Origin: Acidobacteriota bacterium | Lineage (GTDB): Bacteria; Acidobacteriota; Terriglobia; Acidiferrales; UBA7541 | DNA length: 49,075 bases | Direction of reading: 5' to 3' | Assembly: GCA_003223295.1 (NCBI GenBank) | Contig: QHYM01000143.1 | Span: 1 to 49,075, forward strand | In this document: in pieces, positions 1 to 49,075 of the stretch | Numbering within the stretch: position 1 is the stretch's first letter | How the letters are laid out: each line of letters starts with the position of its first letter | Program-made: the position numbers and the translations under genes | The notes under the pieces: model-generated | What the model was told of the DNA's origin: nothing | The model's input: only the letters and a program-made list of their open reading frames with translations | Database searches by the model: none

Positions 1-92
1 TAATTTAAGAATTAAGACCGGCAAATCAGGTTGCCGCGCTCACTCGAATGTTTCGTGCGTGTCGCGATCATCTTCGCCGGCAAGAAAGCAAA

Positions 93-1322
93 ATGCAAAG
101 TTTTTCAGAACTCTCAATATCTCCTTCCTTGAAGGAGCGGCTCAAAACAGCAAGATTTTCAGTGCCGACCGCGGTGCAAGCCGCGGCTATCCCGCAAGCA
201 CTGGCAGGTAAGGACGTGGTCGCTACGGCGCAAACAGGAACGGGTAAAACGCTAGCCTTCCTCATTCCGGTGATCGAAAAGTTGCTTGGGCAGAATACCC
301 CCGGCATCACCGCGCTCGTGCTCGTTCCAACTCGCGAACTCGCGATGCAAGTGGTTGCACAAGCCAACGCGCTGCAAGGGAAACAGGCGCCGCAACCAGC
401 CCTGGTAGTTGGCGGGTTACCCGAAGCACGACAACTCGATGCAATTCGCAAAGGAGCCCGGCTGGTGGTCGCGACTCCCGGCCGCCTCGAGGATTATCTC
501 GACCGCAGATTGGTATCCCTCAGTGGCGTGAAGATGCTCATCTTGGATGAGGCGGACCGTATGCTGGACATCGGGTTTCTACCTGCGATCCGGCGGATTG
601 CGTCGGTACTGCCTAAGGAACGACAGACTCTCTGTTTTTCCGCAACGATGGAAGCAGCCGTAACCCGGCTCGTGAACGACTATACGAAGAACGCGGTTCG
701 CCTGGCGTTCGGTTCTACCTTGAAGCCTTCGGAGAATGTACGGCTGCAGGCGTTCGAGGTGGCCGAATCACGCAAATCGGAAATGCTGCACAACCTGCTT
801 GATAAAGAGACCGGCCGTTGCCTGGTTTTTTGCAGGACCAAGCGAGGCACAGAACGGATCGCTAAGAACCTGAACCGCCAGGGAATCCATGCGGCGATGA
901 TCCATGGGGACCGTTCGCAATCCCAGCGAACTGCAGCACTCACCGGATTTCAGCGAGGGCAATACCGCGTGCTGGTCGCGACGGACGTCGCTGCCCGCGG
1001 CATTCACGTGCAGAACATCGCACACGTGATTAACTATGACCTTCCCGAGGTAGCCGAAAACTTCATTCATCGTGTTGGCCGTACGGGGCGAGCCGGTGAG
1101 CGCGGTGTTGCTTCCACTCTCTTCGTGAGCGAGCAGCGAACAGAGTTGTTCCAGTTGGAACGCGCCCTTGGGATTCGCATAGAGAGAGTTTCCATAAATG
1201 GTGAGTCGTTCGAGAAGAGTGCACGCATTCATCGACCCCGCATGGAGGTCATGACCGCGCCACCCCGCCCTAGGATGGTCCGTTTGCCCGGGGAATTCCT
1301 GCAAGCGCAGATGGAAAGCTAA
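93..1322 (+). CDS. DEAD-box ATP-dependent RNA helicase (RhlE-like)
   Basis: This 409-residue cytoplasmic helicase unwinds short RNA duplexes using ATP. Directly visible are the Q-motif region (PTAVQAAAIP), Walker A/motif I AQTGTGKT at residues 46-53, PTRELA, motif II DEAD near residue 152, SAT near 183, and the C-terminal HRVGRTGR near 326-333. The reading frame is open back to position 48, but the family-like N terminus (MQSFSELSIS) begins at the ATG at 93. The C-terminal tail after the helicase core is short and basic, as in RhlE/CsdA-like proteins. The next gene on the same strand encodes an RRM protein, which suggests a joint role in RNA remodelling or cold adaptation; that is inference. 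The exact subfamily (RhlE, CsdA or DbpA) cannot be fixed from motifs alone. Confidence 0.93.
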   Translation: MQSFSELSISPSLKERLKTARFSVPTAVQAAAIPQALAGKDVVATAQTGTGKTLAFLIPVIEKLLGQNTPGITALVLVPTRELAMQVVAQANALQGKQAPQPALVVGGLPEARQLDAIRKGARLVVATPGRLEDYLDRRLVSLSGVKMLILDEADRMLDIGFLPAIRRIASVLPKERQTLCFSATMEAAVTRLVNDYTKNAVRLAFGSTLKPSENVRLQAFEVAESRKSEMLHNLLDKETGRCLVFCRTKRGTERIAKNLNRQGIHAAMIHGDRSQSQRTAALTGFQRGQYRVLVATDVAARGIHVQNIAHVINYDLPEVAENFIHRVGRTGRAGERGVASTLFVSEQRTELFQLERALGIRIERVSINGESFEKSARIHRPRMEVMTAPPRPRMVRLPGEFLQAQMES

Positions 1323-1551
1323 TCCTTCCGGGACATCGGCCAGCCGATCGTGGAGATTGTCGTGCGCTCAAACACGTAAGTGTGCCATCATGGACGTGCC
1401 GCGCTTGTCGCTCTTTTGAAACCTCTCGATCCATTTAAGAGGCTCCTGAGTGCACACTTGCGACTGTTTCCCTTTCGGAAGGGCAAGTCTTTCTAAACGA
1501 CGGGATTGTCCTGCAGAAGGTTGGGTTTCAAACCGAAGGAGCGAATCGAGA
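1323..1551 (+). promoter_or_regulatory. Intergenic/5' leader of the RRM gene with small hairpins
   Basis: The 229-base gap between the helicase and the RRM gene contains several short inverted repeats: CCTCT/AGAGG around 1423-1443, CCCTT/AAGGG around 1470-1483, and GGTT/AACC around 1526-1536. The last lies just before the GAAGGAG Shine-Dalgarno at about 1536-1542. Long structured leaders are common on cold-shock-type RNA chaperone genes, so this may be a temperature-responsive leader. No clear promoter was identified. Confidence 0.3.
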
Positions 1552-1917
1552 ATGAAAAGTCTTTTTGTCGGCAACATGAGCTTTCAAACTACGGAGGCCG
1601 ATTTGACGGCGCTCTTCCAGCCCTTTGGGCAGGTTGGACGCATTCACATCGTGACCGACCGCGAAACCGGCCGGGCTCGCGGCTTCGCTTTTGTGGAAAT
1701 GCCCAATGACGCCGACGCGGCGAAGGCCATTGCCGCTTTGGACGGCAAAGAATTAGGCGGCCGGAACCTTAAAGTGAACGAAGCGCGGCCCAAGGCTGAG
1801 CGCCCCCCGCTCAGAAATAGCGGCGGCGGACGCCCCGGCGGTGGACGCGGCCGCGGCGGATTCTCGCACGAGGATTACCGCGAATCGGCTCGCCAGCCGC
1901 GCGAACCACGCTGGTAA
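1552..1917 (+). CDS. RRM-domain RNA-binding protein with Gly/Arg-rich tail
   Basis: This 121-residue RNA-binding protein has a single RNA recognition motif at about residues 1-80: RNP2-like LFVGNM near the start and RNP1-like RGFAFVEM around residue 44. The tail is rich in Gly and Arg (GGGRPGGGRGRGG) and resembles RGG segments that add unspecific RNA affinity. The frame is open from 1450, but a Shine-Dalgarno (GAAGGAG) precedes the ATG at 1552 and the RRM starts right there. Bacterial members of this family are small cold-inducible or RNA-chaperone-like proteins. The location between a DEAD-box helicase and a tiny basic protein fits an RNA-remodelling group. Confidence 0.9.
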   Translation: MKSLFVGNMSFQTTEADLTALFQPFGQVGRIHIVTDRETGRARGFAFVEMPNDADAAKAIAALDGKELGGRNLKVNEARPKAERPPLRNSGGGRPGGGRGRGGFSHEDYRESARQPREPRW

Positions 1918-1969
1918 GCCTGCTACTCACAAATGAAAGTGGAATGGAACCGGGCTTCCAAGGAGACTT

Positions 1970-2146
1970 ATGAGCATCACCTTCCAAAAGCGTCAGAAGG
2001 AAATGAAGAGGCAGGAAAAGCAACGCGCTAAGGCGGAACGGCGAGAGCAGAAAAAATTCGCCAAGCGCGCGGCAAAAGAAGCGCAAGCTACGGCGACAGT
2101 ATTACCATCCGATACGGAACCACAGTCTCAATCGCAGGACAAATAA
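1970..2146 (+). CDS. Small highly basic hypothetical protein (58 aa)
   Basis: This short gene has a strong Shine-Dalgarno (AAGGAGA, 1960-1966) four bases before the ATG, and ends with TAA at 2144-2146. The 58-residue product is almost entirely Lys, Arg, Glu, Gln and Ala for the first 40 residues (starting MSITFQKRQKEMKRQEKQ). It is predicted as one long charged helix followed by a Ser/Gln-rich polar tail. There is no signal peptide or membrane segment. It lies 52 bases after the RRM gene in the same direction and is probably cotranscribed. The function is unknown; nucleic-acid or ribosome association is a guess from charge and context. Confidence 0.65.
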   Translation: MSITFQKRQKEMKRQEKQRAKAERREQKKFAKRAAKEAQATATVLPSDTEPQSQSQDK

Positions 2147-2342
2147 CGAGTCCGCCCAGGTAGCGGCCCGATCCAGACCGAAGAGCCACTTCCCTCTCTT
2201 TTCTGTCAGTCAGCTAGCCGCAACGTTTTGAGTCGGCTTTATTCCCTCTGCCGCCCCCTCCCCGGCGTGCGCGGCAAACTCAAATTCTTGCATTTTTGGC
2301 GAAACGGAAGGCGGGTTGAGCCGTCTCTACCTATAGCTGTCT

Positions 2343-2690
2343 ATGGGAGAGGTCTTGGCAAAGCCAAAGAGTGACGTTCTGCAAGGCACGTTGGCGCTAT
2401 TGATCCTGAAAACGCTAGAGCATGGGGCAATGCACGGCTACGGAATTACGCTGCATATCCAACGGGTTTCGAGCGACGTTTTGCGGGTCGAGGAAGGCTC
2501 GTTGTACCCAGCGCTGCACCGGATGGAACAGGATGGATGGATCACTGCGGAGTGGGGGACATCAGAAAACAATCGGCGTGCGCGTTACTACCGGCTGACC
2601 GCGACTGGCCGTAAGCAACTTGCAGAAGAAGAAAAGAATTGGGCCCGGCTCACAGAAGCCGTCGCTAGCGTGCTGCAATTCGCCCAATGA
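2343..2690 (+). CDS. PadR-family transcriptional regulator
   Basis: This 115-residue winged-helix repressor-type regulator has the PadR pattern: [16 protein letters not shown], then [27 protein letters not shown], and [15 protein letters not shown] for the wing. It acts in the cytoplasm and binds operator DNA, usually releasing it on binding a small ligand. It lies 42 bases upstream of an ADOP-type permease gene, a pairing very common in acidobacterial genomes. An imperfect inverted repeat (TATAG at 2332-2336, CTATG at 2341-2345) overlaps the start codon and may be an autoregulatory operator, but this is weak evidence. Confidence 0.92.
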
Positions 2691-2732
2691 CATCCGACAT
2701 CAATCTCTCTGGGCAAAGGAGCCGATAAAACC

Positions 2733-5432
2733 ATGTCCCTGCTTTCCCGCCTCAAGGGCTTGTTGCAGATCCGTCGCCTCGAACGCGAGGTCGACGAAGA
2801 GCTCCGCTCTCACATCGAGATGCGCACGCAAGACAACATCGCCGCAGGAATGCCGCCCCAGGAAGCGCGCTACGATGCGCAACGCCGCTTTGGCAGCTCG
2901 ACTCTGGCAAAGGAAGACATGCGCGCCATGGACATCGTCGGTTGGATCGATACCATTGGCCAAAATCTTCGCTACGCCTGGCGGATGCTACGGCGCAGCC
3001 GGGGCTTCGCTCTCGTCGCCATTCTCACGCTCGCTCTCGGCATCGGCGCGAACGTCGCCATCTTTACGGTGGTCCATGCCGTTCTTCTCCAACCGCTGCC
3101 CTTTCCACATTCCGAGCAACTCGTTCGGGTTTACGACGATTTGCGCGCTAACAATACGCACGACGTCGGTATGTCGGTGCCGGAATTGTGGGACCTGCAA
3201 GACAAGTCGGGCGTGTTTCAGGATATTTCCGCGGCCTGGCCTGTCGACGCCAACCTCACCGGGGGCGAGCATCCCGATCGCGTCGAGTTTCTCGGCACCA
3301 GTACGAGCTATTTCACGTTGCTTGGAGTTCGCGCGCAACTCGGGCGCGTGTACAACGTACAGGACTCTCGACCAGGTTTCACCGAAGGCATCGCTATCAG
3401 TGATGGCTTCTGGCGCAGAATGTTTGGCTTAGATCCAAGCATTCTGGGCAGACAAATCCGGCTAGACGGCGACCTTTACACCATCATTGGGATACTGCCG
3501 CCTGAGTTTCACAACCCGGGACGTTCCTTGGGCAGCGAAGTAGAAGTTTTCGCGGCCGCAGGGTTTAACGCTGCTCCTTTTCCGACGCCGCCACAGCGAG
3601 CATCCCGATATTTGCCGGGCGCGATTGCACGCCTGAAACCCGGCTTGACAGTGGCTCAAGCACAAGCCCGATTAGATGCTTTCACTGCGCAACTGAGCCG
3701 CGAGTTTCCCGTCGAATATCCTCCAGCGGCGAACTGGGGAGTGCGCCTCGTGCCTATTCAGGACGACTTGGTGGGAAAAGTGCGCGCCGAGTTGCTGGTC
3801 CTCTTCGGCGCGGTGGGATGCGTTCTTCTCATCGGCTGCGTCAACCTGGCCAATCTTCTCTTAGCGCGCGCCGCACATCGGCAGAGGGAGATTGCCGTCC
3901 GGCAGGCTCTCGGCGCGGGCCGCACCCGGCTGATTTGGCAACTGCTTACGGAGAGCATCCTCTTGGCCACAGTTTCGGGGCTGGTTGCTTTGCTCATTCT
4001 CGCGTGGTCTAAATCATCGCTTTTGAGTCTTGCTCCAGCAAACATGCCCCGATTGAATGAGGTAAGCCTCAGCTCCGGTGTGTTGCTGTTTGCGTTTTTC
4101 GTCTCCATCGCCACTGGAATCGTTTTCGGCCTCGTGCCGGCTTTTCAGATGGTGCGGCCAAACCAGGTACTGAATCTGCGCGAGGGCAGCGGCGGTTCAG
4201 GCACGAGCAGGCGGCAGATGAGCATCTCACGCACGCTGGTCGCATCCGAAATTGCGCTGTCGCTCGTTTTGCTCATCGGCGCGGGGCTATTGCTGCGAAG
4301 CTTCGGACAGTTGATCGAGGTGCAACCAGGCTTCGATCCCCACGGTGTGGTCATAGCCAAACTTTGGCTGGCCGTGCCGAACGATCCCGCCGAGGACCAC
4401 TACGGGACCGTGGAAAAACGCGCCGCGTTTCACCAAGAAGTTGTTCGTCGCGTACGCGGGATCCCGGGCGTGCAAGCGGCAGCCATTGGCAGCTCGACGA
4501 CTCTCCCGATGGACGGCCAGCGTTTCCGGCTGCGATTCACGATTGAGAGCCAGGCCGCAGCTTCCGAGAGCACGCCTGTCGCTGAGGTGGGTAGCGTCAG
4601 CCCCGGCTATTTTGGGGTGCTCAGGGCGCCTCTCCTCCGAGGACGAGTTTTCAGCGACTCCGACGACTCAAAAAGCCAACCCGTCGTGCTGGTCAATGAC
4701 TCACTTGCCCGTAAGTATTGGCCGAGCGGAGATGCCCTCGGCGAACATATACGGATTGGGGGGCCGCGTCGCCGGGATGGTACCCCGGCGCCCTGGATGA
4801 CCATCGTCGGTGTCGTCGGCGACATCAAATCGGACGGCTTGGACACGGCTACAGCGCCGCGCATCTTTCTGCCGCTCAGCCAGTCCCCCACGTATGATGC
4901 GGTCGTGTATCTCCGGACCGGGATGGACGCCTCAACCCTGGGCGACTCCGTACGCCAAGAAGTCCAGTCGCTGGATCCAAGCATTCCCGTATTTGGCGTG
5001 CGCACCATGGACGCGGTGATGAAGGACTATTTGGCGCAGCGCAGATTTGCGCTTGAGCTTTTGGGAATCTTTGCCGGAGTGGCGTTGCTGCTCGCTTCGG
5101 TTGGCATTTACGGAGTGATGGCCTATACGTTTAGCCGCAGGACCAATGAAATTGGCATCCGCATCGCCATGGGCGCGCAGCGCCGGGATATTCTGAAGAT
5201 TGCCATCGGAGAAGGACTGGTGATTGTCACCATAGGCTTGGCCGCGGGCCTCCTCGGTTCGCTCGTCCTGACGCGCTTTCTGCAAACCATGCTGTTCAAT
5301 GTCAAGCCTGCCGATCCGCTGACTTTTTTGGCCCTTTCACTTTTGCTGGCTGCAGTTACGATGATGGCCGGCTTTGTCCCCGCCCACCGAGCCTCGCGTG
5401 TGGATCCGATGATTGCGCTAAGGCACGAGTAA
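2733..5432 (+). CDS. ADOP-type duplicated ABC permease (MacB/FtsX fold)
   Basis: This 899-residue inner-membrane protein has a short N-terminal cytoplasmic segment (EVDEELRSHIEMRTQDNIAAG), typical of the acidobacterial duplicated orphan permease group. Two permease repeats follow. Each has a MacB-like periplasmic core flanked by membrane helices: the first begins near residue 85 (GFALVAILTLALGIGANVAIF), with three helices around residues 350-470; the second begins near residue 495. The last FtsX block includes NEIGIRIAMGAQRRDILK and ends HRASRVDPMIALRHE. No ATPase gene is adjacent, hence 'orphan'. The upstream PadR gene probably controls it. The transported substrate is unknown; MacB relatives handle lipoproteins, peptides or drugs. 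Confidence 0.9.
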   Translation: MSLLSRLKGLLQIRRLEREVDEELRSHIEMRTQDNIAAGMPPQEARYDAQRRFGSSTLAKEDMRAMDIVGWIDTIGQNLRYAWRMLRRSRGFALVAILTLALGIGANVAIFTVVHAVLLQPLPFPHSEQLVRVYDDLRANNTHDVGMSVPELWDLQDKSGVFQDISAAWPVDANLTGGEHPDRVEFLGTSTSYFTLLGVRAQLGRVYNVQDSRPGFTEGIAISDGFWRRMFGLDPSILGRQIRLDGDLYTIIGILPPEFHNPGRSLGSEVEVFAAAGFNAAPFPTPPQRASRYLPGAIARLKPGLTVAQAQARLDAFTAQLSREFPVEYPPAANWGVRLVPIQDDLVGKVRAELLVLFGAVGCVLLIGCVNLANLLLARAAHRQREIAVRQALGAGRTRLIWQLLTESILLATVSGLVALLILAWSKSSLLSLAPANMPRLNEVSLSSGVLLFAFFVSIATGIVFGLVPAFQMVRPNQVLNLREGSGGSGTSRRQMSISRTLVASEIALSLVLLIGAGLLLRSFGQLIEVQPGFDPHGVVIAKLWLAVPNDPAEDHYGTVEKRAAFHQEVVRRVRGIPGVQAAAIGSSTTLPMDGQRFRLRFTIESQAAASESTPVAEVGSVSPGYFGVLRAPLLRGRVFSDSDDSKSQPVVLVNDSLARKYWPSGDALGEHIRIGGPRRRDGTPAPWMTIVGVVGDIKSDGLDTATAPRIFLPLSQSPTYDAVVYLRTGMDASTLGDSVRQEVQSLDPSIPVFGVRTMDAVMKDYLAQRRFALELLGIFAGVALLLASVGIYGVMAYTFSRRTNEIGIRIAMGAQRRDILKIAIGEGLVIVTIGLAAGLLGSLVLTRFLQTMLFNVKPADPLTFLALSLLLAAVTMMAGFVPAHRASRVDPMIALRHE

Positions 5433-5707
5433 CTACGCGACTGAACGAATTCTGTTCGAACTCACAATCAAGTTCTGCAGAGTAGCAACCCAGGCCTTGT
5501 TGTAGGAACTTCGCTCCATCACGTGTTCCGTTCAGCCCATGCCGCGTGTAAAGGTTTTACCTGATTGTGAGGGGCAACTTCATTGCGATAGCCTTTGGTC
5601 CGCCTGCCTCAATCAGTCCTGTCCAGCTTTAAGACTTCGCTTGGTTGGTTTGTCGGCTTGTAGAGTTAATTCTCAAGGGGGGCGTACTCCCACATGAGTT
5701 TGCGACG
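5433..5707. other. Intergenic region, no feature recognised
   Basis: This 275-base spacer lies between the ADOP permease and the phosphopantetheinyl transferase. I see no convincing ORF, RNA or terminator, and no strong Shine-Dalgarno close to the downstream start. Confidence 0.4.
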
Positions 5708-6352
5708 ATGAATCTCAGGAAGTTCATAAGGTGGCCCAGCCCGCTTAACGTGGCGGTCCATCTCCGCGGAGTGGACGAGCTTCTTTCAAACTCGAATCCC
5801 CTTGCCCCGCTTTCCGCGGACGAGACCCGCCGTGCTGCAGAGATTCGCTCCCTCCCGCGGCGCAACGCATTCGTGGCTGGCCGGAAGCTGGCGCGCGAGG
5901 TGCTATCTGTTCCGTTGGACTGCGCCCCAGAGGCCGTGCCGATCCTCGCCGAATCCAATGGAAACCCGGTGTCAATTGGGGAAGGTATTCAATTCAACGT
6001 ATCGCATTGCGGGGATTGGTGCGCCGTGGCGTGGTCCGCAGAGAGTGCCGTGGGCGTGGACGTCGAGACCATTCGGCCGGTGCCAAGCATGACAGCCCTT
6101 GTCCGCAATTTCTTTCCGTCCGCCGCTCAGCGCGCGTTCGATTCCGCCGCTCCGCAGAATCGAGCAAAGGTGTTTTTCCACTGGTGGACGCAAATCGAAG
6201 CGGCCCTGAAGGCTTCTGGAAGGGGGCTCGACGATAGCTTCGATTGCCTCGATCAAGTCCTGCATGAGACTTGCGATGCAGTCCCTGGCGTTGCCTTGGC
6301 CGTCGCCGCTGAAGGCAGGGGCCCTCTCACGATCACCTGGCACCTTCCTTGA
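5708..6352 (+). CDS. 4'-phosphopantetheinyl transferase (Sfp type)
   Basis: This 214-residue cytoplasmic enzyme transfers the phosphopantetheine arm of CoA to a carrier-protein serine. Visible are the substrate-binding block FNVSHCGDWCAVAWS, the Mg-binding VGVDVE motif, and the third motif FFHWWTQIEAALKASGRGL. In that motif the usual WxxKEA appears as WTQIEA: the Glu is kept, but Ile replaces Lys, a substitution that I believe also occurs in other Sfp-like proteins. The frame extends to 5645, but the ATG at 5708 gives a family-like N terminus. No polyketide or peptide synthetase lies in the window, so the carrier-protein partner is unknown. It may serve fatty-acid ACP or a remote cluster. Confidence 0.87.
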   Translation: MNLRKFIRWPSPLNVAVHLRGVDELLSNSNPLAPLSADETRRAAEIRSLPRRNAFVAGRKLAREVLSVPLDCAPEAVPILAESNGNPVSIGEGIQFNVSHCGDWCAVAWSAESAVGVDVETIRPVPSMTALVRNFFPSAAQRAFDSAAPQNRAKVFFHWWTQIEAALKASGRGLDDSFDCLDQVLHETCDAVPGVALAVAAEGRGPLTITWHLP

Positions 6353-6469
6353 GATCCAAACGATAGACAAATCGACATCTGGCCTTCCCGCGCAGAACAC
6401 CGGCCCACTCTTATGGGCATTTCAGAAGCTCACCCCGATGTCGCATTGGGGAGCGGAGCCGAATCACCA

Positions 6470-6496
6470 TTGAGGCTTTAGTGCGCCTGTTATAGA
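6470..6496 (+). promoter_or_regulatory. Predicted extended -10 promoter of the symporter gene
   Basis: TGTTATAGA (TG at 6488-6489, hexamer TATAGA 6491-6496) is an extended -10 element, with a weak TTGAGG at 6470-6475 and a short 15-base spacer. It would give a leader of about 65 bases before the ATG at 6568. Confidence 0.35.
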
Positions 6497-6567
6497 CTTC
6501 GCCATCGCAATTTATTCGCCGCTTCTGAGGGCATGGTTATTCCACTGGGCGCGAAAAGGAGGAGTGC

Positions 6568-8247
6568 ATGCTCTACGCTTCGCTTGTCGAGACGAGTCAC
6601 CGTGCGCTGGCAACCCCGGACATCATCATTATCGCCTTCTATTTCGCCTTGGTGTTTGGCATCGGCATGTACTTTGCCCGGCGCGAGCGAACCTCCGAGG
6701 ACTACTTCCTTGCGGGCCGCGACGTGGGCTGGTTTTTCATCGGCGCATCCCTGTTCGTCTCCAATATCTCTACCGAACATTTCATCGGCTTGTCCGGAAC
6801 CGGCGCCTCCTCCGGTCTCGCGGTTGGCCATTTTGAGTGGCTGGCGTGCCTCATTCTGTTGATCCTCGGCTGGGTGTTCGTTCCCTTCTACCTCCGCAGC
6901 AATGTCTTCACTATGCCGGAGTTCCTCGAGCGCCGTTTCAACCGCCAGTCCGCCGTCTATCTGGCGGGCATCTCGATCATCGCGTACATCTTCACCAAGA
7001 TCTCCGTGCAGCTTTACGCCGCGAGCGTGGTCCTGGAACGCGTCGCGGGTTGGAAGCTGTGGGAGACGGCGGTGGTTTTGGTGATCGCCACGGGAATCTA
7101 CACGGTCGCCGGCGGCTTGGCCGCGGTCATTTACACGGACACAGTCCAAACGCTAATTCTCATCACGGGCGCTGTCGCGCTGACCGTCATCGGGTTGACG
7201 CGCGTTGGCGGCTTGGAGCATCTCCGCACTATGGTGCCGCCCGATTATTTCCACATGATCAAACCGGCGTCGGATTCCAACTTTCCCTGGACCGGCATCT
7301 TTTTCGGCGCCCCGATTCTTGGCATTTGGTATTGGTGCACCGATCAGGTCATCGTCCAACGCGTGTTGTCTGCCCGCGATGAAGGTCACGCCAAAGCAGG
7401 AACGATTTTTGCAGGCTTTCTCAAGATCCTGCCCGTGTTCATGCTCGTGCTCCCCGGGATCATTGCCTACGCGCTGTTCCGTGACCAGTTGAAAACGCCT
7501 GACTTTGCCTATCCAACTCTTGTCCTGAACCTTTTACCTGTCGGGCTCGTCGGTTTGGTCATGGCTGCGTTGCTCGCCGCCGTGATGGGCGCGATGAGCT
7601 CGGTCTTCAACTCTGCTTCGACTTTGGTCACACTCGATTTCTACAAGAAAATCCGTCCGCAGGCCTCTGAAGGGCAGCTGGTCAATTTTGGCCGCATCGC
7701 CACAGGCATCATGGTATTGCTGGGCCTGCTCTGGGTTCCCTTCATCCACTTCATTAGCAGCCAGCTTTACATCTATCTGCAAAGCGTGCAGGCGTACATC
7801 AGTCCGCCGATTTCCGCGTGCTTTGTCCTTGGGATTCTGTGGCCTCGCCTCAATGGATCGGGCGCCATCACCTCGCTGCTCACCGGGTTTGTGCTGGGCG
7901 CAATACGCTTCGTCTTAGAGATTGCGGAACGTGCGTCGGGCGTCGAGTTTCAAAACTCCGCGGTGCACTGGCTCGTGCACATGAACTTTCTGCACTACGC
8001 CATCTTCATGTTTGTTGTCTGCTCGGTTGTGCTGGTCGCTGTCAGTCTGATGACGCCTGCTCCCGATCGCAAGCGCCTCGCCGGCCTGACTTTCGCAACT
8101 GTGGACGACAAAATCGAAACCGTCGCCGTCGGCGGTCCGCCCATGCGTAAACCCGCGCACGAAACGCCGATGGAGCATGCCATCAACGTCGCCTTTAGCC
8201 TGTTGCTGCTGGCGACCGTGGTCGGATTGTGGATTTATTTCCGTTAG
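6568..8247 (+). CDS. Sodium:solute symporter (SSS/SGLT-like)
   Basis: This 559-residue inner-membrane Na+/solute symporter has about 13-14 hydrophobic helices. SSS signatures include RTSEDYFLAGRDVGWFFIGAS, the SNISTEHFIGLSGTGA segment of helix 1, the PEFLERRFN loop, YTVAGGLAAVIYTDTVQ, and the SLF/SSVFNSASTLVTLDFY block. A strong Shine-Dalgarno (AAGGAGGAG, about 6556-6564) sits just before the ATG at 6568. It is upstream of a secreted GH31 alpha-glucosidase and an unknown protein on the same strand, so glucose or another sugar released from alpha-glucans is the likely substrate. Substrate choice in this family cannot be read with certainty from sequence, and inositol or other polyols remain possible. 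Confidence 0.9.
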   Translation: MLYASLVETSHRALATPDIIIIAFYFALVFGIGMYFARRERTSEDYFLAGRDVGWFFIGASLFVSNISTEHFIGLSGTGASSGLAVGHFEWLACLILLILGWVFVPFYLRSNVFTMPEFLERRFNRQSAVYLAGISIIAYIFTKISVQLYAASVVLERVAGWKLWETAVVLVIATGIYTVAGGLAAVIYTDTVQTLILITGAVALTVIGLTRVGGLEHLRTMVPPDYFHMIKPASDSNFPWTGIFFGAPILGIWYWCTDQVIVQRVLSARDEGHAKAGTIFAGFLKILPVFMLVLPGIIAYALFRDQLKTPDFAYPTLVLNLLPVGLVGLVMAALLAAVMGAMSSVFNSASTLVTLDFYKKIRPQASEGQLVNFGRIATGIMVLLGLLWVPFIHFISSQLYIYLQSVQAYISPPISACFVLGILWPRLNGSGAITSLLTGFVLGAIRFVLEIAERASGVEFQNSAVHWLVHMNFLHYAIFMFVVCSVVLVAVSLMTPAPDRKRLAGLTFATVDDKIETVAVGGPPMRKPAHETPMEHAINVAFSLLLLATVVGLWIYFR

Positions 8248-8270
8248 GAGCTACTCGGGGAACCAGGTCA

Positions 8271-8816
8271 ATGACCACAGGCTGCATCCGCGTTTTGAAG
8301 CCAAACGTAAGCCAGGAAGAGGCGCTGCGCGCCTTTTCTGCCGCGGGATTTTCCACCTGGTACTGGCGACTTCGCAGCGGCCCGCTGCGGCGAATCGCCG
8401 ATGTCTACGTGCAATATTTCCTGTTTCGGGTGAAGTGCGGAAATGCGCGACCGCGTCTGTTCGCCATAGACGCCGTGGACGGGTCTCTCGACCTGTTCGA
8501 ATTTCCGCGCATCCCGGACGACCGCGAATTGCTGGCTCTGGGCGGCCGCAATCGGCTCGAGGCTACCCTAAGCGAGGGCCAGGCTGCCGAGCTCTTGCGC
8601 GATAAAGCTTTGCGCGTCATTTTCCAGCAAGGTTTCTTCAAGCTTCGCGATGCCCGTCTCGAGATTTCTCCTGTGCCCTGCGAACTCCATCTGCCGTATT
8701 GGCTCGGTTTGTACGGCCGCGAAAGTTCGGTGCGCTGCCGGGTAATGGACGCCGTGAGGCGGAAGATCGAAGGGGCAAAGGCATCGGCATTTTTTGAACA
8801 TTGGCTTGCCGCTTGA
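8271..8816 (+). CDS. Hypothetical protein in sugar-uptake cluster
   Basis: This 181-residue protein has no recognised family. The frame opens at 8229, overlapping the symporter, but MTTGCIRVLKPNVSQEEAL from the ATG at 8271 is the more natural start. It has no signal peptide or membrane helix. The sequence mixes short hydrophobic stretches (VYVQYFLFRVKCG, RVIFQQGFFKL) with a basic C terminus (MDAVRRKIEGAKASAFFEHW), and one Cys (EISPVPCELHLPYWLGLYGR) precedes an aromatic patch. It lies 23 bases after the symporter stop and 90 bases before the GH31 gene, probably in one transcript. The function is unknown; an accessory role in sugar uptake is only contextual. Confidence 0.7.
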   Translation: MTTGCIRVLKPNVSQEEALRAFSAAGFSTWYWRLRSGPLRRIADVYVQYFLFRVKCGNARPRLFAIDAVDGSLDLFEFPRIPDDRELLALGGRNRLEATLSEGQAAELLRDKALRVIFQQGFFKLRDARLEISPVPCELHLPYWLGLYGRESSVRCRVMDAVRRKIEGAKASAFFEHWLAA

Positions 8817-8906
8817 CGAAAAACGAACAGGCCAGCCTGCTTCGGGCGTGGAACAAAGGCACACCAAAATCTTTTTATCCCCTTCCGCAACATCAGGAGG
8901 ATTGAC

Positions 8907-11363
8907 ATGAAGCCGCTGGCTCGACGCATAGGAATAGGGCTGCTGGTGTGCGTCCTGGGAGGCGCCGGGGCGCTCGCGCAGGGCTGGCATCACGTCGGCA
9001 AGGTAGAACGTGTCGAAGCGTTCCGGGAAGGTCTCCAAAACGGCGTGGAGCTGAGTGCCGGCCAGGCAAAGGTTCGAATTACACAAGTATACGACGGGGT
9101 GATACGTGTGCGAGTCGCTCCCAGCGGACGCTTTCCAAAAGATTCCTCGTGGGCCCTGGCTGAGACCCCTTTGAACTACATCAGTGGACCGGTGCAGATT
9201 CACGACGGAAAAAATGAAGTAAAGATGACCGCTGGAAGCGTCAACGTAGCCATCACAAAATCGCCTTTGCTCATTGATTTTTCCGACGCTTCCGGAAATG
9301 TCTTGCTCGCCGACGAACCCAGCCTGCCCCTGGCTTGGGATGGTTCCCGCGTGCACGTGTGGAAAAGAATGCCCGCCGATGAAAATTACTACGGCCTCGG
9401 CGACAAGGCTGGTCCCATGAATCGCCGCAATCGAGCCTTCACCAACTGGAACACGGACGAATTCGGCTGGCAGGAATCCTCCGACCCGCTCTACAAAACC
9501 ATCCCTTTCTTTATCGGATTGCGCAAAGGCATCGCCTACGGCGTTTTCTTTGACAACACCTATCGAAGTTGCTTCGACTTTGGCAAGGAGTCGCGCGACT
9601 ACTTTTCGTTTGGCGCCGAGGGCGGGGAACTGAACTACTACTTCATTGCCGGTCCCGAACCGAGAAAGATCGTCGAGCAATACACGGCAATGACGGGGCG
9701 TTCGCCCTTGCCTCCGCTCTGGACCCTCGGCTACCAGCAATGCCGCTACAGCTACTATCCCGAGTCCCGTGCGCGTGAAATTGTCAAAACTCTTCGCGGC
9801 AAAAAAATCCCCGCCGACGTCATCTATTTCGACATCGACTATCAGCAGGGCTACGCTCCTTTCACTATCAACCGCGAGTATTTCCCCACTTTCGAGAAAA
9901 TGATCGCTGACTTTCGCGCCCAGGGCTTTCACACCATTCTTATCACTGACCTGCACGTCAAGAAAGATCCGAACCACGGTTACGCGCCTTATGACTCGGG
10001 CATCCAGAATGATGTGTTCGTCAAGAACCCGGACGGCTCGATTTATGTCGGCCCTGTTTGGCCCGGCGACAGCGTGTTTCCTGATTTCACGCTCACACGC
10101 GCGCGCACCTGGTGGGGCGGCCTCTACAAAGATTTTGTCGCCATGGGCGCCGCCGGCTTCTGGAATGACATGAATGAGCCTTCCGTCTTTTTCCGTGCGG
10201 ACAAGACCATGCCTCTCGACACCATCCACCGCCTTGATGACGGCACCACCGTCGACCATCGCGCCGCTCACAATATCTTTGGCATGGAAAATGCCCGCGC
10301 CACTTACGAAGGCCTCCGGAAGTTGCAAGCCGGAGAGCGACCCTTCGTGCTTACGCGCGCGGCTTATTCCGGCGCACAGCGCTATGCCGCCACCTGGACC
10401 GGCGACAACAGCAGCAGCTGGAACCATCTGAAGATGAGCACACCGATGCTGATGAGCATGGGCATCTCCGGAATGCCGCTGGTCGGCGACGACATCGGTG
10501 GCTTCGCCGGTTCTCCTACCGCAGATTTGTTGACGCGCTGGTTTGAAGTCGGCGCGCTCAATCCGATTTACCGTGACCACACCGCGAAGGGCACCGCCGA
10601 CCAGGAGCCTTGGGTTCACGGGGCAGAACACGAAGCCATTCGCCGGAAATACATCGAGCTCCGCTATCGTCTGATGCCGTACCTCTACACCGCAACGGAG
10701 GAAGCCGCGCGAACCGGGATTCCCATGATGCGTCCTCTTTTCCTCGAATATCCGCAAGCGCCCGAGTTTTACGGCGACGATCGTGATTTCTTGTTCGGCC
10801 ACGATTTGTTTGTCGCTCCAGTCACGACGGAAATGGTGGATGCAGAAGACATCACGCTCCCGCCCGGCGAGTGGTACGACTTCTGGACCGGCGCGAAGCA
10901 TGCGCACAGCGAAAAACTCCAGTTGCGTCCTCGCCTCGATGAGATGCCGCTTTACGTTCGCGCGGGAGCGATCGTGCCCATGCAACCGGTTGTTCAGAAC
11001 ACCGGCGAAACTCCCGACGGCCCTCTTCAATTGCACGTTTATCCCGGTGAGGATTGCCGCGGCTCACTCTACGAGGATGACGGCCACACTTTCGCCTATC
11101 AGAAGGGGGAAATACTCCGCATCAATTATTTTTGCGCGGCTTCATCTTCCGCTGTGACGATAACAAGCAGCCTCGAAAAGAGCGCGTACAAGCCGTGGTG
11201 GAATAGCACTGCGTTGACCGTCTATGGCGCAGCGGCCGCTCCCAAAGAAGTTCGCATCGACGACCATTCGATCCAGAACTGGCACTTTGACGGCCAGGCA
11301 CACACCGTGACGCTCACCGTGACGGACGCCCTGAAGAATTGGAGCGTCCGCCTTCAGTACTAA
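8907..11363 (+). CDS. Secreted GH31 alpha-glucosidase
   Basis: This 818-residue glycoside hydrolase family 31 enzyme is predicted to hydrolyse terminal alpha-linked glucose (or xylose) from oligosaccharides in the periplasm. The N terminus is a clear signal peptide ending near ALAQG. After a beta-sandwich N domain, the catalytic barrel carries the nucleophile motif GFWNDMNEPSVF (Asp421) and the acid/base motif TWTGDNSSSW (Asp500). The YFDIDYQQGYAPF segment and the FVAPVT region are family-typical. A strong Shine-Dalgarno (CAGGAGGA, about 8894-8901) precedes the ATG. Together with the symporter upstream and the opposite-strand GH13 enzyme downstream it forms an alpha-glucan degradation group. 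Alpha-glucosidase versus alpha-xylosidase specificity is not settled by these motifs. Confidence 0.93.
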   Translation: MKPLARRIGIGLLVCVLGGAGALAQGWHHVGKVERVEAFREGLQNGVELSAGQAKVRITQVYDGVIRVRVAPSGRFPKDSSWALAETPLNYISGPVQIHDGKNEVKMTAGSVNVAITKSPLLIDFSDASGNVLLADEPSLPLAWDGSRVHVWKRMPADENYYGLGDKAGPMNRRNRAFTNWNTDEFGWQESSDPLYKTIPFFIGLRKGIAYGVFFDNTYRSCFDFGKESRDYFSFGAEGGELNYYFIAGPEPRKIVEQYTAMTGRSPLPPLWTLGYQQCRYSYYPESRAREIVKTLRGKKIPADVIYFDIDYQQGYAPFTINREYFPTFEKMIADFRAQGFHTILITDLHVKKDPNHGYAPYDSGIQNDVFVKNPDGSIYVGPVWPGDSVFPDFTLTRARTWWGGLYKDFVAMGAAGFWNDMNEPSVFFRADKTMPLDTIHRLDDGTTVDHRAAHNIFGMENARATYEGLRKLQAGERPFVLTRAAYSGAQRYAATWTGDNSSSWNHLKMSTPMLMSMGISGMPLVGDDIGGFAGSPTADLLTRWFEVGALNPIYRDHTAKGTADQEPWVHGAEHEAIRRKYIELRYRLMPYLYTATEEAARTGIPMMRPLFLEYPQAPEFYGDDRDFLFGHDLFVAPVTTEMVDAEDITLPPGEWYDFWTGAKHAHSEKLQLRPRLDEMPLYVRAGAIVPMQPVVQNTGETPDGPLQLHVYPGEDCRGSLYEDDGHTFAYQKGEILRINYFCAASSSAVTITSSLEKSAYKPWWNSTALTVYGAAAAPKEVRIDDHSIQNWHFDGQAHTVTLTVTDALKNWSVRLQY

Positions 11364-11364
11364 T

Positions 11365-11410
11365 TGTCATCCTGAGTCTGCCTGCGGCAAGCAGGCGAAG
11401 CCAAGGATCT
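11365..11410. repeat. GTCATCCTGAG...AAGGATCT-type intergenic palindromic repeat
   Basis: Two bases after the GH31 stop, the sequence begins TGTCATCCTGAG and ends GAAGCCAAGGATCT, a form similar to short dispersed repeats found between genes in many bacterial phyla. The middle carries an inserted small hairpin (CTGCCTGC / GCAGGC, 11379-11396). It lies between convergent genes, where it may also act as a terminator. Confidence 0.5.
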
Positions 11411-11455
11411 CAACTGCTCCACTGTTAGATGGTTAGCGTTGGTAGGAACTCCATG

Positions 11456-13378
11456 TTAATTGACAAGGAAAATGGAGAGCGATTGCGCGGGCATGGAAAT
11501 GTGCAGTTCACTTCCTGCCAACTCCGCTTTTGCTCCGCCCAATAACATTGACAGCGCCGCGGCCTTTTGCATTGGGATTCCATTGAGCGGAATCCGCAGC
11601 TCCTTCGTCTTATCCGCATTGTTGAAAGCCGCGACCACACGCTCATCCTCCAACTCGCGCAAGAAAACATACGCACTCTCATCCGAAGTGAGATGCCAGA
11701 GCTGCCCGCCGCGAAGCGCCGCATGCTCGTGGCGAACCCGCAACAATTCCTGCACATACGAAAAAATCTCCTGCTGCTCGCGCGTTCGTCCCGATTGCGT
11801 GAACGCGTCGTTTGCGTCCCCGGTCCAGCCGCCGGGAAAATCGCGCCGGTTATCTGGGTCGCCTCCTCCCGGCATTCCAATCTCATCGCCGTAGTAAATC
11901 TCCGGCACGCCGCGCATAGTCAGCGTCAGCCCAAACGCCAGTTTCAGCTTCGCCGCGGAGCTCCCTTCCGCGCTGGCAAACCGCGGCACGTCGTGGTTTG
12001 CAAAAAACGGCACCAGCAGATCAAGGCGCGGGTACAGCGCGTCATGCCTTAGCACATCCGCGATGCGTCCCACCGGAGCGTTCCGCAACAACACGTCGCG
12101 CAAACTGAAGAACATGGGAAAATCGAAGACCGTCGAGAGCCCGCTGTCAATCCCGTCGTAGCGGCGCACGCCTCCCACAAAGAACGCGGTCACGCTCGGA
12201 TCGGGGTGAAACACTTCGCCGATCGTCGTTAAATTAGGATAAATCCGCCTCAGCCCCGCATGCCAATAGGACCAGAACTTCCGGCCCACGTAAGGAAACG
12301 TGTCCACGCGGTAGCCGTCCAGCCCGGAACTTTCAGCCCACCACAAACTGTTCTGCAAAAGATATTCCTCGACAAGCGGATTCTCCGTATTCATGTCGGG
12401 GAGAATCCCGAAGAACCATCCTTCGGTGAGATTCCGTTTCATCCACTCCGGAGCGTGAGGGTCGATCAGCGATTCGAATGGGTCGTTCATCGCTGCCTGT
12501 CCGCTCGGATTGCCGTAAAACGTTCCCTTGAGCGGCGAAAACGAGTCCAGATGATGCTGCTTCGTCCCGTGAAACCAGTCCGGCAGCGGCGGATTTGCAA
12601 CCCACGGATTCAGTGGCCCGACATGGTTCGGCACTGCATCGAAAAGAATCTTCATTTTCGCTTTGTGTGCCGCCACCACCAGGCTTTGATACTCCTTCAG
12701 CGAACCTAAATGGGGATCCACGGCGTACAGATCCACTGCTCCGTAACCGTGATAATCCTGCGTCGCGCCGTTCTTCACCACCGGCGTGAGCCACAGCGTG
12801 GTTACGCCAAGTTCCTTCAGATACGCCAGATGATTTTGGACTCCGCGCAAGTCGCCGCCATGGTACGCGCGCGGTTTCGATCGATCGTGCGAGCCGGGTG
12901 CTTCCGCAGGCTCGTCGTTCGCCGGATCGCCATTCGCGAAACGGTCCGGCATGATCAGGTAAATCACATCATCCGGCGACAGACCCTGAAATTTGCCGAG
13001 CGTTGGCACGCGCGCTGCCAGCGGCAGCTCGAACGACGTCGTGCCTTTCGGCGCCGTAATCCGGCAAACTGCCGTTCCCGGCCTCGTGTCCGCCCCGATT
13101 TTCAGCCAGACAAAAAGATACTTGCCGCCCGCTGTGGCCTGTGTGCGCGAAACCCGCAGCGTCGGCAAATTGCACGAGACCTGCGTGGCCTCCAGGTCCT
13201 GCCCCGCAAGCAACAACATCACTCCCGGCGTGAATCCCACCCACCAATTCGGCGGCTCGACCTTTGTCACTTTCACTGTCGAAGCCGGAGGATTCTGCTG
13301 CAGCGTCCCGCACCAGGCAGTCCCGCTCAGCCAGAGCGTCCAAACGATCACCAGGACCATGCGTCTACTAAAGTTCAT
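11456..13378 (-). CDS. Secreted GH13 alpha-amylase family enzyme (cyclomaltodextrinase-like N domain)
   Basis: This 640-residue glycoside hydrolase family 13 enzyme has a signal peptide (MNFSRRMVLVIVWTLWL..). It is followed by an immunoglobulin-like N domain resembling cyclomaltodextrinase N domains (PPNWWVGFTPGVMLLLAGQDL) and the catalytic barrel. Visible motifs are FDAVPNHVG, the nucleophile in GYRVDTF (Asp359), the acid/base in TIGEVFHPD (Glu388) and FANHDVPRF with the transition-state Asp. It should cleave alpha-1,4 links in starch, maltodextrins or cyclodextrins in the periplasm. Its start overlaps the end of the CBM9-like gene by 11 bases, so the two are probably translationally coupled. 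It converges with the GH31 gene. Confidence 0.93.
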   Translation of the reverse strand: MNFSRRMVLVIVWTLWLSGTAWCGTLQQNPPASTVKVTKVEPPNWWVGFTPGVMLLLAGQDLEATQVSCNLPTLRVSRTQATAGGKYLFVWLKIGADTRPGTAVCRITAPKGTTSFELPLAARVPTLGKFQGLSPDDVIYLIMPDRFANGDPANDEPAEAPGSHDRSKPRAYHGGDLRGVQNHLAYLKELGVTTLWLTPVVKNGATQDYHGYGAVDLYAVDPHLGSLKEYQSLVVAAHKAKMKILFDAVPNHVGPLNPWVANPPLPDWFHGTKQHHLDSFSPLKGTFYGNPSGQAAMNDPFESLIDPHAPEWMKRNLTEGWFFGILPDMNTENPLVEEYLLQNSLWWAESSGLDGYRVDTFPYVGRKFWSYWHAGLRRIYPNLTTIGEVFHPDPSVTAFFVGGVRRYDGIDSGLSTVFDFPMFFSLRDVLLRNAPVGRIADVLRHDALYPRLDLLVPFFANHDVPRFASAEGSSAAKLKLAFGLTLTMRGVPEIYYGDEIGMPGGGDPDNRRDFPGGWTGDANDAFTQSGRTREQQEIFSYVQELLRVRHEHAALRGGQLWHLTSDESAYVFLRELEDERVVAAFNNADKTKELRIPLNGIPMQKAAALSMLLGGAKAELAGSELHISMPAQSLSIFLVN

Positions 13379-14033
13379 TTTTCGTTTTGAAGACCAACTC
13401 CCCGAAGGCCTCCGGCACGTGAAAATTCGGCACTGCCGTTCCCGTCGGTCGCCACGCCGAATAAAATCGCGGCTCCTCCGCTCCCTCCACGCGGTAAAAA
13501 TTCACTCGCCATGCGACGCCAGGATCAAATCTTGTTACCAGGCACTTCATTCGTATCGCCAGTTCAGCACTCCAGATTTTCTGCGTCTCGTCCAGAATCA
13601 CCCGCCGCTTCAATCCGCTCTGCAAATCATGCTTCTCGCCAGGCGCGATGTCGAGGTCGATCCAGAAGCCGTTGGGGCTGACTTCGAATTCTTTGTATCG
13701 GCGAAGATTCGAGCCGTCGGGTTGCAAGAATGCTTCAGCAACGTCACGGTCCCAAAGCTGGGACCGTCGTCCATTCGGCTCGGCATCTGGGAAAATCGTG
13801 ATGGTGCGGTATTTCGCCCGGAACCGCAAAAACAAAGTCTCTTGCGTCCACAGTAATCGCACTTCCGTCTCCCGTTCCGCGTCCGCATTTTTTCCTTGCC
13901 AGTCCGCGCTGAATCGCAGCGACGCGGCCCGCTCCCAGGAAGTTCGCGTGGGAAATCCTTCCGCATCCCACGGCTCTGTCATTCGAATCGCTACTGCCTT
14001 TCCTTGATTCGAAAGCTCGTTAACTGTATTCAT
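13368..14033 (-). CDS. CBM9-like (carbohydrate-binding/DOMON-type) domain protein
   Basis: This 221-residue protein consists essentially of one CBM9-type beta-sandwich. Recognisable stretches are ETEVRLLWTQETLFLRFRA, the RSQLWDRDVAEAFLQPDG strand-turn, YKEFEVSPNGFWIDL, and the C-terminal WRVNFYRVEG..YSAWRPTG..FHVPEAFGELVF. Such domains bind reducing ends of sugars or form parts of larger enzymes. There is no obvious signal peptide at the annotated start, unlike the coupled GH13 partner. The stop codon (13368-13370) lies inside the GH13 coding region. The ligand is unknown, with alpha-glucans likely by context. A missed upstream secretion signal cannot be fully excluded. Confidence 0.72.
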   Translation of the reverse strand: MNTVNELSNQGKAVAIRMTEPWDAEGFPTRTSWERAASLRFSADWQGKNADAERETEVRLLWTQETLFLRFRAKYRTITIFPDAEPNGRRSQLWDRDVAEAFLQPDGSNLRRYKEFEVSPNGFWIDLDIAPGEKHDLQSGLKRRVILDETQKIWSAELAIRMKCLVTRFDPGVAWRVNFYRVEGAEEPRFYSAWRPTGTAVPNFHVPEAFGELVFKTKNEL

Positions 14034-14119
14034 GCCGTAAATTTCTCGTCCCCCGTTTGTCTCAAGCCAACTCTTTGCGCACCATGCCTGGCATTCTTCC
14101 CGGTCCCTGCATTATGCCG

Positions 14120-14128
14120 TGCTAGCAT
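14120..14128 (+). promoter_or_regulatory. Possible extended -10 element before the crotonase gene
   Basis: TGCTAGCAT (14120-14128) matches the TGnTAnnAT extended -10 pattern seen at other genes in this window. No clear -35 was found. It would give a leader of about 58 bases before the ATG at 14193. Confidence 0.3.
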
Positions 14129-14192
14129 CGAATTTGGTTATCACCGCAATCCTTTCTTGTTACCAGAAACAGTGATCCACAGGAGTGTGGAA

Positions 14193-15011
14193 ATGATCGA
14201 GCCCGTCAACGAAGAATTCGCAACATCTGCGAAGCGCACGCCGGACGAATTCAAATTCGTGAAGCTGCGGTGCGACGGTGGTGTCGCGCGCATGACCCTC
14301 TCCCGCCCGGAGCACAATCTTCTCAACGAAGCCATGCTTCGCGAAATGGCGGACGGCATCACTTACGCCGGCGAGCGCGACGACGTCAAATTGATCGTTC
14401 TCGATTCTGCCTGCAAAGTTTTTTGCGGCGGCATCGACGTCGGCGAATACACTTCGCAGCGCGTCTTTCAGATGCTGGACGCCTTCCACGCTACCTTCGC
14501 CGGAATGCTCGAACTGGGCAAGCCCGTCGTCTGCGTCGTAAATGGGCCGGCCATCGGTGGCGGCGCGGAGCTGGCCGCTTTCGGTGACCTTGTGATTGCC
14601 ACTCCCAAAGCGCGCTTCGCCCAGCCCGAAATTAGCATCGGTATTTTTCCTCCGCTTGCCTCCACGATTCTGCCGTTTCTTGTCGGGCCCAAAATCGCTC
14701 TCGAGCTTGTCCTCACCGGTGAACCCGTCACCGCCGAACGCGCTCTCGACCTGGGCATGGTCAATCGCCTCGTCCCGGAAGCGCAGCTCGAAAAAACCGT
14801 CGAAGACCTCGTAAGTCGCATCAACGGCCACTCGGGACCGGTGCTCACCATGGCGAAAAAAGCCATTCTCGGCGGCATGGGCCTTTCGCTTCGCGATGGC
14901 CTCAAGCACTCCATGAATATTTTCTTGAATGAGCTCTACCGCCTCGAAGATTCCCAGGAAGGTTTGCGCGCCCTTGTCGAAAAGCGCAAGCCCAACTGGA
15001 AAAACCGCTGA
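14193..15011 (+). CDS. Enoyl-CoA hydratase/isomerase (crotonase) family protein
   Basis: This 272-residue crotonase-fold enzyme acts on acyl-CoA thioesters. The oxyanion-hole segments are present: FCGGIDVGEY for the first and NGPAIGGGAELAAFGDLVIAT for the second. ARFAQPEISIGIFPP follows, the region carrying the catalytic Glu in hydratases. The C terminus (DSQEGLRALVEKRKPNW) is typical. The frame runs back to 13896, but the ATG at 14193 has a Shine-Dalgarno (CAGGAGTG, about 14180) and gives normal family length. It stands alone between the glucan genes and the cobalamin island. The exact reaction (2-enoyl-CoA hydration, isomerisation or dienoyl-CoA hydration) cannot be decided. Confidence 0.85.
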   Translation: MIEPVNEEFATSAKRTPDEFKFVKLRCDGGVARMTLSRPEHNLLNEAMLREMADGITYAGERDDVKLIVLDSACKVFCGGIDVGEYTSQRVFQMLDAFHATFAGMLELGKPVVCVVNGPAIGGGAELAAFGDLVIATPKARFAQPEISIGIFPPLASTILPFLVGPKIALELVLTGEPVTAERALDLGMVNRLVPEAQLEKTVEDLVSRINGHSGPVLTMAKKAILGGMGLSLRDGLKHSMNIFLNELYRLEDSQEGLRALVEKRKPNWKNR

Positions 15012-15054
15012 ACCTCATTTCATTGTCAGATGCAAAGTGCAGCCAACACCTGCA

Positions 15055-15083
15055 TTGACACTCCCTCACGCGCGGCTTACACT
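15055..15083 (+). promoter_or_regulatory. Sigma70-type promoter of the btu operon
   Basis: TTGACA (15055-15060), a 17-base spacer and TACACT (15078-15083) form a near-consensus housekeeping promoter. Transcription would start around 15090, immediately upstream of the cobalamin riboswitch. Confidence 0.75.
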
Positions 15084-15094
15084 GAGTTTTCAAT

Positions 15095-15190
15095 TTGCAG
15101 CCGGGGAAGCGGGGAAGGCCGTGCGAATCGGCCGCGGTCCCGCCACTGTAATCGGCTCGAACAGCCGTAAGCCAGGCCACCCTCCCTTGG
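15095..15190 (+). ncRNA. Cobalamin (B12) riboswitch upstream of btuF
   Basis: The leader contains conserved cobalamin-riboswitch elements in order: CCGGGGAAGC near 15111, the core block GGTCCCGCCACTGTAATCGG at about 15136-15155, and the B12 box AAGCCAGGCCACC at 15169-15181 (family consensus AAGCCAGGAGACC). It is followed by a strong terminator. By family knowledge, bound adenosyl- or methylcobalamin should favour termination and switch off the import genes. Exact ends are approximate. Confidence 0.9.
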
Positions 15191-15230
15191 CGCAGAGGCC
15201 CGCGCCCTTCGCGAGAAAGGGCGATGCCGG

Positions 15231-15262
15231 AAGCCCCCGGGCGTCTCGTGGGGCTTTTTTTT
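15231..15262 (+). terminator. Riboswitch-controlled intrinsic terminator
   Basis: The stem AAGCCCC (15231-15237) pairs with GGGGCTT (15250-15256) and runs into eight Ts (15255-15262). It sits 40 bases before the btuF start codon, so it is the likely expression platform of the riboswitch. A competing upstream hairpin (GCCCTT/AAGGGC, about 15204-15223) could be part of the antiterminator. Confidence 0.85.
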
Positions 15263-15300
15263 CTTCCCGTAGAATTTCTCGCCGGAATCGTGGGGGATTT

Positions 15301-16383
15301 TTGAAGACAACGCTGCCACCGCGGCTTCGTCCCGCAGCCTTAGCTGCCTTTGTTGCTTTTTTGTGCGCCGCAGCGCCTTCCCACGCGCAAAGTGCCACTC
15401 ACCCTCCCACGGAACCTCCCCCTTTCCGCGAAGTCGTCGATGAAACCGGCCGCACCGTTCGCATCCCTCAGCCGGTTCGCCGTATCGTTTCCCTGGCGCC
15501 CAGCTTGACCGAAACCATCTATGCACTCGGCCTGCAGGATCGCCTGGTCGGTGACACCGACGATTGCGACTACCCTCCCGACGCGCAGAAAAAAACCAAA
15601 GTCGGCGGTGGAATCAATCCCAGCCTGGAAGTGATTGCTTCTCTCCACCCCGATCTGGTTCTCGCCACCAAATCTTTCAACCGCCCCGAAACAACACACG
15701 CCTTAGACCAATTGGGCATAGCCTCCTACGCCACCGATCCTCATAGCGTTGCGGACATCATCGCTTCCACAAAGACATTGGCTGACGTACTTGGTGTTCC
15801 CGAAGCCGGCGCGTCGGTCGCCGAAGAAATGCAGCATCGCCTCGCCGATCTCCAACAGCGCCTTGAAGATTTGCCTCCGAAGCGCGTTCTCTTTGTCGTC
15901 TGGACGCAACCGCTCATTTCCACTGGCCAGCACACCTTCCTCGCGGACGCCCTACACTATGCCGGAGCTATTTCCATTGTGGATTCCTCACGAGACTGGC
16001 CGCAGGTGAACCTGGAAGAAGTCGCGCGTCTGCAACCGGATCTCCTCGTATTTGCGGAGTCGCAACCCGGAAGCACTTCCCGCGAAATGGAAAAGCTCGC
16101 CATTCTCCCGGCCTGGAAGATCCTGCATGCTGTCCGCGATCGTCGTTACGCGGCCATCAGCGATGCCGTGAACCGCCCCGCCCCGCGCATCGTTTCGGCT
16201 ATTGAGGAGCTTGCTCGTCAGTTGCACCCGGCGGCCTTCGCGGAAAAGCCTAGCGACTCGAAGAAGGAAAGCGAGAAGGAGAATCCTCCGTCTCGCCCAG
16301 TCGCCCTCCGGGCTTCTTCTCCGAACCTGTTCCCGCCGCACCGCTATTCCAGCTCCATGGGAGGCTGCGCATGCAGCCGCTGA
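15301..16383 (+). CDS. btuF: Cobalamin ABC transporter substrate-binding protein (BtuF-like)
   Basis: This 360-residue periplasmic binding protein delivers corrinoid to BtuCD. The start is taken as the TTG at 15301: it follows the riboswitch terminator, has a GGGGGA ribosome site at about 15291-15296, and begins a clean signal peptide (LKTTLPPRLRPAALAAF.. ending SHAQS). The mature part shows the helical-backbone family signature GRTVRIPQPVRRIVSLAPSL, TETIYALGLQDRLVGDTDDCDYP, and the HPDLVLATKSF pattern. A Lys/Glu/Ser/Pro-rich C-terminal tail follows the binding lobe. The coding frame is open further upstream, but that would include the riboswitch. The gene overlaps btuC by 13 bases. Confidence 0.9.
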   Translation: MKTTLPPRLRPAALAAFVAFLCAAAPSHAQSATHPPTEPPPFREVVDETGRTVRIPQPVRRIVSLAPSLTETIYALGLQDRLVGDTDDCDYPPDAQKKTKVGGGINPSLEVIASLHPDLVLATKSFNRPETTHALDQLGIASYATDPHSVADIIASTKTLADVLGVPEAGASVAEEMQHRLADLQQRLEDLPPKRVLFVVWTQPLISTGQHTFLADALHYAGAISIVDSSRDWPQVNLEEVARLQPDLLVFAESQPGSTSREMEKLAILPAWKILHAVRDRRYAAISDAVNRPAPRIVSAIEELARQLHPAAFAEKPSDSKKESEKENPPSRPVALRASSPNLFPPHRYSSSMGGCACSR

Positions 16384-17411
16384 CATTTCGCAAGCTCCTG
16401 TTTCACTGCCTTCTTCTTCTGATCATTTTGTTTCTCGTTGTCGTTGTCGCCTTGAAGTTCGGCGCGGTGCCCGTTTCTCTTTACGCGCTTGGGCGCGATC
16501 TGCTCCGCGTTGTCCTCGGCCAGAGCAGCCAAATGTCCAGCGATTACGGCCTGATCATTCAGAACATCCGTTTGCCGCGCATCATCCTCGGCATCCTTGT
16601 CGGAGCATCTCTCTCCGTCGCGGGCACAAGTTTCCAGGCTCTTTTGCGCAACCCGCTCGCGGATCCCTACGTCCTTGGCGTATCCAGCGGCGCGGCTCTT
16701 GGGGCCATCTTCGCACTCATCGCCGAGCCCCACCTGACTCTTCCCCCCGTGTTCGCTGCATTGCTCACTCCTTTGTGTGCGTTCCTCGGAGCCGCCGCCA
16801 CGATTACCGCCGTCTATTTTCTTGGCCGCCGCGAAGGTCAGATTGACAGCACCACGCTTCTCCTCGGCGGCGTCATTACCGCTTCTTTTCTCTCCGCCAT
16901 CATTACGTTCCTGATGAGCACAGTGAACAGCGGCAACACCCGCGGCATGGTCTTCTGGCTGATGGGCAATCTTTCCACTTCTTTTCAGAAAAGCACCTAC
17001 TGGTTCTTGGCTGCCGGTTTTGTGGCCGCCACGGGCGTGATCTACGCCTCCGCCAACGATTTGAATCTGCTTCTCTCCGGCGAAAAGGAAGCCATGCATC
17101 TTGGTGTGGACGTTCGCCGCGTCCGTTTTGTTGTCTACATCGCTGCCTCTCTTCTTACCGGCCTTGCCGTCTCCGTCAGCGGTGCCGTCGGCTATGTCGG
17201 CCTCATCGTTCCTCACGTGATGCGCCTTATTTACGGCTCTGACCACCGCACCTTGATCCCCGCGGCTGCGCTCGGTGGGGCCATTGCCGTAGTGATTGCC
17301 GACACGCTTGCGCGTATCGTCGTTGCTCCTAGCGAGCTTGCTGTTGGCGCCGTCACTGCCGTAGCAGGCGCTCCACTCTTCATCTACCTCTTGCGCCGGA
17401 GGCCTGCATGA
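16371..17411 (+). CDS. btuC: Cobalamin ABC transporter permease (BtuC/FecCD family)
   Basis: This 346-residue inner-membrane permease of the FecCD family has about ten transmembrane helices. Typical blocks are RLPRIILGILVGASLSVAGTSFQALLRNPLADP, LGVSSGAALGAIFAL, the MVFWLMGNLS segment, the coupling region GEKEAMHLGVDVRRVR, and GAVGYVGLIVPHVMRLIYGSDHR. It forms the membrane channel of the B12 importer as a homodimer with BtuD. It starts inside the last codons of btuF and its stop overlaps the btuD start (ATGA), so the genes are translationally coupled. Assignment to B12 rather than siderophore uptake rests on the riboswitch upstream. Confidence 0.93.
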   Translation: MQPLTFRKLLFHCLLLLIILFLVVVVALKFGAVPVSLYALGRDLLRVVLGQSSQMSSDYGLIIQNIRLPRIILGILVGASLSVAGTSFQALLRNPLADPYVLGVSSGAALGAIFALIAEPHLTLPPVFAALLTPLCAFLGAAATITAVYFLGRREGQIDSTTLLLGGVITASFLSAIITFLMSTVNSGNTRGMVFWLMGNLSTSFQKSTYWFLAAGFVAATGVIYASANDLNLLLSGEKEAMHLGVDVRRVRFVVYIAASLLTGLAVSVSGAVGYVGLIVPHVMRLIYGSDHRTLIPAAALGGAIAVVIADTLARIVVAPSELAVGAVTAVAGAPLFIYLLRRRPA

Positions 17412-18268
17412 GCCCCGGCCGCAGCACTGCCTCTCCTCGCACTCCGCCGGAATCCGCTCGCTTGAGCACCGAGATTCGCCTTGCCGTCGAGCAAGTCAGC
17501 TACGCCTACTCCGCAAATCCTACGCAAGCCCCGCTCTTCACCCTGGAAGCCACGAGCTTTCAGGCCCGGCCAGGCGAAATCGTCGCCATTCTCGGCCCCA
17601 ACGCCAGCGGCAAGTCCACCCTGCTTCAATTGATTGCCGGAGTTCTCCAGCCCCTTTCGGGCCGCATTCTTCTCAACGGATTTGTCATCCATTCGCTGAG
17701 TCCGCGCAATCGCGCGCAGCGCATCGCCATGGTTCAGCAGGAAAGCCGCTTGCTCTTTCCCGCGCGCGTCTGGGAATTTGTTCTTCAGGGCCGTCACGCG
17801 CACGGGCGCTCGCTCCGTTTCGAATCCAGCGATGACATTCTCATTACGCAAAACGCTTTAGCTCAGGTAGGCGCCGCCGCTCTCAGCGACCGCCTCATGG
17901 ATCAGATTTCTGGAGGAGAGAAACAGCGCGTGATTCTCGCGCGCGCCATCGCGCAACAGCCCCTGCTTCTGTTGCTTGATGAACCCACATTGCATCTCGA
18001 CATCGCCGCGCAGGTTGGCCTCCTCGATGCCCTTCGCCGACTCTCGGCTCAAAACCGCTACACCGTCGTCGTTGTCACCCACGAGTTGAATCTCGCTGCC
18101 GAATATGCCGACCAAATCCTCTTGATGCAAAGCGGCCGCTGCCTGCGCGTTGGTCCTCCCGCGCTCATCTATCAGCGCGAACTGCTCGAACAGGTTTTTC
18201 AGGTTCCGCTGAAAGTGGAGATGCGCGGCCATGGAAGGCCTCGCGTTACGATTTTGTCTGACTCGTAA
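17408..18268 (+). CDS. btuD: Cobalamin ABC transporter ATP-binding protein (BtuD-like)
   Basis: This 286-residue cytoplasmic ATPase energises BtuC. Walker A is LGPNASGKSTLL near residue 60-70, the Q-loop is MVQQESRLLF, the ABC signature is ISGGEKQRV, Walker B is LLLLDEPTLHLD, and the switch His is in VVVTHELNLA. The N-terminal 20 residues before the ABC core are a polar extension (SPGRSTASPRTPPESA). The ATG at 17408 overlaps the btuC stop by four bases. The enlarged cobalamin riboswitch follows after a short spacer, so the downstream receptor gene can be controlled separately from, or in addition to, this operon. Confidence 0.93.
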   Translation: MSPGRSTASPRTPPESARLSTEIRLAVEQVSYAYSANPTQAPLFTLEATSFQARPGEIVAILGPNASGKSTLLQLIAGVLQPLSGRILLNGFVIHSLSPRNRAQRIAMVQQESRLLFPARVWEFVLQGRHAHGRSLRFESSDDILITQNALAQVGAAALSDRLMDQISGGEKQRVILARAIAQQPLLLLLDEPTLHLDIAAQVGLLDALRRLSAQNRYTVVVVTHELNLAAEYADQILLMQSGRCLRVGPPALIYQRELLEQVFQVPLKVEMRGHGRPRVTILSDS

Positions 18269-18328
18269 GAAACTTGTTTTTCTCGTCCACCCCAACCCTG
18301 CGGCGCTGTTCCGCAGATCACATTCACC

Positions 18329-18668
18329 GCAGACTTCGTGCTCGGGAAGACGGTTCGCTCGCTCCGGCAAAGTCGGGGCCGCGAAGAAAATCCGTCGCCG
18401 CCGCGCGACTGTAAGGCGGAAGCCGCTCACCTCAGGCAACCCCCTAAGGGTCGCACTCAAGGAGTTGGGCGCGCTTGAAGGCATCCGATACGGTTGCACT
18501 TCAAAGGCAACCCGGTAAGGGTTGCTTCAAAAAGTTCGCAGGGCCACTGCGGCAAAACGCTCGCCCCGCGACCCGGTCGGTAAGGGGTTGCGGTTAACAA
18601 AGTCGGGCGCCGCCGCGGGAAGGCTGCGAATCATTAATCCGCCAAGCCAGGAGACCGGCGAAGTCTGC
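18329..18668 (+). ncRNA. Enlarged cobalamin riboswitch upstream of btuB-like gene
   Basis: The aptamer ends are defined by a perfect 10-bp pairing of 18329-18338 (GCAGACTTCG) with 18659-18668 (CGAAGTCTGC), as expected for stem P1. Inside are GGGAAGACGG near 18344, the core GCGCGACTGTAAGGCGGAAG at about 18404-18423, and a consensus B12 box CCAAGCCAGGAGACC at 18642-18656. In most family members the core and the box are a few tens of bases apart; here about 220 bases intervene, filled by repeated hairpins. Downstream, a hairpin CCTGCG/CGCAGG (18671-18695) and CTCCC/GGGAG (18708-18725), next to the GGAGG ribosome site, suggest translational control of the receptor gene. Confidence 0.85.
18435..18591 (+). 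repeat. Three degenerate hairpin repeats inside the riboswitch
   Basis: Three related hairpins occur at 18435-18454, 18506-18525 and 18568-18591. The middle copy is a perfect 7-bp stem, GCAACCC/GGGTTGC, with loop GGTAA. All share the pattern GC(A/G)ACCC..TAAGGG..GC. The outer two carry one or two mismatches or wobble pairs. Spacings are 71 and 62 bases. Another stem, TTGAAG/CTTCAA (18475-18504), lies between the first two. Confidence 0.65.
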
Positions 18669-18736
18669 AGCCTGCGTGATTCTCTTCAGCGCAGGACAAC
18701 CTTCAAACTCCCGCGCGTGAGGGAGTGGAGGACAAA

Positions 18737-20911
18737 ATGAAAATCTCTCTTCTTCGTTCTGCTTTTCTCTCTCTTCCAGTTTTCGCCCTTTGCATTTCCC
18801 TGCAAGCCCAAACGAACTCAACGGAAGCCCAGCTCTCCGGAAAGCTCACTGATCTTTCCGGATACGGCGTCGGCGACGTTCGAATCACCGCTCAACTCGA
18901 AAACGGCCCCAATGCACCCGCCGTTTCAGCGACTTCCAGTCCTGACGGCGCATATTCCCTGCGTCTGCCCCCTGGCCGCCACCGCATTCACATTCAGCGC
19001 GCCTCTTTCGTCCCGCGCGATTTCGTGCTCGATCTGACCGCCGGGGAAAACCGCACGCTCGACGTGCGCCTTGAAATCGAGCGCCTCTCCGAAAACGTTG
19101 TAGTCACCGCCAACGCCCAGCCGCTTGAGCTCGATCGCACTCCTGCACCGGTGGATCTAGTTAGCCGGCAGGAGATCGACCAGCGCCAGGCCGTGTCTCT
19201 TCCCGACCTGCTTGCCACGCAGCCTGGAATCGCCATCGCCCGTACCGGACGCTTCGGCGGCCTGACTACGCTTTTCCTTGATGGCGGCAACTCCAGTTTC
19301 ACGAAAGTTCTGATTGATGGCACGCCCGTCAACCTGCCGGGAGGCGATTTCGACTACTCCAATCTGACGCTCGACAATGTAGACAAAGTCGAAATTGTCC
19401 ACGGAGCTGAAAGCGCCCTCTACGGTACGGACGCCATGTCCGGTGTAATCCAGATCGTCAGCCACCAGGGGGCCACCCGCATTCCCGAACTCCATCTTTT
19501 CGCTGAAGGTGGCAGCTTTTCCTCCGCCCGCGGCGGCGCGCAAGTCAGCGGCCTCGTTGGCGCCTTCGACTTTTCCGCGGCTGGCTCTTACTTTCACACC
19601 GACGGCCAGGGCGTCAACGACGCCGACCTCAACCGCGGCTACGCCGGGAATGTCGGCTACCGCTTCTCCGACACCAATCAACTGCGCTTGAGCGTTCGCA
19701 GCAACTCCAGCTTTGCGGAAACGCCCGGCCAAATTCTCCTCTTTCCTCCCGATCCCTCGGCCTTTTACGATCTCCAGCAGCTTTCTGCAAACCTCGCCTG
19801 GAACTTCCAGACCGGCAAGCACTGGAATCATCATTTCTCCGGAATGGAGTCGCGCTACTACAGCATCAGCGGCTCCCCACCTTTCGGAACTTTTCCGAAC
19901 CAAGCCAATCGCGCTGGTGGCCTCGCGCAATCTACTTACTCCTTTCACGGCGGCGCAGCGACCGCCGGCTATCAGTATGAAGTGGAAAACGCCACGTCCT
20001 CGAGCCTCGGCAGCGTCCACGCGCGCCGCAACAATCAGGGCGGCTTTCTCGACGCCCGCTGGTCCCCCATTTCGCGCCTTACGTTGAGCGCGGGAGGACG
20101 CGCCGAAGCCAACACGAGTTTCGGCACGCGCGTGGTGCCTCGTGCTGGCGCAGTGCTCGCTCTTCGCTACGCCAAAGGCTTCTTCGGAGACACCCGCGCC
20201 CGCATTGCCTACGGTCAGGGAATCGAAGAACCTACGCCCCTCGAGTCTTTTGACAGTGACCCCTGTAGCCCGGGAAATCCCAATCTGCGCCCGCAGCGCA
20301 GCCGTACCTTCAACGTTGGCATCGACCAGTATTTCGACTCCGATCGTTTCCGCGTCTCCGCCACTTACTTTGCCAACGAGTTCCGCGATCTGATCAGCCC
20401 AACACCCGGCACGCAGTCCGGTTGTCCGTTCGGCAGCATCGTGTTCCTCAACACCAACCTAGCTCGCGCACGCGGCGTCGACTTCAGTACCACGGCTCGC
20501 CTTGCCCGCTGGCTCTCGCTAAATGCAAACTATTCCTTCGACAATTCGCGTGTGCTCCAATCCTCTACCGCGGGCACGGGGTTTCAGGAGCCCGGCGATC
20601 ATCTCCTGCGCCGTCCCGTCAATTCCGGAAATGTCTGGCTTAACGCCAACTATCGCCGCTTCAACATCAACATCAACGCGTACATCACCGGCGCAGGCAC
20701 CGACAGCGACTTCGACGGCTTGGGCCTCAATCGCAATCCTGGTTATGCGCGCTTCGATCTTGCCTCCACTGTCCTCCTTGCCCGCGGCGTTTCCTTTTAC
20801 GGTCGCGTGACCAACCTCCTCGACAAACAATATCAGGACGTCATTGGCTTCCCTGCCCTGGGTCGCGACTTTCGCATCGGCCTCAGCTATCGCTTCTCCG
20901 GCAGGAACTGA
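18737..20911 (+). CDS. btuB: TonB-dependent outer-membrane receptor, predicted cobalamin receptor (BtuB-like)
   Basis: This 724-residue outer-membrane protein imports substrate using TonB energy. It has a signal peptide (to about LQAQT), a carboxypeptidase-regulatory-like beta-sandwich at about residues 30-110 (LSGKLTDLSGYGVGDVRITA), and then a plug domain: SENVVVTANAQPLELDRTPAP, a TonB-box-proximal stretch, LPDLLATQPGIAIARTG and KVEIVHGAESALYGTDAMSGVI. A 22-strand-type barrel follows and ends ..FRIGLSYRFSGRN. The ATG at 18737 is preceded by GGAGGA at 18727-18732. The B12 assignment rests on the riboswitch and the btuFCD genes upstream. The extra N-terminal domain is common in acidobacterial and Bacteroidetes receptors and absent from E. 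coli BtuB. Confidence 0.88.
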   Translation: MKISLLRSAFLSLPVFALCISLQAQTNSTEAQLSGKLTDLSGYGVGDVRITAQLENGPNAPAVSATSSPDGAYSLRLPPGRHRIHIQRASFVPRDFVLDLTAGENRTLDVRLEIERLSENVVVTANAQPLELDRTPAPVDLVSRQEIDQRQAVSLPDLLATQPGIAIARTGRFGGLTTLFLDGGNSSFTKVLIDGTPVNLPGGDFDYSNLTLDNVDKVEIVHGAESALYGTDAMSGVIQIVSHQGATRIPELHLFAEGGSFSSARGGAQVSGLVGAFDFSAAGSYFHTDGQGVNDADLNRGYAGNVGYRFSDTNQLRLSVRSNSSFAETPGQILLFPPDPSAFYDLQQLSANLAWNFQTGKHWNHHFSGMESRYYSISGSPPFGTFPNQANRAGGLAQSTYSFHGGAATAGYQYEVENATSSSLGSVHARRNNQGGFLDARWSPISRLTLSAGGRAEANTSFGTRVVPRAGAVLALRYAKGFFGDTRARIAYGQGIEEPTPLESFDSDPCSPGNPNLRPQRSRTFNVGIDQYFDSDRFRVSATYFANEFRDLISPTPGTQSGCPFGSIVFLNTNLARARGVDFSTTARLARWLSLNANYSFDNSRVLQSSTAGTGFQEPGDHLLRRPVNSGNVWLNANYRRFNININAYITGAGTDSDFDGLGLNRNPGYARFDLASTVLLARGVSFYGRVTNLLDKQYQDVIGFPALGRDFRIGLSYRFSGRN

Positions 20912-20917
20912 CTCGTC

Positions 20918-21631
20918 ATGTCCGCCCCCGAACCCATCCTCTTCTGCTGGAGCGGCGGCAAAGACAGCGCTATGGCCCTGCACGCGCTGCTCCAGCGGGA
21001 GCAATTCCGCGTGACGGCTCTCCTGACCACCGTCACCGAAGGCTACGAGCGCATCAGTATGCACGGCGTCCGCCGCGAACTCTTGCAGAGGCAGGCTGAA
21101 TCCATCGGCTTGCCTCTGCACGAAGTTCGCATCCCACCGGAATGCGTGAATCCTATGTATGAAGCGCGCATGGAGCAAGCCTTGCGCATCCATTACGATC
21201 TGGGTGTTCGCAAGGTCGCCTTTGGCGACATCTTTCTCGAAGACTTGCGCGTCTATCGCGAGAAAAACCTCGCGCGTATCGGCGTGACCGCCCTCTTTCC
21301 CATCTGGAAGCGCGACACGCGCGAACTCATCCGCTACTTCCACGCGCAGCGTTTCCGCGCCATCGCAGCTTGCATTGATCCCAGAGTCCTCGATCCCAGT
21401 TTCGCCGGCCGCGAACTCGACGATTCTTTTTTCCGTGATCTTCCGCCCAGCGCTGACCCCTGTGGCGAAAACGGCGAATTCCACACCTTCGTCTTTGACG
21501 GTCCCATCTTCCGCTGGCCGATTCCCGTTCGAACCGGTGAGATCGTTCACCGCGACGGTTTTGTTTATTGCGATTTAATTCCTGAAATCCAAGGAGTTGC
21601 CGGTCGGAGTAGGAATCATGATCGCTCATAA
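20918..21631 (+). CDS. DUF71/COG2102 ATP-pyrophosphatase (Dph6-related), predicted B12 salvage
   Basis: This 237-residue PP-loop ATPase has the motif WSGGKDSAMAL at the N terminus, the family segment ISMHGVRRELLQRQAESIGLPL, VAFGDIFLEDLRVYRE, and the C-terminal CGENGEFHTFVFDGPIF block. Eukaryotic and archaeal relatives make diphthamide. For bacterial members, comparative genomics has predicted a role in B12 salvage, and the position directly after a riboswitch-controlled receptor fits that. It lies 6 bases after the receptor gene. The last residues (from about VAGRSRNHDRS) are read from an inserted group II intron remnant, so the native C terminus, probably ending just after DLIPEIQGV, has been altered. 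Confidence 0.88.
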   Translation: MSAPEPILFCWSGGKDSAMALHALLQREQFRVTALLTTVTEGYERISMHGVRRELLQRQAESIGLPLHEVRIPPECVNPMYEARMEQALRIHYDLGVRKVAFGDIFLEDLRVYREKNLARIGVTALFPIWKRDTRELIRYFHAQRFRAIAACIDPRVLDPSFAGRELDDSFFRDLPPSADPCGENGEFHTFVFDGPIFRWPIPVRTGEIVHRDGFVYCDLIPEIQGVAGRSRNHDRS

Positions 21632-22108
21632 CGCCCTCCACCGATCCGGACAAGCGGCACTACCGCATCCGGGTACGCACCGGCTTCGCTCGGTACGCTC
21701 CGCGCTTCAGCCTTTCGGAAAGGTCCTGGAGATTCCTCTCCAGTTCCTCGCCGTAGTGCCGCCACGTCTCTCCGTCCAAGCCCGGCGCCGCTTCCTTCTT
21801 CAAGCGGAAGTAGGCCATGCGCAGCGTTTCCAGGTTATCGATGTGGTGCAGGAGCGCCGTGAACCGCAACTTCTTATCCTTTCCTGCTGCTTGACGTACC
21901 CGCTCCAGCGCACTGGGCGCGTCTTTCCCGCTCGGTGTCCGGGACGCGTTTTGCTGTGGCAGGTTCCCTTTGGCCAGACCGCTTCCCTCCATCCCTTCCG
22001 CCACCGGTTGCCCGGCTTTGTTCGAGGGCTTCTCAGGTACTACAGGTCGCTACACCACTTTCGTATCACTCTTGCATTCACTACAGCTCGCCGGTTTAAC
22101 CGGCGCAC
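21600..22108 (-). mobile_element. Internally deleted group II intron remnant
   Basis: Read on the minus strand, the element begins with GTGCGCC at 22108-22102, matching the conserved group II intron 5' end. It contains the start of an intron-encoded reverse transcriptase, then a domain V-like hairpin (CCGGA/TCCGG and GCGG/CCGC at 21646-21672) and a CCTACTCCGACC-type 3' end near 21602-21613. Most of domains I-III and most of the reverse transcriptase are missing, giving only about 509 bases. It lies antisense within the cobalamin operon, so it could not splice from the operon mRNA. The 10-mer CAAGGAGTTG borders both sides (21590-21599 and 22108-22117). The 3' boundary is approximate. Confidence 0.7.
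21660..22004 (-). pseudogene. ltrA: Group II intron reverse transcriptase, N-terminal fragment
   Basis: The 114 readable residues match the N terminus of bacterial group II intron reverse transcriptases: SALERVRQAAGKDKKLRFTA, LLHHIDNLETLRMAYFRLKK, EAAPGLDGETWRHYGEELER, then LSERLKRGAYRAKPVR. The protein stops just where the first catalytic reverse-transcriptase block would begin; normal proteins are about 400-500 residues and carry YADD, which is absent. It is therefore non-functional. The deletion joins this fragment to the domain V-like hairpin of the same intron. Confidence 0.85.
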
Positions 22109-22121
22109 AAGGAGTTGAAAT

Positions 22122-22679
22122 ATGAACGCCGAAATCTCTCCAAAAGAAACTTTGCTTTATCGCCTGCTGCTCGCCTTCGCCATAATTATCATCGCCGCCG
22201 CTCTCCGCATCGCACCACATCCGTGGAATTTCACACCGGTCGGCGCGATGGCTCTCTTTTCCGGAGCCTTCCTCCGCGACCGTCGCCTCGCGTTTGCCTT
22301 TCCGCCTCTGGCCCTCTTCGTTGGCGACGTCTTCATCGGCTTCCACAAACTCATGCCCGTCGTCTACGCCAGCTTTCTTCTCAGCGTGCTCATCGGACGC
22401 TGGGTGCACAATCATCGCTCTCTCGCTCGCATCTCCGCCGCGACTCTCCTCGGCGCGATTCAATTTTTTCTCGTCACCAACTTCGGCGTATGGTGGCTCT
22501 TGAATTCCTTCCCCAAAACCGCCGCGGGTCTGGCCGCTTGCTATCTTAGCGGCCTTCCGTTCTTCTGGAACACGCTCGCGGGCGACGCCTTCTACGCCGC
22601 TCTGTTCTTCGGCGGCTTCGCCCTGGCCGAGCGCTTCGTCCCCATTCTTCGCGAACCGGCTCCCGCCGCAATCGGTTGA
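22122..22679 (+). CDS. ECF S-component-like integral membrane protein (DUF6580-like)
   Basis: This 185-residue membrane protein has about five to six hydrophobic helices: LLLAFAIIIIAAALRIAP, NFTPVGAMALFSGAFL, LAFAFPPLALFVGDVFIG, YASFLLSVLIGRW, and the C-terminal FYAALFFGGFALAERF. The pattern resembles small ECF-type substrate-binding (S) components and the DUF6580 transport-like family. A clear Shine-Dalgarno (AAGGAG, 22109-22114) precedes the ATG. It follows the DUF71 gene of the cobalamin island, separated only by the intron remnant; before insertion the two genes probably overlapped. A role in corrinoid or precursor transport is inferred from context. No ECF ATPase or T component is present here. 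Confidence 0.75.
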   Translation: MNAEISPKETLLYRLLLAFAIIIIAAALRIAPHPWNFTPVGAMALFSGAFLRDRRLAFAFPPLALFVGDVFIGFHKLMPVVYASFLLSVLIGRWVHNHRSLARISAATLLGAIQFFLVTNFGVWWLLNSFPKTAAGLAACYLSGLPFFWNTLAGDAFYAALFFGGFALAERFVPILREPAPAAIG

Positions 22680-22686
22680 GGCCCGT

Positions 22687-23127
22687 ATGCCCGAAGCTTC
22701 TCATCCTAGAGTCGGTGTCGGCGTTCTTTTAACCGACAACCTGGGCCGCGTGCTGCTCACGCTGCGCAAGCGGCCTCCCGAAGCTGGCTGCTGGAGCATC
22801 GTCGGCGGTAAAGTCGATTTTCTCGAAACCCTCGAGCAGTGCGCCATCCGCGAAGCCCGCGAAGAAGTCGGCCTCGAGATTTCTCTCCGCTCTCTGCTCT
22901 GCGTCACCGATCACTGCCTGCCCGGCGAAAACCAGCATTGGGTTTCTCCCGCTTACCTGGGCCAAATCGTCTCAGGCGAAGCCATGAACTGCGAGCCTGG
23001 AAAAACGCGCGAAGTCCGCTGGTTCGGCCTCGATCAGTTGCCTCCCAATCTCACCATGACTGCGCGCAAGACCATCCGCGCTTACACCGGTCACCGCCTC
23101 CACACCGCCGGGAGCACGGCGCGGTAG
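22687..23127 (+). CDS. Nudix hydrolase
   Basis: This 146-residue cytoplasmic pyrophosphohydrolase has the Nudix box GGKVDFLETLEQ followed by CAIREAREEVGLEI, with the metal-binding REAREE core intact. The N terminus (GVGVLLTDNLGRVLLTLRKR) is the usual Nudix strand, and REVRWFGLDQLP is the typical C-terminal element. It lies 7 bases after the DUF6580-like gene and may be read with the cobalamin operon. A corrinoid-related nucleotide substrate is conceivable but unproven; 8-oxo-dGTP, other damaged nucleotides, ADP-ribose or NADH are equally possible. Confidence 0.9.
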   Translation: MPEASHPRVGVGVLLTDNLGRVLLTLRKRPPEAGCWSIVGGKVDFLETLEQCAIREAREEVGLEISLRSLLCVTDHCLPGENQHWVSPAYLGQIVSGEAMNCEPGKTREVRWFGLDQLPPNLTMTARKTIRAYTGHRLHTAGSTAR

Positions 23128-23136
23128 TGCTATAAT
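23128..23136 (+). promoter_or_regulatory. Extended -10 promoter of gatB
   Basis: TGCTATAAT (23128-23136) is a perfect extended -10 element directly after the Nudix stop codon. A start about seven bases downstream (near 23143) would leave only about six untranslated bases before the gatB ATG at 23149, and no Shine-Dalgarno is visible, so the mRNA may be nearly leaderless. Confidence 0.6.
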
Positions 23137-23148
23137 TCTTGTTTCTTT

Positions 23149-24633
23149 ATGGCGAAATCCGCTCCAGAGGCCGCTTCCCTCTCGCCGGAAATCCTGGCGA
23201 AATATGAGCCCGTCATCGGCCTCGAGGTCCACGTCCAGCTCCTCACGAAAACAAAAATCTTCTGTGGCTGCTCCACGCGCTTCGGCGATCCTCCGAACAC
23301 CAACGTCTGCCCCGTGTGCCTCGGGCTCCCCGGCACTCTTCCGGTCCTCAACAAGCGCGCTGTCGAAATGGCCATGCGCGCCTCGCTCGCCCTCAATTGC
23401 ACCGTCCACGAGCATTCACGTTTCGCCCGCAAAAACTATTTCTACCCCGATCTCCCCAAGGGCTATCAAATCTCTCAGTACGAATTGCCTCTCGCCACCG
23501 GCGGCTGGCTCGACATCGAAGTCGCCGGCGCCGCCAAACGCATCGGCATCACGCGTCTCCATCTCGAAGAGGACGCCGCGAAAAACCTTCACGAAGGCTT
23601 CTCGCAATCCGCCACCAAGGCCTATATCGACTACAACCGCTGCGGCACGCCGCTCGCCGAAATAGTTTCCCAGCCGGACATCCGCTCCTCCGAGGAGGCC
23701 CACGCCTACCTCACCGCGCTTCGCCAAATCATGCTTTACACCGGGGTTAGCGACTGCAACATGGAGGAAGGCTCGCTCCGTTGCGACGCCAATGTCAGTG
23801 TCCGTCCGCGCGGCTCCAACGAATTTGGCACCAAGGTCGAAGTCAAGAACCTCAACTCCTTCCGCTTTCTCCAAAAAGCGCTCGAATACGAAATCGAGCG
23901 CCACATCAGCGTTCTCGAATACGGCGGCCGCCTCTCGCAAGAGACGCGCCTCTGGAATCAAGCCGAAGGCCACACCGTTTCCATGCGTTCGAAAGAGAAG
24001 GCCCACGATTACCGCTATTTCCCCGAGCCGGACTTGCTCCCTGTCCACGTCGGCGCCGCCTGGCGCGAAGAAGTCCGCCGCTCGCTTCCCGAACTCCCCG
24101 ATGCCAAGCATACGCGCTTCGTCGCGTGCTACGGCATCACGCCCTACGACGCCGAAGTCCTCACCGGCACGCAAGCCCTCGCCAATTATTTCGAATCTGT
24201 TGTGAAATCCGGCGCTCCCGGCAAAGCCGCCGCCAACTGGATGCAGACCGAGCTTCTCCGCCGCCTCAACGATTCCGGCAAGGAGATCGAAGCAAGCCCC
24301 GTCAGCGCGCAATCGCTCGCTGAGCTGGTCAGCCTTGTCGAATCCAGTAAAATTACCGGCAACGTCGGCAAAAAGGTCTTCGCCACCATGTTCGAATCCG
24401 GCCGCACGGCCGCCGACATCGTCGCCGCCGAAGGCCTCGGTGCCCAAGTCAGCGAATCCGCCATCGAAACAGCTGCGCGCGAAGTCATCGCCAAGAATCC
24501 CGACAACGTCGCCAAGTACAAGTCCGGCAACGAAGGCGTCTTCAAATTCTTCGTTGGTCAGGTCATGCGCGCCACTCGCGGCCAAGCCAATCCCCAAGCT
24601 GTCAACGACGACCTCCGCAAGCGTCTCTTCTGA
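23149..24633 (+). CDS. gatB: Aspartyl/glutamyl-tRNA amidotransferase subunit B
   Basis: This 494-residue GatB has the kinase-like domain that phosphorylates tRNA-bound Glu or Asp before amidation. Diagnostic stretches are YEPVIGLEVHVQLLT, KIFCGCSTRFGDPPNTNVCP with Zn-binding Cys, VCLGLPGTLPVLN, RKNYFYPDLPKGYQISQYE, DYNRCGTPLAEIVS, and the C-terminal YqeY-like domain ending NPQAVNDDLRKRLF. It works with GatA and GatC, neither of which is in this window. The ATG at 23149 gives the expected length. A 9-bp hairpin follows the gene and may terminate transcription. Presence of gatB implies the indirect pathway to Gln-tRNA and/or Asn-tRNA. Confidence 0.97.
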   Translation: MAKSAPEAASLSPEILAKYEPVIGLEVHVQLLTKTKIFCGCSTRFGDPPNTNVCPVCLGLPGTLPVLNKRAVEMAMRASLALNCTVHEHSRFARKNYFYPDLPKGYQISQYELPLATGGWLDIEVAGAAKRIGITRLHLEEDAAKNLHEGFSQSATKAYIDYNRCGTPLAEIVSQPDIRSSEEAHAYLTALRQIMLYTGVSDCNMEEGSLRCDANVSVRPRGSNEFGTKVEVKNLNSFRFLQKALEYEIERHISVLEYGGRLSQETRLWNQAEGHTVSMRSKEKAHDYRYFPEPDLLPVHVGAAWREEVRRSLPELPDAKHTRFVACYGITPYDAEVLTGTQALANYFESVVKSGAPGKAAANWMQTELLRRLNDSGKEIEASPVSAQSLAELVSLVESSKITGNVGKKVFATMFESGRTAADIVAAEGLGAQVSESAIETAAREVIAKNPDNVAKYKSGNEGVFKFFVGQVMRATRGQANPQAVNDDLRKRLF

Positions 24634-24652
24634 CTCCTTGCTCTGCCCGTAG

Positions 24653-24673
24653 GGGCGCAGCATTGCTGCGCCC
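24653..24673. repeat. Perfect hairpin GGGCGCAGC/GCTGCGCCC (dispersed-repeat-like)
   Basis: A perfect 9-bp stem with a 3-base loop follows gatB. The context GTAGGGGCGCAGC..GCTGCGCCC resembles short palindromic repeats scattered between genes in many bacteria. There is no T-run, so it is a weak terminator at best. Confidence 0.55.
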
Positions 24674-24685
24674 AGGCCCATGCCC

Positions 24686-24694
24686 TGCTAGAAT
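24686..24694 (+). promoter_or_regulatory. Extended -10 promoter of the peroxiredoxin gene
   Basis: TGCTAGAAT (24686-24694) fits an extended -10 element. It lies upstream of an AAGGAA ribosome site (24702-24707) and the ATG at 24714. The predicted leader is about 13 bases. Confidence 0.45.
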
Positions 24695-24713
24695 GTCCAC
24701 CAAGGAAATCCTC

Positions 24714-25175
24714 ATGCTCAAGCCCGGCGACAAAGCCCCTGCGTTCCGCCTCAAATCCGACGAGGACAAAATCATCGCGCTAAAAGATTTCAAGGGCCGC
24801 CGCGTCCTCCTTTTCTTCTTCCCTAAAGCCAATACCACCGGTTGAATCATCGAGGCGTCCGAGTTTCGCGACGCAAAAAAGAAGTTCGATCAGCTCAAAG
24901 TCGCCATCCTTGGCATGAGTGCCGATTCCGTCAAGGCCCAGGCGTCCTTCAAAGCGAAATTCAAATTCAATTTTCTCTTGCTCAGCGATCCCGGCCACAA
25001 AACCATCGCCGCCTACGGCGCCTGGCAGCAAAAGCAGTTCATGGGACGCAAATTCATGGGCATCGTCCGCAGCTCTTTCCTCATCGGCAAAACTGGCAAA
25101 ATCGAGGCCGCCTGGCCCGCCGTCAAAGCCAAAGGCCACGCCGCCGAAGTTCTCAAGCACCTCGCCAAGGCGTAG
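24714..25175 (+). CDS. bcp: Bcp-type peroxiredoxin with in-frame TGA at the peroxidatic Cys (candidate selenoprotein)
   Basis: Reading through one TGA (24843-24845) gives a full-length 153-residue Bcp/PrxQ peroxiredoxin, which reduces hydroperoxides in the cytoplasm. The N part (KPGDKAPAFRL..LKDFKGRRVLLFFFPKANTTG) and the C part (IIEASEFRDAKKKFDQLKV.. to ..VLKHLAKA) match the family, and the frame is intact for 110 codons after the TGA. The TGA is codon 44, where Bcp proteins have the peroxidatic Cys (consensus NTPGCTxEAC). The resolving Cys five residues later is Ser, and no other Cys exists, as in a 1-Cys enzyme. A SECIS-like hairpin follows. The alternative is a nonsense mutation. Start: AAGGAA at 24702 precedes the ATG at 24714. 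Confidence 0.7.
24855..24874 (+). promoter_or_regulatory. Candidate bacterial SECIS hairpin
   Basis: GCGTCCG (24855-24861) pairs with CG-C-GACGC (24867-24874), seven base pairs with one bulged C, closing the loop AGTTT. The loop has G at its second position (24863), 17 bases after the TGA. This fits the published bacterial SECIS spacing rule, a G in the first two loop bases 16-37 bases after the UGA. The bulged base is C rather than the U seen in E. coli fdhF and is on the 3' side. Confidence 0.5.
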
Positions 25176-25306
25176 CGTCACGAAGGCCCTAGGCACCGCG
25201 GCTCTCAAACGCAACCCCCCGTCTCTTCGGACAGGGTGTTCTTTTGGAATCCCTGCCCCTTTGGTCCGTTCCAAGCTCCCTCTTAAAGCCGCAAAATTGT
25301 TTCAGG

Positions 25307-25327
25307 GCTCGGCGTGTCCCCGAGCCG
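25307..25327 (+). promoter_or_regulatory. Leader hairpin before the SH3/beta-barrel gene
   Basis: GGCTCGG (25307-25313) pairs with CCGAGCC (25321-25327), directly before the purine-rich ribosome site GAGGAGGGGG and the ATG at 25339. It may affect mRNA stability or translation. Confidence 0.35.
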
Positions 25328-25338
25328 AGGAGGGGGCG

Positions 25339-26787
25339 ATGCATCGCTCACGTTTGCTAATCCTGCTGGCAGCCTGTTTTCTCATGACCTCAGTTGCTTG
25401 GGCGGACGACCTGGGCTACGTCGAATGCACCAGCCATCCCGACACCACACCCGTCTTCAGCAAGGCCCGGCAGACTCCGGACTCCGTCGGTGCCATTCCT
25501 TGCGGGGAGCGCTTCACCGTCTTGGTCTACGGCTTTGTCTTCTCGCGGATTCAAACGAAGGACGGCAAGATCGGCTACGTCTATTCGAACCTGATCACCT
25601 CCGATCGTGGCGGAGCCGCTGCCTCTCAGGCTGCCGCTGCGCGAGTACCCGTAACAAATACTCCCGCCAAGGCCCCCACGAATTCGGCTGCGCAGATGGA
25701 CTCGCCGCCTGTAACGACTTCGCCCGCACCGGATAAGCCGGCTGCCGCTCGAGCGGGCCCACTGTTCCCAACGCCGCCCATGCCCGCCGTAACTGCCTCC
25801 GATATGGCATCTGCGCGCGCACAATCTGCTCCTACGGCAACTGCGCCGGTACAGACCGCTTACTCGCCGGCACCGACTCCCGCAGCCAGCGCTCAGCCAG
25901 CGGCACCAGCAGCTTCGCGGCCAGCCGTGCCCACGTCGGTTGAAACGCAGTCTGCGTCTAAGCCGGCCTCGGCTTCAGTGACTCAGCCAACTCCTGCTCC
26001 ATCGCTCGTGGCTCCGCCACCTTCACAGCCTTCAGTGCCAGCGCCAGTGGAAACTCAGCCTGCGGCGCAGCCGCCGGCAGCTCAGACATCGGCCCCGGCG
26101 CAACCCGGGCCTCTGTTCCCAACGCCGCCGCCCTCTTCTGGCACCACAGACGCGGCTTCAGCCCCGGCTGCAGAGCCAACTCCGGCTCCCGCTTCAGCTT
26201 CGCAGCCTGAAGCCGCTCAACCGGCGCCAGCGCCCGTTCGCGACGCCAGCGTGCGCTCGAGCTGGGAGAGGCCTGTGCCCGGCGCTCGCCAGAACTTCCT
26301 GGTTGAACTCTATTCCGGCTACTCTTTCGCGCGCTTCACCAGCGCCGGGTCCTCCACCAACCTCAACGGTGGAATGGGCTCGTTCGGCTACAACCTGAAG
26401 CCCTGGCTCCAGATCGTTGGCGACAGCAGCTACAACTTTGTCACCATCGGCGGCACTAAGAACATCTTGTACGGCAATCATTTCGGCGGCCGCGTCTTCT
26501 ATCACCGGGGAGCTCCCTGGGGCTTTACTCCCTTCGCGGAGGTTCTGGTTGGCGGGTCGCGCCTGGACACCAGCGGCGGCGGCGTCCAGACTTCCACGAA
26601 TTGCATTTCCTATAAGGCTGGAGGCGGAGTCGACATCCGCGTCACCCGTCGCTGGGAAATCCGCGTGATTAACGTGGACTATTACCGCACCACCTTCGGC
26701 GCTGGCGGCTACAACGCCACCCAGAACAATTACTGGGCTTCCGCCGGCGTCATCCTGCGCCTCTTCGGCAGCGGCGCATCGGAATAA
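25339..26787 (+). CDS. SH3-like / Pro-Ala-rich linker / outer-membrane beta-barrel protein
   Basis: This 482-residue exported protein has a signal peptide (MHRSRLLILLAACFLMTSVAWADD). It then has a bacterial SH3-like module at about residues 25-95 (VLVYGFVFSRIQTKDGKIGYVYSNLI) with two Cys. Next comes a roughly 210-residue Pro/Ala/Ser/Thr/Gln-rich linker, in which the segment GPLFPTPP occurs twice and VETQ-type phrases recur. The C-terminal 170 residues look like an eight-stranded OmpA-type barrel (NFLVELYSGYSFARF .. NYWASAGVILRLFG). The SH3 part may bind peptidoglycan and the barrel anchor in the outer membrane. The frame is open upstream to 24919, but the ATG at 25339 has the ribosome site and signal peptide. 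The function is unknown. Confidence 0.82.
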   Translation: MHRSRLLILLAACFLMTSVAWADDLGYVECTSHPDTTPVFSKARQTPDSVGAIPCGERFTVLVYGFVFSRIQTKDGKIGYVYSNLITSDRGGAAASQAAAARVPVTNTPAKAPTNSAAQMDSPPVTTSPAPDKPAAARAGPLFPTPPMPAVTASDMASARAQSAPTATAPVQTAYSPAPTPAASAQPAAPAASRPAVPTSVETQSASKPASASVTQPTPAPSLVAPPPSQPSVPAPVETQPAAQPPAAQTSAPAQPGPLFPTPPPSSGTTDAASAPAAEPTPAPASASQPEAAQPAPAPVRDASVRSSWERPVPGARQNFLVELYSGYSFARFTSAGSSTNLNGGMGSFGYNLKPWLQIVGDSSYNFVTIGGTKNILYGNHFGGRVFYHRGAPWGFTPFAEVLVGGSRLDTSGGGVQTSTNCISYKAGGGVDIRVTRRWEIRVINVDYYRTTFGAGGYNATQNNYWASAGVILRLFGSGASE

Positions 26788-26799
26788 CCCCAACTCGTG

Positions 26800-26805
26800 C
26801 ATAAT
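26800..26805 (+). promoter_or_regulatory. Possible -10 element (CATAAT) for a leaderless transcript
   Basis: CATAAT, preceded by GTG, ends six bases before the ATG at 26812, so transcription would begin at or near the start codon itself. No -35 was identified. Confidence 0.3.
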
Positions 26806-26811
26806 AGGCCA

Positions 26812-27582
26812 ATGTCGAGAAGGACTCGCTTCCTGATTGGCCTGGGAATTACGCTGCTCGGGTGCGTTATCTATCTGTGGTTCTTCGGCTTCCAGACCGT
26901 CATTGCTCTAGAGGTTCGTTATCTGGTGCGGAAAACACCCGTTGTGAGGATGGCTCCTGCTCAACTCACGGATTTGTCGATTTCCCAATCGCCAGGCAGG
27001 AAGCTCTCGTACTTTGGATATGAATTCGAAGTTCCCTGGGGCGACATGGATGACGCAAAGAGCAAGATGGTGGGGGACAACAAGGCGATGATCGTTTTTC
27101 AATCCGGGAACTCTCTCTCCGTTTGGCACGGTTCGCCGCGCGCTTTCGTGAACTCAGTCCTATCAAACGACAAGATCGATCCAAACACCCTGCGGCGGAT
27201 GTACGGCGACGAAGCTCTGCAATCGGATTATGCCCTTTATCGCACCATCTTGGAGATAACGCCCGACAAAATTACCCCCTTTATGTCACAGAGAGACGCT
27301 GCCAGCCAGGCCATTCTCCTCATCGTGAAAGGAACAATCCTGCCAAGGGGTACCGAGTCCGGTGTCTTTGCTGTTAGAGCCGGCGAATTCTCCGGATTTC
27401 AATTCGGGCGCCCAGCAAATCCATCCGGCGAGTTGAGCGTCAGGCTCTTTTCAGACAGCAGTTCCCTCAATTTCATTTTTATTCAGAAAGCGGGCGGCCC
27501 GGCCGTCATCTCCCAGCCTGACATCAACCGTATCCTGCGCACCCTGCATGGGGCCACTTCCCAGTTCGTTGCAAAGCCCTAG
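26812..27582 (+). CDS. Membrane-anchored hypothetical protein
   Basis: This 256-residue protein has one N-terminal transmembrane helix (FLIGLGITLLGCVIYLWFFGF) and a large soluble domain predicted outside the cytoplasm. I recognise no family. The soluble part has alternating beta-type stretches (KLSYFGYEFEVPWGDMDDAKS, NKAMIVFQSGNSLSVW, SGVFAVRAGEFSGFQFG, LNFIFIQKAGG). It starts 24 bases after the beta-barrel gene. An alternative in-frame start at 26797 has no better ribosome site, so 26812 is chosen for its SRRTRFLIGLG signal-anchor start. No Cys beyond the helix. The function is unknown. Confidence 0.75.
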   Translation: MSRRTRFLIGLGITLLGCVIYLWFFGFQTVIALEVRYLVRKTPVVRMAPAQLTDLSISQSPGRKLSYFGYEFEVPWGDMDDAKSKMVGDNKAMIVFQSGNSLSVWHGSPRAFVNSVLSNDKIDPNTLRRMYGDEALQSDYALYRTILEITPDKITPFMSQRDAASQAILLIVKGTILPRGTESGVFAVRAGEFSGFQFGRPANPSGELSVRLFSDSSSLNFIFIQKAGGPAVISQPDINRILRTLHGATSQFVAKP

Positions 27583-27652
27583 TACGCTGCGGGGCAGTTG
27601 CAGTGGCCGGTCTTCGGACCGATGATTTTTCTTTCGGCGAGCGGCTACTGGC

Positions 27653-27832
27653 TCAGTCAGCCGCGGCTGGAGATTGTGCGACTCTTCTTTCCCGCACCTT
27701 GCGCCAAGCCTTAACTACAAGCCAGCAACCCGGCAGAATCAAAACTAGCCATGGGATGAGTGAAAAAATCGTGTAGATCAGCGACGCCGTATTGTCGCCC
27801 AGAAGTCGAGTTTCTTCCCAATTTGGAACGAA
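27653..27832 (-). other. In-frame downstream reading frame after the fabH stop encoding a membrane helix
   Basis: Immediately after the fabH TGA, the same frame stays open for 59 codons. It encodes a soluble stretch (FVPNWEETRLLGDNTAS), a convincing transmembrane helix (YTIFSLIPWLVLILPGCW), a basic positive-inside segment (KAWRKVRERR) and a short polar tail, then TGA at 27653-27655. There is no ATG, GTG or TTG before the helix. It may be a small membrane protein with a non-canonical start (CTG 27 bases after the stop, behind GGGAAGAA), a decayed gene, or a readthrough extension. On the plus strand this region shows nothing. Confidence 0.35.
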
Positions 27833-28828
27833 TCAGTACGCCCAGCGGAGGAGGACGCCGCCCGTCGTGTAGCCAGCACCGACGGTGACAATCAGGACGA
27901 GGTCGCCTTTGCGCAATCGACCCTGCGCCGCAGCGTCCCGCAAGCCTAAGGGGATGGTGCCTGCCGTGGTGTTGCCGTACTTTTCAATGTTGACCATCAC
28001 TTTGGAGTCGTCAACGCCCAGGCGCTCTTGTGTGGCGCGAATGATGCGCAAGTTGGCCTGGTGCGGCACCAGCAGCGCCAAGTCCTCTTTCTTGAAGCCG
28101 TTGCGGTCGAGCAGCTGCGTGGACATATCCGCCATGCGCCGCACCGCGTACTTGAACACCTGCGAGCCTTCCTGATGCACGTAATGCATGCGCTTTTCAA
28201 CAGTTTCCTTCGACGACGGATGCAGCGACCCGCCGCCCGGCATGTACAGAAACTCGCCGCCCGCGCCGTCCACGTCATGCTCGAAATCCAGAATGCCCTC
28301 GTTTGCGCCCGCAGGCTCGATCAGCACGGCGCCCGCGCCATCTCCAAACAAAACGCATGTGGCGCGGTCCTGGTAATCAAGGATGGTGGTCATGGTGTCG
28401 CTGCCGATCACCATCACCTTCTTGTGCGTGCCCGCACCGACGAATTGCGCGCCGACCGTCAGCGCATACGCAAACCCCGAGCACGCCGCGGAAAGGTCGA
28501 AGCCCCAGGCGCGCTTCGCGCCGATGCGGCATTGCACCAGGCAAGCGGTGGCCGGGAAAAACATGTCCGGCGTGACGCTGGCCACGATGATCATGTCGAT
28601 TTCCGACGGATCCGTTTTCGTTTGCGCCAGCAGCGCCTTCGCCGCTTCGGTGGCCAGATGCGAACTGGCCATGCCTTTTTCCACGACGTGGCGTTCGCGG
28701 ATCCCAGTGCGCGTGCGAATCCACTCGTCGTTGGTCTCCACGATTTTCTCGAAATCCGCGTTGGTCATGACCTTCGGGGGAACGTAGCCGGCGACGCCCG
28801 TGATTTTTGCCGCGATGCGGTGGGACAT
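27833..28828 (-). CDS. fabH: 3-oxoacyl-ACP synthase III (FabH/KAS III)
   Basis: This 331-residue cytoplasmic enzyme condenses an acyl-CoA starter with malonyl-ACP to begin fatty-acid synthesis. The Cys-His-Asn triad is visible: AACSGF (Cys116), VPHQANLRI, and [36 protein letters not shown] and [15 protein letters not shown] are also typical. The frame is open to 28858, but a Shine-Dalgarno (AAGGAG) sits just before the ATG at 28828, giving [18 protein letters not shown]. No other fatty-acid gene is adjacent; upstream on the same strand are OsmC and a TlpA-like protein. The reading frame continues beyond the TGA stop as noted in the separate entry. Confidence 0.95.
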
Positions 28829-28913
28829 GTCTCTCCTTGAAACTTCGGCCTGGAACAAGAAGAGATTGGATTTTATGCGATAGCGCGCCGCGGTTACAAG
28901 GCGATACCGCCGT

Positions 28914-29010
28914 TCAAAAACGCAGCAGGTAACTGGCCTTCACGAAGAACAGGCGGCTCGTGGGTAGAAATCACGGAAGCTGTTGAGGAGTACGCCGAAG
29001 CCGCCTGGCC
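28914..29010 (-). pseudogene. C-terminal remnant of an outer-membrane beta-barrel protein
   Basis: Between osmC and fabH, the minus strand reads GFGVLLNSFRDFYP and, after a one-base shift in a CCC run, [15 protein letters not shown] followed by TGA (28914-28916). The ending with alternating hydrophobic residues and a terminal Phe is the hallmark of outer-membrane barrel C termini. The piece begins right after the osmC stop and has no start codon, so it looks like debris from a lost gene. This is an inference from about 30 residues. Confidence 0.4.
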
Positions 29011-29013
29011 AGC

Positions 29014-29427
29014 TCAGACGCCCGTGGGCAAAATCTCGTAGCGCCAAGAAAGCGCGGCCGTCTTCTTGAGCATGGCCGCGACGGAGCAGTATTTGTCTTC
29101 GCTGAGCTGGATGGCATGCTTGACGGCGTCGTCATCGAGCTGGCCGCCCAGGCGATAGAGGATTTCGAGCTTGGTCCAGACTGTGGGCGGTTGCTTGGCG
29201 CGCTCGCCGGAACAAATAACTTCGAGCGACTGCAACTTTTGCCGTTTCTTTTCGAGGATGGTCACGACGTCCGTGGCCGTGCAAGCGCCGAGCGCCATGA
29301 GCACCAGTTCCATCGGGCCGGGCGCCTTGTTGGATTCACGGTCGGAGTCCAGAGTGATGTTGTGCCCGGAGGGGCTAGTGGCCACAAATTTTTCTTCGCC
29401 AATCCATTTCACGGATGCAGTCTGCAT
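29014..29427 (-). CDS. OsmC-family peroxide-reducing protein
   Basis: This 137-residue OsmC/Ohr-like protein reduces organic or lipid hydroperoxides in the cytoplasm through a Cys pair. The two reactive Cys are in LMALGACTATDVV and EDKYCSVAAML. The N-terminal SPSGHNITLDSD.. NKAPGPMELVL is family-typical. A GGGAGG ribosome site (minus strand, 29437-29432) precedes the ATG at 29427; the longer frame to 29499 is not needed. It is downstream of the TlpA-like thioredoxin gene on the same strand, a plausible thiol-redox pairing. It is closer to the YhfA-like OsmC group than to Ohr, judged only by general sequence appearance. Confidence 0.9.
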   Translation of the reverse strand: MQTASVKWIGEEKFVATSPSGHNITLDSDRESNKAPGPMELVLMALGACTATDVVTILEKKRQKLQSLEVICSGERAKQPPTVWTKLEILYRLGGQLDDDAVKHAIQLSEDKYCSVAAMLKKTAALSWRYEILPTGV

Positions 29428-29512
29428 GCAGCCTCCCTGTTGGAAGAATAACAGGTGGGGTGGCTCGCAGCGAGTCCGACTCGGGTGCGGTCGTTTCAAT
29501 ACGCGCCTGGGT

Positions 29513-30079
29513 TTAGAGAAGGTGCTTGATGAGTTTGGAGACTTCCTCGACGTGGACCTGGCCGCGAATGAATTTCACTTCCTGGCCGTCGCGATTCACC
29601 AGCACGCTGGCAGGGAGGCCGCCCTCGAAACCGATTTTGCCAGCCGCCTCGCTGCTGCCGAGCAAAACGGGGAAATTGATCTTGCTCGACGAGCCATCGA
29701 TAGAAAAAGACTCGTTCTGGACATAACTCTTGACAGATTCCTCGCCCTCGTCATCCACGGCGAGCGCCACAACGGTGAATCCCGAGGTTTCGAACTTCTG
29801 CTGCAACTTGATTAAATCCGGCATCTCGTTGCGGCAACCGGGACACCAGGTGGTCCAGAAATTGATCAGCACAACTTTGCCCCGGTAACCTTCCAGGTTC
29901 ACCCAGTTGTCATCGGTAGCGGGCAAGACCGTATGAGGGAGGGGCTGATGGAAGTCGACAATGTTGCCGACGCCGTCTTCGGATTCGTCCGCGAAGGAAG
30001 GTAAATCGGGTCGGAAGTAGCGAAACGCGAGAGCCACACACAGAATAGCAAAAAGGAAGAGAGACAAAGCTTTCTTCAT
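29513..30079 (-). CDS. TlpA/ResA-like thiol:disulfide oxidoreductase
   Basis: This 188-residue thioredoxin-fold protein has an N-terminal membrane anchor or signal (KALSLFLFAILCVALAFRYF) that places the domain in the periplasm. The active site is FWTTWCPGC (Cys79 and Cys82), typical of TlpA/ResA proteins that reduce disulfides, for example in cytochrome c maturation. The cis-Pro loop is GGLPASVLVNRDG. The order tlpA-like, osmC-like, fabH on the minus strand allows a common transcript. The divergent gene at 30303 leaves a 223-base shared upstream region, in which I saw no clear operator. Confidence 0.9.
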   Translation of the reverse strand: MKKALSLFLFAILCVALAFRYFRPDLPSFADESEDGVGNIVDFHQPLPHTVLPATDDNWVNLEGYRGKVVLINFWTTWCPGCRNEMPDLIKLQQKFETSGFTVVALAVDDEGEESVKSYVQNESFSIDGSSSKINFPVLLGSSEAAGKIGFEGGLPASVLVNRDGQEVKFIRGQVHVEEVSKLIKHLL

Positions 30080-30302
30080 GATTCGAAATCCTGACGGTTG
30101 CGTTTCGCAAGTGAAGCGGACTGCGTTCTCTGCCTTCAGAATAGCCTATAGGCAGCCGTATCAGCTGCGGAGAAGTGACGCCAGGTGTCGAAATGGTTTC
30201 GGTTGGAGCAAATTACAATTGCGAGTAGGCTATCCGGTCAAGGTTTGGGATTTTGCTGTAAGCACCAAGAATCAAAAAGAACGTTGCGGAAGGAGACGTA
30301 CA

Positions 30303-30791
30303 ATGCAAGAGCGACTGGCAAAGATGGTATCTCGTGCGATGTTCGCAACTCTCGGATTATTCTTGGCACTTTGGCCGGGATTCGGCGGCGTTAGCGCGAA
30401 ACAAAGCGCCATGGCGGCGAATGCGAACGATCAGCCGTACGCGATCGAGTATTACTACAAGGCGAAATGGGGACATGCCGAGGAATTCCTGGCGCTCTTC
30501 AAGAAGAATCACTATCCGGTGCTGAAGAAGGAGATGGAACTTGGCCGCATGCTGAAGGTGAGCATGGTAACGCCGCGGTACCACATGACGGAAGACAGCC
30601 GCTGGGATTATCGCGTGACCATCGTTTTCAAGAATGCGGCCATCGCCAACGACAATTTCGACAGTTCCGCGATTATCAAGCAGCTTTACCCCGACCAGGA
30701 CACGTATAAAAAGGAAGAGCAGCGGCGGTTCGAGATCCTTGACGCGCATTGGGACTTGCCCATCAAGGACGTGGATCTGGACGCGAAGTAG
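30303..30791 (+). CDS. Exported hypothetical protein (dimeric alpha/beta-barrel-like)
   Basis: This 162-residue protein has a signal peptide (MVSRAMFATLGLFLALWPGFGGVSA) and a single compact domain. AIEYYYKAKWGHAEEFLALFKKNHYPVLKK followed by RMLKVSMVTPRYHM and WDYRVTIVFKNAA resembles ferredoxin-like dimeric alpha/beta-barrel proteins, but I cannot name a family. There is no Cys. The start at 30303 is fixed by AAGGAGA at 30290-30296, although the frame is open to 30078. It converges with the large GGDEF/HD-GYP gene, whose stop is 24 bases downstream. The function is unknown. Confidence 0.78.
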   Translation: MQERLAKMVSRAMFATLGLFLALWPGFGGVSAKQSAMAANANDQPYAIEYYYKAKWGHAEEFLALFKKNHYPVLKKEMELGRMLKVSMVTPRYHMTEDSRWDYRVTIVFKNAAIANDNFDSSAIIKQLYPDQDTYKKEEQRRFEILDAHWDLPIKDVDLDAK

Positions 30792-30814
30792 TTTTGCAAA
30801 CGAAATTAAGCGTT

Positions 30815-33800
30815 TCAAGAGTTGCGCTGAGAGGCGGAGGTGGCGGCAACTTCGATGATGGGATTGGGCAAAGTGTGCATGGTGCGCACAAAGACTTCCA
30901 CGATGGCGCCGTCAAACTGAGCGTTACCGCAGCGTTCCAGTTCGGCGAGCGCGTCAGGGGCGCTGCGCGCTTTTTTGTAGGTGCGGTCACTGGTAATGGT
31001 GTCGTAGGCGTCGGCAATGGCGATGATGCGCGCGCCGAGGGGAATGCCTTCGCCAGAAAGCGCATTGGGATAACCCGAGCCATCGAAAAACTCGTGGTGA
31101 TGCAAAACCATTTCGCGAATGCGGGCGAGCGGCGTAAGCGGGTCCAGAATCTTCGCGCCAAAGCTGACGTGGGACTTCATGGTCTCCCACTCTTCGGGAT
31201 TGAGCGGACCGTTCTTGTTGAGAATATTTTCCGGGATGCCGACTTTGCCGATGTCGTGGAGCACGGCGCCAAGACGAATCTCCTCAACTTCGGCGTCGCT
31301 CATTCCCATAGATTCGGCGATGAGGGCGGCGTAGGCAGCCACTTTCTGTGAGTGGCCCTGGGTGTAGTGATCCTTAGCGTCAATGGCGTAAGCCAGCGAA
31401 GTAACGGTATCGAGCACAGCCTGCGGGAGCGCGTGCGGACCGTCCGAGTGTGCCGCGAGGGATTTGCTGTTATCCGACTCCGTGGCGCTGAGCGATTCGG
31501 TGAATTGCCGCAAGCGCTGGTAGATTTCCTCAAAAGCTTCGGGACCGGTGGAGAAGAGACGCTTCAGGGTCACGCCTAAATAAGCTTCCAGGACATCGCG
31601 TTTCCATTTTTTGGCTTCGTTGGGATCGAAGTGATCTGCGGTGGAGACAGCGTTGCCACCTTGATGTTTCGAAAGATACATCGAAGCGTCGGCGACCTGG
31701 ATGAGCTCTTGCGGCGACGACCCGTGCAAGGGATAGCAGGCAATGCCAAAGCTGGCGCTGATATTTTTCTCGCGCAGGAGAGGATCGGAGGAAACCCAGC
31801 CGCGCAGTTTGCTGGCGAGTTGCCGCGCGTGCTCCATGGTAGTTTCTGGCATCAGAATGACAAATTCGTCGCCGCCGTAACGCGCAACGACGTCGGAACG
31901 GCGGCAATTGGTCTCCAGAATTTGCCCGACGCGCTGGAGAACGAGGTCGCCTTCGAGGTGGCCGTAGAAGTCGTTGACGAATTTGAAGCGGTCCAAATCC
32001 ATGAGCACCAGCGCGAAAGAGCGGCCCGCTCGCGTGGAGCGCTTCCATTCGGAAGACAGTGCTTCCATGAAGAAGCGGTGCGTCTTGACGCCGGTGAGGC
32101 CGTCGGTGATGGCCTGCTCCTGAGCCTTCTGGAAAGAAAGCGCATTGTGCAAGGCGCCGGCGATCAGGTCGGCGAGCGTGCGCAGCAGCAAAACTTCTTC
32201 TTCGGAAAAGTCCACTGGCGTAGACGATTCGATGTACAGAATGCCGTGGAGCTGCTCGGCGTAGAAAACCGGCAGCGCCATGGCCGCGATGGAATTAGGC
32301 AAGAGCGGCTTCAACGCGCTGTCAGCCGAAGAGCCTGCGCGATAGGCGGCCATGCGACCGTTGCGGGCGACCTGACCGACGAGTCCCGTTCCCAGGGGAA
32401 TGCGCTGGCCGAGCGTGCCGCGGCGCGTGCCGGCTTCGGCTTGAATGACGATTTCGCGCGTGGCGTAATCCAGAGAGCCAATGCCAATGTGGTCGTAAGT
32501 AAGGCCGGCCTCCAACTGCTCGGTGATTTTCGCCAGCATCTCGTCAGGATTCAGCGTGGCGATGGCGTTGCGCGAAATGGTGTTGAGCAGAGAGAGGTGG
32601 CGTGCCTTGGTGCGCTCTTCATGGAACAGCCGGGCATTTTCGATGGCGATACTGGCTTCGCTGGCAAGAACGCGGAGCAGCTCGAGATGGCCCTCGTCAA
32701 AGGTGCGCTCGTGATCGGAGAAAACGGCCATGGCGCCGATGGCATGGTCGTACGCCACCAAGGGCACGCCGCAGAAACAGCCTCCGGTGCGAATCGGTTC
32801 GAGGCCAAGTTTCTTGACCTCGGCGACGTAATTCTCGCGGATCAGGACGGGCTGGCGCGTTCGAATGAGGTACTCCGTGATGTGGTTTCCAGCAGGGCGG
32901 ATGCGTTTGGGCACACGATTGCCGCCGATGATTTCCAGCTCAAAACGAAGCTCGTTCCGGTAGGGATCCAGTTCGGCAATGTAAAAGTTTTCGACATCGA
33001 AGAGCCTGCGCAATTCTTCCCAGACTTTCTTGGTGAGCTCTTCCCTTTGCAGTGTGGAGCTGAGGACGCGGCCAATTTCGTTGAGTACGTGCAGCTCTTC
33101 GGAACGGCGCGAAGTTTGCTGGATCAAGTAGCTATTTTCGACGGCCATGCCGATTTGATGGCCCAGAGCAAGCAGGAGCCGCAGTTCCGCAGAAGTAAAG
33201 CGACGGTTGTCCGGACTACCGAGGAGCAAAACGCCAAAAGCCTGTTCTTTGGCTTGAAGACTGATGGCCACAACGCTCCGCAGCCCCTGAGCCAGAGCGA
33301 GTTCGCGGAAGCGGCGGATGGATCTCTCCTTTTCCAGAGCGGAGAGAGAATCGTCGCGAAGATCGCGAAATCCCAGCAAGCCGCCGAGGCGGGCCACCAG
33401 GCTGACGAGGTAATCATCCAAGCTTTCGTTCTGGGCGGCGCGACAGAATTCGTCGCTCAATCCAACGGCTACGACGGAGGTCGGACCCTGTGGATCGCCA
33501 TGATGGAGGAACAGTGCTCCAGCGGGAAGACGCACGACGCCGAGAACGCGGTCCAAAGCTTGCGAGAGCATGCGCTGGATTTCGCCGCCGACAAAACTCG
33601 AAGTGGCAAGATTGAGGTTGGACAGCGCCAGCATATTGCGCTCGATGCGGCGCTTCTCTTCTTCGTAGAGCGCCATGACCATGAGCATGGCGACAAAAGC
33701 GCAGGGGGCCGTGGCGACCACGCTCATGCTGGGGCCTTGAAGTTCGGGCGTGGCCTTCAGAAAATGAAGAGCAAGCCAAAGAATTCCCCAGGAAGCAAAA

Positions 33801-34252
33801 GAAAGGCCGAGAAGCCGGTCGGCCAGAGTTTCCTGGCGGCGGCTCTCCTGCCAGAAGATGGCGGCAACCCCGACGTACAGGAGCGAGGCTGGAATGACGG
33901 CAGAGACAGGGAATCGGTAGACGGCGTTAGCGCCCGCCCAAATTCCTAAAAGAATCGCAGCCAGGAGCGTAGGAATTTTCCAAGGCTTCCGCTGCGCATA
34001 AATTTGCGCGCCGAGGAAGAACAACAATGCGGCGAGCCCGAAGAGCCAGTGCGTCAGCGCGCTTTCCAAAGAACTGGAAACCGGCGCCGGGGTAAGGACT
34101 GGAGAGACGTAGTGAAGTCCAAAAACAAACCAGGCCGCGGTCCAGAGCAACAGATAATTCTGGCGCTTGATGCTGTAGATATACGTGAAAAAGCCCGCCA
34201 CAAGAAACGTGGCGATCAGCAGCGCGAAGGGAATGAAGCTCTGATGTATCAA
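30815..34252 (-). CDS. Membrane GAF-GGDEF-HD-GYP cyclic-di-GMP signalling protein
   Basis: This 1145-residue bifunctional protein is predicted both to make and to degrade c-di-GMP. The N terminus has about six transmembrane helices (residues 1-200). Three GAF-type sensor domains follow (about 215-375, 390-545, 560-700), then a GGDEF domain with ARYGGDEFVIL near residue 793 and an upstream RxxD inhibitory site (RRSD). The C-terminal HD-GYP domain has GHSQKVAAYAA near 960, LHDIGKVGIPE near 996 and HHHEFFDGSGYP near 1050, all intact. The start is a TTG at 34252. No other start gives the first helix. A hairpin lies just upstream. A PilZ effector is encoded at the end of the window. Confidence 0.93.
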   Translation of the reverse strand: MIHQSFIPFALLIATFLVAGFFTYIYSIKRQNYLLLWTAAWFVFGLHYVSPVLTPAPVSSSLESALTHWLFGLAALLFFLGAQIYAQRKPWKIPTLLAAILLGIWAGANAVYRFPVSAVIPASLLYVGVAAIFWQESRRQETLADRLLGLSFASWGILWLALHFLKATPELQGPSMSVVATAPCAFVAMLMVMALYEEEKRRIERNMLALSNLNLATSSFVGGEIQRMLSQALDRVLGVVRLPAGALFLHHGDPQGPTSVVAVGLSDEFCRAAQNESLDDYLVSLVARLGGLLGFRDLRDDSLSALEKERSIRRFRELALAQGLRSVVAISLQAKEQAFGVLLLGSPDNRRFTSAELRLLLALGHQIGMAVENSYLIQQTSRRSEELHVLNEIGRVLSSTLQREELTKKVWEELRRLFDVENFYIAELDPYRNELRFELEIIGGNRVPKRIRPAGNHITEYLIRTRQPVLIRENYVAEVKKLGLEPIRTGGCFCGVPLVAYDHAIGAMAVFSDHERTFDEGHLELLRVLASEASIAIENARLFHEERTKARHLSLLNTISRNAIATLNPDEMLAKITEQLEAGLTYDHIGIGSLDYATREIVIQAEAGTRRGTLGQRIPLGTGLVGQVARNGRMAAYRAGSSADSALKPLLPNSIAAMALPVFYAEQLHGILYIESSTPVDFSEEEVLLLRTLADLIAGALHNALSFQKAQEQAITDGLTGVKTHRFFMEALSSEWKRSTRAGRSFALVLMDLDRFKFVNDFYGHLEGDLVLQRVGQILETNCRRSDVVARYGGDEFVILMPETTMEHARQLASKLRGWVSSDPLLREKNISASFGIACYPLHGSSPQELIQVADASMYLSKHQGGNAVSTADHFDPNEAKKWKRDVLEAYLGVTLKRLFSTGPEAFEEIYQRLRQFTESLSATESDNSKSLAAHSDGPHALPQAVLDTVTSLAYAIDAKDHYTQGHSQKVAAYAALIAESMGMSDAEVEEIRLGAVLHDIGKVGIPENILNKNGPLNPEEWETMKSHVSFGAKILDPLTPLARIREMVLHHHEFFDGSGYPNALSGEGIPLGARIIAIADAYDTITSDRTYKKARSAPDALAELERCGNAQFDGAIVEVFVRTMHTLPNPIIEVAATSASQRNS

Positions 34253-34587
34253 GCCCAGTCAGTTCTCCGTCCGCCAGCGGACGGCCGCGCGCTTATCATC
34301 AAGGCGCGGTATTTCTTCGTGTTGTGACCTGCGGCGTGCCCCCACCAGCCACACTGAGAGGCAGTCGTGCGGCGACGCAGAAAGCCGCGCCCAGACACAA
34401 AACAAAGTATACAGATTATGGATTAGGGAATTTTGAAGAAGCAAGCGTACCTGTGTACTGGTTGCCAAAAAGACAGCATAGCCCGGGGTAACACATTCAA
34501 TACAAAGGAGCTAGGAAAAAATGAAGGTTTCATGAGCCAAGCCGTCGCCAGCGGCTGGGCGAATAGCCTTGGCCGGTTTTTTAGCGG
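34253..34587. promoter_or_regulatory. Intergenic region with leader hairpin and an orphan ribosome site
   Basis: This 335-base region lies between two minus-strand genes. A perfect 8-bp hairpin CCGTCCGC/GCGGACGG (34267-34284) sits beside the ribosome site (GGAGAA on the minus strand) of the GGDEF/HD-GYP gene and may limit its translation. Further on, the plus strand has a good Shine-Dalgarno (AAAGGAG, about 34504-34510) and ATG at 34521, but the frame stops after four codons, suggesting the start of a lost gene. No other feature was seen. Confidence 0.4.
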
Positions 34588-36234
34588 TTATTTGTGTGGT
34601 TCAACGATTTGCACGTGATGGTGATCGAGCAGGTCTCCGGTGGCGTGATCGACTTGCGCCACGGCCAACTGGAAATTCACCTGGGCTTGAATGAGATTCA
34701 GCTCGGCATTGGCAAGCTGGACTTGCGCGTCCAGAACGAAGAAAACCGGTTCGGCCCCCAGCTCGTACTTGCGTTCGTCGGCATGAAGAGTGTCGCGGGC
34801 AAGATCCGCAGCGACCTTTGCGGCTTCCATTGAAAGTTTGGCTTGCTCGAGAGCGTGCACGGCGTTGGTGACTTCGAGGGTGATGTTCTGGTTGGTGCGG
34901 CGTTCCTGATATTGGTCGCGGCTGCGGTTGATCAAGGCATCGGCGAGGTTGGCTTGGGCGGAGTGCCTCCTCACGGGGAGGCTGAGGGTGAGCGAGGCGC
35001 CATAGGTCGGATACGTGAAGTGGAAAGTCTGGCTGAAACTATCCCCGAAGCCCGTGCTGCTGGTTAGCTGCGGCGGAACCACATTGAGGTTGAACTGATT
35101 GCCGGCGACACCGTTGCCGGAATAGAACCCGGAGAGTTCGAGGTCGGGTTTTAGGTTGTTGTGCGCTAGGCGAACGCTGAGTTCATCGCTGGTAAGCTGT
35201 TCCCGAGCGGCTTCGAACTCCGGACGATTGCCGAGAGCGCGGGAGAGAGCGGCTGCAATGTCCAAGCTGGGCAAGTCACCGACGGGAGCGGGCTGATCGG
35301 TAAGGTCCAGATCCAGGGCTCGGATGGCTGGATCAAGGTCTGCGCCAATGTCGCGCCGAAAAATGTCGGCGTTCTGCTTGAGCGCGTATTCCGCTTGAAT
35401 GACACCGACGCGCCGCGAAGCCACTTGCGACTCCGAGCGATAAATGTCCAATGGAGGCAGCGCTCCCAGGCTTAGCGCTTTCTTGTCGTGGTCATAACTT
35501 TTTTGTGCTTCATCGAGCGACTTTCGCTGCACTTCAAGATTTTCCCGGGCAAGGATTACACTCCAATAATCTCCGACGACTTGCAGAATGATATTGCTTA
35601 CTTCAGCGGTGAAATTGGCGCGCGCCTGCTTGAGGTTGTTTTGTGCAATAAAAATGGGAGCTCGATTGGGAAAGAATCCGAAATTACGCAGCAGCGGCTG
35701 CGTCAACGTGAACTGCAGATTTGTGGAAAGGGAAGGGTTAACAAACTGGTTGCTGCTGTTGGTCGCTATTTTGCTGCCGCTCACGTTGGCCTGGAAGTTT
35801 GTGCCGGTCTGAAAAGTCTGTGCGTAACCAAGCCCGGCGGACTGCGAAAGCGTGTCGAGAATGGTTGCGCCCTGAGTCGTGCTGATGGCCGGAGCTTTTG
35901 CCCGGCCGTCGGAGAGGCTCGAAGTTGCCACGGGGTCGAAGGGGGAATGTGATCGCTGAAGATTATCGAGCGCCAAATCAATCTGGGAGCGATTGATGTG
36001 AATGTCCGTATTGTTGGCGAGAGCGAGGCGGATGCTGTCATCGAGAGCAAGGACGAGCTTGCCGTTCGCCACATGATCCTGCAGCCCCTCCGGGGCGGGC
36101 AACTGCGGCGCGGACTTCTGGCGGCTGTTGAATCCTAGCGACCTCTTCTGAGGCGCGTCGGATTGCGCGCTCGAAGAATCGACACACACGAGAGCAAAAA
36201 ATATCGCAGCAAGAAAAGAACACAGCCGTCGCAT
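34588..36234 (-). CDS. TolC-family outer-membrane efflux protein
   Basis: This 548-residue outer-membrane channel is the last gene of the efflux operon. It has a signal peptide (MRRLCSFLAAIFFALVCVDSSSAQ) and two repeated helical blocks typical of TolC: LDDSIRLALANNTDIHINRSQIDLALDN in the first and AAREQLTSDELSVRLAHNNLKPDLELSGFY in the second, with TLSLPVRRHSAQANLADALI near the barrel. The C terminus (LNLIQAQVNFQLAVAQVDHATGDLL) is also characteristic. It starts 40 bases after the permease stop and should connect the inner-membrane complex to the outside. The exported compound is unknown. Confidence 0.92.
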   Translation of the reverse strand: MRRLCSFLAAIFFALVCVDSSSAQSDAPQKRSLGFNSRQKSAPQLPAPEGLQDHVANGKLVLALDDSIRLALANNTDIHINRSQIDLALDNLQRSHSPFDPVATSSLSDGRAKAPAISTTQGATILDTLSQSAGLGYAQTFQTGTNFQANVSGSKIATNSSNQFVNPSLSTNLQFTLTQPLLRNFGFFPNRAPIFIAQNNLKQARANFTAEVSNIILQVVGDYWSVILARENLEVQRKSLDEAQKSYDHDKKALSLGALPPLDIYRSESQVASRRVGVIQAEYALKQNADIFRRDIGADLDPAIRALDLDLTDQPAPVGDLPSLDIAAALSRALGNRPEFEAAREQLTSDELSVRLAHNNLKPDLELSGFYSGNGVAGNQFNLNVVPPQLTSSTGFGDSFSQTFHFTYPTYGASLTLSLPVRRHSAQANLADALINRSRDQYQERRTNQNITLEVTNAVHALEQAKLSMEAAKVAADLARDTLHADERKYELGAEPVFFVLDAQVQLANAELNLIQAQVNFQLAVAQVDHATGDLLDHHHVQIVEPHK

Positions 36235-36274
36235 CGAGCACCCCCAGAGTGAATTGGTTCGAGCTGAGAAAACT

Positions 36275-37555
36275 TTATTCGTAACGAATTGCTTCCACGG
36301 GATCGAGCCGCGCGGCTTTGACGGCCGGGTAAGTGCCGAAGATCAAGCCCACGGAAATGGAAACCAGGAAGGCCAGCAGGATGGAGCTGATGGTCACGAT
36401 GGTGGACCATCCCGCCATCCAGGCAATCAACCGGGACATCACGAAGCCCATCACGACACCCAGGAAACCTCCGGCGAAGGAAATCAGCACCGCTTCGATC
36501 ACGAACTGGCGAACGATGTCCGAGCGCCGGGCGCCGATGGCGCGGCGCACACCGATTTCGCGCGTGCGTTCGAGAATGGCCGCCAGCATGATGTTCATGA
36601 TGCCGATCCCGCCAACCAGCAGCGAAATGGAAGCAATAGCCACCATGACGGTGTTGAAGAGCTGCTCGGTGCGCTTTTGCTGGGCGAGGAGTTCTGCGGG
36701 GACGATAACGCTGAAGTCGCCCGCGTTGTGATGCGAGGAATTCAGGATGCCGCGAACCACCTCGGCATCCGTGGTGCTGGTATCGGTGGAAGCGAGATGC
36801 AGGTACATGCCGTCGATCTCGTCTTTCATCTCGCTTTGCGAATCCTCGAGACGATAACGGACGGAATTCAGAGGCGCATAAATCAAATTGTTCATGTCTT
36901 CGGTGCGGACTCCGGAGACTTCACTTTGCGGAGCCATCTGCGGCGCCACAACGCCAATGACGTGGCACCACTGGTCATTCAATTTGATGTACTCGCCGAC
37001 GGCGGTAGAAGCGCCGAATAAGCTGTCTTTGGCGGCCGCTCCGAGGACGCAGACCGGCGCGGCAGCCGCACTGTCCGATTGGTCGAAGAAGCGGCCCTCC
37101 GTGACGCGCAAGTGGCTGATTTCGAGATAGCTGGGCTCGACGCCGTAAACGATCGGGGTGTCCTGCTGCGGCTTCGGCAAAAGCTTTCCCGGAGTAAAGC
37201 GCTTGCGCGGCGTACCGCTCTGAATATCGGGGACGTTTTGGCGGATGATTTGATAATCACTCAGCGTGAGTCCCGGCGAATCTTTCCGGACTTTCTGCAA
37301 CTCCTGGTAGTTATGGGCTTCCTTGGCTTCAACGATAAGGTTTCGGACGCCGAGTTGCTCGATAAAGGCCATCACTCTCTGCTGTGCTCCCGCGCCAATA
37401 GAGAGCATGGCTACGACGGCAGCGACGCCAAAAATCATTCCGAGCATGGTCAGCAATGAGCGCAGCTTGTGGGTGGTCAGGTTCTCGAAACCGAAAGCCA
37501 AGTCCGGGAGCCATTGCGCGAGCGACCTTGGTTCAGCCAGGGAACGAGTATTCAT
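36275..37555 (-). CDS. MacB-like ABC transporter permease (no ATPase domain)
   Basis: This 426-residue inner-membrane protein has one N-terminal helix (LLTMLGMIFGVAAVVAMLSIG), a MacB-type periplasmic core, and three C-terminal helices in the FtsX domain (ISLLVGGIGIMNIMLAAILE, then REIGVRRAIGARRSDIVRQF, ending AARLDPVEAIRYE). E. coli MacB carries its ATPase in the same polypeptide; here it is absent, and no ABC ATPase gene exists in the operon, so one must come from elsewhere. The start at 37555 (MNTRSLAEPRSLAQWLPDLA) is preferred; the frame is open to 37711 but that would run into the preceding adaptor gene. It lies 16 bases after the first adaptor. Confidence 0.9.
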   Translation of the reverse strand: MNTRSLAEPRSLAQWLPDLAFGFENLTTHKLRSLLTMLGMIFGVAAVVAMLSIGAGAQQRVMAFIEQLGVRNLIVEAKEAHNYQELQKVRKDSPGLTLSDYQIIRQNVPDIQSGTPRKRFTPGKLLPKPQQDTPIVYGVEPSYLEISHLRVTEGRFFDQSDSAAAAPVCVLGAAAKDSLFGASTAVGEYIKLNDQWCHVIGVVAPQMAPQSEVSGVRTEDMNNLIYAPLNSVRYRLEDSQSEMKDEIDGMYLHLASTDTSTTDAEVVRGILNSSHHNAGDFSVIVPAELLAQQKRTEQLFNTVMVAIASISLLVGGIGIMNIMLAAILERTREIGVRRAIGARRSDIVRQFVIEAVLISFAGGFLGVVMGFVMSRLIAWMAGWSTIVTISSILLAFLVSISVGLIFGTYPAVKAARLDPVEAIRYE

Positions 37556-37571
37556 GGTCGTGAGAGGCACC

Positions 37572-38879
37572 TCATTTTGTGCTTGGACCCAACGCAGGAG
37601 CGGCGCCGCTCTCCCTGGCTTTTTCTGAACCGCGGGCTTCCGGGTTGACCAACGCCACCACCGTGCCCGGTTGAATGCCCTCGATAATCGCGCGGCCTTC
37701 ACTGAGCGCACGCAGCTTCACTTCCTGGGCCTCGAAGCTGCGGTTGCGTTTGCAGTAGACAATCTTCTTGCCTTCGCGGTCGAAAACCGCTTCCCTGGGG
37801 ATCGATACGGCCCTGGAAAGCTGGTCGCCTCGGATGCTCAAGCGCGCGGCAAAGCCGGGGCGGAGGCGCGCGTCGTTCTTGTCGAAAAGAACGGTGAGAT
37901 CGAATTTGTGTCTCGCGTTGTCGTCCCAGAACTCATGCGAGGTCGCGCCGCCTACGGTTTCCACCTTGCCGCTGAAATTTTCGCCGGGAAGAGCGTAGAT
38001 CTGGATGTCCACGGACTGGCCTGGTTTGAGGTTGCTGTGATCCGTCTCCCCGACCTGCGCGTAAACCTCCAGACGGGAAACATCGATCACTTCCGCGATC
38101 GAACTCCCCGGATTCACCTGATCGCCGACGTGATAGTCAGGAAGGGTCATGCCCGTAAAGAAAAATCCGCCCGAGGCATCGCGGTTGCCATTGATGACGA
38201 CGAGGCCATCAATGGGCGCAGTGATCGTCATCTTTTTGATGTTCTCCTCGGCCTGGTTCATGGCCAGGAGCGCTTTGTGACGTTTCTCTTCGCTGATCGC
38301 CAGCGCAGCTTTGTTGGACGCGCTGTGCGAGCGAATGTCCTGTTCGAGCTGCGTCAGGGCACGCTTGGCTTCGTCCAGCGCAAGCAGATTCTTCTGCGCA
38401 TCAATTTTGCTGACCAGCTCGTTCTTGCTGACTTCCAGCTCCGCGCGCCGAACCGCGTACTTGGCTTTCAGCAGCGCAGTTTGGTCCTGAGCAGTTTGCA
38501 CGGCGGCGTCGGCCTTGGACTTGACGATTTCCTGCTCGGCTTGCAGAAGGTCGCTGCGGTTCTGGGCGAGATTGTATTCCTGCTCGCTGGGATCAAATTC
38601 GAGCACCACATCGCCCTTGTGAACCTGTGCTCCGAAGCGCGCCAGCTTGATGATTTGCAAAGTTCCGCCGGCAATGGGAGGCGCCGCAATCACTCTTGAT
38701 TCTTTGGTTCGTAAAGCGCCGGTGGTAAGGACTTTTAATTGAAGATCAGCTTCTTTCACCGTGGCGGTAGGAACGTCCAATTCGCCGGCCAGCGCGCTAG
38801 CCTGCCTGCAAGCGATGCTCGTGCCCGCGAAAATCAGGAGCACGAGAAAAGCGCCGGTTTGGGTGATGCCGCGGTTCAT
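37572..38879 (-). CDS. Periplasmic adaptor (HlyD/MacA family), third in operon
   Basis: This 435-residue membrane-fusion protein links the permease to the TolC channel. The N terminus is a signal with a possible lipobox (GTSIAC), so it may be a lipoprotein. The biotinyl-lipoyl halves are present (GGTLQIIKLARFGAQVHKGDVV and MTITAPIDGLVVING), separated by a long alpha-helical hairpin (about residues 105-215) rich in Ala, Lys and Glu. A beta-barrel domain follows (LEVYAQVGETDHSNLKPGQSV). It ends 16 bases before the permease start. It is the closest of the three adaptors to the permease, and so the most likely MacA equivalent. Confidence 0.9.
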   Translation of the reverse strand: MNRGITQTGAFLVLLIFAGTSIACRQASALAGELDVPTATVKEADLQLKVLTTGALRTKESRVIAAPPIAGGTLQIIKLARFGAQVHKGDVVLEFDPSEQEYNLAQNRSDLLQAEQEIVKSKADAAVQTAQDQTALLKAKYAVRRAELEVSKNELVSKIDAQKNLLALDEAKRALTQLEQDIRSHSASNKAALAISEEKRHKALLAMNQAEENIKKMTITAPIDGLVVINGNRDASGGFFFTGMTLPDYHVGDQVNPGSSIAEVIDVSRLEVYAQVGETDHSNLKPGQSVDIQIYALPGENFSGKVETVGGATSHEFWDDNARHKFDLTVLFDKNDARLRPGFAARLSIRGDQLSRAVSIPREAVFDREGKKIVYCKRNRSFEAQEVKLRALSEGRAIIEGIQPGTVVALVNPEARGSEKARESGAAPALGPSTK

Positions 38880-38889
38880 GTTGATCTTC

Positions 38890-40146
38890 TTAATGCGTCA
38901 GCGTTGGGTCTTTTAGAGCCACGCGTTCCCCTGGTTGGAGTCCTCTGGCCAGCAAAACTTCTTCCGTATTCCGCCGCGAAACGTCGACGGGAATTTCGTC
39001 AAATTTTGATCCCCGCCGAACATACGCGACCGTCCTGCCGGCTTTGCGAAACAGCGCCGTAGATGGAATCACGATCCCGTTGGGGATTTTGGCCACCGCC
39101 ACGCGCACAGTCGCACTCATCCCCGGAGTCAGGCGCGGGTCGCTTTCTGTAAGCGCGACATCGACCGAGAAATTGTGCGGAACGGGCCAACCCCCGTTGA
39201 AATCCAGGCTGGCCGTGGGACTGATGGCTTCGACGTGACCTTCCAGGCTGCGGTCCGGGACGGCCTCCACACGCACCATGACGCTCTGGCCGACCTTCAA
39301 TTGCCCGCGTTCCGCCTCTTCTACACGCGCGGAGATTTTCAGCGAAGTCGGGTCCGGCAGCTCGGCGATGGCTGCTCCCGGCCAGGCGCGGTCGCCCGGT
39401 TTGAAAGGGGTTGGCCCGCCTTGAGGTTGCCAGTGGTTCTGTAGCGCCACGACGCCATCCAGCGGAGCGAGCAAAGTAAGGGATGCCAGGCTACGTTCGT
39501 CCTGTTTCACCTGAAACTCGGCCTGGCTCAATTTTTCCTTCTTGCTGGCTAAATCCGCGGCGGCGGACGAGCGGTCGGCTTTGAGCTTGGCTTCCGCCGC
39601 CTTCAAGGTCTCTTCGGCATCCACAACTTTTAGCTTGGCTTGCTCGCCCTCAATGACAGAAAGAATTTCCTGTTTACTGGCGTCCATGCGCGCTTTCTCG
39701 GCGTCAAACTTGGCAGTCATGACGTCGGTGAGATCCTGCTCTTCCTTCAGGCGCGCCGCAGCTTGGGACTGTGAGATTTCCGCCTGGGCGGATTTAACGC
39801 TGGACTGGTCCTGCGCCAGCCTCTGCTTCATCGTGCTGGTATCGAACTGAACTAGCACGTCACCTTTTTTGACCTTGGCCGCGTTGGCCACCAGGTTGAC
39901 GATCTGCAAATCTCCCGCGCCATACGGCCCCGCGATGATCTTCGTACGGAGAGCCTTGAATTCGCCCTTAATTTCCAGCGTATCCACGAAATCCTTGCGC
40001 TTGACCTCGGCGGTTGGAAGCGCGGAAGCGGAACTCGTCAGCCGGAAAGCTCCGAAGCCGAGGCCGCCCAGAAACACGACGGCAGCGCCGGCGGCAGCCT
40101 TGTGCCGCAGCTTCCACGACAGGATTCCGCGAATCTTTGCCCACAT
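38890..40146 (-). CDS. Periplasmic adaptor (HlyD family), second in operon
   Basis: This 418-residue adaptor has an N-terminal anchor helix (AAAGAAVVFLGGLGFGAFRL), lipoyl halves (GDLQIVNLVANAAKVKKGDVLV and LTLLAPLDGVVALQNH), a long coiled-coil hairpin of Ala/Lys/Glu/Gln (about residues 105-210), and a beta-barrel (LKISARVEEAERGQLKVGQSV). The ATG at 40146 shares its A with the stop of the upstream adaptor (TGATG), so translation is coupled. An in-frame GTG one codon earlier is possible. The three adaptors are clearly related to each other but only loosely similar, which argues for old paralogues or for parts of a hetero-oligomeric ring rather than a recent duplication. Confidence 0.9.
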   Translation of the reverse strand: MWAKIRGILSWKLRHKAAAGAAVVFLGGLGFGAFRLTSSASALPTAEVKRKDFVDTLEIKGEFKALRTKIIAGPYGAGDLQIVNLVANAAKVKKGDVLVQFDTSTMKQRLAQDQSSVKSAQAEISQSQAAARLKEEQDLTDVMTAKFDAEKARMDASKQEILSVIEGEQAKLKVVDAEETLKAAEAKLKADRSSAAADLASKKEKLSQAEFQVKQDERSLASLTLLAPLDGVVALQNHWQPQGGPTPFKPGDRAWPGAAIAELPDPTSLKISARVEEAERGQLKVGQSVMVRVEAVPDRSLEGHVEAISPTASLDFNGGWPVPHNFSVDVALTESDPRLTPGMSATVRVAVAKIPNGIVIPSTALFRKAGRTVAYVRRGSKFDEIPVDVSRRNTEEVLLARGLQPGERVALKDPTLTH

Positions 40147-41426
40147 CACCGCCGCTCTCCCGATGCCGGCTCTTCCGCCGCAGTTCGGCGGATGATTTCG
40201 CCTTCGTGCAGGCCCGAAAGCACCACAACTTCCGTATCGTTGCGGGGACCGGTTTTCACGGCACGTTTCTCAAAGGACCCCGAACCTTCCACCCAAACAA
40301 ACGGCTTCCCGGAATCGAATCCCACGCTTTCCCAAGGAACCACGAGCGCGTTTTGTTCTGAGCCGAGGTCGAGATCCAATGCCGCGGAAAGGTCCGGCAG
40401 GAGTCTCGCGTCGGTCCCTTGAACGGAGAAGCGGGCGGCGAATACCCGGATGGTTTCGCTGAACTGGCCGTTGTGACCGAGCGGGGAAAGATCTTCCAAG
40501 GTCGCAGCAAGCTCAATGCCGGGGTACGCGTCGAGATGCATTTTCGCGCGCAGGCCGGGGCGGACTTTCAGCAGGTCCACCTGATTCAGCTCCACGCGCA
40601 CTTCCATTTGGGAGGGATCCACAACGGCCATGAAGGGCAAGCCCGGACGCACCTGGTCTCCCTGTTGGACAGTGCCCATGCGGCCGCCGAGCCAGATGGT
40701 GTTGTAGACCACCACGCCCGCCATGGGAGAGTGCACGGTCATTTTGGAGGCGTTGCTCTGCGCGTAGCGCATGGCCTCCATAGAGCGGTCCCGCTGAATC
40801 TCGAGAATGTGGATCCCGGCCGCTGCGGCGGCTCGTTTCAATTGGTAAGTCTCTTTCAATTGCTTCAATGTGGCCTGTGCTTCCTCCGCGGCCTCCTGAT
40901 TCTTTTCGGCGTCGATGCGGGAGACGATTTCATTGCGCTGGAGTTCGAGCTGTGCGCGCTTCAACTCGTCCTCGGCCTGTTGCAAACCTGTGTCGTCCTT
41001 GGCGCGGGCGATATCTTCCTCGGCTTGCTTTTGAGCGACCTGGCCTACCAGGTTGTCGTACGTGGCTTTCTTATCGAGATAGTCCTTGGTTTGGGCCTGA
41101 GGGTCGAATTCCACGAGGACGTCGCCCTGCTTTACGGGAGACCCGGCAGCGGCCAGTTTGGTGATGACCATGGAACCCACTTGCGCCCCTTGGAGCCTGG
41201 GAGCCAGGACCGCAAAGGAGTGGGCGGCCATGGTGGTTCCATTCAGGCGGAGCGTTTGCGAGAAGTTCTTTTTCTCGACTCGATAAATCGACTCCGCGCG
41301 GCTCGCAGAGGCTTGCGCCCGGCGGAGATGGAAGAAAAGAAAGGGCATGAGAACGAGTGTCAGCAGAGTGAGGGTGCCTAAGAAAAGAGCCTTGGGCTTG
41401 CTGCGAAGAATCGATGTAGCGCGCAT
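40146..41426 (-). CDS. Periplasmic adaptor (HlyD family), first in operon
   Basis: This 426-residue adaptor begins the efflux operon. It has an N-terminal helix (ALFLGTLTLLTLVLMPFLFF), lipoyl halves (VGSMVITKLAAAGSPVKQGDVLV and MTVHSPMAGVVVYN), a long helical hairpin (about residues 95-220), and a beta-barrel domain (MEVRVELNQVDLLKVRPGLRA). The open frame reaches 41513, but MRATSILRSKPKALFLG from the ATG at 41426 is the more natural start; the ribosome site is weak. Its stop overlaps the next start by one base. The substrate is unknown. The 437-base region upstream separates it from a divergent small gene. Confidence 0.88.
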   Translation of the reverse strand: MRATSILRSKPKALFLGTLTLLTLVLMPFLFFHLRRAQASASRAESIYRVEKKNFSQTLRLNGTTMAAHSFAVLAPRLQGAQVGSMVITKLAAAGSPVKQGDVLVEFDPQAQTKDYLDKKATYDNLVGQVAQKQAEEDIARAKDDTGLQQAEDELKRAQLELQRNEIVSRIDAEKNQEAAEEAQATLKQLKETYQLKRAAAAAGIHILEIQRDRSMEAMRYAQSNASKMTVHSPMAGVVVYNTIWLGGRMGTVQQGDQVRPGLPFMAVVDPSQMEVRVELNQVDLLKVRPGLRAKMHLDAYPGIELAATLEDLSPLGHNGQFSETIRVFAARFSVQGTDARLLPDLSAALDLDLGSEQNALVVPWESVGFDSGKPFVWVEGSGSFEKRAVKTGPRNDTEVVVLSGLHEGEIIRRTAAEEPASGERR

Positions 41427-41863
41427 AAGCTCATGCACCCCTGAGAGATTCGGGAAGTTACGCCCTCCAGGGCGGTTGGAATTCGGGGCCGGGGAAATGG
41501 TTGTTTCGCACAACCTGCTTAAATTTGAGCCGATTCTTCCGCAAACGCTCAGTTTATCTTAGAAGCAAAACCAGGAATATCCATGGAATACCCTAATGTT
41601 TGCAATCCCTGCTCTCTCCGACCGGCTGGCTCTCTATTAGACGCCACGCACAGCCATTTGTCCTACGCAAAAATCGGTGATTTTCATCGCAAAAAGAAGA
41701 TTGCCGCGTAAGTTTCCAAAGCGAAGCAGAATTGCGGAAAATCGACCCCTAACCATGAGACGCAATCGGGAGGACAATGAGATACAAGCTCGTAGTCTAC
41801 GTGTGTTGAGCCGGGTAAGCTCGGGGTCGACCTGGAGTGGTTCTAGAACCAGGTTGGAGAATC
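41427..41863. promoter_or_regulatory. Divergent intergenic region with a perfect 14-bp palindrome
   Basis: This 437-base region lies between the efflux operon (leftwards) and a small gene (rightwards). A perfect palindrome TGGTTCTAGAACCA (41838-41851) lies four bases before the GGAG ribosome site of the small gene and could be an operator. The remainder shows no convincing ORF or RNA. Promoters for both directions presumably lie here but were not identified with confidence. Confidence 0.4.
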
Positions 41864-42044
41864 ATGATCAGATTTCTGGCAAAGTTCTTTCGAGGACTGC
41901 ATCTCATTTTCGGAGTGTCCGCGCCCCCTGAGGGACAGAACGAAACGCTCGTTGGTGTTGATCTGGCTCGGAGTTTTATCTTTTCTGGTGGCCTTCGGCG
42001 TGCTCCTCTCTTACCTCGTGCCCTACCTGTACTTCAAACACTAA
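41864..42044 (+). pseudogene. Small membrane protein with an apparent +1 frameshift
   Basis: The ATG at 41864 has a GGAGA site at 41855-41859 and reads MIRFLAKFFRGLHLIFGVSA followed by PPEGQNE. At the AAA run 41943-41945, dropping one base gives RSLVLIWLGVLSFLVAFGVL, LSYLVPYLYFKH and TAA (42042-42044), a coherent transmembrane helix. The joined product would be about 59 residues with an amphipathic start and one membrane helix. Without the shift, the frame runs on as low-quality sequence. Sequencing error, decay or programmed frameshifting are all possible. The gene precedes gltX. Confidence 0.5.
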
Positions 42045-42205
42045 TCTTTCTCAGCTAAACCGCAAGATATTGGCGATCTGACGAAGACGCGGGGCTTTGC
42101 GCTTACCCTGCCACGCCAAGATGGGCACCATCCTGGCTGGTTGGACGGAATCCAGAGCTTTCGCTACACTGAACGACTGCTTCTGCAAAGAAAGACGCGC
42201 TGGAA

Positions 42206-43726
42206 ATGACCGAAGCAACTCAAAAGACTGCAGGTGTGCGAGTCCGCTTTGCCCCCTCTCCCACGGGCTATCTGCATGTCGGTGGCGCACGAACGGCCCT
42301 GTTTAACTGGCTTTTCGCGCGACGCCACGACGGCGTGATGATTCTGCGCATTGAGGACACGGATGCCGAGCGCAACAAGCCCGAACTGGTTCAGGGAATC
42401 ATCGACGGCTTGAAACGGCTGGGTGTGAATTGGGATGAAGGGCCCTTCTACCAGTCGCAACGAACCGAAGTGTACCGGGCGGCGGCGAAGAAATGCCTTG
42501 CGAACGGCAATGCCTTCCTTTGCTACTGCCCCGCGGACAAATATGCCGGCGGCGATCACGCCGAGCCGGCTGAGGATGAAGAGCCGAAAGGCGGCGGGCC
42601 CCGCCGCGTCACGCGCTGTCCGTGCCGCGACGGCAAGCCCTCGACACCGGGCGCGAAGCCGGCGGTCCGCTTCAAGGTTCCCGCTGGTGGAACGACGAAA
42701 TTTGCGGACGCGGTGTTTGGCGAGCGCGAATTTTCCAATGATGAGATCGAGGATTTCGTCCTGCTGCGCTCCGGCAAAGGCGCCGAGGAATTTGGCCAGT
42801 CGATGTACCAGCTCGGCGTCGTAGTCGACGACATCGACATGCGCGTCACGCACGTGATTCGCGGCGCGGATCATCTTTCGAATACGCCGAAGCAAGTGCT
42901 CCTGTACCAAGCGCTCGGCGCGACGCCTCCGGTCTTTGCGCACGTGCCGCTGATTCTTGGCGCGGACAAGTCGCGGCTTTCGAAGCGCCATGGCGCTACC
43001 GACGTGAACATGTATCGCGCGGAAGGTTTTTTGCCGGAAGCGTTTCGCAATTTTCTGGCGCTACTGGGCTGGTCGCCCGGCGGCGACGAAGAGTTCATTC
43101 GAACGAAGGATTTGATTGAGAAGTTCTCGCTGGAGGGCGTGAGCCGCACCAATGCCGTTTTCGACCGGCCAAAACTCGAATGGTTCAATACGCAGTACCT
43201 GCAGCGCCTCCCGATCGAGGATTTGCTGCCTGAAGTCGAAAAGGAATTGAAGCGCAGCGGCTTGTGGAAGCCGGAATGGGCTGCCGGCGCCCCTCCGGGT
43301 CCGGATGGCCGCGATCACGCGTGGTTTGCGCACGCCGTGGACTTGCTGCGGCCACGCATTCGCCTGCTCCCGGATTTTTCCACGTGGTCACGCGCGTTTT
43401 TCAGCGATGAATTTCCGCGCGATCCCGCCGCGAAAGAAAAATTCTGGAAGGATCCGAAAGTGCCGGAACTTCTCGCCAAGCTCGCCGATGCGCTGGCAAA
43501 TCTGAAAGAGTGGAACCATGACGGCTGCGATCAGGCCACGAGGGCAGTTGCCGAAGCGGGCGGCGTGAAAGCGGGACTGCTGATTAATGCGACGCGCGTC
43601 GCTATCGTCGGTCAAGCCGTGGCTCCGCCGCTTTTCGACACCATGATCGTGCTCGGCCAGCAGCGCGTCGTGCAGCGCCTTCGCGACGCGCTCAGCGAAT
43701 TTGCCTCCGCCAAATCCGCGCCCTAG
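42206..43726 (+). CDS. gltX: Glutamyl-tRNA synthetase (GltX)
   Basis: This 506-residue class I aminoacyl-tRNA synthetase charges tRNA with glutamate. The nucleotide-binding motif is PSPTGYLHVGGARTALFNWL, the KMSKS-like motif is KSRLSKRHGAT, and IEDTDAERNKPE, HVIRGADHLSNTPKQ and QYLQRLP support it. Two Cys pairs (FLCYC and RCPCRDG) flank a 30-residue charged insert and may bind zinc as in many GluRS. With gatB in the same window, this synthetase may be non-discriminating and charge tRNA-Gln with Glu for later amidation; that is inference. The start at 42206 lacks a strong ribosome site. Confidence 0.95.
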   Translation: MTEATQKTAGVRVRFAPSPTGYLHVGGARTALFNWLFARRHDGVMILRIEDTDAERNKPELVQGIIDGLKRLGVNWDEGPFYQSQRTEVYRAAAKKCLANGNAFLCYCPADKYAGGDHAEPAEDEEPKGGGPRRVTRCPCRDGKPSTPGAKPAVRFKVPAGGTTKFADAVFGEREFSNDEIEDFVLLRSGKGAEEFGQSMYQLGVVVDDIDMRVTHVIRGADHLSNTPKQVLLYQALGATPPVFAHVPLILGADKSRLSKRHGATDVNMYRAEGFLPEAFRNFLALLGWSPGGDEEFIRTKDLIEKFSLEGVSRTNAVFDRPKLEWFNTQYLQRLPIEDLLPEVEKELKRSGLWKPEWAAGAPPGPDGRDHAWFAHAVDLLRPRIRLLPDFSTWSRAFFSDEFPRDPAAKEKFWKDPKVPELLAKLADALANLKEWNHDGCDQATRAVAEAGGVKAGLLINATRVAIVGQAVAPPLFDTMIVLGQQRVVQRLRDALSEFASAKSAP

Positions 43727-43738
43727 GAGGTCTCTTTG

Positions 43739-45274
43739 GTGCGCCGCAAACGCCGCGAATTTCTGCGGACAATCGGAGCCGCCGGTCTTTGCGCGTCGTT
43801 CCCTCTCGCTTCTTGGCAGGCCGAGACGCTGCAGCAGCGACTTGCCGCCGACCCATTGCGTCCGCAACTTCATTTGCTTCCCGCGCAAAACTGGATGAAT
43901 GACCCCAACGGGCCCATTTATTGGAAAGGCCGATACCACATGTTTTTTCAATACAACCCTCACGCCGCGGTTTGGGGAGATATGCACTGGGCCCACGCCG
44001 TCAGCCCAGACATGATTCATTGGCGCCATCTGCCTGTGGCTCTAGCGCCGACTCCCGGCAGGGACGATGCCGACGGCTGTTTTACCGGCAGCGCCGTCAA
44101 TCACCGCGGCACAGCTACGGTTATTTACACCGGTGTTAAAGCGGCCACGTCCGACCGTGCCACGCTTCGAGACGGCGCCCACAATTTCCGCGAAGTGCAG
44201 TGCCTCGCTACCTCTTCCGATCCCGAACTTCGCACGTGGAGAAAACGGGAGCGACCCATTCTCCAGCCTCCGGAAGACCCGCTCCTCACCGGCTTTCGCG
44301 ATCCTTTCCTTTGGCAGGATGGACCACACTGGTATCTCGGCGTCGGTTCGGGCCAGCGCAGCCAGGGTGGCCGCGTCCTTCTCTATCGCTCTCTCAATTT
44401 ACGCGACTGGGAGTATCTCCATCCCCTCGCTTCTGGAGATTGGACCGGACGTGATTCTGTTAATCCCGTGGACTCTGGTGAAATGTGGGAGTGCCCCGAC
44501 TTTTTTCCTCTCGGCGGAAAACACGTCCTGCTCTACGCCACGGCAGGACAAGTTGTCTGGGAAACTGGCGAGCTCGATCCTAAGGAACTCGTGTTCCACC
44601 CGCAGAAGCGCGGGGTTCTCGATCACGGTGCCTATTACGCACAAAAAACGCAGCTCGACGCAAAAGGGAACCGCATCCTCTGGGGCTGGATTCCGGAAAC
44701 TCGCCCGGAGGCCGAATTCAGCGCCGCCGGGTGGGCAGGTTGCATGGCTCTGCCCCGGGTTCTCTCTCTCGGCGCCGACGGCAGCCTGGCAATGCTCTTC
44801 GCCCCGGAAATTCGGTCGCTCCGTGCGAAGTCCTGCATTATCCCGCCGTTCGAAAGCCACGTGCCCTCCGCCTTGGTTACTCGCGCGCTTCAAGACGTCC
44901 GAATCCAAAACCTCTCAGGCGAATTCCGCTTGAATACCAAATACCCCCGCTCTAGTGTCACCCTTCAGGACCGCAGCGGTCCCTGGTGGTCCGCGACTCT
45001 CGAACCCAAGGACACTTCCACGGCGAAACTATCCGTGAATGGAAAAACCGTCGACGTGCCCATTGTGCACCAGCAAGAATTCAGCGTTCACTTGCTTCTG
45101 GACGCCTCCGTGGTCGAGCTGATCTGTAACGGCAAGCACGCTTTCACGACGCGCATCTACCGCAAGCCCGACGGCCCTCTCAGAATCTCCCTGAGCGATT
45201 CCGACTTGGCTCAGCTCGATGGTCTCGAAGCCTGGCAACTGCGCCCTATCTCTCCCGACCGCCTCACTTCGTAG
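43739..45274 (+). CDS. GH32 fructan hydrolase (levanase/invertase-like), Tat-exported
   Basis: This 511-residue family 32 glycoside hydrolase cleaves beta-fructosides such as sucrose, inulin or levan. The N terminus (RRKRREFLRTIGAAGLCASF) is a twin-arginine signal. The five-bladed propeller shows the nucleophile WMNDPNGP (Asp55), the stabiliser FRDPF (Asp188) and the acid/base ECPDFF (Glu251). A C-terminal beta-sandwich (ESHVPSALVTR onward) completes the family layout. The AGGAGG ribosome site (43725-43730) overlaps the gltX stop and best fits the GTG at 43739; a TTG three bases earlier is an alternative. A GH172 enzyme gene 2 kb downstream on the other strand may share fructose-based substrates. 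Confidence 0.93.
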   Translation: MRRKRREFLRTIGAAGLCASFPLASWQAETLQQRLAADPLRPQLHLLPAQNWMNDPNGPIYWKGRYHMFFQYNPHAAVWGDMHWAHAVSPDMIHWRHLPVALAPTPGRDDADGCFTGSAVNHRGTATVIYTGVKAATSDRATLRDGAHNFREVQCLATSSDPELRTWRKRERPILQPPEDPLLTGFRDPFLWQDGPHWYLGVGSGQRSQGGRVLLYRSLNLRDWEYLHPLASGDWTGRDSVNPVDSGEMWECPDFFPLGGKHVLLYATAGQVVWETGELDPKELVFHPQKRGVLDHGAYYAQKTQLDAKGNRILWGWIPETRPEAEFSAAGWAGCMALPRVLSLGADGSLAMLFAPEIRSLRAKSCIIPPFESHVPSALVTRALQDVRIQNLSGEFRLNTKYPRSSVTLQDRSGPWWSATLEPKDTSTAKLSVNGKTVDVPIVHQQEFSVHLLLDASVVELICNGKHAFTTRIYRKPDGPLRISLSDSDLAQLDGLEAWQLRPISPDRLTS

Positions 45275-45300
45275 GAAGCGCGGCAATTTGAATCGCATCG

Positions 45301-45330
45301 AAAAAAAAACGCGGGGCGAATTGCCCCGCG
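45301..45330 (-). terminator. Intrinsic terminator of the small lipoprotein gene
   Basis: A perfect stem CGCGGGGC/GCCCCGCG (45310-45317 with 45323-45330, loop GAATT) is followed, on the minus strand, by nine Ts (complement of the A run 45301-45309). It clearly serves the minus-strand gene ending at 45368. For the plus-strand GH32 gene there is no T-run. Confidence 0.9.
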
Positions 45331-45367
45331 CTCCTGGTTTCTGCATGCCGGCGCGTTCAGTTGCACC

Positions 45368-45628
45368 TTAGTAGCGCCACGGATGAGCATGACGCCATTC
45401 CCAATACTCGAGCTGCTCGTGTTCATTGAGATCCGTCCACTCCCGGTAGGGCTTGCGGCACTCGGCCCAATACTCTTGGTAGGCGCGGGTTTCGCTGGGA
45501 TCCCAACGATGATAATCGTGGTATCGAGTGTCATAGTATCGTACACGAGCCGCGCAACCTGAACCGATCACGGAAAAGATCATTGCCGCGGCAAGCAAAA
45601 GTGGTTTCATCCATCGTATTCGCTGCAT
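45368..45628 (-). CDS. Small Tyr/Trp-rich lipoprotein-like hypothetical protein
   Basis: This 86-residue exported protein has a signal peptide ending in a probable lipobox (MIFSVIGSGC; Gly at -3 is not ideal). The mature part is unusually rich in Tyr, Trp, Arg, Glu and His (VRYYDTRYHDYHRWDPSETRA, then YQEYWAECRKPYREW and EQLEYWEWRHAHPWRY). I recognise no family. A strong Shine-Dalgarno (AAGGAG) precedes the ATG at 45628; the frame continues to 45685. It is transcribed alone, with a good terminator, and may be a cell-envelope stress protein. Confidence 0.72.
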   Translation of the reverse strand: MQRIRWMKPLLLAAAMIFSVIGSGCAARVRYYDTRYHDYHRWDPSETRAYQEYWAECRKPYREWTDLNEHEQLEYWEWRHAHPWRY

Positions 45629-45685
45629 TTGCAATGCTCCTTTTTTCGAGCCCCGAACGGGGCTGAGCTTCAGCGGGCAGTGCAA

Positions 45686-45860
45686 CGTGCGTTCCCGGCT
45701 CGTTTCTTCACAATGAGATAAACCCGAAAACGGGACAAAAGGCGCAAAGAAAGTTATTCATTCGAGATTTCTGGAGAGGAAGTACTAGGAAATAGTCAGG
45801 GCCCGGGAACTCGTGAAAACGTGAGCGAGTGTCTGGTGCGCTCGTCTTGCGTTGAGATTT
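45686..45860. other. Intergenic region, no feature recognised
   Basis: This 175-base spacer lies between two minus-strand genes. I saw no clear promoter or RNA. Confidence 0.3.
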
Positions 45861-46412
45861 CTAGTTCGGAGAAAAAAACTCTTGGTGCACGGGCTTTGCC
45901 GCCGAAGCAGAAGCGGCGACACTGACCAAGGCATCGAGCGGAATCGTTACCGGCGGGAGGCACAGTTCCGTGCTGCACGCCTGATAGCGCAGCTTGAGGG
46001 GAATGTGCTGTTCGCCGAGCGGAGCACTCGCGAGCGCGTTCACGGGAAGGCGAAGAATTACCGTTCCCTGGTACACGTTGAGCGGCTTCTTGGAAAATGT
46101 GAACGTTTCGAGCTTTCCCTTGGGATAAACCACTTCGCCGCTGCTGAAGCCGGACGGGAGCTGGGCTTTGAGATCGGTGGCGATGAGATACTCTTCCGAT
46201 TTTTCGCGCGCGTTCACGTGGAAGCCCGGACGGATTTTCATGACCACGGCAATCTGAAACGACGCGCCGCGTCCCGCCGGTTCCATAGAAGCATACACTT
46301 CCGGCTTCACCACGTCGCGGCCGGAAGGCACTTGCGAACGACTCGCCATGCAAGTTATCGCGATAATTGCCGCCAGGGCGGTTGCGCCTGAAATTACGGT
46401 GGCTCGCTTCAC
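45861..46412 (-). CDS. DsbD N-terminal-domain-like periplasmic protein
   Basis: This 183-residue exported protein has an N-terminal signal or anchor (VISGATALAAIIAITCMAS). Its domain resembles the N-terminal thiol-reducing domain of DsbD: FHVNAREKSEEYLIATDLKA, VVYPKGKLETFTFSKKPLNVYQG, and the Cys-containing YQACSTELCLPPVTIPL, where the two Cys are the redox pair. Full DsbD has a transmembrane core and thioredoxin domain; this protein is only the N domain, so it needs a separate membrane partner. The GTG start at 46412 overlaps the stop of the frataxin-like gene by four bases, which implies cotranslation. Function is inferred from domain similarity. Confidence 0.82.
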   Translation of the reverse strand: MKRATVISGATALAAIIAITCMASRSQVPSGRDVVKPEVYASMEPAGRGASFQIAVVMKIRPGFHVNAREKSEEYLIATDLKAQLPSGFSSGEVVYPKGKLETFTFSKKPLNVYQGTVILRLPVNALASAPLGEQHIPLKLRYQACSTELCLPPVTIPLDALVSVAASASAAKPVHQEFFSPN

Positions 46413-46741
46413 ACTTTCACCTCAGCGCCGAGTTGCTGCGAGATGACGCGGCTCATGATGGCGTAGAGATCCTCGCCGGACTTCTCCTGCACGAAAGCAT
46501 TGCGCGTTTGGCTCCAGCCCAATTTAAAGCTGGTGGAAAGCGCGGAGATCCAGATTTCGCGCACCGGTGTGTTCGGCGAAATCACGAACTTGGCTTCCTC
46601 GGGTTCCTCGAAAATCACTTCGAGCTTGCCCGCTTGGCCTTCGACGTCAAAGCCGTGCGCATCGCCTAGAGTCAGCAGGCGTTTCTTGAGGTCCTCAAAC
46701 GCCGCGTCGGCTTTCCGCTGGAAATCTTTCTCTTCGAGCAT
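46409..46741 (-). CDS. Frataxin-like (CyaY-type) protein
   Basis: This 110-residue cytoplasmic protein has the frataxin pattern: an acidic N-terminal helix (LEEKDFQRKADAAFEDLKKRL), then GKLEVIFEEPEEAKFVISPN, the conserved TPVREIWISALS, and FKLGW. Frataxins bind iron and modulate Fe-S cluster assembly on IscS/IscU. The ATG at 46741 (MLEEKDFQ) is chosen; a GTG five codons earlier is in frame. It is coupled to a DsbD-alpha-like gene and lies 43 bases from a carbonic anhydrase gene. No isc or suf gene is visible. CyaY genes are best known from proteobacteria, so its presence here deserves a phylogenetic check. Confidence 0.82.
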   Translation of the reverse strand: MLEEKDFQRKADAAFEDLKKRLLTLGDAHGFDVEGQAGKLEVIFEEPEEAKFVISPNTPVREIWISALSTSFKLGWSQTRNAFVQEKSGEDLYAIMSRVISQQLGAEVKV

Positions 46742-46784
46742 GGATTGAGCGTACACGAGGCAATTTCGCCCGGCAAGCGATGCC

Positions 46785-47285
46785 TCAGAAATCCTTGATT
46801 TCGCGGAGGCGTCCGGTGACCACGTCGTACACGAAGCCGCGCACTGCCACTTCTTTGGGAATCCACGGATGCGTGCGAAGTTTTTGCAATTGGTGGCGCA
46901 CGTTTTCGTCGATGTTTTGGAAAGCGTAGAAAAAAGCGGGCGCGATCGCCGCGGTCCCCGCGCGGTTCTGGATGCGCGTGCGCAATTCCTGCTCCGTTGC
47001 GTGCATCAGGCCACAGTCCGTGTGGTTGATGACCATGAACTCTTCCGTGCCCAACAAGTGGTGGGAGATGACCAGAGACCGGAGAGAGTCATCCGTGACG
47101 ATCCCGCCGGCGTTGCGGATGATGTGGGCGTCGCCCTCCTTCAGTCCCAAAGTACGAGTGGACAGCCGTGTGTCCATACACGTAAGCACCGCCAGCTTGC
47201 GCTCCGGACGCGGTGTCAGCGCGCGCAGTTCATGCGCGCGCGCATAAACTTCGTTGGCTTCGAGAACTTCGTCTATGACGCTCAT
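46785..47285 (-). CDS. Beta-class carbonic anhydrase
   Basis: This 166-residue cytoplasmic enzyme interconverts CO2 and bicarbonate. The zinc ligands are visible in TCMDTRL (Cys36, with the Asp38-Arg40 dyad) and NHTDCGLMH (His88, Cys91). The IIRNAGGIVTDDSLRSL block is typical of the small beta-carbonic anhydrases found in many bacteria. The start at 47285 gives MSVIDEVLEANEVYARAH, with no strong Shine-Dalgarno. The downstream frataxin-like and DsbD-alpha-like genes are on the same strand and could be read from the same promoter. Its role is probably general bicarbonate supply. Confidence 0.92.
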   Translation of the reverse strand: MSVIDEVLEANEVYARAHELRALTPRPERKLAVLTCMDTRLSTRTLGLKEGDAHIIRNAGGIVTDDSLRSLVISHHLLGTEEFMVINHTDCGLMHATEQELRTRIQNRAGTAAIAPAFFYAFQNIDENVRHQLQKLRTHPWIPKEVAVRGFVYDVVTGRLREIKDF

Positions 47286-47328
47286 GGTTTGAACAGTCTA
47301 ACGAGCAGCGAGCGATTCGTGAATAGTG

Positions 47329-48477
47329 TCAATGCGAAAGCGCTCCGGCATTGCCGGGGCCGCCGACGGGCTGCAGCTTGGGGATACGTGCTTCGACCGG
47401 AGGAAGCGTTGTGAAGGCGGCGTGAGGCTCGCTCTGATACCAGTAGGCCACGGAATAATAATTGTCCGAGCGGTGATTGGCGTGGCCGTGCTCGATGGTC
47501 GCACGAATTGATTTCGTGAACGGAATCGGCGAATCGAGATGAAAGCGGTAGACCGAGGAACGGCTACCCGCGCGCTCTTCACCCTTGACCGGCGCGCCGT
47601 GAAGACGATGGGAAAAAGCGCTCTGTCCAAAATCCCATGCGCCAAGAAAATAATCTTCTGATCCAGTGCCGATAATGGACGGACGGGATTCACCGTCAAT
47701 GAAAAACATGTCGTCGCCCTCGCCCCACCAGCCGTCCTCATTCTGGAGCACGGACATGGTCACTCCCACAAAGTGGCCGTGGCCGGTGGCTTCCATCCAG
47801 ACATAATTGCCCTCGCCGTTCAGATTTTTCTTGTCCTCGACGGCGGGGTCTCCGTTCGATTCCCACTTGTTGGTCCAGCCAGCATTGGGCTGCGCCTGGC
47901 GAAACTGCGCGTGGAAATAAAGCGTATCGGCGGGCAGAGGCTTGGCGAGCGCGCGATAGTCGAGATTGAAATAAAGACTAGAAACTGGGCGTTTGCCTTC
48001 GTTGGTTAACGTGATGCGCGCGTGCTTTTGAAAAGGCATCGGGAAAAACGAATTCATGGCCCGGTCGTTTGCGACGGAAAGAAGCTCCGATTCCCAGAGG
48101 TGGTAATCGCCGAGACCGAGGCCGAAGAAATCGCCGAGCGGAATCTCGACGCTTGGGGAAGCCTCGCCGTCCCAGTACATGCGCAGAACCAGTCTTTTCA
48201 GATGATAGGGCTCGGGATCGGAAACTGTGAACCAGATGTGCGTGAGCACGCCGGGCCCTTCCACGTCAAGAATCGTGAACGTTCCGCCCGGTTCAACGCG
48301 CCGAAAATCTGCATTGCCGCCAGTGGAGTCCGCGCTGGAGACACGCTTGAGCACATAAGGCTGGGGCTGCGTGAGATCGGCCTGCCAGTGAGCGAGGTTC
48401 TGCGCTTGCGCCTTGGGCGGACTCTTCATCCACACAAAAGCAAGCACGATTAGAAGGCCTGAGAAAGATTGCTTCAT
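47329..48477 (-). CDS. DUF2961 / GH172-family exported enzyme
   Basis: This 382-residue exported protein has a signal peptide (MKQSFSGLLIVLAFVWMKSPPKAQAQ) and the DUF2961 double jelly-roll fold. Visible are FTILDVEGPGVLTHIWFTVS, IPLGDFFGLGLGDYH, AMNSFFPMPFQKHARITLTNEG, and the conserved FFIDGESRPSIIGTGSEDYFLGAWDFG. DUF2961 proteins now form GH172, whose characterised members act on alpha-fructofuranosides (difructose dianhydride) or D-arabinofuranosides. A Shine-Dalgarno (AGGGAGAA) lies just before the ATG at 48477. With GH32 2 kb away, a fructose-containing substrate is plausible but not proven. A plant-derived arabinan or fructan is a possible natural source. Confidence 0.85.
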   Translation of the reverse strand: MKQSFSGLLIVLAFVWMKSPPKAQAQNLAHWQADLTQPQPYVLKRVSSADSTGGNADFRRVEPGGTFTILDVEGPGVLTHIWFTVSDPEPYHLKRLVLRMYWDGEASPSVEIPLGDFFGLGLGDYHLWESELLSVANDRAMNSFFPMPFQKHARITLTNEGKRPVSSLYFNLDYRALAKPLPADTLYFHAQFRQAQPNAGWTNKWESNGDPAVEDKKNLNGEGNYVWMEATGHGHFVGVTMSVLQNEDGWWGEGDDMFFIDGESRPSIIGTGSEDYFLGAWDFGQSAFSHRLHGAPVKGEERAGSRSSVYRFHLDSPIPFTKSIRATIEHGHANHRSDNYYSVAYWYQSEPHAAFTTLPPVEARIPKLQPVGGPGNAGALSH

Positions 48478-48813
48478 GGAGTTCTCCCTTGTGCCGGTGC
48501 GCGGCGGCTACTTTACGGCCAGTAGCGCGGAAAAGGAAGTGTCACTGGGAAGCCAAAACCCCACAACACGGCTTGCTGTTGCATGGCAAGGAAGTCAGAG
48601 CAACTTGTTGTTGCGACCCAGCTGCGTCATCGGTCTGCAGCTGGAGAGGAAGAAATAGGCGGCTTGAGAGCGTTAGAACTCTCCCCCGGTTCTCTGGAAC
48701 TGTTCATTCTCCGGGGCTTAGAGATTGCATAAGCTCTCAGAATCAACACTCAATGGACCCACGTCACAAGTGTTCATTCTAAAGGGGTTATGTGATATCG
48801 AAAACCGAGGAGG
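48478..48813. repeat. Intergenic region with a 20-bp imperfect direct repeat
   Basis: This 336-base region lies between two minus-strand genes. TGTTCATTCT followed by a G-rich stretch and TTA occurs at 48701-48720 and again at 48771-48790, exactly 70 bases apart (TGTTCATTCT is identical; the remaining ten bases match in about six). It might be a regulator site pair or remains of a tandem repeat. No convincing ORF or RNA was seen. Confidence 0.4.
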
Positions 48814-49074
48814 TTATTGCAGCAAGCGCCTCAGCAAGTCGTCCAAAAGGGCTTTGGCTTGAGGGCCAACATTGATGAATTCGACGCCCATGCCCTCGCC
48901 AGGCGAGACGCTTCGCACAACGGCCTCGGCATGAACAAATCCGCCGGGTACTTCAAAGAGCAACGTCAGCTTCGTGCCTACCGGCCGCCCAGTGGATGCC
49001 GAGAGGAACAGGCCCCCGGTGCCTAGCGTTTTGACCCGGGACACCTGCTGGTCGCCACCGCCATACCAGGTCAC
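48814..49074 (-). CDS. PilZ-domain protein (partial; runs off the window end)
   Basis: The visible 86 residues are the C-terminal part of a PilZ domain, a c-di-GMP-binding effector: TLGTGGLFLSASTGRPVGTKL, LLFEVPGGFVHAEAVVRSVS, and GMGVEFINVGPQAKALLDDLL. The N-terminal RxxxR motif that contacts the ligand would be upstream, outside the window; the (D/N)xSxxG motif appears as TLGTGG, a divergent form. The ATG at 49074 is the last base triplet and may not be the true start. The GGDEF/HD-GYP protein at 30.8-34.3 kb could supply its ligand, but the link is only functional. Confidence 0.75.
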   Translation of the reverse strand: MTWYGGGDQQVSRVKTLGTGGLFLSASTGRPVGTKLTLLFEVPGGFVHAEAVVRSVSPGEGMGVEFINVGPQAKALLDDLLRRLLQ

Positions 49075-49075
49075 A

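Follow-up and report, generated by a model that had tools for sequence, protein, structure and literature searches.

A PrxQ/Bcp peroxiredoxin gene with a probable selenocysteine codon and a conserved downstream hairpin in a genus of Acidobacteriota

Does a TGA at codon 44 of a peroxiredoxin (Prx) gene end its translation, or is it read as selenocysteine (Sec)? The question is raised by a gene lying in a 49,075-nucleotide stretch of Acidobacteriota DNA, the whole of which is called the window here. The source genome is a draft of 6.03 Mb in 481 contigs, with a completeness of 95.2% and an estimated contamination of 4.49%.

The prxQ frame and its in-frame TGA

The bcp/prxQ gene occupies positions 24714–25175 of the forward strand and encodes 153 residues, with Sec at residue 44 when TGA is translated as U. 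It starts with ATG at 24714, preceded by AAGGAA at 24702–24707, read from the sequence as a likely ribosome-binding site, and 109 further codons follow the TGA (24843–24845) before the TAG stop at 25173–25175. The original prediction had placed this TGA in the peroxidatic-Cys column of a 153-residue Bcp/PrxQ frame that stays open to the C terminus, and the translation, the orthologue alignment and the profile matches agree with this. The product scored 154.6 bits with the curated PRK09437 thiol peroxidase profile (cut-off 140), which places it in the PrxQ/Bcp family, and 109.4 bits with Pfam AhpC-TSA. The structure predicted with Cys modelled for Sec had a mean pLDDT of 96.0, and its nearest PDB entries were BCP/PrxQ proteins, with TM scores of 0.96 to the integrative model 9a4d_B and 0.93 to 5enu_B; a profile comparison with 5enu gave an E value of 6.7e-50. 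The fold is common to this product and the Cys-containing PrxQ/BCP proteins (PDB 5enu, 5iiz and 3gkn; integrative model 9a4d_B), whereas here Sec would replace the peroxidatic Cys and Cys is absent at residue 49 and elsewhere.

The active-site context reads PKANTTG-U-IIEASEFRD. P37, T41 and R119, which we take to be the usual Prx active-site residues, are invariant over 50 aligned orthologues together with Cys or Sec at position 44, the PxxxTxxC/U motif and the Arg both being present. As predicted, the whole 153-residue frame contains no Cys, and residue 49, a usual PrxQ resolving position, is Ser (TCC, 24858–24860, forward strand), where the Cys forms of the same genus have Cys. Many, though not all, PrxQ/Bcp members have their resolving Cys five positions beyond the peroxidatic Cys; since 19 of the 97 Cys forms examined also lack Cys49, the resolving Cys that is missing here does not define the family.

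Codon 44 was compared in 61 genomes, namely the source genome, 35 of the same genus and 25 from a wider range. The genus set thus comprised 36 genomes, 35 of which gave a prxQ orthologue and one (G002) a weak match only. The 50-gene alignment was built from best-match genes and omitted weak matches (G002, G038–G042 and G051), paralogues, and the genes of G043, G046, G050 and G052, the last four of which were added to the prxQ gene set later. Codon 44 is TGA in 35 of these 50 orthologues and TGC or TGT in 15; within the genus it is TGA in 30 of 35 and TGC or TGT in five, the frames being open on both sides. An in-frame UGA that matches the Cys of homologues and is kept across several genomes is the pattern by which selenoproteins are recognised. 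Judged from these alignments, codon 44 is a conserved coding position. The original prediction had called a Sec-containing Bcp notable in this lineage; on the contrary, most orthologues in the genus have the TGA form, and the family is already listed among selenoproteins.

Farther afield, 95 of 396 sampled genomes from the phylum had a prxQ match at E ≤1e-34. Among the matches listed, TGA occurred in nine (the source genome, G000, and G260, G386, G179, G131, G245, G267, G322 and G253), and in all eight besides the source genome it stands at codon 44. The remaining listed matches had no in-frame stop, and in the nine whose codon was read (L068, L069, L072, L196–L200 and L203) it encodes Cys in every case. 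The closest named records among the matches listed came from metagenomes, and two of these genomes bear the title Acidobacteria gp2 (L075, 77% identical; L077, 56%). The wide set of prxQ genes comprised 150 rows (148 differing), with 53 TGA and 97 Cys genes; 80 of the rows are the best 80 of at least 587 matches, and the sample leans to the query.

These comparisons bear on the possibility that the TGA is a recent nonsense mutation and the downstream frame a relic, which had been put forward as the main alternative to a selenoprotein. The TGA does end a standard reading, and a shorter frame beginning at ATG 24915 is present within the region, but R119 and H142, both encoded downstream of the TGA, are invariant in the 50 orthologues. 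Because the TGA is kept in 30 of the 35 genus orthologues, in proteins as little as about 61% identical, a nonsense mutation is excluded as an explanation for practical purposes; the silent sites of the hairpin described below, which are wholly frozen, likewise contradict it. We consider this explanation very improbable.

A coding-region hairpin downstream of the TGA

The putative bacterial SECIS hairpin lies inside the coding region at 24855–24874 (forward strand) and folds as GCGUC-CGA-[GUU]-UCG-c-GACGC, with eight pairs, a three-base loop (GUU, 24863–24865) and one bulged base (24869). It begins nine bases past the TGA, its loop begins 17 bases past the TGA, and its folding energy is −8.8. 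The position and spacing first proposed for it stood; the loop, given earlier as AGTTT, had counted in the closing A-U pair. According to the available text of PMC13188914, a bacterial SECIS has a loop of 3–9 nt, a stem of 4–16 bp, a G in the first two loop positions, a spacing of 16–37 nt and a minimum free energy of at most −7.5. Checked by hand against these rules, the hairpin has values within every range (3 nt, 8 bp, G first, 17 nt, −8.8).

Seen in a single sequence, the hairpin is weak support for a SECIS. Folding z-scores of the region were unexceptional (−0.95 to −1.41), 41 of 300 synonymous recodings of prxQ folded at least as stably, and under a rough rule 189 of the 1332 TGA triplets that the window contains on its two strands had a comparable hairpin. 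A search of Rfam with positions 24500–25400 gave a single match, narK, at 14.3 bits, below its cut-off of 43.2. The hairpin is lifted above chance because it is conserved in relatives. The 30 TGA genes of the genus share one hairpin sequence apart from the bulged base: codons 48–51 and 53 agree in 435 of 435 gene pairs, a same-codon fraction of 1.0 where 0.27–0.57 is expected from codon usage, and codon 52 varies solely between C and T at the bulge. Since silent sites are frozen over the hairpin in these genes, the alignment clearly points to selection on the hairpin as RNA.

Covariation was assessed over the 53 TGA genes, two of which repeat others and which together give 30 distinct hairpin rows, against 500 shuffles that ignore relatedness. 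In the distinct rows 83.8% of hairpin cells were paired, and the covariation score was 0.172 against a shuffled mean of 0.082, a value that none of the 500 shuffles reached, relatedness being ignored. Two of the five covariation measures were not outstanding: 23 of 500 shuffles were as high for pair changes on both sides, and 266 of 500 for further pair types. Compensatory changes were seen at the loop-closing pair, which is G-C instead of A-U in 10 of the 30 distinct rows, and at the pair 24857–24872 (window numbering), where two silent changes convert G-C to A-U in L070, L071 and L193. In a control of 38 hand-picked genes from the 97 Cys forms, 53.0% of cells were paired and the covariation score fell below the shuffled mean. 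Overall, 380 of 424 cells were paired in the 53 TGA genes versus 374 of 776 in the 97 Cys genes.

The hairpin as drawn is absent from eight distant TGA genes (L061, L064, L078, L112, L136, L192, L194 and L195), it is rearranged in L071, and its outermost pair is missing in L186 and L187, so that the SECIS of such distant genes either differs or was missed. We also considered whether a Cys codon at position 49 is incompatible with the SECIS, since TGC or TGT there would disrupt a pair formed with the conserved Asp53 codon. As an absolute rule this was rejected, because four TGA genes (L188–L191) keep Cys49 with a re-registered hairpin in which the bulge has moved and Glu50 is replaced by Gly.

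Selenocysteine machinery and probable UGA decoding in the source genome

A search of the source genome for selA, selB, selC and selD found all four above their cut-offs, on contigs other than that of the window. The scores were 571.2 bits for selA, 350.3 bits for selB, 349.1 bits for selD, which itself contains one in-frame TGA (AAG-U-AAK), and 64.9 bits for the tRNA-Sec (selC), whose anticodon was read by ARAGORN as TCA (UCA). The upstream neighbour of prxQ, gatB (23149–24633, forward strand; Pfam GatB_N, 422.2 bits), has an ordinary TGA stop at 24631–24633, 80 bases upstream of prxQ, and TGA ends 14 of 32 hand-picked open reading frames of the window, gatB included, which makes it an ordinary stop codon here. 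These observations weigh against a reassignment of TGA, for example to Cys or Trp, or its readthrough by a near-cognate tRNA. Nothing was found in favour of such a reading beyond the in-frame TGAs themselves, while the tRNA-Sec with its TCA anticodon is accompanied by selA, selB and selD, and a general recoding would need no conserved hairpin; its probability is negligible.

Two identical copies of the tRNA-Sec were seen on one contig of the source genome (L001, G000:C465, at 1497–1595 and 1756–1854), with a run of N between them and the upstream flank repeated. A tandem duplication was rejected on these grounds, as the arrangement is probably a scaffolding artefact. In a relative of the same genus, a 1.6 Mb contig (G010:C2) has tRNA-Sec matches at 1112064–1112158 and 1115713–1115807, scoring 60.9 and 66.2 bits, and this pair is possibly a true duplication. 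A sequencing or assembly error that turned TGC or TGT into TGA in prxQ, conceivable in a draft assembly with one likely artefact elsewhere, is vanishingly improbable in view of the same TGA and the same hairpin in 29 other genomes of the genus.

It is therefore almost certain to our judgement, from the comparative evidence, that UGA44 of prxQ is decoded as Sec by SelB and tRNA-Sec under the direction of the downstream hairpin, making the product a Sec-containing PrxQ/Bcp peroxiredoxin. In the mechanism that we propose, SelB and tRNA-Sec would insert Sec at codon 44, guided by the hairpin nine bases downstream. As described for the family, the selenolate of Sec44 would attack and reduce H2O2 or organic hydroperoxides and become a selenenic acid, and the oxidised selenium would be reduced directly by an external thiol. 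Because the protein has no Cys, it would act as a 1-Sec peroxiredoxin that needs an outside thiol, and thioredoxin or a similar thiol most likely reduces the oxidised Sec44. Sec insertion itself, the peroxidase activity and the reductant are what we infer from these data.

Other genes were noted along the way. The source genome has 19 AhpC/TSA matches, and TGA occurs in four of them (prxQ and those on C220, C463 and C306). Those on G000:C220 (L156, FTGG-U) and G000:C463 (L170, WASW-U-GC) are Prx/TlpA-like genes with the TGA at a redox position and are further selenoprotein candidates. A motif-limited, non-exhaustive scan of the window for other Sec codons listed eight places, prxQ and seven that by eye look like chance. 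On the reverse strand of the window, about 4 kb from prxQ, an OsmC-like gene adjoins a TlpA-like redoxin gene without an in-frame stop (29014–30079), and a 114-residue open reading frame at 21660–22004 (reverse strand), without a Pfam match at 1e-5, is likely a fragment; we take it to resemble the start of a group II intron reverse transcriptase.

Sec and Cys forms of PrxQ within one genus

The two forms of the genus differ in more than codon 44. All five Cys forms have Cys49 and the common motif CT[IV]EACEFRDL[KR]PK, and all 30 TGA forms have Ser49. The gatB gene adjoins prxQ in 30 of 30 genus loci examined (L025–L054), four Cys forms among them, and it is also present in the stretch that holds the Cys form of G001. 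A missing Sec trait was rejected as the cause of the Cys forms, since all five Cys-form genomes carry selA and tRNA-Sec.

The history of the change was followed on a gatB and selA tree of 39 rows, seven of which are less than half filled and two of which, long-branched, served as the root. On it the Cys state needs three changes, all three forced by well-supported branches. A genome from another genus of the family (G036) has the Sec form and stands outside this genus on this tree, so that the fewest changes are obtained, in our reading, with a Sec ancestor and three Sec-to-Cys events. A PrxQ tree built without codons 44–57 needs three changes, two of them forced, and rejects a single clade of Cys rows (p-AU 0.0086). 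The five Cys forms have Leu54 and Pro56 in common (Pro56 is found in three TGA genes too, L037, L042 and L077), which points to common descent of the segment and against three independent reversions. PrxQ trees place G036 inside the genus, in conflict with the gatB and selA tree, so that either gene transfer or a lack of resolution has to be reckoned with; identities across the active-site segment gave no sign of a recent exchange of it. Taken together, we lean slightly towards a PrxQ active site with two states: Sec goes with the SECIS and Ser49, and the Cys state has no SECIS and carries Cys49, Leu54 and Pro56. On this view the site has switched more than once, probably three times, beside gatB and with selA and tRNA-Sec kept, either through repeated Sec-to-Cys reversions or because a short segment was exchanged. 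According to the available text of PMC13188914, bacteria rarely change Sec to Cys, and the documented cases are mainly those of FdhA and SelD.

Across the wide set of 150 rows, a sample leaning to the query, Cys49 is absent from 49 of 53 TGA genes and 19 of 97 Cys genes. A link between Sec and the missing Cys49 was unsupported there, with four supported independent pairs on the tree and a median p of 0.25. A divergent paralogue of PrxQ in which TGA takes the catalytic position occurs in two genomes, G057 (L194) and G049 (L195), together with Cys forms (L063 and L066); the match of L195 spans a TAG as well.

Sec-containing Prx proteins form a known family, to which this gene adds another member of the Bcp type. 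In the parts of the sources available, they are listed as COG1225 Bcp with a TxxU motif (PMC9312934), as 43 COG1225 genes in the Sargasso Sea data (PMC1088965), as 91 proteins from 78 organisms with no subtype given (PMC5029168) and as 253 pfam00578 sequences with TxxU (PMC2398784); selenoproteins are known in Acidobacteria in general (PMC1794560; PMC12013277). So far as those descriptions go, the present gene shares with them the Bcp type, the TxxU motif (T41-T42-G43-U44), Sec at the peroxidatic position and an in-frame downstream hairpin, but it differs in its lineage, in a SECIS that is near-invariant over the genus and in a protein without Cys. Among the open-access matches listed, the text available held no report of a Sec PrxQ in subdivision-2 Acidobacteria or of a two-state Sec/Cys PrxQ active site. 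The SECIS record is unusually clear, and the difference between Sec and Cys within one genus is the less ordinary part of the finding. PrxU of Eubacterium acidaminophilum is reportedly likewise a bacterial Prx with Sec; the NCBIfam model peroxi_PrxU, which we assume to represent it, scored 37.3 bits with the present product (cut-off 270).

Standard annotation would label this prxQ and its TGA-bearing relatives as truncated or as pseudogenes. Our data point to selenium use in the peroxide defence of uncultured Acidobacteria. With a Sec or a Cys version at one locus in closely related genomes that have the Sec-making genes, the genus offers a natural experiment on why Sec is kept or dropped, and also on how an RNA signal within a gene constrains the protein that it encodes, here at residues 48–54, which include the resolving-Cys site.
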